Shown one piece after another: positions 1 to 64,000 of a DNA stretch of 64,000 bases. This stretch comes from Mesostigma viride. Lineage: Eukaryota > Streptophyta > Mesostigmatophyceae > Mesostigmatales > Mesostigmataceae. The stretch's first letter is position 1. Each line of letters opens with the position of its first letter. The stretch spans positions 4,777,228 to 4,841,227 of the forward strand of contig RPFO01000050.1 in assembly GCA_009746045.1 (NCBI GenBank), in the 5' to 3' direction. Position numbers and translations under genes: made by a program. The notes below the pieces were generated by a model, which was not told the origin of the DNA, did no database searches, and saw only the letters and a program-made list of their open reading frames with translations.

Positions 1-282
1 TTTTGGGTTAAAGCATGCATGTTATTAAGGTTGTTGCTGATCCTGGAAAAGCATCTGTGAGCAACTGGAATTAGTTTTTTGGCTGCTGCCTGGAATGACG
101 CCCTCTTTGGGCTTCCTTCTTTTGTGTGAGATGCCTTTCTTTCACTTTTTGCTCTCACGTTGTTGTGAGCTAAAGAGTGGGGGGGGAGGTGGCATATCAC
201 ACGCATGATTACTGCTGATAGTGGATGCATTCCAAGTAGCGGTAATGACCAGTCCAGGATGATATGGCACGCGAACGCGACA
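1..282 (+). repeat. LTR remnant, 3' part
   Basis: The last about 110 bases resemble the end of the solo LTR at 17791-18381: both have an ATCACAC start, a ...TTCCAAGT stretch and the ending GGCACGC(G/A)AACGCGACA. The copy is diverged and its beginning lies outside the window or is unrecognisable. Directly after it, at 285, a TGTCGCGTCC sequence like the start of the same LTR family begins. No gene is seen here. Confidence 0.5.
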
Positions 283-284
283 GC

Positions 285-509
285 TGTCGCGTCCGTGATT
301 TATCACGTCCGCAATTCAGATGTTAGCTACCATGGTACGAGTAGCTACCAGATTTTAGCGTAATTCTGACGTCCGCAGCCTTGTGCGGTTTGCTATACCG
401 CGGCCCGGTACTGACACCGCGGATCTCAGTTGTACTTACGCGCCAAGTCCGCTGAATTTGCTGACGGAACTTTTGGGCGGACCTGAATTTCACTGACATT
501 CGTCACAAG
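285..509 (+). repeat. Start of a second, related LTR, truncated
   Basis: The sequence starts TGTCGCGTCCGTGATT, close to TGTCACGTCCGTGATC at 17791. Weaker similarity (CCTGAATTTC..TGACA) continues to about 500, after which gag-like coding begins. It does not match the TGTAACAACC LTR found at the 3' end of the following element, so the 5' end of that element seems to have been replaced or truncated. Confidence 0.4.
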
Positions 510-539
510 GGCAGTTTGTCGAATGCTGGTACACAGCAA

Positions 540-1284
540 GCTGGCGAGGCACTGAGCAGCTGTGCAATTTCAGGATGTCAACGTGGGACACCAGACACAA
601 ATGCAAGGAAGCCCCAGGCGGACAGTTCGTGGAGCAATTCACCAACCTTAGAGCCAAGATTCCCCAATGCTCTGACGCAGAGGCGCTTCACAGACTACTG
701 CATGGCATGGCTCCACACGTGCGACTGGATGTGGACAAGCACTTCTCCCAGTTCGACTACGTGGATGGCAATGGGACAAGGTGTTGTCTTATGTGCTTAC
801 CCTTTGTCGTGTGCCTGCTTTTTCTGTCAAGTGGGAACCTGTGGCCACGCCAGTGCCACCCATCAAGAAGTCCCTGAACCAGCTGGATGACCTCCTGGGG
901 GCTCAATGCTTGGATCCCACCCAGGGTAACTGTTTTATCTGCAACCAGCCAGGTCACTTTGCACGGGACTGCCCTAGACGGGACCAGTTTCCCCCTGCCA
1001 CGAGAGGACCTTTTGGCGCCCTGCCATCTCCCAGGCCACCCAACCTTCCTCCTGGCGTTCCTGCTGGCGATCACCGGATGCAGCCAGGGTTCCAGCCCAA
1101 CTTCCAGCCCTCTGGGAGGTTCCAGTCCCGCGCTCGGCCCTTCAGCAGACAGGATAAGCGTAGGATGGTGAACGCTCTCATGCAGCTGCTGGCAGATGAG
1201 GAGGATGGGGGGACGAGGATGAGCCTCCAGCACCACCTGAGCAGCTTCCACCATCGGGCAGTGGAGCATCCCAGACCCACCTGA
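540..1284 (+). pseudogene. gag: gag remnant with CCHC zinc knuckle
   Basis: Two frames carry one gag-like protein: about 575-780 (N-terminal part, including FVEQFTNLRAKIPQ) and 781-1284 (C-terminal part). A frameshift lies near 780. The zinc knuckle CFICNQPGHFARDC (CX2CX4HX4C) is at about 931-972, followed by a Pro/Arg-rich tail. The Gag N-terminus is missing, as expected from the lost 5' end. The knuckle would bind genomic RNA in the capsid. The CCHC match is firm; the rest of Gag is recognised by position only. Confidence 0.85.
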
Positions 1285-1463
1285 GTCAAAAAACTAGTTG
1301 GGTCCCCAGGTCATCCTTCTGTCATGGCCAGGTCTGACCTGCCTGCTGTTGACGTTAGGCCAGTGAACACTGTGGGTGCTTCTGACCCTGCTGTCCCTGT
1401 GGGTCCTCCTGTACCAGGTCACTTACTCAAGTTTCAGGCTAGGCTCCTCAACGTGCCAGTCCC

Positions 1464-1940
1464 TTGGCTCAGCCAGCTTGCTTGTTTATGATTGATTCTG
1501 GTGCTGGCAGTAATTATATTGCTGCATCCTTGGTGCAGGAGCTGAAGTTGCCTGTGTTGGCCCACCCCACACCTGTCATGGTGCAGTATTCTGATGGCAG
1601 GAGAAGCTGCTCACCTGGCTATGTGCAGCTCATCTTCCAAGTTTGTTCATCCCAGACTTTGGAAGTGACAGCAGATGTCATTCCCCTCACGGCAGCAGAT
1701 GTGATTTTGGGGATCCCATGGTTGTCTGACACCAATCCTGCTATTTCTTGGCCTGACAGGGTGGTCCAGTTCAAGGATGGGACAGTGTGGGATGCTACCT
1801 GTGTGTTGCCAGGGGGAGAAGAACAGCCACTGAGTGCTGTTCCACACAGACAGCTGTCAATGATGGCAAGGGAGGGGAAGCAGGTGCGAAAGGGGTGGAT
1901 CAAGAGCCGACTTTGGAGGAGAAACGGGCTGCCCTACTGA
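1464..1940 (+). pseudogene. pro: Retropepsin-like aspartic protease domain
   Basis: The reading frame carries MIDSGAGSNYIAASLV near its start, the DSGA form of the retroviral aspartic protease active site, and VILGIPWLSD about 70 residues later, the conserved ILG segment of the family. The enzyme cleaves the Gag-Pol precursor. The frame stops at 1940, while protein similarity to the PR-RT linker continues in another frame from about 1860, so a frameshift separates protease from RT in this copy. Confidence 0.9.
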
Positions 1941-3620
1941 AGCATGTGTGGTCTGCCAAGCATACTCTGTCTTATTTGGCCACCTATCCAGTGGAACACA
2001 TCTTTTTCCTGCATTTGGTGCCTAATGAACCTGAGTCTGCTAGTGGTCATTCTGTCAATGCTGTCAGTTCTACTGTCACCACTGAGCAACAACAGCAGCA
2101 TGATGCCTTGTTGGACAGGTATGGAGCCATCTTTGAGGACAAGATGCCCCAGTATCCTCCTGAGGGACCCATCACACATGTCATCAAGTTGGTAGAGGGT
2201 GCTCGTCCTCCTTTGTGCCTATGTACAGGATGGGCCCTGCAGAGATGGCAGAGCTGAAGACCATACTTATTGGCCTGTTGGAGGCTGGTCTGATCCTCCC
2301 AGCTAACAGTCCTTTCAGTTCTGGGTGTTTGCTTGTACCCAAGCATGATGGGGGGTGGAGGTTGTGCATTGACCTGAGGGGACTGAACAAGGTGACTGTC
2401 AAGTCCAGGTACCCTCTGCCCAGAATTGATGAGTTGCTGGAGAGGACTGCAGGAGCTGCCTTCTTTACCAAGTTTGACCTCAGGCATGCTTTCTGGCAGA
2501 TCAGGGTGGCTACTGAGGACATCCCCAAGACGGCCTTTTCTACCCATGGGGACAGTTCCAGTGGACAGTAATGCCCATGGGTGCCTCTAACAGTCCTGCC
2601 ACTATGCAGATGTTTGTCAATGCCATCTTTGGCCACCTGACTGGAAATGCCCTGCCCCAGATCTCACCTGACCTTCGCAACCCCAGGTTCAAGGACATTG
2701 CCCACTTGTGTGACACTACCAGGGTGGTCTTCAGGACTTGTGTGGTCGTCTACCTGGACGACATTCTGGTACACTCTCGTACCTTCAGGGAGCACCTGGA
2801 GAACGTGGAGGAGGTCCTTAAGGTGATCCATCAGTATCATCTGTCGGTGAAGAGGTCCAAGGTGGAGTGGGGCCAAGAGGTGAAGTTTCTGGGCTACCAG
2901 CTGAGCGCTGCAGGTATGACTCCTGAGGCCAGCAAGGTCTCTGCTGTTTTGGAGTGGCCTGTGTTGAAGTCAGCTCAGGATGTCAGATCCTTTCTGGGCC
3001 TGGTGGGCTGGTACCGACGGTTCATTCCCTGACATGGCGGCCATCTCTGGTCCCCTGTTAGCCCTGCTCAAGAAGGATGTCCCTTTGAATGGACTGCAGC
3101 ATGCCAGCAAGCTTTTGATGTGTTGAAGCAGAAGCTTACCACTGCTCCCTTGTTGGTGGGCCCCAACCCAGACTTGCCATACCAGGTTAGGTCTGACGCC
3201 TCACAGGGTGCTATTGGTGCAGTACTAATGCAAGATCATGGTAAGGGCCCTCAACCAGTGGAATACATGTCCAGGAGTATGACGTCTGCAGAACGTAACT
3301 ACCCTGTTCATGAGCAGAGCTGTTGGGATTGGTGGTGGCCTGTCACAAGTGGGAACACCTACTGAAGGGGGCCAGTTTTCTGTGGCCAGCAGCGCCAGGA
3401 TGGGCAGGGCAACGAGTCTATTACCCTGATGACTGACCACAGGCCCTTGGTACATGTGTTGGAACAGACCCGGATGAGTAAGAGGATGGCTGGATGGATG
3501 GAGTTCCTGGGGGGGTTTGGACCTTTCTCTGTGAGGTACATTCCTGGTACGCAGAATGTGGTGCCTGACGCCCTGTCCAGGAGGAGGGATTTGATGGGAA
3601 GTTTTCATGAGGACTTGGAC
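1860..3620 (+). pseudogene. pol: Reverse transcriptase and RNase H, frame-broken
   Basis: The RT fingers and palm read in the frame from about 2215 (LVPKHDGGWRLCIDLRGLN; FTKFDLRHAFWQI, first catalytic Asp). They continue in a different frame from about 2545 with the YLDDILVHS box (about 2750), which holds the two other catalytic Asp residues. Thumb and connection follow (FLGLVGWYRRF), then RNase H (RSDASQGAIGAV at about 3190; MTDHRPLVHVL; IPGTQNVVPDALSRR). Changes of frame near 1800-1860, 2215, 2545 and 3030 mark it as dead. About 30 extra residues between the RT core and YLDD are unusual for Ty3 RT. Confidence 0.93.
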
Positions 3621-3907
3621 ATCTGTGCTGCCCTGATTTCTGTGGTAGAGTGTGGAGCCTTGACTAGAGCTCAGGCCAACAACCAGAAGGTTTCTCAACT
3701 GTTGACACCACCTGTAGGGAATAACGGTGGTCCCGTGATGCTCATCGACCAGGGCTCTGTCCCAGAGTTGACAGGCGTCCAGGAGGGTGTCCAGTCACTG
3801 TCTGACAGTCTTAGGAGAAGTCCTGAAGGTGTGGTGCCCACTCCCACAGTGCAGCCAGGTGAGGGAGCCCTGCTAGGCGCAGCAGAGGTAGGCCCAGGAA
3901 GTGGGTC

Positions 3908-5659
3908 ATGGACCCTGTGTTGGTAGGCCGGTCCAAGGTGTTGGCCTCTCAGGTGATGGCAAGGTCAAAAGGGCCTATAGCTACTACTGTCTCATCCAAG
4001 CAGTTGGTGGCTAGCCCTGGGCAGGAAGAGGAGATGCAGATGCAGCCCCTGGGACCTGACAAGGACCTGGTGTTGCCTAATCCTTTAAATATTTCCCTGC
4101 TGGACGTCATCAAGGCCTTCACCAAGACGGAGGACATGGCTACTGCAGCTATCCAGAGGGGCAACTTTGGCAATAGACCTGTAGAATACTGGGAGGGCGT
4201 TCTGTATGTTCACACTCATGATGCAGAGCACACGGTGACTAGAAAAGTGTATGTGCCTGAGATGGCCATTCCCACAGTGTTACATTGTTTCCATGACGAT
4301 GTGACTGCGTGTCATCCTGGTTATGCTAAGCTACTTCATGAGGTGCAGCAGAGGTTTTGGTGGCCTGGCCTTTATCAGGATGTTAAGGCCTATGTGGATT
4401 CCTGTGACTCCTGCCAGAGAAATAAGGTCAGGAACCAAGCCACGCCCATCTTTCCCATGGCTATGCCCATTCCCCTGCGCCCTTGGATCAGTGTGACTAT
4501 GGATTTTATCTGTGGTCTTCCCATGTCAGATGGTGGCAATGACAGGATCCTTGTGGTCATGGACAGGCTGTCCAGGATGTGCCATCTGATTCCTTGCAAT
4601 ACTCATCTCACCGCTGCACAGTGTGTGGATTTGTTTATGAAGGAGATCTACCGTCTGCACGGCATGCCTAGAGTGATCATCACTGATCAGGACCCCCTTT
4701 GGCTGTCAGGGTTTTGGAAGTCATTCTTTGACATCCTAGACACTAAGCTGGCATTCGGTGTGGCATACAGGTGTGCCAGTACTGGGGCGGTGGAGAGGAT
4801 GAACAGAATTGTCAGGGAGTGTCAAAAGCACTATTGTACACACGACAACAAGGACTGGGACAAGAAGATACCTTTCATAGAGTTCGCAATCAACAACTCT
4901 CCTCTGGCTCCTCACCAGATGTCCCCCTTCGTGATCTGCAATGGCCAGTGTCCCTTGACACCATTCGACTTGGAACTGCCTGACAGAGACGCTGAAGGCC
5001 CTTTCCAGCGACGTCTTGGTTCAGTCCAGCAGTTGTTGGCTTCCTTCCAGGAGGCTCACAGCATTGTGGCTACCCAGCTGTTGAGGACACAGGACAAGTA
5101 CCTGACTAACGCCTGGCAGCAAACGGTGGCCAGTCATTCCTTTGTAGCTCCTGGGGACTTGGTGTTGTTGGAAGCCAACAGAGTGCTGCCTGAGAAGGAG
5201 CAATGCAGGAAACTGCAACCACTCTGGTTGGGTCCTTACCCAGTGTTGGCACCTTTCACTATGGTACGTGGTCCAGGTCCAGTGCCTTCTCACTGGAAGC
5301 TCAGGAATAATATTTTTCACCTAGCCCAGCTGAAGCTGTACAGGCGCAACACCTTGCCAGGCAGATTGTCTGCCCCTTTGCCTTATGAGTTGGATTCTGA
5401 GGGGGAGAAGATCTATGAAGTGGAGCGGTTGTTGGCTCACAGGGTGAAGGGGAAAGGTCGTACTAAACAGCTGCAGTTTAAGGTACACTGGAAGGGAGAG
5501 CTAGAGGTGACTGCTACGTGGCTGTGGTTGTCTGATCTCACCAACAGTCACTCTGCTGTACTAGATTATTGTCAGCGTCATGGTATCACCTTGCCTGAGT
5601 GGTATGTCATGGGCTCTGAGCGGGTGCTCCCCTTCATAGCTCCCAGTGAGCACTGCTAA
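3908..5659 (+). CDS. Integrase with C-terminal chromodomain (583-aa open frame)
   Basis: This is the only long intact frame of the element. The N-terminal HHCC zinc finger is visible (HDDVTACHPGYAKL...CDSCQRNK, about aa 125-170). The catalytic core has Asp in MDFICGLP, Asp in IITDQDPLW and Glu in GAVERMNR, the D,D-35-E triad of retroviral integrases. The last 90 residues hold a chromodomain (YEVERLLAHRVKGKG, FKVHWKG, about aa 500-560), which in chromoviruses directs insertion to particular histone marks. Its usual WKGY tyrosine region is altered. The true protein would be the C-terminal part of Pol; the ATG at 3908 is simply the first in the frame. Confidence 0.92.
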   Translation: MDPVLVGRSKVLASQVMARSKGPIATTVSSKQLVASPGQEEEMQMQPLGPDKDLVLPNPLNISLLDVIKAFTKTEDMATAAIQRGNFGNRPVEYWEGVLYVHTHDAEHTVTRKVYVPEMAIPTVLHCFHDDVTACHPGYAKLLHEVQQRFWWPGLYQDVKAYVDSCDSCQRNKVRNQATPIFPMAMPIPLRPWISVTMDFICGLPMSDGGNDRILVVMDRLSRMCHLIPCNTHLTAAQCVDLFMKEIYRLHGMPRVIITDQDPLWLSGFWKSFFDILDTKLAFGVAYRCASTGAVERMNRIVRECQKHYCTHDNKDWDKKIPFIEFAINNSPLAPHQMSPFVICNGQCPLTPFDLELPDRDAEGPFQRRLGSVQQLLASFQEAHSIVATQLLRTQDKYLTNAWQQTVASHSFVAPGDLVLLEANRVLPEKEQCRKLQPLWLGPYPVLAPFTMVRGPGPVPSHWKLRNNIFHLAQLKLYRRNTLPGRLSAPLPYELDSEGEKIYEVERLLAHRVKGKGRTKQLQFKVHWKGELEVTATWLWLSDLTNSHSAVLDYCQRHGITLPEWYVMGSERVLPFIAPSEHC

Positions 5660-5668
5660 CGCCTCTTT

Positions 5669-6949
5669 TTGGTGCTGTGTGTCTGTGGTTGCCAGCCATG
5701 GCCGACTCCCATCCTGAGGGGACACCCAGGCCACCTGCCCAACCCAAGAGGACGTGAGGGCTACGTATGTCTTTCAGCACGACTACGCTGGCCCCAGAGC
5801 CCAGGTACTTCGCTCCAGGAAGACGCTGGGTTCGTGGAAGCCCATTTTCTCAACCTGTTCCAGCGTATGGTACATGATCAGCAACGGCACGAGCAGCGTC
5901 ACGGGGCCTTATATCAAGGTTGGCTCATGTGGAGGGTTGGTTACTCAGATGGCAGAACACTTGAGGGCTGGGCACCTTCCACTTGTGGGTTCTGCTGTGC
6001 CTGCAGTCTGAGGCCCAGGTAGCTCAGGAGGCTATCCCCACCATGGTGGCCTCAGTTCCCTCCTCTACGGAGGCTCCTCCCCCCCTAAGGTGGTGGTACA
6101 CTTGCCCAGGTCCGTTGTCCCAACAAAACAGGTGGAGCAGTACTTGGACCACCGTAAATGTGCCCTGACAGTGCGAGTGGTGTAAATCCTTGTACACAGC
6201 CATGAAGGCCCTCGACCAGACAGTGGTGGAGGAGGGTGAACTAGTACCTGAGGGTATGGTAGAGTTGGCCCTGGACTGTCTGCCCCCCAGTCTTTGTGAG
6301 ATTGGTTCACCCATGGTGGCTTACATTATGCACACCGTCTTTGCAGTGTACCCGTGGCCTTCGTTTGACATGAGGCCGGTGGAGGGCCAGGACTTGATGG
6401 CAGCTCTGCCCAGTGATCTGAGACTCGCCTTTGCAGAGCTCAAGCCAGTTGGATATTCCCAGACCTATACTGAGCTGCTTGAGCAAGCTGTCAAGCAGGG
6501 AGAGTTTGACATGACTCCGTCGTCCAGCTGCTCTGTGATGTCATGTTTTCCACACAAGGACAGCACGGTCTTCGTGGGGCTGCAGTTACCAAAGTTCCCT
6601 AACGAGCTGAGGGCCAGGCTCACGCCCTTGAGAGTGCTGGTACCCATCTTGGGGCCAGGTGGGGGCCTATCAAGGCCTTTCTACAGCTGTGGTGGGCCTA
6701 TAGCAGCTGGCTATGTCGCCATAAGACTGCCAGTGGCTGGGTCTTCGACCCCTCCGACAGGCTGTGGTTACTCTGTCCTATCCTGCCCAGTGCAGTAGGT
6801 TTTCAGCTGAGTTGGGCAAGGCTGCTGAGACCTGCATGGCCATTCAGGTCAGCAGGAACTGGCCAGATCTGGTGTCCATGGTGGAGCATTTCCCAGTGTT
6901 TGGAACGAGGGGGAAGGACACGAAGAAGGGGGATTGGTTCACTTTGTGA
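5669..6949 (+). pseudogene. Extra 3' reading frame of the retroelement, function unknown
   Basis: About 1.3 kb of broken coding-like sequence lies between the pol stop and the polypurine tract. The longest pieces are 5754-6011 and 6190-6798, and stops and frame changes separate them. The composition resembles that of pol, for example runs such as LAALPSDLRLAFAELKPVG. I see no signal peptide, membrane anchor or glycosylation pattern typical of an envelope, and I do not recognise the family. It could be a captured or lineage-specific third ORF. Confidence 0.5.
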
Positions 6950-7319
6950 AGGGTTTCCAGGATGGTTGGAGATGGGGCTGTGGAGTGAGGTGGGGATCCA
7001 GAATGGAGGAGGCCAGTTCTGATGTCCAGTCCAGATTTCCAGTAATGACAGTTCTGAGTTCCTGACAGTCTTGCAGTTGTATTATCCAGGCATGGTTGCT
7101 TGTGTGTTAGTCACTTGATGACATTTCATCAGTGGGTGAAATTGTCTTATTCAGGGTTGACCATGATCAGATGATATTGAGATAGGAGGCCCCTTTGGGG
7201 ATGTAAAAACCCACTTGCTTGTCCCAAGAGGTGGTGGACTTCCTGTTTATTGTTGTGTTGTTTTGTGAAGGTTGTTGTTTTATTCTTCTTGGCTTCTAGG
7301 AACTGGGAGTTCCTGTTTT

Positions 7320-7331
7320 GAGGGGGAGATA
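7320..7331 (+). promoter_or_regulatory. Polypurine tract
   Basis: GAGGGGGAGATA sits directly upstream of the TGTAACAACC start of the 3' LTR, the expected position of the plus-strand primer for reverse transcription. Confidence 0.65.
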
Positions 7332-8044
7332 TGTAACAACCAAATGTTACATCCAAAGTTTTCCTACTGATTGATCTGATTATGAGTTCTTTAGGACAAT
7401 TAATTGGGAAGTTAGGAGGCTCCGACGTCTGATGGATATTGGGCCTGCTGAGATCTGCTGAGATCTGCTGAGATTATTGTTCTACCCTCATTGGTCGTGG
7501 CCTGATCCACGTAGGGTACTTTGCATGGTTTTGTTCAGTCAGTCATAGATTCTCTTTAATACCGTTGTACCTGGTGGATCTGGTTCCAGGTCATGGAGAT
7601 TTCGTATGTGCTGGCTTTGTGTTGTGTTGAGGATTTGGAAGCTAAGATCTTATCTTGAGTGATCCTCACTTTTGATTGGTCCTTCCGAGTTAGGGCTGAG
7701 CCGACCCTGCGTGCATGATGACTTTTATCCAGCTTGTGGCGGCTGGAGATGTGTGCGTGTAAGAAAGCTAAGCTATGGTGTAATTCAAGGGATTCCTTGT
7801 TTCATCAATCAAACAACCCTCGCGAAAAGTCAACTATAACTTCAACAGATAGTCGACTTGGATATAACATTGTCTGTTGTGTCTAACAAGGGTGGGGACT
7901 CATTCCCTTAACTGTTGAAGATCCATCTTCATTGCTTCTCTGGACGTGAAGTTATCTGTCGCGACTCCAACCCAGGTATAAAGATCTTTTCACATCAATG
8001 TTGAAACTGAGGCTGTTGCAAACACAACATTTTTAGTCGTTACA
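7332..8044 (+). repeat. 3' LTR of the Ty3-type element (713 bp)
   Basis: It begins TGTAACAACC after the polypurine tract and ends ...GTCGTTACA, so it has the TG...CA ends and short inverted termini (TGTAAC/GTTACA) of an LTR. An internal stretch CCTCATTGGTCGTGGCCTGA (7487-7506) recurs in inverse orientation near 9069-9088. Its last base directly abuts the CCCA microsatellite. Confidence 0.85.
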
Positions 8045-8364
8045 CACCCACCCACCCACCCACCCACCCACCCACCCACCCACCCACCCACCCACCCACC
8101 CACCCACCCACCCACCCACCCACCCACCCACCCACCCACCCACCCACCCACCCACCCACCCACCCACCCACCCACCCACCCACCACCCACCCACCCACCC
8201 ACCCACCCACCCACCCACCCACCCACCCACCCACCCACCCACCCATCCATCCATCCATCCATCCATCCATCCATCCATCCATCCATCCATCCATCCATCC
8301 ATCCATCCATCCATCCATCCATCCATCCATCCATCCATCCATCCATCCATCCATCCATCCATCC
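8045..8364. repeat. Compound microsatellite (CCCA)n then (CCAT)n
   Basis: About 200 bp of CCCA units, with one break near 8182, pass directly into about 120 bp of CCAT units. The array starts exactly at the end of the 3' LTR. Long open frames across it are repeat artefacts. Confidence 0.98.
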
Positions 8365-8655
8365 GTCGCGATTAATGCTCCATGACTAGCTCCCAAACGG
8401 GAGCTAGCACGATTTTAATTAGTAAATTAATTAATCCATCTCAGGCATGCATAGTTGTCTCACTTAATCTAGTCAATCGAATCCATCGGGGTTGACGAAT
8501 TAAACTCGTGCACACAATCATACCGCGGCTTAAGAAACAATTGATCACACCACATTGGACCGCAATGCGTTGATCAAGAAATATCAAGGAGACAACCAGC
8601 GCAGGCCAGAAATCGAGAGATGCGTTGATCAAGAAATATAATTGTCTCCTTGATA
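8365..8655. repeat. Short dispersed repeats with 3' hairpin and an inverted GGAGACAA motif
   Basis: At 8380-8413 a hairpin (GCTCCCAAACGGGAGC) is followed by an ATTTTAATTAG tail, like other copies of the 3'-hairpin family. At 8584-8621 there is a copy of the dispersed repeat CAACCAGCGCAGGCCAGAAA. ATCAAGGAGACAA (about 8584) and its reverse complement (about 8642) form an inverted pair around it. Confidence 0.6.
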
Positions 8656-9239
8656 ATTGTGTCTAGTTATCTCAGTAAGTTAGACAAGTAATATCCTTGA
8701 CTACTTCTGTGGAACTGAAAGTGGTCAACGAGCAAGAGGCTTTGAGGATGGATGAATTATGCGAACTAACATTATACCATGTTAGATTAGATCACAACAA
8801 ACGTTCCAGCAATGGCAACCCATACGTCCTAATCTCAACGTGCATGTCGAGCATGCTCCACCGTTAGCCTGAAATGGACCAATCAGGTTACAGCATCACA
8901 AGGTAAGATTCTTTCGTCCCTCTAACTAGACACGTAACACAAGAGCACACAAACCAGCCTGGCATAATCCAGACGTGGAATCACCGAATCTTGATAAGCA
9001 TTGGAGTCCTAAAATATCTAGGCAAGACTTGGCAGAACCGACCAACTAATAACCCCACGTGGATCAGGCCACGACCAATGAGGGTCTAAACAAGTCAGTT
9101 GACAAAGTCCAGGTCTCGAAATATCTCTGCACGTGGGAAACCTCATAACTAGCTCAATACTCATCCAAAAGGCCTCAAATAAAATCCCAAACTATTACAA
9201 AACTCAGGATGTAACAACAAGTCAGATTTGGTTGTTACA
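8656..9239 (-). repeat. Inverted, diverged solo LTR of the TGTAACAACC family
   Basis: Read on the minus strand from 9239 it starts TGTAACAACCAAA, the same start as the LTR at 7332, and it shares CCTCATTGGTCGTGGCCTGATC. The rest is diverged. The far end is lost near 8655, where another repeat begins. No internal retroelement genes adjoin it. Confidence 0.75.
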
Positions 9240-9411
9240 TATTGACATGTCAAGCAAATGTGGGTCAGCAAGTATTGACTGTCCTCCCTAATGGTGGCGG
9301 TTGCTAGGGAACATCCAGTAATGTTATCCTGAGGGGGGGCACTCAGGGTTTAAGGGAACTCCCACAGCAACCTTGGGTTGGTACCACAATGCATGGCACT
9401 ACCCAACGCCA

Positions 9412-9592
9412 GCGGCGGCGGCGGCCCGGCTAAGGCGGTGGCGGCCCAAAGGAGGCGGCGGCGGCAGCGGCGGCCCGGAGGAGGGGGCAGCGGCGGCCCG
9501 AAGGAGGAGGCGGCGGCGGCGGCCCGGAGGCGGCGGCGGCAGCGGCGGCCCGGAGGCGGCAGCGGCCCGGAGGAGGCGGCGGCGGCCATTGA
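9412..9592. repeat. GGC-rich degenerate trinucleotide block
   Basis: Imperfect GGC/GGA repeats with GGCCCGGAGG spacers fill about 180 bp. Open frames through it (poly Arg/Gly/Ala) are composition artefacts. Confidence 0.9.
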
Positions 9593-9599
9593 AACCACC

Positions 9600-10660
9600 A
9601 CTCAGTTGGACAGCCTACACGAGCTTTCACCAACAAAGCCGGACATGTCAAACTACCAGTGAAGATTCGCTTTTTGCACCCGAGTGGGTTGAGAGCCCAC
9701 TACTCGTCTAGCCACTAAATCGGCACATGCCAAACCAGCCACTTCAGGCTAGCTTCAACCATGGTTGAACCACCGTCAATATGAGCGGCTCAACACATGT
9801 AGTGAACGTTGGAACTGATGGGAAGCACAGATGTCCACCGGGGGAAGTGATGGCACCACGGCTCCATCGCAAGCAAGGGCCACTAGACCTACTGTCCACA
9901 CCATGATGGCTGATTGAGCTTCAAACGTTGCCAAGAATTATGATGATGGCACCACTGATATGCCACATCCTTGATGATAAGTGTAGCAATAGTAGCCGGG
10001 CCGCAGCAGCAAGAAGATATGTCGCATGCAGCGCCACGTAGGTCCGTCCACCATGCATGCGCCGCACCTGCAAGTGTGGAGACTAGGGCATGGTTGCATG
10101 TCTGGAGGTGGCCTTGTACATTTGGGAGGAGTTGGCGCCACATGTATAAGTAACGCAAAGAAACCAAGAACTCAAGTCCATCGTTGAAAGAAAATACACA
10201 CATGAGATTCAAGGCCACATCTCACGATCATGGAGGCAGCCAACAAGCACTACAATGGACACCACAACTCCAACATTCCATTATAGTGCTTAAAGCCAAA
10301 CACCGCAAAATGTTCGGGAGCAAGACAATGGCCCGGCACATATGTTTGAGATACTCACATTACACTACGGCAAGAAGATGTTCAATGTTGATACGAAGTT
10401 TTATGGCCGAGGAAACGCACCAACTTACAACAAACACAGATGAAATGTAGCCAGGATACACATGTTGTCCCGCTTAGGATTGTTAACGTGAAGATGGATG
10501 TGCCGCAAAGGATGTAGGCAGCCTGTGGTGCATAGAAGTTGCACCTTCCCTAATGCACATAGCAAGCGCTGCCATGCTAGCAACATTGCCAGCAAATACC
10601 TCCAAATGATCCATGAGGGCATTGACCTCGTGAAGGTGCATTGAGGTTGCAGTTTCATAT
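9600..10660. other. No recognisable gene
   Basis: I see only short frames without family signatures. The block lies just beyond the C-terminal end of the MULE transposase remnant and may be the 3' part of that element, but I cannot show its terminus. Confidence 0.4.
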
Positions 10661-10664
10661 TCGC

Positions 10665-11517
10665 TCATGGGAGTTGGGGTTGCGAAGAAGCACTGCCAAC
10701 ACTTGGAGCAGACGCGGCATTGCTAGGGCAGTTGCCGTGACCAAGAGAAGCAACGAACCCGCCCCGGGCCCGGGCCCGCTTCGGAGTACCCGTAGCCTCA
10801 CCGACAACGCTTCCACCAAGAGTTGCAGAGACCTTGCGTTTTGACGTGGGTGGCTCGTTGGGATGGTGTGCTCTTTGTTTACGTGGTTGTTTTCCCCGAC
10901 CACGGGGTGGAGGACCTAAAGGGTTTTCTACCAAGCGAGCAGCACTTCCATCCCCTCCCGGCTGACTCACCTGACTTGATGGCAGTCTCTTCTGCTGCCA
11001 GTATGACTTACAATGCCTGAGAAAATCCGAGCCACAACGACCCTCATGCGCCAAAGAAGCCCATGCCTTCATGTGAGCGAGAATGTCAGTATACGTAGGC
11101 TCCGTGCCTTGAGCGACATCCACGTTGACATCATCATCACGGCTGTTCTCAGGGTGTACAGTTACCATCTGTTGGAATTGTAGCTGGCTCTCAATAGTGT
11201 CCGGCTTGGGTTGCTTCCACCTATCGCACACCAATTGCATCGGCACCTGCTTGCACTGATGAAGATGCACCTCAACGGCTAAACAATGGCGGCATGGGAG
11301 GCCTACAAAGGTTGGAAATTGGCATGTGCACTCCAAAACATGGCCGTCCTCCCCGGTCGTAACCAAACGTTCCTTTGATTATTTTCCCGCCTTGTACAAC
11401 GGCGTGGTGGCCAGGTTCTTTCTTACGCCACGTTCAAAATCACCGTTCATAAACACTTTACGCGGCCGCCTTGGCATGGTATGGCCCATAGGCCGCCATC
11501 TTGACCCACGAGTATGA
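10665..11517 (-). pseudogene. Mutator-like (MULE) transposase, C-terminal part with SWIM zinc finger
   Basis: On the minus strand the frame reads LECTCQFPTFVGLPCRHCL, the CXC...CXH SWIM zinc finger found near the C-terminus of MuDR/FAR1-type transposases. It is followed by about 170 residues of basic, Pro/Ser-rich tail ending at a stop at 10665. Upstream in the same frame (11517-11370) similarity-like sequence continues through one in-frame TAA. The DDE catalytic domain is not seen, so this is a truncated and interrupted copy. A domesticated FAR1-like gene is less likely because of the stop and missing catalytic half. Confidence 0.75.
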
Positions 11518-11587
11518 GCCAGTAGGCTGCGCTTTCCGTTCGTTTCGTCCCTGATCACAATGTTTCCGGCTCATGCCGCCGCGTCTG

Positions 11588-11650
11588 CAAGCGTTACCCG
11601 TATTTATCAGCCCACACCGTTCCTTTCACAAGCGTTACCCGTATTTATCG
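11588..11650 (+). repeat. Short direct repeat, about 20 bp twice
   Basis: CAAGCGTTACCCGTATTTAT occurs at about 11588 and again at about 11631, with CCGTTCC/ACCG context between. Confidence 0.7.
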
Positions 11651-11738
11651 ACGCGTACCGTAGCCTCTCGTCATTGTCATCTGTCATCGGGTGCGCCCAG
11701 CACCGGGTGCGATTTCCAAAAACCCGGCCCGAGGGCCC

Positions 11739-11788
11739 TTCACGCCTTAGTTCGAGGTTTGGGGGGGGCAACCCAACTTAAGGCGTGA
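11739..11788. repeat. Perfect 11-bp inverted repeat around a G-rich loop
   Basis: TTCACGCCTTA and TAAGGCGTGAA flank about 28 bases including GGGGGGG. A weaker relative (AACCCAACTGAAGGCGT) lies near 11922-11938. It may be the terminal hairpin of an unrecognised repeat. Confidence 0.5.
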
Positions 11789-11789
11789 A

Positions 11790-13520
11790 TGACTCTAATT
11801 AATTATACTAATTTGAACTAAAGATAAAAAAAGTTAAAAAACATACTAATATGAACTACTTTGAACTTAGAACGCCGAAATCCTATTCGACTCTACTTGA
11901 GGCATTAACACAACTTAAGCCAACCCAACTGAAGGCGTCTGAAGGATGACCATGACGTGCGACCCCCCGCCGCCCTGCTGATCGGGACAACTGTATGGTG
12001 TTTTTTGATAGCTCTCGTCAAGGCCGATCAAACTGCCCTACATTAGCAAAAGCAAGTAAAGAATTCACCCCCACTGTCGTATTTCGGGTTGTAGCTTGGA
12101 TGCAAGTCATCAAACCGGCTGTACGGGTGTAGGCAGGTGAAGCCAGCACCGACAACAGAACACGGTCGGTGCTAGCCAAAGCCGCCTTACTTGGTGCGCT
12201 GCATAGGGCATGCGCGTTTTATGAGTAATCGTAAAAAGTGTATAGCGGTGGCTGGTTTGAGAGCTTGCCCTTGCCCGGCCACCTGCCTTCTGGCCTGTGG
12301 TGTCTCGGTTAGTATGCTTTTTGTTGGACGCTGCCCCATTGCCCGAAAACAATTCGATCCATTTGGCCTTATCAGTTTTGTTGGCCATTGGGTTCAAGTG
12401 TGACAAACACCTTTGACTGAACAGCTAGTCGTTTGCCGATACGTGTTCAGTGAGACAACTATCATATCAACAGAGAGTTGTTGCGGCTCAGTCCTCTACC
12501 GCCTCCTCTACCTAACCCGCGTCTTGCAGTACCTAAGTTAGTGAGGCCGTTTCTAACTACACCTTGGGCGAAAGATGGTCGTGACGAACCTGATCTCAAT
12601 GGGTTAACATATGTATGTTTATAATATGCCATAATTTAGCCATTCAAACCAAGACCCGTTTACCCCAGGATAATAAGGAAGGTAACACCTAAACTGCGGT
12701 GACCTAAATGTGCTATAATTCATAACACACGCCGAGTGCCAACACGAGGGGTAGGACGTGCATAAATGATCACTAACGGTCCAACATGCTCGGGCCGACA
12801 TGGCCGGCCCTCGCACACAGGATGCACGCTGGTCCACTACATCTACAAGAAGGATAAGGACCACTACGAAAGTACGCGGCGCGGCGCCAAATGCACCTAC
12901 TATGCACCGAAGTACAGTAGCATACAACAAGGTTCCAATCAACATTGTCCACCGGTACTAGCTACACGTAAACCTAGGAAAGCCAGTAGACTATTTCGGA
13001 ACGACTGAGGCAAAGGACCTAATTTACGTCCGTAACTACAGCAGATTGTTACGCGACGTAACAAGAGTGCCCATATTAAACTTGACAACAACTATCTGAC
13101 TATGCTGGACGCATGGCGGTCCAACGTTGTGAGGACTAGGGTAGTTGTCTGACTAGAGGAAAGACGCGAAGACCGCGGGAGCCGTGTTTGCCCATATGTA
13201 TTAAAAGGTATAATTACTTACATCAGAGTGAAGACACCCAATTAAATAAAACTACATGCTACACCACACAGACAGAAGCTGACCCCATGCAGTGTTTAGG
13301 GTCATGTAACGCGTGGCACATGCACTGTCAACATTGCTGATCTATCAGAGCGCGTAACAAGAAGTTACCTTACAATATGTGCGACAATTTGTTATATGGC
13401 TGCTGCAAAGGTGCTCACAAAGGTGCAATTCACTTTCTAGATGCGCCCTCAAAATCATGATCGAGTCGAGTTGCCTTGGTCTTAGCACACACATCTACCG
13501 ATTACGGCCAATTAATTATC
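11790..13520. other. No recognisable gene
   Basis: 1.7 kb of mixed-composition sequence with only short frames, none with family motifs or convincing splice-linked continuity. Confidence 0.4.
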
Positions 13521-13524
13521 ACGT

Positions 13525-14330
13525 AGACTGCGTCATTTGGGTACCAATAAAGGAACCTTTGACCCTTATTATACGGGAGGGAGGGCGCCACGTAGCGTCT
13601 CTCATCAATGCTCGTCAAGAAGCTCGAACTCCATCACCGCCCAAAACGAGGCCCTAGCCGCGCAGGTCCTGCAGATAGCGGCGCAGACGCGGCCACCATC
13701 GCTGCCCAGCCCGCACCCGGCAGGCGGATGGCGGCATCCCGGCCGCCGCACTCCTACGTGGATCTACAGTACTGCGGCCAGCGACCACCTCGACCACGGA
13801 CGCCATCGCCGCGAAGCTGCAGGAGATGGATGCGGGAAGCCCACCGCTGCATGCATGAGCAGAAGAACGCGAGGACACCGACCGCGCCCGCCACCAATGC
13901 AGAGTGGTGCAGCTGCGTCGCTTCACCCAGCTGACAGCTAGGGGAGACAACGACCTCTCTTGAGGCCGAGCTCAAGAGCAAGCTCCCTACCCAACTGGAC
14001 CTCGTTGGTGAACTACAGCTGCGTGGGCACCGGCTTCCCCACTCATGGGACAAGGCGACACCCCCACCAGTCATGGAGAAAAATGTAGCGGCTTTTCCTC
14101 TCTCGCCGCAATAAGTTGCACGACCTCCCCTTGACGCTGAGTGACGACCTGACGCCTGCTAAGCTTTGCAGCAGCAGCAACGCGACCTGTGGCCGGAGTA
14201 TACCTCGCCACAAGCAAGACCACAAGATTGACAAGAAGCCCAAGGTGTTCTAGTAGAGGGGAGGGGACCTGCATGATAGTCAACAACCAGCTGTGGACAC
14301 CCCCTACGGGCTAGACTAGCCATATTGTAG
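13525..14330 (+). pseudogene. LINE ORF1 remnant with 5' UTR piece
   Basis: About 13525-13565 (GCGTCATTTGGGTACCAATAA..GGAACCTTTGACCC) matches the LINE 5' region at 62355-62395. It is followed by pieces in several frames that parallel the better ORF1 copy at 16860-17711. These include the Ala/Gln-rich coiled-coil section (ITAQNEALAAQVLQIAAQT) and the C-terminal block around CGCGACCTGTGGCCGGAGTA (about 14180). It is multiply frameshifted. Confidence 0.7.
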
Positions 14331-14880
14331 TCGCATGCACCCATGCATGTCTGGACTCCGCGCCTGCATGCATGATAGACAGGGAGAAATGGGCTGCCGT
14401 CTGCGATAAGCACCTTCCTGAGAGGCATGCTCCTGTTTTATCCCCCCGCCCCCCGCGGTCCAATGATTGCTAGAATGCAGGGTAGAAGTCCGCTGGTGGA
14501 GGTTATTGCCCCTGAGGATAGCTGCTACTACACTACCGCCGGCCTCGTCTGCCATTACAGTAGAGGACAGCTCAGATGAGGATTATATCCCGGCCCTCTA
14601 GTGACTATGTTGATATGCATGGTTGGGGCATTCGATGCAGATGATATTCAGAGTAATTTCGTGCAATCATTTTCTAATGAGATCAGCATTAAGTACTCCA
14701 TGGCGTGCCCATGCGCATGACACGCAAGTACTTACTTAGTACTTATGATGTCTGGGTACATGATGCAGCTAATAGGACCTGCATGACTCCTAGCCATCGT
14801 GCCACGCCAATGCAGGGTAGAACATAGCCATGCATGCTTATTATTAGCCTAGCCAGAAGCCAAAATATATCCGCCAGCCT
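14330..14880. other. Non-coding, degraded repeat sequence
   Basis: No gene seen. Many CATGCATG and CTAGCC motifs resemble the repeat bodies at 17720-17790 and 18400-18480. Confidence 0.4.
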
Positions 14881-14934
14881 AGCTAAGTGCCTCGCCTAGC
14901 ACTGCCTGTTTGCTCACGTCAACAGTAATGCAGT

Positions 14935-15113
14935 GCTCACACAGGTTATGTTGCACCCACAGGGGATGCCGGATCGTTTCGACTGGTCGAATTGTGCACC
15001 CTGTGGCATGCCTGAGGCATGAGGGAAGGGGAGGGTCTCTGCCCCCTGCCCACTGTGCACACTCAGGGTTAAAAGCACTCTGGTGCTCCGTGACTCCCCA
15101 ACGGGAGTACGTG
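14935..15113 (+). repeat. Short 3'-hairpin repeat feeding a CATT microsatellite
   Basis: GGTCTCTGCCCCCTGCCCAC..GTGCACACTCAGGGTTAAAAGCACTC ends in the hairpin GGTGCTCCGTGACTCCCC/AACGGGAGTAC, and the CATT array starts three bases later. Close relatives: 18760-18872 (+), 36618-36745 (-), 61480-61645 (+). Confidence 0.85.
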
Positions 15114-15812
15114 TTCATTCATTCATTCATTCATTCATTCATTCATTCATTCATTCATTCATTCATTCATTCATTCATTCATTCATTCATTCATTCATTC
15201 ATTCATTCATTCATTCATTCATTCATTCATTCATTCATTCATTCATTCATTCATTCATTCATTCATTCATTCATTCATTCATTCATTCATTCATTCATTC
15301 ATTCATTCATTCATTCATTCATTCATTCATTCATTCATTCATTCATTCATTCATTCATTCATTCATTCATTCATTCATTCATTCATTCATTCATTCATTC
15401 ATTCATTCATTCATTCATTCATTCATTCATTCATTCATTCATTCATTCATTCATTCATTCATTCATTCATTCATTCATTCATTCATTCATTCATTCATTC
15501 ATTCATTCATTCATTCATTCATTCATTCATTCATTCATTCATTCATTCATTCATTCATTCATTCATTCATTCATTCATTCATTCATTCATTCATTCATTC
15601 ATTCATTCATTCATTCATTCATTCATTCATTCATTCATTCATTCATTCATTCATTCATTCATTCATTCATTCATTCATTCATTCATTCATTCATTCATTC
15701 ATTCATTCATTCATTCATTCATTCATTCATTCATTCATTCATTCATTCATTCATTCATTCATTCATTCATTCATTCATTCATTCATTCATTCATTCATTC
15801 ATTCATTCATTC
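15114..15812. repeat. Perfect (CATT)n microsatellite, 699 bp
   Basis: About 175 units without an interruption visible to me. It begins at the end of a 3'-hairpin repeat and ends in TCTCTCACTG of a LINE 5'-region copy. The open frames reading Phe-Ile-His-Ser are artefacts. Confidence 0.98.
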
Positions 15813-16100
15813 TCTCACTGCACTAATTAAATGGGCAGGCCACAGAGCGCTCTCTCCACATCATCAAACTAAGAATTAAATTATATTATAAGATGACTCC
15901 GTAACTTGGGAGATCCTGTAGCACGTATTCCATTGCTGCATGGTGGGCATCATGGTGCGCATGGGCGTAACTGCGGGTGCAATACAACAAGAAGAAGGCT
16001 GTCGCATATAGCAGATGCTGTAAAGGTGAGGTGCATGGGCTCAAGACATAGCCTAACGCGCAAGCCGATGACCACAATGAGCCATGCATGGCTGATATGC
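15813..16100 (+). repeat. LINE 5'-region copy interrupted by an inverted LINE 3' tail
   Basis: GGGCAGGCCACAGAGCGCTCTCTCCAC and GGGTGCAATACAA..GGGCTCAAGAC..GCGCAAGC.GATGACCAC match 62451-62625. Between them, 15860-15930 carries a 3' tail in inverse orientation (AATTAAATTATATTATAAGAT..CTCCGTAACTTGGGAG). This is one repeat nested in another. Confidence 0.75.
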
Positions 16101-16860
16101 CGCGGGTATTTGTCGCGCTCGGGATTAAAATGGCTGACGGCGGAGCTCAGATCTTTTGCATCTGAGCCCAAAATTCCGAGGACTGAGTCAGATTACTTGC
16201 ATTCGATGCGCCTTTTTAAGACACACTTGCCAGTATAATCGGTTACGGCTGAAACTTAGTATCGAAAAAGTTACGCACGTGACAAGCAGCTATGACGACT
16301 CCGAAAGCAAAACGAGCTTTGGAAAAGGAGCTTTCCGGCTCCCAGCCCAACCCACTCCGGCCATCGTCATTGCGCCCAGCCGCCTGAGCCCGCAAACCCA
16401 TCGCCAGCAAACCCATGGCCACTGAAGCGCCTCGCTGAGAGCCCAAGAAAACCTGCTACGACAAACACAAATGGCGACAGTACCTAGACTACGCAAGCTT
16501 TTCTTTCAGCGGCTCGGTGGCTGAAACTGACCAACGCAGAATGCGCCGAGATAGTCCAGCTCTTAGCACTGGAACGCAAGCTACGTGATCCCGTTGGGCC
16601 CATGCATCCCTGCCGACAACCTAGAGTAGTTCCTCGCCCTGCCAGAACTCACCCATCGCCTCGCTTAATCCTTTTCAGCTTCTTCCAGCTAACTGAATGC
16701 GACCTCGTCGCTAACTGAGCTCCGCAACCCAGGCCCGGCCTGCGCAGCGCGCCCGGTGCCCAGCCACATCCGCTCCCTCCCTCTGCAAGGATGACGTCCG
16801 AGCAGAGCCGGAGGAGCATGCACGTGACCTGGCCGTTGGCCGAGAAGCTGACCTCCGACG
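16100..16860. other. LINE-associated sequence, coding in part
   Basis: It lies between the 5'-region copy and the ORF1 coiled coil. Several frame-broken pieces look protein-like, but I cannot assign them beyond probable ORF1 N-terminal remains. Confidence 0.35.
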
Positions 16861-17711
16861 CTGAACACGACACTCAACACGGTGGAGGCCCGGGTCTCCA
16901 ATGTGGAAGCCAAGGTCGCCCACAAGCTCCAACCTCAGCTCACGGCGCTGCAGTCTGACCGCGCTGGCTCAGGCATCTGAGGCGCATGCTGCACTTGTCT
17001 CTCGCCTAAATCAGGTGGAGGGCAAGTGCGGCCTGCTCGTTAATAAGCTAGAATCCATCACCGCCCAAACTGACGCCCTGGCCGCGCAGGTCCCGGCGAT
17101 TGCAGCGCAGACGGCCACCGTCGCAGCCCAGCCCACCCGGCCGGCTGATGATAGCCTCTCGCCGCACTCGGCTAACGCGGACCTGCTGCGGTCAGCGACC
17201 GCCTCGACCACAGACGCCATCGCTACGACACTCCAGGAGCTGAGTTGAGGACCTTCGCCAGGCAAAACAACGGGAGGCCACCGACCGCGCTGGCCGCGAA
17301 TGCCGAGTGGTGCTGCGTCGCTTCCCCCAGAAGCCAGGTGAGACGTCAACCACCCTAAGTTGCCGACGAGCTCAAGGACCAGCTTCTTACCCTCATGGGC
17401 CTGGTATGTGAGGCAGAACTGCGCGGGTGCCACCGCCTTCCCCACTCACGGGACAAGGCGGCTCGCCCCCCAGTCCTGCTCACCTAATCCCCTACCCTGA
17501 GGACAAGCAGCGGTTCCTCTCTCGTCGCAAGAGGTTGCACGACCTCACCTGGACGCTGGACGACCACCTGACCCCCGCTCAGCAGCAGCAGCGACGCGAC
17601 CTGTGGCCTGAATACCTCCGCCATAAGCAGGACCCTCAGAAGCCCAAGGTGTACTGGAGGGGCGGGGACCTGATGATCAACCACAAGATGTGGACGCCCC
17701 CTGCAGGCTAG
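16860..17711 (+). pseudogene. LINE ORF1 (L1-like) remnant, best copy in the window
   Basis: A heptad-like coiled coil (VEARVSNVEAKV; ALVSRLNQVEGKCG; LVNKLESITAQT) at about 16890-17130 is followed by the ORF1 C-terminal block at 17490-17711: FLSRRKRLHDLTWTLDDHLT, RRDLWPEYLRHK, PKVYWRGGDLMI and a stop after WTPPAG. The order coiled coil then basic C-terminal domain matches L1-type ORF1 RNA-binding proteins. At least one frame change occurs between 17245 and 17427. The same C-terminal block recurs at 19020-19260, 60376-60700 and 62745-62870, all on the minus strand. Confidence 0.75.
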
Positions 17712-17790
17712 AATAGCCCTAGCTTGTAATCATTGGTAGTGACTCACTGCCGGCATGGCAGCCATGCCTAGAATGTTTGCCTAGCCGTGC

Positions 17791-18381
17791 TGTCACGTCC
17801 GTGATCATTTACGTCCGTGCACTCAAGAAGTTACGCGGTTGCCGTAATCGGAATCGTTACCGACGTTTGGTTGGTTCCGATTCAGTAGGCCGCAGGCTTT
17901 GTTCCTTGGGCCGGTGTGGAGCGCCGCGCCGGAAAGGCCTGAATTTCTAGAGTGACAGTCTTAGGTGACCTGACTTAGGTTCAGGCGCAAGACTTTGGGG
18001 CGCAAAGCCTTGGTGGCTTGCGCAATATTCCGGTGCGTGACATTTGGCAGTTATGAATCTTTTGTATTGTCCAGACGGAATGATGTTCAGTCCATCTGAC
18101 AAAGCTAGATACGCAGATCGTAGTGTGCGGTGTGCTGGCTCGCACGTGGTTGTCGAACAGACTTGCTCTGCATTTTGCTGGCAGTCTAACTGCACGTCAG
18201 GCGGCTTGCTGGCAAATGCGACAGCGCATGGATGCCGGGATTTTTGGAGGTATTTAGGAGCAGCGCAGCGGCCATGGTGGTCGTTGTTCGTAATATAGTG
18301 GATCACACACAAGAGTACTCTATTGCTATGGATATGCCTTCCAAGTGATAGGCTAGGATATAATGGCACGCAAACGCGACA
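17791..18381 (+). repeat. Solo LTR, 591 bp, with 4-bp target duplication
   Basis: It starts TGTCACGTCC and ends ACGCGACA (TG...CA). The four bases before (17787-17790) and after (18382-18385) are both GTGC, a target-site duplication. No retroelement genes adjoin it, so it is a recombined solo LTR. A diverged relative is at the start of the window. Confidence 0.8.
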
Positions 18382-18532
18382 GTGCCACCATACCTAGTCA
18401 CGTGCACCGCTAACGCACGGTACACAACCAGCCATAGCCTTAGCTTAGCCCTAGCTTGTACAGCCATGCTACGTCCTGGCTATGATCAGCTTACTTGCCC
18501 ACGCTCCTTGTTATGATATGCTCACATGGGTC

Positions 18533-18720
18533 TTATTAAAATTAAATTATTTATAACATGCCTCCGTTGGGAGATCATGTAGCACATATTCCATGATGGG
18601 TGGGTGGAGTGGAGGAAGCCGCGTAATCGAACTAACCTAACTCTAAGCTATCTAGTCTAGAAAAGCCTAACTACACTACTAATCAAAACGCCTCCTCCTC
18701 TTGGGGGGAGGGGGCTTATT
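18533..18720 (-). mobile_element. 5'-truncated LINE copy (about 180 bp) nested in another repeat
   Basis: On the minus strand it encodes only the last ORF2 residues (PPPPKRRRRFD, stop near 18680), then the 3' UTR with GATTACGCGGCTTCC and the terminal hairpin CTCCCAACGGAG, then a TTATAAATAATTTAA tail. It is flanked by CTTATT on both sides. The same host repeat occurs without the insertion at 61376-61480, an empty paralogous site. Confidence 0.85.
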
Positions 18721-18739
18721 GCACGCACAGAACTTGCCG

Positions 18740-18875
18740 GATCGTCTATCGTGTCTGATTGCTGCTGGCATGAAGGAGAAAGGGGGTCTCTGCCCTTTCT
18801 TCCTGTTGTGCACATACAGGGATAAAAAGCACTCCGATGCTCCGTGACTCCCCAACGGGAGCACGAGTTTAACTA
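18740..18875 (+). repeat. Short 3'-hairpin repeat copy
   Basis: GGTCTCTGCCC..TGTTGTGCACATACAGGGATAAAAAGCACTC ends in GGTGCTCCGTGACTCCCC-like hairpin and ACGAGTTTAA. It is nearly identical to 61490-61650 and the inverse of 36618-36745. Upstream, CATGCTACGTCCTGGCTATG (18466) belongs to the same repeat. Confidence 0.85.
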
Positions 18876-19019
18876 ATGCCGGCCATCACATGCATACTTG
18901 CCAATTAAAACAGCTAGCTAAGTTTAACTACGATGATGAGCTAAGGTTATGCCAAGACGTGCGAGAATTTCTAAGCTATATCCCATAGCCCCCATGTACA
19001 AGGACAACCAGTTTTAATG

Positions 19020-19260
19020 CTCTATCCCAGGGGAGCCCGGGGGGCCATCACAATTTGTTGTTGATGTCCATAGAGGTCTGCACCCCGCCCATACATGTGG
19101 GACTTCTCGGGCCGGGCTGGTCTTGTGGTGGATGTAGTCGGGTTACTGGTCGGGTTGCTGCTGCTGGGCCGGCATCAGGTCATCGTCAAGCGACCAGGGG
19201 GAGTTTGCCAGCTAGCTTCTTGCAGCGAGAGAGGAATATCGGGCTCGGGCTGCGCCTAGT
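19020..19260 (-). pseudogene. LINE ORF1 C-terminal fragment
   Basis: The minus strand contains a degenerate version of the DLWPEY..K..PKVYWRGGDL block, around AGAAGTCCCACATGTATGGG. Its end, near CCCCCGGGCTCCCCTGGGAT at 19023-19045, matches the copy at 62745-62780. Confidence 0.6.
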
Positions 19261-20010
19261 ATGTCGCACAGTAGGAGCACTGGTGGCGGTTCAGCCTTGT
19301 CCCGTCAATGGGGCAGGCGGTGGGCCCCCTGCAGTGTCGTTCCTTACCAAATGAATGCTACTCATAATATTACACACCAAGTCAAGCTGCAAGACATGGG
19401 CTCTGGAACATGACAAGTGATAATGAGAACAGTAATGCATCTCTGATGAGATAAGTGCAAAAAGCAGCTAATGTATAATAAAAAGTTTCCGTAAATTTTG
19501 CCGCAAGCACAACTGCCCATTATAGCTCTAGCCCAGATTTGGCATAGGACCTCTGGTATCCTTCTCGCATCTTTATGGAAATCCAGATCTGAAGGCGGCC
19601 GATAACCCAAGCCACAAAAGCGTTTTAACGAGAGCGAGCGAGAGCGAGCGAGCGAGAGAGAGAGGTGCCTGTACATTGAAACTGTGCTGATGCACTATTA
19701 CAACAAGAGCTTAAGTGCCTTTTAACTTTGAACATTACAAGCTGGCTGTTTACAATAGATTGTATCAATCGTACGCACCAGCTATGCTCAGTGACTAACT
19801 CGCCACCCATCAATCTCGCCGAGCACCTCCAACATCTACATGATTCAGTAACATAGATAGAGGAAAGGCAGCCGCGAGTTTCCTCTCTTCCGAGTCTCGC
19901 GATGTCGGGTCGACGTCGGTTGCTCTTTGTGTAAGTCTCCAGCACCGCCTGTATGACGAGAACTGGACTAGCTTGTATGATGACCAGATTTGGTGGTGGA
20001 TTGCTCATGA
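19261..20010. other. No recognisable gene; region downstream of the LRR gene
   Basis: A GAGCGAGCGAGAGA simple repeat lies at 19630-19660. The remainder shows no family motif. Confidence 0.4.
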
Positions 20011-20017
20011 CGCAGGG

Positions 20018-23000
20018 TCATAGCTTTCGGATGACCGGCTCTGCCACCACCTTGGCCTTGCCTTGTTTCTTCTCTAGCGACTGCTGCAGCGTAGCTTGGT
20101 CGATCTTGATGGTGTTGGCACCGCCGTTGGCTGCAAGCAGTAGTGGGGCAGTCATTAAATTGCCGCCAGTACATCCCAGCAGTCCAGCAAAGACAAACCA
20201 GCAAGACGTAGCAGTGCATCCACCCCAGTTCGCCACGATTTTTGTCAGTGAGATACGCGTAGCCTATCATAAAGGAGGCAACCAGTGCAGGCCAGAAATC
20301 TGGAGAATGCGGACCATCATGCCTGCATGATGCCGCAGAGGCGTGTGCCCTGGGCAAAGGGTAGAGCTAGCATGTACAAACCTCCACGTTGTCCCACAAA
20401 CTGGTTCCAGGCCATACACCGGCATCCTGCAGCAAAACGGATGCACGCCTTGCTGCCATACACATTGGCGCACACCCGCATGCATCGATCCAGCTATCAC
20501 ACCACTGTGGAACCATTAAACGTGAGCCTGCTTGTCTGGCAGCGCATAGATGGCTCGTGGGCCAACAGCATTCGCGGGCGCGCCGCCCGCGTCTACGCAT
20601 GACAGAGCTATGCAGCCGCACAAGTTGCGGCGCCATCATTACTGCACTGGCGGGCCCCTTTGGTATGGTCACGGGCGCTCCCCCAGAGTGTGCGGGCATG
20701 ATGGTGCCGACCACCGTGGAGGGTGTTGCACAAGTCCGTGCAGCCAAGCTCTGGCTAGGACACCAACAATCCGTGACTGGATTTTCGAGCTGAAATGAGC
20801 CCAGAGGGGAGGATGCCCCCTTGTTCCTCGAAGGCATGGAATGCACGGAAACAATAGTAGTATGGGTGCATGCAAGCAGACCCAAGTCGACGGCCAACTT
20901 TGGGATCGGAAGGGCCCAACCACCCGGATGTGCTCGACCGCCCCGAATCATGCATGGGTGCAGGGAGACAGCGTCCGCAGGTGGGTGCCCACGCACATAG
21001 CCAAGTGCGCGCCCCCCCCCCCCCCCCCCGGGTCCTCACCTGCGGCCGCCACCACTGCGGCGGCGTCCACCCCTTCGCTCGCCTCCCTGTCGAAGCGGAA
21101 CACTTTGAGCACGTCCTTGGGCACACGCGCGGGGGAGGAGGGACCCTGCGGACCGTGCAGCAGTGCAGGGAGCGTTTGCCAGCATCAGCATCACGGTCAT
21201 GATGCCACTAGTGAGGGCGCTTCTGCATGTGGGCGCACACATGCGCACGCCACAGATGGCAGTGCAAGTTTCTACCCCCTCGGGTCGTGCCCAGATCCGG
21301 CTCCACGTCGCCCTCCATGGCTGCGAGGGCAGCGAAAGCGCGTCACATCTCTCCATGGCCGCGTCCCCCCTCCAGGGACGCGGGGGCCACCCGTCCATGC
21401 AACAAGGGGCTGAAGGAAGGTGCCATTGCATGCCTTGGCCCGCCACTTGAGCAGCTGATATGGATTGCTTTGGTGCCCATGGCTCCAAGTCATACAACCA
21501 CAACAGACATGCCTGCAAGATGCCAGCGTGAAAGACAAGAGTGTGTGCTCTCCATGCACCAAGGGATGCCCGCAAGAAAAGCATCCTGCGAGGCAACCAC
21601 AAGCACACCCCCTCAGGCACCTGGGCTCACGACTCGCACCCACAGGGTTTCCCTCCTCCACAGGGGGCACTGGCCCCCAACACTGGAGTGGGCTGCTACT
21701 GGGGAGTCGCAAAGTGCTACGCATCAGGTGCTTCCTAGCCCCTAAGCAAACGGAGGTGAGAACATTACTGCCGTGACTGGTGGGTGTAATAATGCAAACA
21801 AGATGTGGTTGAAAACGTGAGTGTGGCCAGCTGCCAACCATGTGGGCACTCACCGCAGGTCCCCCAGCTGGTGTGCCACCCCCCCCTGGTTGCGGCGGCG
21901 CGTCTTGCGACTTGGCCCAGTAGCCATCCGGCAATGGCGGCGACAGTGTGCGGCCCTGCCAGCGCAAGCATAGCACACGTGTGGGTGTGAATGTACACCA
22001 TAGCATACGTGTGAATGCACTATTGCGCGGACGCATCGTTGACCGGACGCCAGCCGGTGGGGTGCCAGCCGCATGGGGGTGACGTGGGGTCAGCAACTGT
22101 AGTCGCGGGGCCTTTTTGTCCCCCATGCGCAACAGCAGGCAGGTGTAGCACACTTGCACAAGTTTGCAAGCCTGGCGATTGAGATGCACAGAAAAGTCAT
22201 GTTCGCTCGCCCCCTTCCCTCCACGCTGCCTTACAGGACATGCATGGCTTTGGGCACGGTGGGCGCATGCAACGTGGGGCGGTGGAGGGTGGGTGAGAAA
22301 GGAGGAACACCCAAGTCACAACCTGCCACCGTAATGGCAGGCCCTCCTACTAGCCCGACGTATATGCGGGTGTTCACCACTGGCACCTGTCACACCGGCG
22401 GCGGAGCACAGGCATGTCCCGAGACTCGCCGCGTGTGTGTTTGGTCACTATACCCCATCCGGTCAACTATAACCCACCAGGTCGCGCCGCGTGTGTGGTT
22501 GGTCACTCTACACCCACCAGGTCGCGCTGCGTGCGCTTCATCTCCACTTCTTGCTCCTGTGCCGCCACCACGCGCGCTGCCTCCTGCCGTTTGCGCTCGA
22601 TCGAACGCACCTCCTCGACCAGACGCTTCTCCGTGGCCTGCGCCAGGGGCCCAGGCGATAAGAAGAGCAAAACACACGCGGTGGCACAGCAAGGTGCGAT
22701 GGGTGAGCTGGCTAGTAGCCTGCCTAGCAGAAGCTGCGGCAGGTTTCCTTGGCAGTCCACAGGGGCAGTGGCATGATACTTAATGAGAAGAGTAATGAAA
22801 ATGAGGATAACGAAAATGACACTTGAAGATGATGGCAAGGATGAGAAGGGAGTGGCAACGGCAGAAATGATGGCGATGACACGGATACTGATGCTCTGGG
22901 TTGTGGACACTTGTGTTTGGGAGCGCTGCACAATTCCAGCCGTCATCTTGGACCATCCACCGTGAAATACGCGCGGTGAGTGCCGGAACACTCACGCAAG

Positions 23001-26000
23001 CCCCATGTCCTTGCCTTGGACCCCTCCCTCTAGCTTTGACCTTCCACCTCGACTCGCCCACGCGCTGTCACAGTCTCATCCCCCCACCCCCACGCACCGT
23101 CATGGTCTCATCCCCCACACCCCACCCCACCCCACGCACCGTCATGGTCTCCTTCTTGCCGCTGCTGGTGGGCGTCACCGTCGACCGCGGCACAGTCTCC
23201 CCAAACGCCACCCTGGACGCGCCCTGGCGCATGCCGAACAGTTCATTGGCCGCCAGCCGCTCGGCGGGTGTCACCGCGTGCTGGCGATGGGGAGGCCAGG
23301 TATCGCCATGGCATGTTCCAAGCAGCGGCATGCATGGCCACAGGACCGTGACAGCACGCCGAGGTGGAGGGGTTGAGCAGGGATGGGGGTGTTGCGTGGT
23401 CATGCCAACCCAAGTGGCAAGTACACATGACCCAGAATACGGGACTGAACCACAACCCTTGAAGGCACGCGCAAACATGCATAAAATATGCCCACACGGG
23501 CATGGACACACACACACGCCCCCCCCTTCCCCCCCCAACACACACACGCACCCGCCCACCCGCTGTGGCAGTGGGGCAGGGCCACCGTATGCGAGCGGGG
23601 GGCCAAGACGAGAGACGTGTGGGTACAAGTGCTGGCACGGGTGGGTGTGCTTTCTCTCACCCCCTGGCAGCCACAACCATGGGCAGCAGCTCTCATCATG
23701 CACGTGCCCACCATCTGCAATCCTGCCTGGCTGGGTGTGGGCAGGTGCTGGCATTAGCATTGTGCGATGCTAGCCAAGGAAGGGGGATGGGAGCGGGATA
23801 AAGGGAGGGGGAGGGGAGCTGGTATCAAGGACCCGCTGGGCACGGGGAAACGCGGCCATGGCCTGGAAGGCACCAACGGACCACCCCATCGGTTTGAGAT
23901 TGTCCACACCCCCATGTTCGCGCAATGTGTCCGCATTAACACGTGCAGCTAACGTCCAGCCTCGCTGGAAACCGGGCATGCGTGTGCGAGCGGGCATGCG
24001 TGCAAGCGGGCATGCGCGCCCACACCCCAAGTAAAGCACATGGGCCGCAACCGCTTGTTGACGCTGGCAATGGGCAATGTCTGCAGGTTTGCGGGTTTCC
24101 ATGTGCCTGTGCATGCGCGGTACAGGTGCATACATGCGCACATGCATATGGACGCTGTTGCTTCAACATTTCTTCCATCTCATCTATACGAGATGCAAAT
24201 TGTTGATGGCTGGGCTGGGTTCGGGATCTGACAAACCAACAACACTAGAGCCCCTCACCACAAGCGGGGCTCACCAGGCCTCCTGCCCCTCCCCAACATC
24301 TCCCCGTGCTGCCCGTGCTCCCCCCGGCCCTCTGCCTTCCGCGCCGATCCGATCCCCTTCCAGCCACCGAGTCAAACCCCTCCCCCCCCCTCACCCACCG
24401 AGTCAAAGACTTTGAGCGTGGGCAGGTGGTGGATGACGGTCGCGCGGTAGTCCGGCTCCTCACAGCACGCGTTGCCCTTCAGCTCCAGCTCGGTCAGGAA
24501 GGGCAGCGACGACAGGTGATGCAGCACCTGCCAGGGGGGACAGGGGCCACCGCCAAGGTCGTAACAGGTGGCGGTCACCGCGGCTGTTGCGCGTATAGGA
24601 AGATACGGCACGTGGCCCAAGCCACCATCTCACACATGTCCACGTATGGGTGGACGCTGGTCGGTGCGTGGGGTCTCATGCTCGTGCAGCATAAAGGCCC
24701 CCGCACCGGGAACTGTTCGGGTTCCCAAGCCCCGCCCTTGGCTGGCGTACCGCGGACAGTACAGGGGCAGAGACAGGGATGCGCTCCATGCAGGCAACCG
24801 ATGCACACTTGCGGTCGCGTTGCAAGCAACCCAAGGTGGTCCTATGTGCCCGTACAATACGTGCTCTTACCTCTGGTCCTATGTGCCCGTACAATACGTG
24901 CCCCCATGGCCCCTACCTTGCCCAGGTGGTCCTATGTGCCCGTACAATACGTGCCCCCATGGCCCCTACCTTGCCCAGGTGGTCCTATGTGCCCGTACAA
25001 TACGTGCCCCCATGGCCCCTACCTTGCCCAGGTGGTCCTATGTGCCCGTACAATACGTGCCCCCATGGCCCCTACCTTGCCCAGGTGGTCCTATGTGCCC
25101 GTACAATACGTGCCCCCATGGCCCCTACCTTGCCCAGGTGGTCCTATGTGCCCGTACAATACGTGCCCCCATGGCCCCTACCTTGCCCAGGTCGCGCAGC
25201 GCGTTGTTGGACAGGTCCAGCACTTCCAGGAACTTGAAGTGCTCCAGGGACCCCTGGCAAGGCGGCGCAGGGTGCGGCAGCCACGTGCGCGCATCGCCAA
25301 GCAGGCACACCGCGCGAAGCGATAAACAGGCAGAGGAGATGTCAGCATGCGCGAGGCAGCGTGCCAGAAGTGGTTGGGCCGCAAGGGCGCCCTTTGCCAC
25401 ACTACCCAGTGAAGAAGCCATGCGTTAACGAGGCTACTCTTAATGCGGTCTGCAAACAGCAGCGCGTCCGCCGGCATCCTGCCCCGACAAATGATGCGCA
25501 TCCCAGGGACGTGCGAGGCGTGATTGGCCGCGTACGTGTGGAAGCACAAGAGGAAATCATGAGGGAATCACCACAGGGGACAGGTCCGCCCAACGTGGTG
25601 AAACCGCGGCACACGATGGCAAGCCCATGGCAGAGATATGGCTGACCTCCCAAGCAAAGGCAGTGAAGCATGCGCACAACAGTTTGTGTTGTACGTTGCA
25701 GCCAACTACCGTAGCGGTCAAGATCACTTTGCGACCAACTACTTTGCGAATCGACCTCGCAAACTGCTTTTCATGGGCTTCATTGTGGGTCGCAAAACTT
25801 AACGCGTCGCGCCTGTGCCGTGCCGCACGGCCCCAAGACCCAAGTAGACAGGTCATGAAGTACATGGGCTCACCTTCCATGGCCGCACCGGGGCCACTCA
25901 GGGCCATGCCCGGCCCTATATTATAACTAATCAGTGCTTGATGAATCAAAACACTTATGTAGGCGGGAACCTATGGGTACCAGCCACTCGGACCATAAAC

Positions 26001-29000
26001 AAGTCGATGGGCTCGCACACCTTAAACTTTGCCTTCATTTCGGGTCGCAAACTAGAAATTTCACCTTGTTTTTGGGTCGCAAAGTAGTTCGTCGCAAAGT
26101 GATCTTGACCACTACGGTAGCAAAAAGGCATGGGTGGATGTTTTCATGCTGCTGCATTGTAAATGTGGACGCTCACACAATTCCCCCGCCGGTGGCATTC
26201 ACAATACCAACTAACGCACGCCGATGGGCTGTGCATCCCTCGTAGGTAAGGGCGTCTACTGCTGGCGGACAACATGGTGAAGGAAACAGGGAGGGACGCA
26301 TCAAGGGCTGCACTAGAATATAAGAATTGCAATACCAAAGCACCAGAACACCAAGGCACCAGAACACCAGAGAGCCGGCACATGTGCCCTGGAAATGGTG
26401 TGAGCGCAGGACAGCGGCCCCCTCACCAGGCGGCCAATCAGGCAGGGGGCAGGCGAGCAGATACACAAGCAGGAGAGCGTGTCCAGCGCTGGCAGGCGGA
26501 CACCTGAGGGCCAGGCAGGTCAGGGACGGCAAGCATTCGACCCCGTGCCGTGGCCATGAGGTGGCAGCTGTTGGCGGGTTCAGGAGCGCCTTACTAGTCG
26601 TGTCCTCATGCGTGCACAGGGGCAAGGGCGTGAGCGTGGCCCCCACTCACCGCCAGCGTGCTGATGTTGTTGTCCTGCGGACATCGCCAGCGTGCACGCC
26701 ACCATCGTCCATCATCCATCAACGTGCGCGAGTGTGCAGGCCACCAACATCCACCATTGACGGGCACATCGACGGAGCGGACGCAAAGGACACGCATGCG
26801 TCAAGGAACACAAACCACTACCACAATGGTCAGGGGGAGGACGAGGGAAGGGGACGGGGCCCGCGGTGGGTTCCCAAACCACCAGCACCACAGACGGCCG
26901 TGCCCAGGCAGCAATGTGCGCGGCATGGTCTGCCAGATCCTGACATGTCGGAAACTTGATGGACAACGTGACGCGTCGGGGCACCCAATGCCAGCATATG
27001 CCGTTGGCCAGGTGCTTTCGTGGCTGCATGCCGTGCACGGCCTTGGTTGGAGCGCCCAAACACGCCACGGCTACACCGGCATGTGGCACTGATTAAGAAA
27101 CGGTGGGTGTGCTCCCTTCCCTGGTCATCCATCGCCCCCTGCAACGTTCAGGTCTTCGCACACCCTAACGGCTGCGCACGTCTAGACGTATGCAACATTG
27201 ATATGAGGAGGTGCGCAAAGGGCGGACCCTGTGCACCCCATGCCCGCACGCACACTGCGTCCACGGGCAACACAGTGGCCAGGTATCTGCCCTTGCCTGC
27301 TGGTGAGGCGGCCCTCGTCCTCCTGCACGCACAGACGGCGCCCACCACCCTGCACACCCTGCGGCTGACTGCCTGCTGCCATGCTGGCCCCAAAGGCTAC
27401 CCGTGGCAGTCCCCTACGCGTGCGACGTATGGCCTGCTTTATGCTGCCACACCACCCACACGCTGCACCATGCCGCCACCATCTGGCATCTCGTTGGCTG
27501 CCTGCACAAGTTTCCTCGCTCACAGCACCTCGCTCCGGGGCAACACACCGAGGGTATCGCCCTGCGTCCAGGCACCCCCCCATCCCCATCCCTCCATCCC
27601 CTTCTGTATCCCCTTCTGTACGGCATCGCTTTTGCCCCACATGGCGGTGTGGCAGCCGCGCACACCTGCACGTAGAGCCGTCGGAGCCGGAAGTTGCCAT
27701 CGAGGTTGTTGATGTGCGTCAGCTGGTTGTTGTTCAGCCACAGCTCTTCCAGGTTGACCTGGCAGGGGGGCGCGCATGTATGTGTGTGTGGGGTGGACAG
27801 GGATGTGAGAACGCGTTGGATGTGAGGCCCGTGCGCACGACCCGCACATTTGTCAGGGGCTGGCGGTACTCCCCCAGCTGTGCGCGAGGCAGGGCCCCTG
27901 CGTGCCATGGCGCCAAGCGGCATGTTTCCATGAAGGCTCCTGCCTCCGCCCCTCGTCAACGCCCTGCCACCTCACCACAGTCAACGCCCTGCCACCTCAC
28001 CTGCCGTAACACACCCTCCTCCCCTGCCTTGCCTCCCGCGCTCTACACCACATCCCTTGCTTGCCTACACCGACCCGCAAGACAAGTTTGGGTGCCGCAG
28101 GTCAGTCGTCGGGGCGCAGACGTGTGGCGGCAGGCTGGCACGGGTCCTGCCCCCCCTTTCAATGCTCCCCATTCCCCCCTTTCACACGACAATACACGCC
28201 CCATGCTTGAGGGCGGGGACAGCGCATCCAGGGTGAGGCCACATCACCATCATGTCCCTGCAGGTGAGCCTCGTGTAAGCCGTTCTAGCGGACGGTGGAT
28301 TATGTCGCCCTATTTTGTGCTGCGGATGGTAGTGCCCTAGCGGCTCTGCGGATGCCAGTGCTAGGAAAGTGTGGACAGGCGCATGGGAGGATCACGTACC
28401 AACCGCTCAAAGTTGCGAATCTTCTGGATGCCTGCCAGGTGGCACGCACCGGTACAGGCGGTGGTGATTGGGGAGGCAAGGGCAGCGCAGGCAGGCAACG
28501 TCAACGTCTTGTCAGTAGTGCGTACTGTAGTGGACATGTAGAAGGTGGTTGCTTGGGAGGAGGGGGGGGCGGGGGGAATAGGCCGGCTCCCAGAGCTGCG
28601 GACACCGGCTGAAAACAGCACAGCATAGGCACATCGAAGGGAATAGGCACAGCACTGGCACAATGATGGCCACAGGTGCAGCAGGCGGGACCTCCACCAC
28701 GGCCGGGGCCGGGGCTTACCATGCCCCACCCTCCGTAGCTCATACCGGTACCACATACAAGGGGGAATGACTTAGAACTGACGGGTGGCAGCTTGAAGTT
28801 CGAAGTATCATAGTGGGATGGTAAGGAAAAAAGTTGGTGTAAAAAAGCCCGTCACCAAGCACAGTACCAGACTTCATTGTGAAGATGGCGCGTTTTCCAC
28901 GGACTTCTTGCACAGGACCAAAGAACTCTTGCATGCAGGATGGGAACAGAGCAACCATACCAAACCACACGTTGTTGTAGTCCCGATGGTGGCTGCTCCC

Positions 29001-29456
29001 ATTCTGCCTTGGAACATCAGACGTTATGTTGATAATGGCACACGGTTTCCTAATCGCATTTCGCTCTGGAGGTTTACTGGCACAGGCAGAGGGACACAAA
29101 CACAATGGCGCCTACCACTCTGCATTGTTACCCACTGACGGTGTCAGCCTAATAAATATCTCGGCTTAGTTGGCTACATTGCTCACAGCAGAATAACAGG
29201 TATAGGTCATACAAGCGTCGTGAAACGTAGTTTTCGACGAGGTGGAACGTGCTTTACCAATTGGCATCTCTCCTTTGTTGACATGGCGTGAAATCTGTAG
29301 GCTACATTCTCTCTAGAGCATCCCATCTGGATGTAATGATAAGAAATGCTTACCTTTACCCGAGAGATACATGCACTTGCATTCCGTGACGTATTTGCCA
29401 TTTTTTCCTTCTCCGACAATCTCTTTCAAGGGGTCGGACGCCACTCTTCCCTCCAT
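20018..29456 (-). CDS. Leucine-rich-repeat protein, LRRC72-like, probably axonemal (300 aa, ten exons)
   Basis: Exons on the minus strand: 29456-29354, 28431-28400, 27758-27666, 26674-26651, 25253-25182, 24527-24399, 23280-23140, 22637-22518, 21115-21040, 20130-20018. All junctions are GT-AG, phases agree and the total is 903 nt. The protein begins MEGRVASDPLKEIV. SDS22-type leucine-rich repeats run from about aa 25 to 150 (ECKCMYLSGKGIQKI; NLEELWLNNNQLTHINNL; LRRLYVQDNNISTL; FLEVLDLSNNALRDL; LTELELKGNACCEEPDYR), closed by an LRR cap (ATVIHHLPTLKVFDS). A charged helical region (aa 199-238) and a Lys-rich tail follow. The repeat order and cap resemble LRRC72-type proteins of cilia, but LRRC23 or another axonemal LRR protein is possible. 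Exon 4 is only 24 nt. Introns after exons 5, 6, 7 and 8 start with duplicated splice donors. Confidence 0.87.
20268..20345 (+). repeat. Dispersed repeat CAACCAG(C/T)GCAGGCCAGAAAT
   Basis: The copy lies in the last intron of the LRR gene and continues GGAGAATGCGGACCATCATG..GCCGCAGAGGCG..TGCCCTGG. The same segments, in rearranged order, are at 56256-56420. Confidence 0.75.
21011..21030. repeat. Poly-C run in the last intron of the LRR gene
   Basis: About 19 C in a row stand 10 bases inside the intron from the donor of exon 9 (minus strand poly-G). Its length may be unreliable in an assembly. Confidence 0.9.
22426..22530 (-). repeat. Tandem duplication of the exon 8 splice donor (LRR gene)
   Basis: On the minus strand exon 8 ends GCGCGACCTG before GTGGGTGTAG. 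About 43 bases into the intron GCGCGACCTGGTGGGTTATAG occurs again, and a third, degenerate copy (ACACACGCGGCGAGTCTCG) follows. Each unit also contains AGTGACCAA(C)ACACACGCGG. Confidence 0.85.
23057..23152 (-). repeat. Tandem triplication of the exon 7 splice donor (LRR gene)
   Basis: On the minus strand the exon end GAGACCATGACG with donor GTGCGTGGGG recurs 40 bases downstream as GATGAGACCATGACGGTGCG. A third diverged copy (GATGAGACTGTGACAGCGCG) follows. Confidence 0.88.
24362..24412 (-). repeat. Duplication of the exon 6 splice donor (LRR gene)
   Basis: On the minus strand the exon end TTTGACTCG with donor GTGGGTGAGG is repeated 32 bases later as GGTTTGACTCGGTGGCTGG. Confidence 0.85.
24836..25200 (-). 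repeat. 53-bp minisatellite made of the exon 5 splice donor (LRR gene)
   Basis: The 53-bp unit starts GGTGGTCCTATGTGCCCGTA at 24925, 24978, 25031, 25084 and 25137, with shortened copies near 24872 and 24836. On the minus strand each unit contains CCTGGGCAAGGTAGGGGCC, the exon 5 end plus its donor. The authentic exon lies at the proximal end of the array. Confidence 0.95.
25706..26120. mobile_element. MITE, 415 bp, with about 44-bp terminal inverted repeats
   Basis: The left end CTACCGTAGCGGTCAAGATC.. and the reverse complement of the right end agree over about 44 bp with two mismatches. CAA stands on both sides and may be a 3-bp target duplication. It sits in intron 4 of the LRR gene and has no coding capacity. 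The superfamily is unclear. Confidence 0.85.
28440..29350. other. First intron of the LRR gene, nothing else recognised
   Basis: A 121-codon minus-strand frame at 28740-29105 has no family motif and is not needed by the splice model. I treat it as chance. Confidence 0.5.
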
Positions 29457-30087
29457 TGTTTACGACTGTTCGGCAGCTAGTTATAAGGCTCGGTCCCGCA
29501 GCAAAATATGAACATCGTTACTTCGGGCTTGCCTACGAGGCCACGACTTTACAGAATATGCCGTGCCATATCCTTCAGCTCATGCCGCTGCTGGGGAGAC
29601 AATGCGGACACTTCGTTATCCAAACGCAAGGTAATGACGACGCCCAGAATATTCCATGATTGCAATTGAGTCCGCCAATAAAAAGGCTTCGTTGGAAAAT
29701 TACCAGGCAATTCAACGCAAATGGAAAATTGGCTTACCAAGGCCTGTAAGCAGAGTATATAATGTAGTCTATGTCTCCATTAGTCATATTCCATCGGAGT
29801 ATATATCGAACATTCCTATTTTACACCCAAAATAGGTGTGCTTCATAAATTACGTTGTTATCCCAGGTAAATGGAGTCCAATGACCGGACGTAATTATAT
29901 ATATTTTCCTGTGTGGGCGGTTCCGCTTACGGCACTGTAGATAGCAGCTGATGGGAACATGCAGAAAACTTAGGACCGCTAGCCCCTGCGCGGGTTTGAA
30001 CTGGGGACTTCCGGATCCGACGGAACGACCAGTAAAAACTCCCACTTTATTTGCGCAATGCTTCTTGCCGGGAAGGTGGGCGAGTAA
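29457..30087. other. Upstream region of the LRR gene
   Basis: No gene seen. It holds one copy of a 33-bp sequence (29911-29943, GTGTGGGCGGTTCCGCTTAC..) that recurs identically at 33537-33569 beyond the Harbinger element. A B-box-like GTTCAAACC lies at about 29993 on the minus strand without a tRNA fold. Confidence 0.5.
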
Positions 30088-30572
30088 GGCCCGGTCTATA
30101 CGGACTTTTGATAAAACTGGCGGGAGAGAACGGACGGTAAGATCGATGGGGGTTTTGCATCAACGGTCCCCAAGCCTCGTCGTTTTTAACTAAAACGGGC
30201 CACTTTTATTTATGCCATGCACCTCCAGAAGGGCCTGTTAAAATTTTATTCTCGCCAGGATCGCAAGATTAGAAGAAAAAGGGCGGGAAAGTCAGAGGCC
30301 TGCCAGCAACGCCTGCCAGCGACGTGAGCGGAGCTCAACGCCCAAGGCAGCCATCGCCGCAACTTTCTCCGATTGCACACCGATTTCGCCATATCACTCA
30401 CGAACTAAGAAAAAAAAATGTCTCTCCAGTCGCACCTGTTGGCGGGAAAACCCTGGTGGTCGGGCTGCTACTACCGACGTGAAGGCTGGTTGCCATAGCT
30501 GTGTGTGCCATTGCAGTTGGTAATTCCGACCATTTCAGTTGCGTATTTAAAGCACGAAAACACTCGGCCATA

Positions 30573-31301
30573 ATGTCTCGCCAGTCATACCACCTTATGC
30601 GCAAGCCCGACGAGGACAGGATTGACAGGGAGGACTGGAATGATTTGCAGGATTTGAAGATGATGCGAAGGCGTACAGGATAAAGACGTCTCTCAAGGCG
30701 TGGTGCACGTTTCCAAGCCCTACGTAAGTCGGTTTGGCTTGCCGCGAGCTGCTAATGAGAAGCGCACTCGCAACCACGGATGATTCGGGCGAACTGTCGC
30801 GTTTGGCCGATGGTTTCAACCAGACGACCAGGGGAGTTGTTGATGGTCGTGTTGGTGCGCTCGATGGTATCGCAATCAAGATAAAAAAAAACCTTCAAGT
30901 CGGAGGTAGCGAACCCCAGGCAGTACTACAATCGTAAGGGGTTTTATGCGCTTGTCATGCAAGCTGTGTGCGATTCGAAATGTCGTTTTCTGTATGGCTC
31001 CAACAAATGTTGCGGCAGTACCCATGACAGTGTCGCATTTCGTGTCAGCTCTTTGCACACGGAATTGGCTCGTGTTGGCCTGCCAGAAGGATTCTACATA
31101 GTGGCAGATGAGGCATACACCATCAAGCCTTGGCTTGTGACTCCCTACCCAGGAAGGGGTCTCAACGTCCAAGAGGACGCATGTAACGATTACATCTCTT
31201 TGTACAGGCAGGTCATAGAGCGTGCATTTGGGATTCTTATTCACCGCTTTGGCATCCTTCACCGTGCATTGACATGTGACCTACGACATGCAACATGCTA
31301 G
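30573..31301 (+). pseudogene. Harbinger transposase (DDE_Tnp_4 type), frame-broken
   Basis: A first piece starts MSRQSYHLMRKPDEDRIDRE. The next frame gives RGVVDGRVGALDGIAIKIKK with the first catalytic Asp (ALDG). After a run of nine A (about 30881) the protein continues one frame over with QYYNRKGFYALVMQAVCDS, then HDSVAF, YIVADEAYTIKPWL (second Asp) and VIERAFGIL (Glu). These are the Harbinger DDE motifs in order. The A-run slip and the early stop near 30680 break the gene. The early stop could instead be an intron, but the slip within the DDE domain makes the copy inactive unless recoded. Confidence 0.85.
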
Positions 31302-31795
31302 CCAGCTTTTTTTACCCACCTTGGTGTATAATGCTTGAGTGTGCCACGTGTGGCATGGTGTTTGGTTGCCAGTTTTTTTTACCCACCTTGGTGTATAATA
31401 ATGCTTGAGTGTGCCACGTGTGGCATGGTGTTTGGTTGCCAGTTTCTTTTACCCACCTTGGTGTATGCTTGAGTGTGCCACGTGTGGCATGGTGTTTGGT
31501 TGCCAGTTTTTTTTACCCACCTTGGTGTATAATGCTTGAGTGTGCCACGTGTGGCATGGTGTTTGGTTGCCAGTTTTTTTTACCCACCTTGGTGTATAAT
31601 GCTTGACTGTGCCGCGTGTGGCATGGTGTTTGGTTGCCAGTTTTTTTTACCTACCTTGGTGTATGCTTGAGTGTGCCACGTGTGGCATGGTGTATGGTTG
31701 CCAGTTTTTTTTACCCACCTTGGTGTATGCTTGAGTGTGCCACGTGTGGCATGGTGCTTGGTTGCCATTTTTTTTTTACCCACAAGCGGTGAGGA
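31290..31795 (+). repeat. Minisatellite inside the Harbinger element, unit about 65-73 bp, seven copies
   Basis: The unit includes TTGCCAGTTTTTTTTACCCA, CCTTGGTGTATAATGCTTGA and GTGTGCCACGTGTGGCATGG. Copies differ mainly in T-run length and presence of TAA. It starts just after the transposase frame. Confidence 0.95.
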
Positions 31796-32940
31796 TGAGA
31801 ATGTTGCCTAATCCCGCTATTGTAATGTCAAAAAGGATGCATGTGCAATGGTAGTTGATGACCATCACAGTTGTCAAACTTAACCCCTAAATGGGCAGAA
31901 ATACTGCCAATGCATCGGCTGTAACTTCACAACTTTGCAAACCAGATGCCATCCAACCTACCCATATCCAATGGCTGTCCTTGGGGGCCAAGCATGTCCA
32001 TGAGTTGCTCTTCCGGTTGATACATCACAACCTTACATATATGCAGGGTAGGCCATGTATAACTACCGTCAAAGTCAGGGCGGTCAAGACGCGCGTTTTC
32101 AGTTTTGGTAGAATGTGCATTTTGAATCATGTTATGAGAGCTAGGCACCTACCACTTCAGGGATGATAAACAATTAGTTGCTGAGCAGTTTGAGCCATTG
32201 GGGTCATCACTTGGTTGGGTATACCAGCAGCTACACCCAGTACAGCCCATAGGGGTACCGTTGGTAAAAAGCAACCAAGGGGGTAGGGCTTGGCATGCTA
32301 CCTACTAATAAGGCCACCAACCATGCCATACAATACATTTCCCTTCCACAATGATGGGGAAACATAACTGCATCATCACACTGCCCTTACATGGCACCTA
32401 TGTGCAGCTGCCACCTTGTCCATGCACGTAGGTAACGTGGTACGGACACCCTACGCAAGGCATGCATTCTAGGAGGCAGCCACCAACAAACTAGTGATGT
32501 TAAGCCTATTTCAGCTTGCCCTAGCAAGGATAAACTAGGCCTAAGCTGCTATAGCTTGCCAGGTGATGGCCTGCAGCACACCTGGTGGCACATGCTGACA
32601 ATGGGAAGCTTCTACTCACCGGTTACATGCTTGATGATGCCACAGAGACCAGCCAACTGCCTCTCACTCATGCAATATGTGTGTGGGAAATGTATAACAA
32701 ACATATATGGAGGTATTCAAACCCATACAACCTCTAAAACTTATCACCATCACACTATGGCAGGTCAACTGACTGAGGGAGGCATCTATGAATGGTGTTT
32801 TAGGAAGGGGCCAGGCCATGGTCAAGAAAGAACATGAATAATGCAAAAAGAATGTGCTACACAAGCTAGAACGTATACCTAAACGTCATACGTCGACAAG
32901 GAAACGATAACTCAGCTTTACCTGGCGTGGCTGGCATTAC

Positions 32941-33253
32941 CTTAGCCCAGGCGGTGGCCGCATAATGGCGCATTGCGGCACACCAAAGTTGTGCAGCATG
33001 GTCGCTAGATTCGGCGATCTCTGGCCACCCTTGCAAGTTTACGACTACAAATCATCATAAAAAGTAAAAAGAAACCGATATATCCTTTAAAATACGCTGC
33101 TCGGATGCTTTCGTCAATTAGGACATGCCCGAAACGCGCTTTTTCTCTCATCGTCCACTTCGGCGTTTTCCCATGGGCGAATCCGCATGGCACGCAATGA
33201 TTTCGCGCTTCGGGTGGCAGCAATGGTCCATCTCCTTCGGCATTGTCCGCCAT
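32941..33253 (-). CDS. Harbinger second gene, Myb/SANT-like DNA-binding protein (partial)
   Basis: On the minus strand an ATG at 33253 opens MADNAEGDGPLLPPEARN, then KWTMREKARFGHVLIDESIR, which fits the first helix of a Myb/SANT-like domain as in the partner protein of PIF/Harbinger transposases. A GT-AG intron (33075-33045) joins to 33044-32941 in phase, giving GYIVVNLQGWPEIAES, and a donor GTAATG follows. Further exons are not resolved. Location within the TIRs supports the assignment. Confidence 0.6.
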
Positions 33254-33492
33254 GGCTGGCGACCGCGGGTCATCTTCCCCTTCCCCGCCGTCAGTGTTTT
33301 GGGTTTAATTGCCTGTAATTGCCTGATTGCCCGGGCACGGAGCTGGCGCCACGTCATCGACTTGGCGGGAACCACTCTACTTGCGGTCCAGACAGTTGAG
33401 TTTCGTATAGACTGAAATTTTTACCTCCGGACCCAATTTTCAGCTAAAAATGACCGGTTCGGTTTTAACTTAAAATCCGTATAGACCGGGCC

Positions 33493-34180
33493 TAAGTTTT
33501 CGTTGCTATCCAGCCGAGGTGGGTTCCTATAAGGGAGTGTGGGCGGTTCCGCTTACGGCACTGTAGATATTTTCCTGTTGACACTTGCCACCTCACTGAG
33601 ATTCGCTGGACTGTTCTTCTACTCCATGCAAAACGTTTTGATTGGGTATCAAAACAAGTAAAAAATAGACACTACTTGTAAACGGGAGCAACTTGAGGGT
33701 CTTTGAAAAACTGCGGACTAACCGTCCCAGCAGTCAAGCATCTCCTCCAGCGTAGTCACTAGCGAGCTGTGAAGCAACTCGGCTGGCCTGCCGAGTGCTT
33801 AAAAAAGCACGTGGCTTTTGGCTATGGCCAGCGTGATAAGCCCTGTTAAATAACGACATTAGCCTCGAAGCTAACGAGCTGACCTAGACGCCACCATATC
33901 CTTAGCATGCCAATCTTCAACAACGCAGCACAGTAAGCGGCATTGTCCACTGATTTGCTGCGTCTCGCAGGCCTACGTCTCGGTGTCTATTCCATAGAAT
34001 GTAACTAGCTAGCGCCTGCATATGTTTAATGAGACACTGACGGTTGAGGAGATTCTGACTAGGCTAAGGGTTTGCATTTGATGTCGCTGTTCCTATACTT
34101 GCAGTAGCTCGTTTTTAGGTGCCCGTCTATTGCTGGCTGTGGGGACGGCCCATTAAAGTTAGAGATCAACGGTTGCCATC
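33493..34180. other. Upstream region of CYB5D1
   Basis: No gene seen. It holds the second copy of the 33-bp repeat (33537-33569). Confidence 0.5.
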
Positions 34181-37100
34181 ATGGGGGTTGGCAAGAGAGA
34201 TGTCCTGTTCGAAACATGTTACGAAAGGGTACTGAAAAAGAACAATGCAGTGGATATGGGTGACATTACCTACATGAAAAACACGCTTAATCCCTCAAAA
34301 CCGCCGGCAGAGGCTGCCGGGATCCTGGAATGGATAGAGGTACGGGATGTCGCTGTCGTCAGTGCCCTACCGGGATTCTTTTATGCATGGCTCCTTCGCT
34401 AGTTCTTGCAAGTGGCAGTGGTTGCCCTCAGGTCACGAAAACACATGGCGCATAGGCGCATGTACTTGGTACTCATAGCAAAGAATTCCTAGTCAGCCAC
34501 TTTGAAGAGGAGGACTTTGTCCGGAAGCATCAGCCCATTTCTAACCGTCCAGTCTACGTTGGCAGTGTGCCATTTAAGATGCTGGAAATAAGCGGATTCA
34601 AATTTGCTGATCGATGCGGTCCCGAATAAAGTGTGTTCTTGCACCATGCACCCGCATCCACCTGGTCATTATCAGACATGACATGAAATCATGTGCTGGG
34701 AGCTTGGGGTACCACCCTGTACAGGTGGCCGTTTTCATTCGATGTTTCTGCGATTCCTGGTGGCCGGGGCATGAAGTTGGCACGTTTATCCATGTCCGTG
34801 GCTTGCCCAAAGGCCCCCCGCCCCTCTTACGTGCGGAGCAGGGCTGCTAGTGCCAGTCTCCATCGCACCCCAGCCGTTCTGCACACATCACACATGCCCA
34901 CCCTTCGTCCACCCCCTTGTCCACCCTCATGTCCAGAATAACCCGAGCATGAAGGTGACCAAGAAGGAGTATACGCAGGCGCTGGTGCTGCTCAGCGCCA
35001 ACATGGACGACAGCGAGGTGGAGGAGAAGGTGGCCGCGGTCATGAAGGGGATGGCGCAGGGGGACCCTGGCATGGGATCCAAGTACCATGAGCTGGCGCG
35101 CATACAGGTAGGAACACTGCTGCCACGTGGCACCGCCGCATCGTCTGGCCGTGCTCATGTCTCGAGATGTGTGCCGTGTCTTCTTTATGGACGCAGGCTG
35201 CGTGGATGCGGCATGTGGCGGTCTCAATAGTTGAACACCACGTGGGAGTCTCGGCATATCCTCAGAGAATGACCTCATTGCGCCCTGCCATGCCATGATA
35301 CTCTCGTCAGAATGGCTGTACTATGTCATCAGTGCCTCCCTCCCTCCCTCCCTCCCTCCCTCCCTCCCTCCCTCCCTCCCTCCCTCCCTCCCTCCCTCCC
35401 TCCCTCCCTCCCTCCCTCCCTCCCTCCCTCCTCCCTCCCTCCCTCCCTCCCTCCCCTCCCCCTCCCTCCCTCCCTCCCTCCCTCCCTCCCTCCCTCCCTC
35501 CCTCCCTCCCTCCCTCCCTCCCTCCCTCCCTCCCTCCCTCCCTCCCTCCCTCCCTCCCTCCCTCCCTCCCTCCCTCCCTCCCTCCCTCCTCCCTCCCTCC
35601 CTCCCTCCCTCCCTCCCTCCCTCCCTCCCTCCCTCCCTCCCTCCCTCCCTCCCTCCCTCCCTCCCTCCCTCCCTCCCTCCCTCCCTCCCTCCTCCCTCCC
35701 TCCCTCCCTCCTCCCTCCCTCCCTCCCTCCCTCCCTCCCTCCCTCCCTCCCTCCCTCCCTCCCTCCTCCCTCCCTCCCTCCCTCCCTCCCTCCCTCCCTC
35801 CCTCCTCCCTCCCTCCCTCCCTCCCTCCCTCCTCCCTCCCTCCCTCCCTCCCTCCCTCCCTCCCTCCCTCCCTCCCTCCCTCCCTCCCTCCCTCCCTCCC
35901 TCCCCCCTTCCCCCCGATTCGCCTACTGGTTGCATGCATTCTGCGCATTACCTTGTGCTCACATCCACATCCACACACGCGCGCGTGTCGGCCACTCCTC
36001 GCACCCCATCCATCCCGCACCGCATACGTTGCTGCAATGTTCCCCACTGGCAGGAGCTGGTGCGTGCGCAGGTGGACTCCAAGCCGCCAAAGAAGAGCTA
36101 CTACACGCCCGCCGAGGTGCAGCTGCACGCACGTGCGGACGACTGCTGGGTGTCTTTCCTGGGCCACGTGTATGACCTGACGCCGCTGGTGGCGGACGTG
36201 CGGCACGAGGGCGTGCTCATCACGCCCATCCTCAAGGAGGCCGGGGGGGACATCTCGCACTGGTTTGACGCCAAGACGGGGGATGTCGCGCGCCGGGTAG
36301 ACCCTGTCACCAACCTGGACGTACCCTACACGCCGCAGGGACGCTTCGTGCACGTGCCGCCGCCCGTAAGTGCACGACGCGGCAGCGCGGATGCTGTGTG
36401 CAGGCCCACAGTGCCCCGCTACGCATGTCACCATGTGGATGTTGCTTCTCACTTTGCTGGCATGTCTAGGACAGGCATGATGCTGCTTGATTACGGTTCC
36501 TGGGACGGCCGGCGTGTCTAGTCCAGGTGCTAGAGCACGGAACCCTGTGTAATTAATAAATTAATTAATTAATTAATTAATTAATTAATTAATTAATTAA
36601 TTAATTAATTAATTAATTAAACTCGTGCTCCCGTTGGGGAGTCACGGAGCACCGAAGTGCTTTTAATCCCTGAGTGTGCACAACAGGAGAAAGGGCAGAG
36701 ACCCCCAGTCTCCTTCATGCCTAAGGCATGCCACCTGTGGCATTGGCAGAGCATTGTCCTGGTGTGCAACGCAGTGTGGGCGGTGTGCAGGTGGCAGCCG
36801 TGCTGCGTGTGGTCCCTATCCTACCATGGTGGGTGGAACAGCGCAAGCCTCGTGGTACTGACAAGCTGCAGCGTGCGTTTGCCTGTCGCTTGGGTCGCAG
36901 GAGCCCATGAGTAACTGGAGCACCAACTTCAAGCTGCCCTGGTGGCGCGACCCGCAGTACCTGATTGGCCGGCTGTCCAAGAAGACGCGCCGCATCCGCA
37001 TCAAGAACGTGATGACGGGGCAGGAGGACATGATGGAGGTAGGGGGGGCAGGGGGCATGATGGAGGTAGGACGGGGCAGGGGGCATGATGGAGGTATGCT

Positions 37101-37940
37101 GGGGCAGGGGGCATGATGGAGGTATGCTGGGGCAGGGGGCATGATGGAGGTATGCTGGGGCAGGGGGCATGATGGAGGTATGCGGGGCAGGGGGCATGAT
37201 GGAGGTAGGACGGGGCAGGGGGCATCATGGAGGTAGGGAGGGGCAGGGGGCATGATGGAGGTATGCGGGGCAGGGGGCATGATGGAGGTAGGACGGGGCA
37301 GGGGGCATGATGGAGGTAGGACGGGGCAGGGGGCATCATGGAGGTAGGGAGGGGCAAGGGGCATCATGGAGGTAGGGCGGGGCAGGAGGACATGATGGAG
37401 TTCTGGGCAGCAAGTGCGGCCACAGAATGCATGCGCAGGCGCAATGGCAGAACGTCAGCATTGGATGGTAACGGTTCATTCTTTTTGCCATTGTAGACAG
37501 TGTCAAGGCCATGTTGACATCTCCTTGTACAGAATAGCAGGCCCTGAATGCTCTACCCGTCCTGTGCTGATAGTGCCCATGCATGAACAAAGCGATATGA
37601 AGGGGTGTAAGCAAAATTAAGAGCTTACACCCCTTTGCACATGCTGCTGGCCCATGAACTCTTCTGTATCGCGCCCCAGGTGCCGACGGAGGAGACGGTG
37701 GAGGAGCTGCGGGAGCGCTACCTGGACCGCAACTGGCACGCGCGCAGTTACACATGGAAGGCGATGATCAAGCGGCACGAGGGCGACGAGTACGAGTTCG
37801 AGCCGCTGGACATGTCGCTCACGCTGGACCAGAACGGGATCAAGGACGAGGGCGACGCGTTCAGCGACCTGTCCATCCCTGACGACTACTTCATCCCCGT
37901 CATCCATCTCTACTACAATGATGACCTGTCCGTTGCATGA
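34181..37940 (+). CDS. CYB5D1: Cytochrome b5 domain-containing protein 1 (346 aa, five exons)
   Basis: Exons 34181-34339, 34937-35107, 36054-36365, 36901-37038, 37680-37940; GT-AG junctions, all phase 0, total 1041 nt. From aa about 125 the protein follows CYB5D1: YYTPAEVQLHARADDCWVSF, LGHVYDLTPL, DISHWFDAKTGDV, GRFVHVPPP, PWWRDPQYLIGRLSKKTRRI, ARSYTWK, LTLDQNGIKDE and the end IPVIHLYYNDDL. In animals and algae CYB5D1 is a ciliary haem-binding protein linked to radial spokes. The first about 120 residues (exons 1-2, starting MGVGKRDVLFETC and containing KEYTQALVLLSANMDDSEVE) have no counterpart in the human protein as I know it. Intron 2 holds a long CCCT microsatellite, intron 3 a 3'-hairpin repeat and intron 4 a splice-donor minisatellite. 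Confidence 0.93.
35336..35903. repeat. (CCCT)n microsatellite in intron 2 of CYB5D1, about 570 bp
   Basis: TCCC units with occasional CTC or CCCCT interruptions. Pro/Ser/Leu and Gly/Arg/Glu frames through it are artefacts. Confidence 0.98.
36551..36745 (-). repeat. 3'-hairpin repeat with (TTAA)n tail in intron 3 of CYB5D1
   Basis: In minus orientation GGTCTCTGCCCTTTCTCCTG..TTAAAAGCACTTCGGTGCTC is followed by the hairpin (CTCCCC/AACGGGAG), ACGAGTT and a 70-bp TTAA array at 36551-36620. It is the same family as 18740-18875 and 61480-61655. Confidence 0.9.
37016..37402 (+). repeat. 27/28-bp minisatellite made of the exon 4 splice donor (CYB5D1)
   Basis: Exon 4 ends GGGGCAGGAGGACATGATGGAG before GTAGGG in four pieces: GGGGCAGG, AGGACATG, ATGGAG and the donor. 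The intron then repeats GGCATGATGGAGGTAGGACG or GGTATGC(T)GGGGCAGGG variants about 12 more times. The last copy regains the exon form GGCAGGAGGACATGATGGAG before TTCTGGG, so the array has exon-like ends on both sides. Confidence 0.95.
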
Positions 37941-39218
37941 GCAGGTGCCTTGCTAGCAATCACCATGAATCGCCGTTGTTGCTATACATTGAAAGATAAA
38001 CCATTCGGCCTTTGTCATTCGTAAAATGAATTCACAGGGCTTGCAGTTGAGCCTTAGACGTGCGTTTTATTGCCAAATGAAGTTTGCAAGTCAAAGTACA
38101 GAAAGTCGTTCACTCCGACTTCCAAGCTTCTGAAGTAGGTGATTGGCACAGAACCAATGGTCTTCATGCTGCGCACATAGCGCAAGCTCCAATGACCTTT
38201 CACATCGCAAGTAGAATGTACAGTAGAGCATTTCATCATGGTTGCAGATCATCGAAACGTCATCAGTATGCGATGGTGATTGAGCTGGCCACTGGGTATC
38301 GACCCTGGTGGGAGGGAGATCCCGGGAACCATGGTCGCTCAAACTACGAATTCTCCTGACCCTATGTCCAATGGCGTTTGCCTCACCATACTCCAGCAAT
38401 GACCTCATAAAGTTGCTATATTATTCCTTTTCTCTCTTCTTCAATTTACTTGCTTATTATTTTAATTTATTTTGAAGGGTTTCAATTATTTAAGCAGTTT
38501 TACTGTCTGTTGTTAGTTAGTTTTTATTCCTGAAGTTTGTTGCTATCCCTTTCCATCCACTGCACACAGGATCAGCCCCGGCCTTCGTCTGTCCTCCCTC
38601 CATGCAGTTCGAGTCCTACAGACAGTCACATGGCTTCCGCGTTCCTCGCGCCTTTCTTCTCAGACGACTATCCTAGTCCTTACACGACGTCGGACCGCCC
38701 GGCCGTGCGTCCACGAATAGTTGTCTAACTTCACTGAGCGTATGCACAAGTCTGAAAATTCATGCAGTCTATATATGACCCTTGATTGTAAGGGCAAATG
38801 ATATCAACACGCTATTCTGCAAGACTCTGTAGTACGAATGCTGGTTAGAAATGTTACACGGACTGCAGTGCTTGGCCACTCTGGTTGTCTCATTGATAAA
38901 GGTGATGACATTGAGAAAAAAATGAAGTGCAGGGGAAAGAGCAACCATTTGGTTGGCTGCTCAACCACGTATCAGGTAATCAGCATTTGCGCAAATGCCG
39001 TTTTCCTCAACAAACAGATCCTCAAGAAACATTTGAAACAGGCGGGCTACCGCTGAGGTGAATGAAAACTGTGCTGGACCTGGCATAACCGAGCAAAATA
39101 CTCCCAAAGAATTACTCATACATCCACGAAGGAACTAAAAGTGCCTCGCGGCAATCCGCCCAAGTTTATGCCTTCCAATTGATAAGTATCGACTCGCTGA
39201 CGCGGCTGCGCCCACGCG
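37941..39218. other. Intergenic between convergent CYB5D1 and YjbQ genes
   Basis: No recognised gene. A short plus-strand frame after a possible acceptor (CTGCACACAG at about 38570) reads to MASAFLAPFFSDDYPSPYTT and a stop at 38729, but has no known relative. I give it no gene call. Confidence 0.4.
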
Positions 39219-41282
39219 TCAACTCGCCGAGCCCACAACGGAGCACACGATCTGCCGGCTGTGGCCGCCACCCCAACCGCCACTGTTCCGGTGTTCGCAC
39301 AGCAGGATGCCCTGGCCCTCCGCTAACTGTAACTTGCCACCATGGATGGGGATGGTGACCGACGCGCCGAAGAGGGAGGACTTGACGTGGCCGGGCATGT
39401 CGTCCGGTCCCTCGTACGTGTGCTTAAAAAACTCCTGGTTCCATGCCTCAGGGACCACCTGGTTGAGCGCCGCCTCGAGCCGCGCACCGCTCTTCTCCTC
39501 GTTCACGGTAAGCGACGCGGATGTATGCTGGATGAAGCAGCACAGCAGGCCCGCGCCGGTGCACCGCGCCACGTCCTTTGCCACCGCCGCCAGAACCTTG
39601 TCCGTGATGGGGTGGCAGCCGCGCGAGGGGGCGGTCACTGTAACAGTGGCCTGGCTGGTGACCGCCTTGGGGTCGCTCAGCGAGGGCACCAGCAGTGTGG
39701 CCACCACGTCGCGGCTGTGGCCCGTGCCGTACCCACCCACATTGCGGTGCTCGTTTAGGTACAGCCCCTGCCAGGTGCCCAGCAGCGGGCGGCCGCCGCG
39801 CCCCACGGGCAGCGTCACGCTCGGCCCCACCAGCGTGCTCTTGACGTGCGCGGGCATGTCGTCCTCGCCCTCGTCCACGTGTTCGAACAGCGAGTGGGAC
39901 CAGGCGTCGGGGCAGATGTGGTTGAGCGCCGCCTGCGGGTTGGTAGAGGGGATGGGCGGGTGGACAGCCCTGTGTGGTGCGTTAGAGTGGGTCCGTGGGT
40001 AGGCAAGCGTGTGTGGCGAGGGCATAGTCCACGCTTGCCGGCTGTATTGCTCAACAGGCAGGAAATGGACGGGAAGTGCACGGGTCAGTAGTCGATGACT
40101 TATTGTGGAGTAGATGGGGCAGGTGCGGTGTAGTCGATGACAAACCACACCACCCCAACCAGCGCGCATAGAGGACGAAACACTCAACACTCTTAACCAC
40201 TAGTACTAGCACACCCCCCCACCTCCATGTCGGAGCGCACGGTCGCATCCGCGTTCTCGTTGATCGTCAGCGACGCGCTCGTGTGGAGGATGAAGAAGTT
40301 GGCCAGGCCAATCGCGTCGCCCTGCGCCTGCGGCAGCGCACTCATTAACTCCCGCGTCAGCAGGTGGCAACCGCGCTTGCTCGCGTTGATCGTGGACCGT
40401 CGTGTGAGCTTGACGTCGGCCAGGGGCGCTGCGGTGACCACCAGTTCGCGCCCGCCCTCGCCGCAGCCCTCCCACTCGAAGAAGTAGAGACCCTGCCAGG
40501 TGCCCAGGGCCAACTTCCCGTCGTGGATGGGTATGTTCAGGCCGACACCCACCAGGGACGTCTTCTCCAGCCCCCTGTCTCCCCCCGGCCCCGCGATCTT
40601 GTCGAGCGCGGCCATCATGTCGGAGCGCACGAGCGGGTCGGCGTTCTCGTTGATAGACAGCGCGCCGCGGCCCTTGACAAACACGTGGGCCCACCCAGCC
40701 TTGATGTCCTTAATGCCAGGCACCGCCTCCGCCACCTTGCCCGTAATCAGATAGGCTCCCGCCTTCTTGGGAAACACGGTGATCGTGTTCTGCAGGAACA
40801 GCCCGCCGTCTGTCTTCATCGCCGCAGGATCCCTGGTCTCGGCGGCCAGCGACGCGCAGATGAGGTCGGCACGGCCTGCCTTCCTGTGAAATACACGAGC
40901 TGGACGACGCGCAGGCAGGTGCAAGCAGTTCGCTGGCCGCTCGTCACAAGAAAGATCGTAGGATGGCCACATGAGCCTACTGATAGGTGATTTGAATATT
41001 AGTATCCAATTCATGTCAGCGCAGCGGGAGTGGGTGGCAAAATTTCATGGTAATTGCGCTGACTTCAAACAAGCCAGTGGGTAAGCACTGATTACCTGCT
41101 TGGCCTCGAGAGCGAAGGCCTTGGAATGACCCTTGCAGGCACTTGTGAGGAGCAGGGGGCCAAGCGCTCTGCGAACGTGATGCAGCCCCTGCACCGGGTC
41201 TTACTTTGGTGGCATGGCCGTCGATAGCAAGGTTGCAGAGGAGGGCGAGCTGGGTTGTCACGTGAGCGTTTAGGCTGTGCAT
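39219..41282 (-). CDS. yjbQ: Protein with three fused YjbQ/UPF0047 domains (494 aa, four exons)
   Basis: Exons on the minus strand: 41282-41205, 41131-41096, 40879-40223, 39932-39219; phase 0 throughout, 1485 nt. Domain 2 (about aa 196-340) is canonical, with LHTSASLTINENADATVRSD, EGEDDMPAHVKS, GTWQGLYLNEHR and GHSRDVV. Domain 3 (about 350-490) keeps IQHTSASLTVNE, EGPDDMPGHVKSS and LCEHRNSGG but has AEGQG for GTWQG and lost the NADATVRSDM segment. Domain 1 (about 67-186) has FVKGRGALSINENADPLVRS in place of the HTSAS box and lacks DDMPxH. Bacterial YjbQ has thiamin-phosphate synthase side activity in vitro; the cellular role is unsettled. Exons 1-2 rest on splice signals only and are the weakest part. 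The acceptor of exon 3 could lie 4 bases upstream, but only the chosen one keeps frame. Confidence 0.9.
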
Positions 41283-42337
41283 GCCCGGCTTCCCACCAGC
41301 GTCGCAGCGGGCAAGCAAAGCTGCTGCACGTTAATGGGGGGCCTTATTCCTTTCCCAAGGACGTTGTAAAACCAGGAAACGTGCACAGGAATTAGAGAAG
41401 CCGCTCGTTCCCGGTTATCAGATTAATACCTTCCCGCCCAATGCGAATTAAAGCTCAATATCACTACCGGAGAAAATGCCCTGGTTACGAGGAATTGGCG
41501 TAATTGACGTCGTGTGATAACTAGGTATGGACCTACCATGGATCTACCACCAGTGCATCTATTGGTGAAGGTGTGAGGAACTTTTCGTGATACAGTATTA
41601 CCTGATCACCTTATTTTCCGGTGAAATGGGTGTTTTTTTGGTTAGATATACCAGTAAGTTAACCCAGGTAGGCCACCTGATCACCTTAATTCACCTCGAG
41701 TGGTCCCATGTGGCAGCATAAGGATGACGCCACGAATTGTCTCGAATTGTTCAGTTGGAATGCCTTCCGGTGAAATGGGTGTTAGTTTATTTCCATATAA
41801 CAGTTAAGGTGACCCAGGTATGCCAAAAATAGCCTGAAATGCCTAGTTTTGCCTAAATTGGGGTGCCCGCATTAATAAGGCGCGCCCTGCGACCAAGGTA
41901 GCCAGTAGTTGGAATGCCTTCATACTGTAGCCGTAACTTCCTGATCCGCACGATTGTGAACTTGCCAACTTGGTTGCGCATCGACTTGGCCGGACTGTAA
42001 TATTCAAAAACTTTCAACAGGCTTTTACTTGCTTGCCGGCAGGCCCAGTGGGTGCAAGGTGCCTCCAGCTCAGCGTGGATTCTGGCAAGGCGTGCCCCGG
42101 TGGCCGACACCCCTTTTCGGCTTTTCCACACTGCCCGCGCGCACGCGAGCGAACAGCTCATCACGTCGCTGCCCGCAGTTAGGCGACGTTCGTCATTCTT
42201 TTAGCTACACCGGGGGCAGAGCGCAAACGTACTGCCCGTCGGCAGCGGCCTTGCGCATTTTGGGCCGCCGTGTCAGAATTTCCTAGGGCGCAGGGCCAGG
42301 AAAGACTTTATGAGGTTAAGAGGTAGCTAGCCCTCTC
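41283..42337. promoter_or_regulatory. Divergent promoter region between YjbQ and PEPCK genes
   Basis: No coding evidence. A diverged direct repeat of about 60 bp, TTCCGGTGAAATGGGTGTT..ACCCAGGTA(G/T)GCC, occurs at about 41617-41675 and 41766-41822. Core promoter elements cannot be assigned by eye. Confidence 0.5.
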
Positions 42338-45300
42338 ATGAGTGGACGTAGAGCTTCCCAGTTGCTTCGGCATGCTGGGAAAGGGCTGGTTTCCAATCGG
42401 GCCGCCGTATGTTGCACCAGCCTGGCGCAGCCTGCCGTTGCATTGCCTCAACATGCGGCGGTTAGTTCTGTTGCGGAACCTGCTGCCAGTTTAGCGCGCC
42501 CACAGCTGCCTTGCGTAGCTAATTTGCTGCCAAGAACACTCCTCAGATCTGGCTGTCACGGAAATGCTGCGTCGGCTATGCCGTCGGCACGGCCGCCCGC
42601 CGAAGTAATATCAACTCTGCACCTTCGCGGTGGTCGCCGGTATTCCACTGCCGGCAGCAATGAAGTGCCAAACATTTTCGTACAACATCACGTCAATCTT
42701 TCTGGAAACGGCATTGATAGAGTCGCATTGCGCAACGCTTCGCTAGGCATTTTATATGAGGACGCCATTAAATATGACGGGGGCAAAATTACGTCGACGG
42801 GGGCACTTCAGTCCTACTCATACGAGAAAACCGGACGTAGCCCCGAGGTATCGTCGCTCATGCAGTTTTTCTGTTTTCATTACCGCATGTGGATATCTCC
42901 TTGGATGCCGCTGGCTTCGGGCTGTTGAGGCCAGAGACGGAAGCGACATAAGCTCACCGCTTGCCATTGGACATGCGCCGTCTTCGCCACGTAATTGCAG
43001 GACAAGCGGATTGTGGACGAGCCGGGGAGCCGTAATGACGTGTGGTGGGGCTCCATTAACATGCCAATTTCAGACGATGTTTTTTCAGCCAACCGAAGCC
43101 GGGCAGTGGATTATTTAAGCACATGTGAACGGCTATGTAAGTATACAGCCATACACTTGTCAATGCTGGATGGTGTGCGCACAGTTGGACTGCTGCTGGC
43201 AGCATTATAGCAGGCGGGCAATATGTTTGGTCTCTGAGCCTGCTGGCGGATAAACACTTTTATAGGTGTGCAGCCATGGCAGCAACATGAGCTTTGGCTG
43301 AAAGTGCACATTTTCTATGTATGTATGTATGTATGTATTGTACAGGGGTGGCAAGGATGGTCCTTCTTATTAAGAACATTGTGCCGGTGACAGCGTCCCC
43401 CCCCTGTGCTGTGTCTGATGGTCTCACCGGCCTGACATCCCTTGTGCTGCGCTGCGCGGTGCTGTGGTGTGCGCTGCCGTCATCTGCCTCCCCTCCTTCC
43501 CCCAGATGTGGTGGACGGCTACGCGGGTTGGGACGAGAAGTACCGCATCAAGGTAAATGGGTGGGTGGGTTGGGCGCATGCGTGGTAGGGTTCACCGGAT
43601 TTGTCTCAGTTGTCTGCCCTGATGTGTTGTGCACGTCCGTTGGGGGGTGCCCTGATGTGTTGTGCGCGTGTGTGTGGGGATGCCCTGGCCAAGCACGGAT
43701 GCCCTCCTCGGGCATGCGTCTACCTGTCCGCGATGGTCGGTGGCCACATGGTGGTGCCTGCGCATGGTATTGTTTTGGTGTCCGCGGGGTCGGCCCCCTG
43801 GGGTTGGCCCCCTGGAGGCGCCAGGTAGCAGCGTCTAAGGCCACCGTGTTGCGTCCATCGCTGATGTGCTGCCTGGGCGTGGTGGCGGTGGCAGAAAGTG
43901 ACATGTGGCGAATGCGTGGCCATCGTTGGCATGGTGGGGGGTGGACATGCGGCATGCGGGTGTGCACTGCACGGAGTCTACGTAGGTGACTGCTCCAGGG
44001 CCCCTTGTTTGTAGCACTTGACGCCGCTGGATGCGTGTGAAGGAGTAGCTATGCTGTGTGGGTGTGTGGTGTAAGCTTGAGGTGGTACGTGTGTGCCTCT
44101 GTGTGTGTATGGATTGTCCCGCACTGAACCCTTTCCCTTGCGTGCGAGCCATGTTGTGCTCTACCCCCTGGCAGGTGCGCGTGATCACCGCGCGGCCCTA
44201 CCACGCCATCTTCATGCACAACATGCTCATCCGGCCCACCGCAGAGCAGCTCGCGCGCGACTTTGGCGCCGACTTTGTGCCGGATGGGAGGTCGCGTTTT
44301 GTGATCTACAACGCGGGCGCGTTCCCCGCCGACAGCTCAATGGAGGGGGCCATCGCGCGCGGGTCGAAGACACGTGTCGCGCTCAGCTTCGAGCGTGGGG
44401 AAATGGTGCGTGGGGGGCGGTGTGGTCGCGGTGGGTGGATGGTGTGTTGGGGTGGGATGCATGGGGGGTGGGTATGGAGGCGTAGGGAAGCGAGGGATGG
44501 TGCGTTGTGGGGGCATGGGGCAGGGGGGCTCGAAGGATGGTGCCTGTGGGGTTTGATGGGGCAGCGTGGTAGCAGCACCCTGGTCATTTCTGGCTTTCTC
44601 TCTGACTGTATGATGCTATGCTCGCTGCCTGGTGGGCAGGCGTGGCCACCCAGCTGGACACATGCTATGCCGCACCCATACGGATCTCCCGGTCCTCCTT
44701 TTGCTTGCCATGCCCTTGGCATCTGTCACCATGCATGGCCTTGGCATCTGTCACCATGCACGGCAGGCATGATGTGGGCACCCGTCCGGCATCCCCCCTT
44801 ATCCCTCCCCTCCCCCCCTTCGTTTCCCTCGCCCCCGCTTCTGCCCCCTATCCTGCCCCCGTTTTACTCGCCTCACCCCACCCACCCATGCGTCCTACCC
44901 CCCATGCCTGCGCGTCCACGCACTTACGTGTCCTACCTCCCCCCCTGCCTATGCGTCCATCGCCAGGTCATCCTGGGCACGCACTACGCAGGCGAGATGA
45001 AGAAGGGCGTGTTCACCGTGATGAACTACCTCATGCCCAAGGCGGGGGCGCTGCCCATGCACGCCAGCGCCAACGAGGCGCGCGATGGCTCGTCCTCCTC
45101 GGTGTTCTTCGGCCTGTCGGGAACCGGCAAGACCACGCTCAGTGCGGACCCCAAGCGCAACCTGATCGGGGACGACGAGATCGTGTGGAGTGAGGAGTGA
45201 GTGGATCTGTTTAGGTGTGGCGCGGGCCGGGGGGCAGCACTGAGCTCACGTGGCTTGCAGCAGGGGACCCGTACGGGCTTGGGAGGAGATGGATAGGGTC

Positions 45301-47443
45301 TGGCCGCACCAGGCAGGTGTCAGAGTCTGGAAGATGAACTAGAGTTGGTGGCCTCTACCCTAATAGACGAGTCCTAGCAGATGGTGGCATCAACTTCTAA
45401 TGATCCTTCGGGGGGGGGGGGAGGCAGGCGGGCAAGGAAGGGAGCCGGAAGTTGAGAGCCAGGGGCGTCGCAGGCTGCCCTGCGGGTGGTCGTTGCATGG
45501 GCATGGCACCCACCCTCTGTTTCACCGCCCCCCCACGGCCTTCGCTAGGTTTGGAGTAGTGCCACCTCCTTCCGTGAGGACGTACACATCAAGCCGCGCC
45601 ACCACAGCGGGCCATAGTGTTTGCCCCGCGTCACATGGCCATATCCCTGCTTTGCTTGCGCGGCGCGGCTCGATGCGCTGTCGCTGCGTCCATGTGACCT
45701 GCCTAGTGTTTAGGAGGAGCTGGTCACGTGTCGCGGGTGAGTGTGATGGCAGGCAGCCCTGGCTTGTCCTGTCGCGCACTTGCGCCACTTAGATATTCCG
45801 TCTGCTTCCCTTGTCAGTGTGCAGGACGCGGCTCATTTTGTGCTTATCTTTCACTCGCCTTGTGCCTGGCTGCCCCACACCTACTCCCCTCATCCTGCCC
45901 CCCCCATCCCATACAACCACTACCCATCTCCCACCCCAGCGGCCTGTCCAACATCGAGGGCGGCTGCTACGCCAAGACGGTGGACCTGTCGCCGGTGAAG
46001 GAGCCGGAGATATTCGGCGCGGTGCGCTACGGCGCGGTGCTGGAGAACACGGTGATGGATGCCAGCACACGCGTGGTGGACTACACAGACACGAGCCTCA
46101 CCCAGAACACACGCGTGTCCTACCCGATCGACTTCATTCCCAACGCGAAGGTGGGTAGGGGGGGGGTTTGGTCAGGGTGATGGGGATGGGGGTCGGGCGA
46201 TGGGGCGGGATAGGGTGGTGGGGTGGGGGGTGGCGTGGGGCAAGTGTAGGGCACGGGGGTTGGGATGAGGCAGGTTGCATGGTGAGGCAATACGCTCGCA
46301 GGCTGGAAGACGCCTAAAAGTTCTCATCCTCGGCTAAACACTTGTGGCTGTCAGAAGGTTGTAGAGTACCGGGTGTTGGATGCCCGGGTGCTGGTCTCGC
46401 CAAGTAAGGTACCATGAGGCACCAGGGGTCCACTTCCTCTTTTCTTGCACGCATGCCACCATGGTTTGATATCTGGCACGCGGTCGGGTGGAAGAGCGTA
46501 CGTGCTGGCGGGTCGAACTGGGTCGTTAGCAGCTCATGTTGTACCTGCCAGGGTAGTCGCTGTCCACAGATAAGTTGGCCGCACGCATGCGGCACTGTGC
46601 AGGCAGGCGCTACTTGCGGCTTGTGGCACAGGCGGTATGGTTGCTCTCCTGCGCCATGTGCCCCTCTGTCCTTCCTGCGTCCATGAAGCGGTAGATGCGC
46701 GCGTCGCGGCTACGCTGTAACAATGATGTCATGCGCCCCCCTGTTGCCACCCCCCTTCCACCCCCCACCCCCAGGTGCCCTGCCTCGGCACTATGCCCAA
46801 GCACATTGTCTTTCTGGCGTGCGACGCGTTCGGCGTGCTGCCACCTGTCAGCAAGCTGACGCCCGAGCAGGCGGAGTACCACTTCATCAGCGGCTACTCG
46901 GCCAAGGTGGCCGGCACCGAGATGGGCGTGCGGGAGCCCGTCCCCGTGTTCAGCGCCTGCTTCGGCGCGCCCTTCATGGTCTGGCACCCGGGCGTGTACG
47001 CGCGGCTGCTGTCGGAGCGCATGCGCAAGCACAGCACGAGTGCCTGGCTGGTCAACACGGGGTGGTCGGGCGGCGCGTACGCCACGGGCTCCCGCATGCC
47101 ACTTGCGTACACGCGGGCCATCATCGACGCCATCAATGATGACAAGCTGGACGCGGTGCCCACCATCACGGAGCCGGTCTTCGGCCTCGCCATACCCATG
47201 GACGTCCCTGGCGTGCCGACCGAGATGCTGGTCCCCCGCCAGGCCTGGTCGTACCCCGGTGGCGGCGAGGAGTATGACCGCACCGCTGCCAAGCTGGCGG
47301 GCCTGTTTGTGCGCAACTTTGACAAGTACGTCTCTGGGGTCAGCGAGGCGGTGCTGCAGGGCGGCCCCTCGGCGATCATGCTGGCACACGAGGCCGAGGC
47401 ACCCGAGCAGCACCAGCAGCAGCGCATGGCCGCGTCCTTATAG
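42338..47443 (+). CDS. pckA: Phosphoenolpyruvate carboxykinase (ATP) (677 aa, seven exons)
   Basis: The enzyme converts oxaloacetate and ATP to phosphoenolpyruvate, CO2 and ADP. Exons 42338-42847, 43001-43136, 43506-43552, 44175-44405, 44967-45196, 45940-46150, 46775-47443; GT-AG, phases consistent, 2034 nt. Signatures in order: EKTGRSPE then [68 protein letters not shown]; the ATP-binding [14 protein letters not shown] (aa 357-370); the metal-binding [70 protein letters not shown]. The ATP-type family is typical of plants, algae, fungi and bacteria. The first about 110 residues (Arg/Ser/Ala-rich, starting [19 protein letters not shown]) precede the conserved core and may be an organelle-targeting peptide. 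No inactivating change is seen. Confidence 0.97.
43314..43338. repeat. (ATGT)n microsatellite in PEPCK intron 2
   Basis: About six ATGT units. Confidence 0.9.
44400..44560 (+). repeat. Degenerate repeats of the exon 4 splice donor in PEPCK
   Basis: Exon 4 ends GGGGAAATG before GTGCGTGGGG. Within the next 150 bases GGATGGTGTGTTGGGG (44445), GGATGGTGCGTTGTGG (44495) and GGATGGTGCCTGTGG (44536) resemble the junction. Similarity is looser than in the LRR and CYB5D1 arrays. Confidence 0.55.
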
Positions 47444-49452
47444 CACGGCTGTCCTGGTAGCGTGCGCCACCGGGCCAGCATTGCGGCCCTGGTTTCGGAC
47501 CGGGTTTTAGCTCTGGGGCAAGATATGTGGCGTGGCGTGCCAGCAGACCACACAGCGCCATATCAGGCGCGCTTGCTGGATGGCCCTGCCTCTCCCTGCA
47601 CAGGGAGGCCAGTTGTCTTCTCAGGCCCCCCATGCGTGTGGGGACCCTTGGATGTCGGACGAGATACTTCTCGAATTCGTCCCTGCGGTGCCATGTGGCA
47701 TGGGCACACACACCCCGGCTGCATCATGCTTGACGGAGGCATGGAAGCCGCCGATTGGTCGCCATGGAGGCCATCGGGAAAGATGCCATGTGCGCGCATC
47801 ATGCACATGGGCAAGGAGGGAGGACATATCATCTGCAAGGCTTGGCGGGATGCAGTGTCGGAGCACATGCACAACGCAGTGGCCATGTGCCCCTTCCTCT
47901 CGCCTGCAGACATTCTCACCAGCCTGGCAAGCAAGGCGTGGTGACGACAACCCTGTTTGAGACAAACTGATTTGTGATGTCACGGCTCTGTGATCGCCTC
48001 CGGAGCAGGTATTGTGCCGGCAGGGCGGTCTCAGGGCGCTGTGTCCCTGGGTTGCCCAGTCCTGTCCTCTCCTTGTACATATCGGTCGGCGGTCCCTTGG
48101 ATACCAGTGTTCATCCGACTGGTGAGATTGACAAGAGCGCTAACCGCATGCCCGCACCTGCCCCTTGTGCTGCAGTGCAAACTATGGCATGTGGCATCGG
48201 CTCATCTACGTGTGATGCCGTTTCGGGCTGAGGTGTCGCATGCATGGGCTGTCTCGCTAATTTTCTTGTCTCACTGCTGCATTGACAAGGGAGGGCGACG
48301 CAGAAGGTGCCTGGCCTTTGGCCATTCGTAGTCGCGGTAGCTTATCACCTGCATGTTTCCACGTTGGGTTATGTACCCATGAGTTGTATGCATGCCTACT
48401 GTGTAATGCATGCCTGAAATTATTATTTCTTCAACATTTAACAGCAATAATGTGGCCTGGTCTTCCCAGAATCAATATAAAACGCTTGTATCATGCAAAA
48501 TAAGTGGATTTCCATGTGCTATAATTATGCAATTTGCATGCAAGGGAAACTAAAAAAGCATTTATATTGTACAACGTTTCACCTCTCTCACCTACCTGGT
48601 GCGTTGCCCAGTCACTAAAAACCTGTAGGCATCTTCATATCAGCGCAGGGGTTTAATGCTCCAGAGCTTTTCAATGGAACAGCGCGTAATTATCGACGAT
48701 TCTTTTAGTTGTCTCCGTTTACAAAATCCGGCACCATTTTCAAAATTCTCGAATACTTGGATACACGCCTTGGTTGAAAACAGTGCCCATGACAGTCTTG
48801 ACACAAACAGCATGCCCTTGATATTGTGTCGATAGTGTTAAAGTCATAGGCGCATTACTGACCAAAAGGACAACTATTTCACGACAATATGCGGGAGGGA
48901 AAGTACCCATCTGATGCATAACGTGGATTGATAATATATTATGACCATGAAACAACTAGCGCAGGCCTGACATCTGAAGAATCTGGACCATGGTAGCTCA
49001 AGCCTGCCGCTATCTTCTATGATTGGTACATGCTGTTGCCATTGCTGCCTTTCAGCATCAGCAGCCTCACTTTTGAACATATGCTTTGATATCAAAGAGA
49101 CAACCAGCGCCGGCCAGAAATCTGATATGGTAGCAAGGGGCATCCTTACCAAGGATAGCTATGCGCAATTAACAAACCTCCAAGAGGTATTCACCAAAGG
49201 TGCCGCAATAAGGACAGGTCCATTCAGCACAATAGGAAGCAGCTGGCAGTGCGCCATTCTGTTGTTCTGGCTAAAAAAACGATGTGTTAGCATCACCGCC
49301 ATCCGTCCACAGCTGAAGAAGGGGTTGAGAACACATAAGAACAAGCGATGACCGGAGGCGGAAACTCATCCATCATAACTCCTCCCAGTCAGCAACGTGA
49401 CAACGTGACCCGACTCGCAGCCAGCAACGTCACCCGACATGATGCGCCCGCA
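47444..49452. other. Intergenic between convergent PEPCK and coiled-coil genes
   Basis: No gene recognised. Two copies of the dispersed CAACCAGCGC(A/C)GGCC repeat lie at about 48950-49015 and 49093-49130. Confidence 0.5.
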
Positions 49453-50478
49453 TCACCTGGAGTATGCGCGCTTGACGTAGGACTTCGGCACACCTGACGA
49501 CTTTGTCTTGGGCGGCTTGTTCTCCGGCGCGCGCGTAATCGTGCTCTTCTTGGGGCTCTTGTCCTCCACGGGCTCCTTCTCCCCATACCAGTAGCCCTTC
49601 CGCCTGCCCTGGGTAAGGATGAGTCCACCGGCAAAGGACACGACCAGCCACAGAAGCTTCACCTTGAGGCTCTTTCCCTCCCCCTCCTTGCGTGGTGGGC
49701 GCTGTGCACCTGACCCAGGCGCCTCCGGCTTTGCTTTTGGCAGGCGTGCCGGTGGACCACGAGACGCTGTGTCGGTTGCTTTGTCCGCGTGGCCGGCAGG
49801 GACATTGCTGGCATGGCTTTCCACCGCGCCCTCGTGCACCCCGCCTCCCAGATCCCCTCCCAGCATCGAGTTGTCTTGTGAACGGGGCAGGACGGCATTC
49901 GTGTCGGGAAGCAGGGAGCGAAGAGACTCCATCAACGTTCGGCGCTGTTCCCGGAGATGGTTCATAGCGGCGTCCACTTCAAGACTGTGCTTTGCTTTCA
50001 GCTCGGCCATCTGCCGATCCCGCTCTTCAAAGACCTCTACCTGCTTCAGCTGCATGGAAAGGGCGTTCGTCCTCGCATAAGCGTCATCTGAAGGAATTTC
50101 TGGCGAGACCTGGTTCAGAAAGCTTTCTTCCGCCTTGAGCCGTGCATCAATCTGCTCCCTCTCCGCTTTCAAGGCCTTAATGCGCAGCTGTTGCTGCTCC
50201 ACTATGTCAAACTGCTGAAGCTGCAGCACAATGGCCTCGGCTCTACCTTGGCGGTCGATTCCTGTCTCCATCGTTGTTTGGATTTCTGCCATACATTCTT
50301 CTGCCGCGCTCTGGTCGATGGCTTGGTCGAACGAATCACCTGGAGTTCGTCCAAGAACATCGTTGTCCTTCAAAATGCGCTCAATTTTACTTATCAGCTT
50401 GTCGTGAGCGGTTTGCAGCTGCTCAGCTGTGCTGTCCCCGGAAAGGATTTCTCCGAGGGAGTCATCCTGCTGGTCCAT
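49453..50478 (-). CDS. Coiled-coil protein with one C-terminal membrane span, family unknown (341 aa)
   Basis: An uninterrupted frame from ATG at 50478 (MDQQDDSLGEILSGDS). Residues about 15-35 and 84-190 are rich in Leu/Gln/Glu/Lys heptads (VLQLQQFDIVEQQQLRIKAL; ERDRQMAELKAKHSLEVDA) and should form coiled coils. Residues 191-270 are a Pro/Gly/Ala linker. LLWLVVSFAGGLIL (about 275-288) is a clear hydrophobic span, followed by a basic tail of about 50 residues ending YVKRAYSR. The topology suggests a tail-proximal membrane anchor with the coiled coil in the cytosol. Composition and length support a real gene. A 5' exon is possible because a pyrimidine-rich tract plus AG lies just upstream of the ATG. 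I do not recognise the family. Confidence 0.75.
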   Translation of the reverse strand: MDQQDDSLGEILSGDSTAEQLQTAHDKLISKIERILKDNDVLGRTPGDSFDQAIDQSAAEECMAEIQTTMETGIDRQGRAEAIVLQLQQFDIVEQQQLRIKALKAEREQIDARLKAEESFLNQVSPEIPSDDAYARTNALSMQLKQVEVFEERDRQMAELKAKHSLEVDAAMNHLREQRRTLMESLRSLLPDTNAVLPRSQDNSMLGGDLGGGVHEGAVESHASNVPAGHADKATDTASRGPPARLPKAKPEAPGSGAQRPPRKEGEGKSLKVKLLWLVVSFAGGLILTQGRRKGYWYGEKEPVEDKSPKKSTITRAPENKPPKTKSSGVPKSYVKRAYSR

Positions 50479-51137
50479 TTGGCCCCCGCTAAAAAAGCAG
50501 ACACGCGTGAGTGCTTATTATTACTTGCGATGTAGCATTCGAGTCCCGGTCGACGCTGCGATGCTCGCGGTAAGAGTGATGCTGGGAAAAAGCTACGCAA
50601 ACGAGAGCGGTCGTACGGCGCGGAGCTCCCCCGAATTAAAGACCTCTTCGCCCTGATTCTTCTGCGTCGCGAACTTCGTCGGGAGCGACCTTGGGGTTGC
50701 GTGCGCGGGGAAATGATGTCAAACGGTGGTCGCCCCCTGCGCGTTGACGATGGATGACTCGCCCGCCAGCCCCGGTGCACGAGCGCGCCAACGGCCTTTT
50801 CGGTGCGGTCTCTTTAGATACGAATGCCGTACTTTTTTCCACTGTAAGTCCATATAAAATTACTTCTGTCGAAATCATACCTGATTCCGACCGTACCACC
50901 TCAACGGGCATGAAAAATCTGTCTGTAACGACCTAGAGGTTCTTCCTACAGGCTTCTCACTTCTCTCCGAGCAAATTCAACTGTCCATTGTGAGCGAGGC
51001 ATGGAGCATTTACGATACGTCATGACGAATGTACGCGAGGACAATTCGGGAAATGTGGAGAATTATGCCGTCTGATCCAGTCGGTTCTGATTCCTCGTGA
51101 CGACGCATCCACACTAAATTGTTACTCCCCTTGACGA
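50479..51137. promoter_or_regulatory. Divergent upstream region of the coiled-coil and EB1 genes
   Basis: 659 bp between two ATGs pointing apart. No coding evidence and no element that I can assign. Confidence 0.5.
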
Positions 51138-55795
<4,658 letters not shown>

Positions 55796-56719
55796 CATGA
55801 TTGGCCCGCCTCCCTCCCATTACCTACTCGCAACGGTAGTTGCAGGTGTATTTCAGGATAAGTGGACATGCGTGTTCGGTGGACAGGCAGGGGTATGCGG
55901 GTGTAATTCGAGATTTTGCAGGCCTTGCCAACTGTGTATCTTACATACATGGCGTATCTGATGGCGCCCTCGTACCTATGATGGCACAGCGGCATCCAAA
56001 CTTGACGTAAGTAAGGCATTTGGGAAGCTTGAGCTTCCCTGCCATCAGGCGTCCTCATTATTTCAAACCATTATGAGTACTGGATCTTATCATAAACTGA
56101 TCAAGTAATGCCCCCGTCAAGGAGGCTTCAACCCTTAAAAGTCACTGTCGATGCCAGCACGCATCATGCACGATCGAATTATGCATTGTGCTGCAAGAAT
56201 GTGCCTTGACAGTGCCAAGCACTTGTTTATGTGGCCTGTGCACATGCAATGTGTGCCACTGCCGCAGAGGCGCATGCCCTGGAGTACAATTAAGTAAGAG
56301 AACCAGCAAGTATCAATTAATCTCATTGATACTTACAAGTAAGTAAGTATCAAGGAGACAACCAGCGCAGGCCAGAAATCGGGAGAATCCGGACCATGGT
56401 AGCTCGAGCCTGCCGTTATCTTGTCCAAGTTTTCGAGTCGTTTGGGATGATGAATATGAATGGAGATGGAAATGTGTAGCCTTGTGCATTGAAAATATGG
56501 CTGGCTTACGTGTACGTAGAGCGACTAGATGACCTAGACGGTGGGGCCGGAAACAGCTTGCTTGATCAGGGGGTGTGTTTCGAGCCTTACTGGCCGGGAG
56601 TGTCTAGTGGTGAGCACAATTGCTGCGATCGCTCTCCCACCATTTACGAGGAAATACCCGCAAATGGCAAACCACTGAAAAGGTCTGGCTAGTCAATCAT
56701 TACGTTAGCGCTTAATTAA
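55796..56719. other. Downstream of EB1; dispersed repeat copy, no gene
   Basis: 56349-56425 holds the fullest copy of the dispersed repeat (GGAGACAACCAGCGCAGGCC.., GGACCATGGTAGCTCGAGCC). It is preceded by a small inverted pair (TATCAATTAATCTCATTGATA) and AAGTAAGT repeats. Confidence 0.6.
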
Positions 56720-58464
56720 TTAACCCGTGTTTTTTTACAACGCGATACATCGCGTTGTAGGGTTAGAACGCGATGTATCGCGTTGTAATCTGACACGTGG
56801 CAAACCTATTAAACATGCGATTTTTGGTCTGAAACTTTCAAGACAGGTCAGAAACATCTCATAGAATTCAAGAAAAAATCCTGGTATTTTTGGTATTTTT
56901 TTTGTGACAGCTGCAAACAAATATGTACCACTGAAATCAGGCATTTTCGCGGGACGAAGGTGAAGACGACGGCGATGGCGGCAGGTAGATCTCGCCAGTT
57001 TTCGCGCGAATTTCAGTGGCTGTTGGGTAGCACGACCATGATGATGCGTTCAAAGGTTGATAATTAGGTTTCTACGAGTTTGTTGAGGTACTGGGGCAAA
57101 GGAAACGTAGTTTTTTCCAGTTTCTCACCCAACTTTCATGCGGAAACCCTGGAAACCGGCATACATATTATTACGTCAAGACTCGGGTCTGCTGCGGCAC
57201 CATGCTTGGTATTTCCATGGTGTTTCGACTTCTTAACACATGTTTATTCATTCCGAACGCCCGGACTCTCGGCTAAACCGAGATTTGTGCAGACTTTTAT
57301 TGGGTAGCTCCGGGCATGATGGTGCCTGCAAATAGCGTAAGGCGTGACCGTGGCTATTGCTACGGTATGCTGTATTTTCCTGGAAATGGCCTCTGCCACC
57401 GGCTCAATAGTGCTTGCAGGCGTAAGTATATCGTGTTTCTACCTAGTTTCTGCCAGTTTTCCACTTATTTCTACCGACCTCTGCCCAGCCTCTCTAAGAC
57501 CGCCATCCTACTCGACGTTGCTTGCATGTCAGCCATAGCAGGTTGCAGTTGTGCAGTATTTAGGTGCTGTATACGTCGTCAAGCCGTTCATATATCGTGA
57601 GGATTGGATGTTGATGGTTTATACTGCGTTGATTGTGCAAGAAGATCAGCTGGGTGCCCATAATCATGGTGTATAATCATGTGTTGTTAGCATCTTGCCA
57701 CCATTTGCTAGCATGCATTCCAGCGTCATCTTTGCCGGCATGTAAGCTCATGGATCACTCAACCTATCCAAGCCTTGCATTACACGTGCCTCTTTCTTTC
57801 AGTATTGCACGCGTTATGGAATGAAAACCCAGCACCTCCATTCCCACGAGGCATGTGCTCAACACGTTGTGAGAGTGGATGATGCTTTGGCTATGGCTGC
57901 CTGATTCAGTCATATTAGGTCATCCAGTCATGATGTTTGATGCATGTTTGATGCTGTATAACTTATACAACACCTTTTTTCAACGTTTTGACCCTCCAAG
58001 CTCACTATGGCCCCGTTTATGGGGCTCGGGTCGTTGCGTAATGTTGTCAAGGGCTCTCATGTTTCCCACTGCGTTGTACTGCGTTGTAATTGTGATGCTA
58101 ATGAAAAATAGCTCCAGTGGCCCAATGGGCCTGAGTTTTGTTTCACAGAGCCTGCATATGTTGCCCATAGCTCGTGCAAGAAGCCAGATTTTTTTCATGA
58201 ACCATTTGTGAATAAGCGCATGACTTGTGACCTAGGGTCAAGAAATCGCGGTCATGGTCAGACCCCCCTGTATTCAAACCAGTGTATCTCTCTAATGAAT
58301 AAGCAGTTTGTAGGTCTGAGTAGCTCAAAAAATCCTTTGATTTATGGGCTTTCAGGAAAGTATATACATGACCATGAAAAAAAATTTTCCTTAGGTGCTA
58401 TACGCGTTCTAAAAAAAGCTTACAACGCGATATATCGCGTTCTAATTAAAAAAACACGGGTTAA
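56720..58464. mobile_element. Non-autonomous piggyBac-type DNA element, 1737 bp
   Basis: TTAA at 56720-56723 is followed by CCCGTGTTTTTTT, and the other end reads AAAAAAACACGGG then TTAA (58461-58464). TTAA target sites with CCC...GGG ends are the piggyBac hallmark. Subterminal palindromes AACGCGATACATCGCGTT, AACGCGATGTATCGCGTT (left) and AACGCGATATATCGCGTT (right) lie just inside. None of the internal frames looks like a piggyBac transposase, so it would depend on one made elsewhere. Confidence 0.85.
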
Positions 58465-58499
58465 TTAGTTAATCAATTAATCAATTAATTAATTAATTA

Positions 58500-59290
58500 A
58501 TTAGGAACATAACTCCGTTGGGAGTATATGTAGCACATAGCCCTTGAGTTAGTTCGATTACGCGGCTTCCTCCACTCCACCCATCCATCATGGAATATGT
58601 GCTACATGATCTCCCAACTCGAGGCGTGTTATAATTTATTTTTTTTTAATTTTTAATAGCCCTTGAGAAGGGGCATATGGCCTATAATACATTCTAAGCT
58701 ACTTCCTGCAAGGGTGGGAATGTAAACGACACTGGTTGTCTCCTTGACACTTGCTCTAGGTGCACCAGGGCACCTGCATCCCCATGATCTATCAAGCTAT
58801 GCCCAGCGAAGGGGGAGCCTGTCATGGGGGGGAAGATCAGCATAGCTATACAAGAGCTAGAGCGTGGCATCTCAGCAGAGAGCAGCTCTCTGCATGGGCA
58901 CAGCATAGCTAGATAAAGCTAGGCATCATCTGGAGTGTGGCACATCATAGGCACACATGTACATGGCTAAATAATACTCATATACGTGAAGAGCTATAGC
59001 CTAGCCACATACCTTGTCTCCTTGATACCTTCCACCCCATATGTCATGCAGGCCTTTTAGGCCCTCTCCTCAAGCCGCCTTGTGTGCTTGTGCTTGTTTA
59101 GGAGGCATGACCCATCATGGCGGTGCAGGTGCACCTTGTGCACCCAGAGCAGGCGATAGTTGTACATCCTACACCTGCAGGTTGTCGCCCTGATTGTATT
59201 ACAAACCCATAGATGCCCCTTTCTCAGGGCTATGTGTTACATATGCTCCCCACGGAGCTATGATTTTAATTAATTAATTAATATACGTGA
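58500..59290. repeat. Cluster of LINE 3' ends and short 3'-hairpin repeats
   Basis: Hairpin ends at 58505-58520 (-, ACTCCGTTGGGAGT), 58605-58630 (+, with GATTACGCGGCTTCCTCC upstream) and 59240-59280 (+, GCTCCCCACGGAGC then TTTTAATTAATTAATT). TGTCTCCTTGA motifs at 58738 and 59020 are inverse copies of the GGAGACAA repeat. No gene is seen. Confidence 0.75.
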
Positions 59291-60290
59291 ATCAGCTGGC
59301 AAACTAAACAGCCCCGAGCACATTCAGACCTGGCTGGACTGCTCGGGCCTGGAGGCGCGGGCGGTGGGGTTGGAGATTAGTGTCAAAACCTAGGCGATGG
59401 TGATTGGGGCCTCCAGTAAACCACCGCTGCCGCGCCTGCTCGACGGGACGGAGGTCCCGTTCCGCGACCGCTTCAAGCTGTTGGGGAGCTGGCTTCCTGA
59501 CACCGCCGACGACGTGGACACCCCGGCGCATCGGCCTTGCCTGGGCCAAGCTCCGTTCGCTCACACCCTACTGGCGCTCGAAGGGCCTGTGCGGGCACCG
59601 CAAGCGCATGCTCTTCAAGGTCCTCGTCCTCACGGTGCTCACGTATGGCGCCGAGGCGTGGACCCTCCCCCCCAAACTGGCAGCTAGGCTAGACGGCACG
59701 GTTTACAGGCCGGATGCTCCGACAGGTCCTTAACGTAGGTTTTTCCGAGCGTCCGTCATCAGAGTCTTTGTATCATGCCGCATGCCTCGTGTTTCGGATG
59801 AGATTAGGCAGCGTAGGATAGCATTTGTAGGACACCTTGCTCGCACCAGCCAGGTCGACACCACCCTCGGTCTGGCCGGCCCCCAGAGGCTTGGCCAGCC
59901 AGGGCGGCACATTCTGACCTGGCCTGGCCCCGAGGACATTCCCAAAAGGGTAGGGAAACCTGTCACGAACTACGTTCAGATGTTGCTGGACGACCTAGTG
60001 GTCCCAGCCCAGTTTGAGCACCGCATCCACTCTCTCTCCCGTCTTTGGACTGCCATGCAGGACAAGACGCGGTGGAGGAAGATTGTCAAGGCGCACACGC
60101 CCGACCCTGTGGGCAAGCCACCTCCCCCCAAGCGGCGGAGGCGTTTTGATGAGTAGTGTAGTTAGGATTTTCTAGATAGAGTTAGGATAGTTCGATCACG
60201 CAGCTTCCTCCACCCCATCCATCATGGAATATGTGCTACATGACCTCCCCACGGAGGCATGTTATAATTTAATTTAATTTTTTTTAATCA
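59290..60290 (+). mobile_element. 5'-truncated LINE: ORF2 C-terminal part and 3' UTR
   Basis: Frame-broken but clear LINE ORF2 C-terminal sequence: FKLLGSW, AWAKLRSLTPYWRSKGLCGH, LVLTVLTYGAEAWTL, then from 59780 RVSDEIRQRRIAFVGHLART, LWTAMQDKTRW and the end PPPPKRRRRFDE with a stop at 60154-60156. YGxEAW and RR..FxGH motifs are typical downstream of the RT domain in many LINEs. The 3' UTR carries GATCACGCAGCTTCCTCCAC, the hairpin CCTCCCCACGGAGG and a TTATAATTTAATTTAATTTT tail. Confidence 0.88.
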
Positions 60291-60375
60291 GCTGGTATAG
60301 AGCCGGTAGGAGGCTTACATGTACATGGCCACGGTCTATCTATTCTACACTAGTACTGCTGTATTCCCCTAAGCT

Positions 60376-60735
60376 GGGGCGTCTGGATCGAGTCGTTGGG
60401 GCCGCGGGGGTCGCATGCCAGGGCTTGTGGCCGACGTAGATGGCCGCCCCCTTCCAGTACACCGGCTGCCCCGCCTTGGTCTGCCGGAGCTGGAGGTAGG
60501 TCGGCCATAGCTGAGTCCCGTCGCCGTTGTTGCTGCGCGCGCCAGGGTCAAGTCGTCGTCAAGGGTGAAGTGAGTCTTCTCGAGCCGCTTGCGGCGTCTG
60601 AGAAACGAAATCTTGTCCGCCGGGTTCTTAAAGGTGAGGAGGAGTGGGGGCGCCCCTGCCTTACCCCGCGCGCGGGGAAGGCGGTGGGCGACCAGCTCGA
60701 TCTCGCCATTAAGGCCCATGCGACGTTAGCCATTA
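60376..60735 (-). pseudogene. LINE ORF1 C-terminal fragment
   Basis: Minus-strand reading gives SFLRRRKRLEKTHFTLDDDL, parallel to FLSRRKRLHDLTWTLDDHLT at 17510. The later part shifts frame (LWPTYLQLRQ.., VYWKGAAIYV-like in another frame). It is wedged between two LINE tails. Confidence 0.75.
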
Positions 60736-60737
60736 AA

Positions 60738-60930
60738 ATTAAATTAAATTAAATTAAATTATAACATGCCTCCGTTGGGAGATCATGTAGCACATATTCC
60801 TTGATGCGGGATGGATGGGGTGGCAGGAGCCGCGTAATCGAACTAACCTAACTCTAATCTAGCTAGTCTAGAAAAGTCCTAACTACCCTACTCATCAAAA
60901 CGTCTCCTCCGCTTGGGGGGACGTTAGCCA
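60738..60930 (-). mobile_element. 5'-truncated LINE 3' end
   Basis: On the minus strand the last ORF2 residues (PPKRRRRFDE, stop) are followed by the 3' UTR and the hairpin CTCCCAACGGAG, then ATGTTATAATTTAATTTAAT. It is about 93% like the copy at 18538-18715 by eye. Confidence 0.85.
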
Positions 60931-61369
60931 TGCCATGAGTATACTTGCGTGTCATGCGCAGAGCTGGAAAATTTTCACACGTGGTTGGATCGATCGTAGT
61001 CTAGATATGCATGCCACGGAGTACTACGGTAATCTCATCGCATAATAACACAAAAGCTAAAATCACAGGTCCTCTGCATTATGCCCCAACCCTAGCTGCA
61101 CTAGCTGGGAATATAACCGTCATCCGAGCTGTCTTCGACAGTTATGTCAGATCGACGAGGCAGCAGTGTAGCAGCTATCCTCAGGGGCAATATAACTTCG
61201 ATCTACCTGAGGGCTACCCTGTCTAGCAATGGGCCGCCGGGGACGTAGATGGTGAGACAACAGGGCCAAAACCTTCAGGGAGGTGCATGTCGCAAATGAC
61301 AGCCCATTTGTCCTTGTTAATCATGCGAGTGCGGAGCACATATAAAAGTCCCTCAAGCCCTATACATCC

Positions 61370-61660
61370 TCAAGCATGCTACGTCCTGGCTATGATCAGA
61401 TTACTTGCCCACGCTCCTTGTTATGATATCAAGACATGGGTCTCATTGCACCAACAGCTAGAACTTGCCGGATCGTCTATCGTGTCCGATTGCTGCTGTG
61501 GCATGCCTCTGGCCTGAAGGAGAAAGGGGGTCTCTGCCCTTTCTTCCTGTTGTGCACATGCGTCCAGGCATTGTTGTCTCACTTCATACAGGGATTAAAA
61601 TCACTCCGGTGCTCCGTGACTCACTCCCCAACGCGAGCACGAGTTTAATTAATTAATTAA
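61370..61660 (+). repeat. 3'-hairpin repeat, uninterrupted copy (empty site)
   Basis: CATGCTACGTCCTGGCTATG..GTTATGATAT..CATGGGTCTCATTGCACC..AACTTGCCGGATCGTCTATC shows the repeat that in the copy at 18466-18875 is split by a LINE fragment. It ends in GGTGCTCCGTGACT..CCCCAACGCGAGCAC, ACGAGTTTAATTAATTAATT. Confidence 0.85.
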
Positions 61661-62240
61661 TCCTTGATCAAGCAATTGCGACGTATAGGTCCGAGTCGCG
61701 CCGCAACTGGCGGCCAGTGGGTTGCAAGAGGCCGAGCAGGCCCGGCCGTAGGAGCAGATGCCTACCCGGTTGGCCAGTCCCCTCGCAGGGCCCACAGTGA
61801 GTATCCGCTTGGTCCGTGCGCGCGAAATGGCCAGCACAGAGTAGGTGGCGGTGGCGGATGCAGGTATGGGTGACCAGAGGAAGCTCGCAGTAGCTATGAC
61901 ATTCGGCCAAAGTGCGGCACTATTGGTATCGGACGCCCAGGATGTGGTGGAGCATTCTAGTGACAGTACCGTCAAGCTGCACGCTCAGCGCCGTGTCCAG
62001 GGTCCACGCCTCGCAGCCATGGAGAAGGAGGATGAGGACAAGGGCCTCGAACAGTATGAACTTGCGCTGCTCACTCAGGTTGCGGCATGTCCTGAACCTG
62101 TCGATGTGGCGGACGGCCGCCCATGTCTGGCCGATGCGGGTGTTGACGGATGTCATAGTCTGCCGTGGAGGGGCTCAGGCGAGCTGCCAATGAGCTTCAA
62201 ACGAGTCGCTGGGGGGACGGGGCTGCCGTGCTGGTGAAAT
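61660..62240 (-). pseudogene. LINE ORF2 C-terminal fragment, diverged from the 59-kb copy
   Basis: Minus-strand frames give VNTRIGQTWAAVRHIDRFRT, FEALVLILLLHGCEAWTLDT, VTRMLHHILGVRYQ and, one frame over, CIRHRHLLCAGHFARTDQAD. These are the GCEAW and (R)RH..xGHxART segments of LINE ORF2. A frameshift near 61910 breaks it. The YGAEAW and GCEAW copies differ clearly, so at least two LINE subfamilies are present. Confidence 0.8.
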
Positions 62241-62339
62241 ATTACGTAAAAAGGTTCTGTCGTACTTACGGCAATGTGTCTTTAGTCCGTTTAATGTAAA
62301 GGCCTCGAACTCATGAGGTTGCCGTGGCATTAATTAATT

Positions 62340-62640
62340 AATAAGCACGTGACTGCGTCACGTGGGTGCCAGTACAGAGTAAAGGAACCTTCAACCCTAT
62401 ATACACAGCGAGAAGGAGGGAGGGCGCCCTAGCTTCTCTCACTGCTGCAAGTGGGCAGGCCACAGAGCGCTCTCTCCACGGCATGGTGCATCATGCCGGG
62501 GCGCAACACTGTGGGTGCAATACAACCAGTGCAATACCATAGGTAGGCTGACGCATAGCTTATGCTACAAATGTGAGGTGGGCTCAAGACGTCGGCTAAT
62601 TAAGGCGCAAGCTGATGACCACAAGGTGCCAGAGGTAATT
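62340..62640 (+). repeat. LINE 5' region copy
   Basis: GCACGTGACTGCGTCACGTG, AAAGGAACCTTCAACCCTAT, AGGGAGGGCGCCCTAGCTTC and GGGCAGGCCACAGAGCGCTC match pieces at 13525-13600 and 15820-16080. A CACGTG pair with GTGACTGCGTCAC and a CTATATAC box could be an internal promoter. Confidence 0.65.
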
Positions 62641-62744
62641 GAAGGTACTATAGCGCTGTGCGCTAATATCGTTTCAAGTGCTGTAATGCCTAAGCTATCC
62701 CATAATCGATTGCCCCCAGCTAGACAACTAGCTTGAGTGCTCTA

Positions 62745-62870
62745 TCCCGGGGAAGCCCGGGGGGGCTTCCACAGTTTCTTGTTGACATAAAGGTCCCCGC
62801 CCCGCCAGTACACTTGGGGCTTCTCGGGGTTGGTCTTGTGGCGGATGTAGTCGGGCATGAAGCAATAAAG
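62745..62870 (-). pseudogene. LINE ORF1 C-terminal fragment
   Basis: Minus-strand reading: MPDYIRHKTNPEKPKVYWRG, then GDLYVNKKLW, parallel to PEYLRHKQDPQKPKVYWRGG at 17620. It is truncated at both ends. Confidence 0.85.
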
Positions 62871-62949
62871 GGCATGAAGCCGTGGCATGAAGCAAGAAAG
62901 AAAACATGACATACAAGGAGCAGGGAGTCGCGGGAAACCAATCGTATGG

Positions 62950-63140
62950 ATTAGATTTGATCAATTAGTTAGTCACGCAGTCCCGGTGGGGACTGAATGC
63001 CTAATTTGATTACATCGACACGCATGGTATGGATGTGGACTCCCCTTCGACACTGATATGACATGCAGTATGGGTATAGGTATGGGGCAGTCTGCGTGCT
63101 TTTAATCCATGGGGCATCTTCCCTCTCAGGGCCATAAAAC
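62950..63140 (-). repeat. Possible further 3'-hairpin repeat
   Basis: CAGTCCC/CACCGGGACTG with GTGACTAACTAATTGATCAA on the minus strand resembles the hairpin-plus-tail structure of the other copies. Confidence 0.5.
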
Positions 63141-63151
63141 TTTTTTCCATT

Positions 63152-63370
63152 TCACTGTTTGTTTCTTATAAGCCCATAAATCACCAGACCAAGGAATGCG
63201 TAGCGTACACCCTTGACGTCGTTTAAGCCAAATCCCATTGAAAGGGCCTCGTGGACGGCATGCGGCACGCAAATCCTCACGCAAATTCCGGCCAGCGTCG
63301 CCGCACGCCTCATATTCGCAACGTTTTTAATTGCCGTGTTTTCGTCACGTGAACTACTGTCTGTACCCAT
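63152..63370 (-). CDS. Small protein of 72 aa, unknown
   Basis: ATG at 63370 opens MGTDSSSRDENTAIKNVANM. The rest contains RRAATLAGICVRICVPHAVH and a moderately hydrophobic end (YAFLGLVIYGLIRNKQ). Codon choice and length without repeats make it better than most short frames here, but no family is recognised and it may be one exon of a larger gene or chance. Confidence 0.35.
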   Translation of the reverse strand: MGTDSSSRDENTAIKNVANMRRAATLAGICVRICVPHAVHEALSMGFGLNDVKGVRYAFLGLVIYGLIRNKQ

Positions 63371-63399
63371 TTACAGCAAGCTTGTAATAATACTTATAC

Positions 63400-64000
63400 C
63401 CCGCTCCTCTTGATCACGTCGTCTTGACCCTCGATGTGAATTGACGTCTTGCCATTCAGTACCTCCAGAGTAAAGAACGAGTAAAGAACGCCTGTCGAGT
63501 GTCTACCGAGTTCGTCGAGTCTTTGGCTCTTGGCTTCTGACCTCCAGTCTGACTCCACCTGCCTTTAATCTAGTACATCCTTGCCGGATGGCCGCCTTCT
63601 GCTGCTGTCGGCTTGGCGCTCGTCAATACGCTGCTTAAAATTGTATACGGTTCATCAGCGAGTAGCTACGAGTACTGTACCATGTCTACTTGCCCGGGAC
63701 CGGAGGGTGGTCAGTGGTGGCGGTGGCAGGTCGGAGCAGATGGCAGCACGAGTGAAGAAGGCATGTGAGTAAAGGATGGTGACCGCTGTCTGCAAATTGG
63801 ACTGGGGGATCTGCCATAGCCTTCGTGACTCGATGTTGGAATTCGGTCGCCATTGATCTTCTAGGACTCAAGCGCCAAGGCCCCACTTTTTATTGTAAAA
63901 GGCGATTTTGTCAAACGAAAGCATTCTTTTTCAGAAGTATGGCAAATTATGGTTGTTGTAGGTAGTTGCTTGGAGAATATGCCAGGAGAGGAGCTCCTGA
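63400..64000. other. No recognised gene at the window end
   Basis: A plus-strand segment 63581-63770 ends in GAAGGCATGTGAGTAAAG, which could be a splice donor, so the first exon of a gene outside the window is possible but unsupported. Confidence 0.3.

Follow-up and report, generated by a model that had tools for sequence, protein, structure and literature searches.

Tandem repeats overlapping 5' splice sites behind four consecutive exons of an LRR gene and behind one exon of a neighbouring gene in Mesostigma viride

In a 64,000-nucleotide stretch of DNA from the streptophyte green alga Mesostigma viride (the window), the donors of exons 5, 6, 7 and 8 of an LRR gene were each found to be followed, inside the intron, by a direct repeat containing the last bases of the exon together with the GT. 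All four repeats had been described in a sequence-only reading of the same DNA and were recovered here on the minus strand. A fifth donor repeat, absent from that reading, was found in a second gene, and tandem units whose first copy overlaps the exon end were present at five donors. We consider it probable that these arrays arose as tandem duplications through short homology, perhaps favoured in the G-rich starts of introns, that they survived where they lay over donors, and that they then expanded as minisatellites.

The LRR gene lies on the minus strand, has 11 exons and is FAP279-like. The reading frame of its spliced exons 2-11 was open throughout, and the protein was 100% identical over 309 residues to jgi/Mesvir1/21798 (eukprot). 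The top solved relative was FAP279 (E 1.6e-47), a Chlamydomonas protein. The spliced reading of the neighbouring gene matched jgi/Mesvir1/21800 with 100% identity across 293 residues, and its database matches were named cytochrome b5 domain-containing protein 1. On the minus strand, exons 5 (25182-25253), 6 (24399-24527), 7 (23140-23280) and 8 (22518-22637) of the LRR gene were placed by open frame and public-model identity, and the cytochrome-b5-domain exon preceding a 28 bp array (36901-37038, plus strand) was placed by public-model identity. The alignment to FAP279 was gap-free across the ends of LRR exons 5 and 6, and homologues read straight through the cytochrome-b5 junction at the 28 bp array. 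Wrongly drawn exon boundaries were ruled out as a source of the pattern by the two public gene models.

Behind exon 5, six identical 53 bp units were found (24875-25192, minus strand), the first of which includes the last 11 exon bases and the donor; each of the six begins ACCTGGGCAAG/GTAGGG (the slash marks the exon end or its copied equivalent). A distal variant copy, CAGAG/GTAAGA, of which the last 27 bases match the 53 bp unit, was located at 24838-24874 (minus strand). The exon 6 end and donor occurred in two copies 31 bp apart (24364-24407, minus strand), with the 13 identical bases TTTGACTCG/GTGG at 24407 and 24376. At exon 7 the copies were 42 and then 32 bp apart (23057-23151, minus strand), with GAGACCATGACG/GTGCGTGGGG at 23151 and 23109 and a degenerate third copy that has lost the GT. 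At exon 8 the second copy was found 40 bp downstream (22427-22533, minus strand), with GCGCGACCTG/GTGGGT at 22527 and 22487, and a third copy was degenerate and partial. Of the unit lengths given earlier (53, 32, 40 and about 43 bp), the first was exact, and those for exons 6, 7 and 8, measured here as 31, 42 and 40 bp, respectively, had been off by 1-3 bases; in all other respects the earlier description proved accurate. Repeat scores ranged from 13.5 to 71 at the donors of exons 5-8 compared to 3.0-4.0 at the other six LRR donors, where repeat scoring found no comparable repeat. When the first 200 intron bases were shuffled with dinucleotides preserved, the observed donor match was reached in 0/200 shuffles for each of exons 5-8.

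The units of different exons matched one another over at most 7-8 bases, and they are therefore not copies of one spreading repeat, which agrees with the earlier view that they differ between exons and represent independent events. A second locus for the units, such as an introner-type mobile intron dispersed at many sites would give, was sought within the window, and nothing beyond matches of 10-17 bases was found. The idea of a single repeat that spread was left unsupported by these mutually unrelated units.

The fifth array was found on the plus strand of the cytochrome-b5-domain gene (37017-37400) and consists of the exon copy, 12 inner copies of a 28 bp unit with GGAG/GTA, and a terminal copy without GT. 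Over the 22 exon bases the terminal copy did not differ from the exon copy, and the 12 inner copies had a common form that was 1 base shorter. The outermost copies therefore seem to be the oldest, with growth of the array from within, and coding constraint presumably also preserves the exon copy. When the first 200 intron bases were shuffled here, the observed match was equalled in 2.5% of cases; the G-rich make-up of this array survives shuffling.

Donors and acceptors were compared, as had been suggested from the sequence, in five genes of the window with exons read by hand (the LRR and cytochrome-b5 genes and three others, which by their sequences are presumably PEPCK, EB1 and YjbQ). The PEPCK, EB1 and YjbQ exons are hand readings alone, and YjbQ was modelled in part; the join of EB1 exon 3 to exon 4 breaks the frame, and its donor and acceptor were counted nonetheless. 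The counts exclude a coiled-coil gene around 49.4-50.5 kb as well as further candidate genes. The 26th donor belongs to the first exon of the cytochrome-b5 gene, where no array was found over either the donor or its acceptor; the scoring and shuffle sets comprise the 25 donors without it. Repeats were found at 5/26 donors and 0/26 acceptors (Fisher's test, one-sided P=0.025, two-sided P=0.051). Selection alone could produce this asymmetry. It can be argued that acceptor duplications are selected against, and the absence of covered acceptors was also likely at random (0 compared to 0.53 expected in the placement test below, which is not unusual).

For that test, 13 arrays were set at random in 20000 draws such that no more than 25 exon bases were covered; the exon 6 array was entered by hand, and the cytochrome-b5 array was taken as 37017-37400 and not as the detected 37029-37386. 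In the five genes, 5 covered donors were seen compared to 0.54 expected (P=5e-5). In the LRR gene alone, 4/10 donors were covered compared to 0.28 expected, a value reached in 0/20000 draws. Without the LRR gene, 1/16 donors was covered compared to 0.24 expected (P=0.22). A looser placement with 12 arrays, in which exon 6 did not reach the score set for arrays and four donors were counted, gave 4 donors compared to 1.38 expected (P=0.025), and 1 compared to 0.44 without the LRR gene (P=0.38). In the LRR gene, which was chosen for it, the pattern greatly exceeds what chance would give, and the neighbouring genes are consistent with it but leave it unproven. Since the LRR gene drew attention by its pattern, the enrichment rests on a selected gene.

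The earlier interpretation was borne out in part, in that the events were independent, donors and not acceptors were affected, and a second gene proved to be involved. That a process acts at 5' splice sites themselves is a stronger claim, which the counts did not establish, the excess without the LRR gene being the small one given above. In its strong form, donors would be true hotspots of duplication: R-loops at G-rich intron starts, or some other process associated with transcription or splicing, would stall or break the DNA there and seed tandem duplications. The five-gene count, the four donors in a row within one gene and the involvement of the second gene speak for it. The count outside the gene selected for its pattern and the modest significance of the looser placement, with its four donors, speak against it. 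The position-wise control also bears on it. A repeat score of 12 was reached by 5/25 donors, 0/25 acceptors, 10.4% of 1017 internal GTs and 1.8% of 1204 exon positions, but also by 14.8% of 2285 intron-interior positions, little below the donors, and by 20.5% of 575 positions lying 10-100 bases into the intron, level with the donors. This control alone does not mark donors as special, and it was given little weight, since it is full of long arrays and microsatellites and its positions depend on one another. Overall, we regard true hotspots as unlikely, and similarly unlikely the wider claim that M. viride 5' splice sites are hotspots genome-wide through transcription-linked breakage at G-rich intron starts, with a sizeable fraction of donors (5/26 in the present biased sample) heading arrays that vary splice choice and intron length between strains. 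If donors were hotspots across the genome, exon-intron boundaries would constitute fragile sites of a new class, and in the arrays nearly identical donors, as many as 13 within an intron, would compete in a natural experiment.

Base composition was found to differ along the introns. Intron starts contained 39.8% G and 4.0 GGG per 80 bases compared to 26.5% and 1.2, respectively, in mid-intron, and intron ends were C-rich, with 38.1% C (25 introns of the five genes). The G-rich starts and C-rich ends, visible for example at 46151-46250, are a possible splicing signal or source of R-loops. The G-richness of intron starts is a further point in favour of transcription-linked breakage at donors. 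In the first 30 intron bases, mean G was 0.55 in the array introns (n=5) compared to 0.40 in the rest (n=21; one-sided P=0.048), a difference that is partly the repeat itself. At three of the five arrays, putative short homologies between the exon end and the bases just past the array were read by eye: ACCT at exon 5, CACGC(A/G)GCG at exon 8 and GGGCAG in the cytochrome-b5 gene. Short-homology duplication would be predicted to leave such stretches. Further local arrays were found well inside introns of the same genes, indicating that duplication is general, and 8 of the 13 placed arrays lay within introns away from donors.

Under the explanation that we favour, namely short-homology duplication followed by survival over donors, a short direct repeat between the exon end and intron sequence about 28-53 bases downstream would allow slippage or a similar short-homology event to duplicate the intervening stretch, at a rate that G-rich intron starts probably raise. 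Selection would then purge duplications altering an exon or damaging an acceptor and tolerate those that straddle a donor, since splicing at the first copy would leave both the original exon-GT junction and the frame unchanged. Later slippage or unequal exchange would enlarge some arrays and homogenise them from inside. The extra GTs would be passengers, although many resemble a donor no less than the first copy does; their occasional use would mostly yield frameshifted or stopped transcripts, with the exception of the second copy of exon 7. Such passive survival may be an incomplete account: it leaves unexplained the four consecutive LRR donors, with 4/10 covered compared to 0.28 expected. 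If the arrays are mere survivors of ordinary duplication, they would represent one route by which introns lengthen at the 5' end while the protein is unchanged.

The splice potential of the distal copies was scored with a matrix made from 21 unaffected donors, and copies within 1 unit of the first donor were listed. At exons 5, 7 and 8, identical copies had donor scores equal to that of the first copy. In the cytochrome-b5 gene, 3/12 inner copies scored within 1 unit of the first donor and 9/12 fell below, and the second copy of exon 6 was weaker, more than 1 unit below its first donor. In total, 11 distal array copies were within the limit, and 10/11 would shift the frame or meet a stop, in line with the previous expectation that use of a distal copy would shift the frame. 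The accompanying remark that most units are not multiples of three also held (53, 31, 40 and 28 bp), with 42 bp as the sole exception. If the second copy at exon 7 served as the donor, the protein would gain 14 in-frame residues (VRGVGWGVGDETMT), and this extension is open. In the public models the first copy is the donor at all five junctions. That relatives read across the exon 5, exon 6 and cytochrome-b5 junctions favours use of the first copy there.

These results bear on whether the extra donors are kept for a function, such as determining isoforms or reducing expression, in the role of redundant, decoy or alternative 5' splice sites. Human IFI6 offers a parallel, in which the repeat unit reportedly is 12 bp long and is said to start near the end of exon 2. 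In that gene (also G1P3 or 6-16; Turri et al. 1995), minisatellite units supply donors in one transcript and two downstream units are used (PMC4526556). The likeness to M. viride lies in minisatellite units that carry splice donors, and a difference lies in use: distal units are used in IFI6, whereas the public M. viride models use the first copy. The precedent, the well-scoring copies at exons 5, 7 and 8 and in the cytochrome-b5 gene, and the open in-frame extension at exon 7 argue for a function. However, first-copy use in the public models, the frameshift or stop met by all but one of the listed copies, the weak exon 6 copy and the loss of GT from the third copy of exon 7 argue against it, and retention for function is accordingly judged to be very doubtful.

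A further possibility is that the intronic copies of exon ends represent early intron gain or boundary shift and are to become new exon. Tandem duplication over exon-intron boundaries has been described as able to alter gene structure in human paralogues and in potato. Against this, duplicated acceptors numbered 0/26 and relatives aligned insert-free across three of the five junctions, and we regard this possibility as the most improbable of all those considered. The acceptors of the array introns were located outside the arrays, and formation of an intron's GT and AG from exonic copies was not seen at them. In the AGGT model of intron gain, exemplified by ATP2A1 and by 24 bp repeats in fission yeast (summarised in PMC4974935), a short tandemly duplicated segment likewise holds donor-like sequence. 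As summarised there, an exonic duplicate yields both the GT and the AG of a new intron, whereas in M. viride the segment straddles an existing donor and yields no acceptor. Internal tandem repeats at exon-intron boundaries have also been described as a class in human segmental-duplication genes (PMC2812944). They resemble the M. viride arrays in that tandem repeats lie across exon-intron boundaries; the human repeats are reported to create new introns or alter exons among recent paralogues, whereas the M. viride introns keep their boundaries.

No publication on donor repeats in Mesostigma was found among the literature matches listed. Precedents are on record in the IFI6 minisatellite, in the human boundary repeats and in intron gain through tandem duplication, and the new part would be a genome-wide donor hotspot. 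The IFI6 precedent concerns one gene with a 12 bp unit, whereas in M. viride five donors in two genes carry unrelated units of 28-53 bp.

Other repeats and open frames were observed in the window. Behind PEPCK exon 4 (44393-44560), four loose GATGGTGCGT-like copies were seen by eye, perhaps an old and decayed donor repeat; the best match was 12/16 (P=0.14), and this candidate was excluded from the donor counts. Very long simple repeats of four-base or related units, with up to 175 copies of TTCA, were present at 8045-8361, 15114-15812, 35335-35912 and 54308-54569, the last two inside introns. Retroelement-like open frames were found at 676-5659; from their translations we take them to be zinc-knuckle, protease, reverse transcriptase and integrase-like. 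A tandem array of approximately 64 bp units (7.3 copies) was found at 31301-31783, outside the annotated genes.
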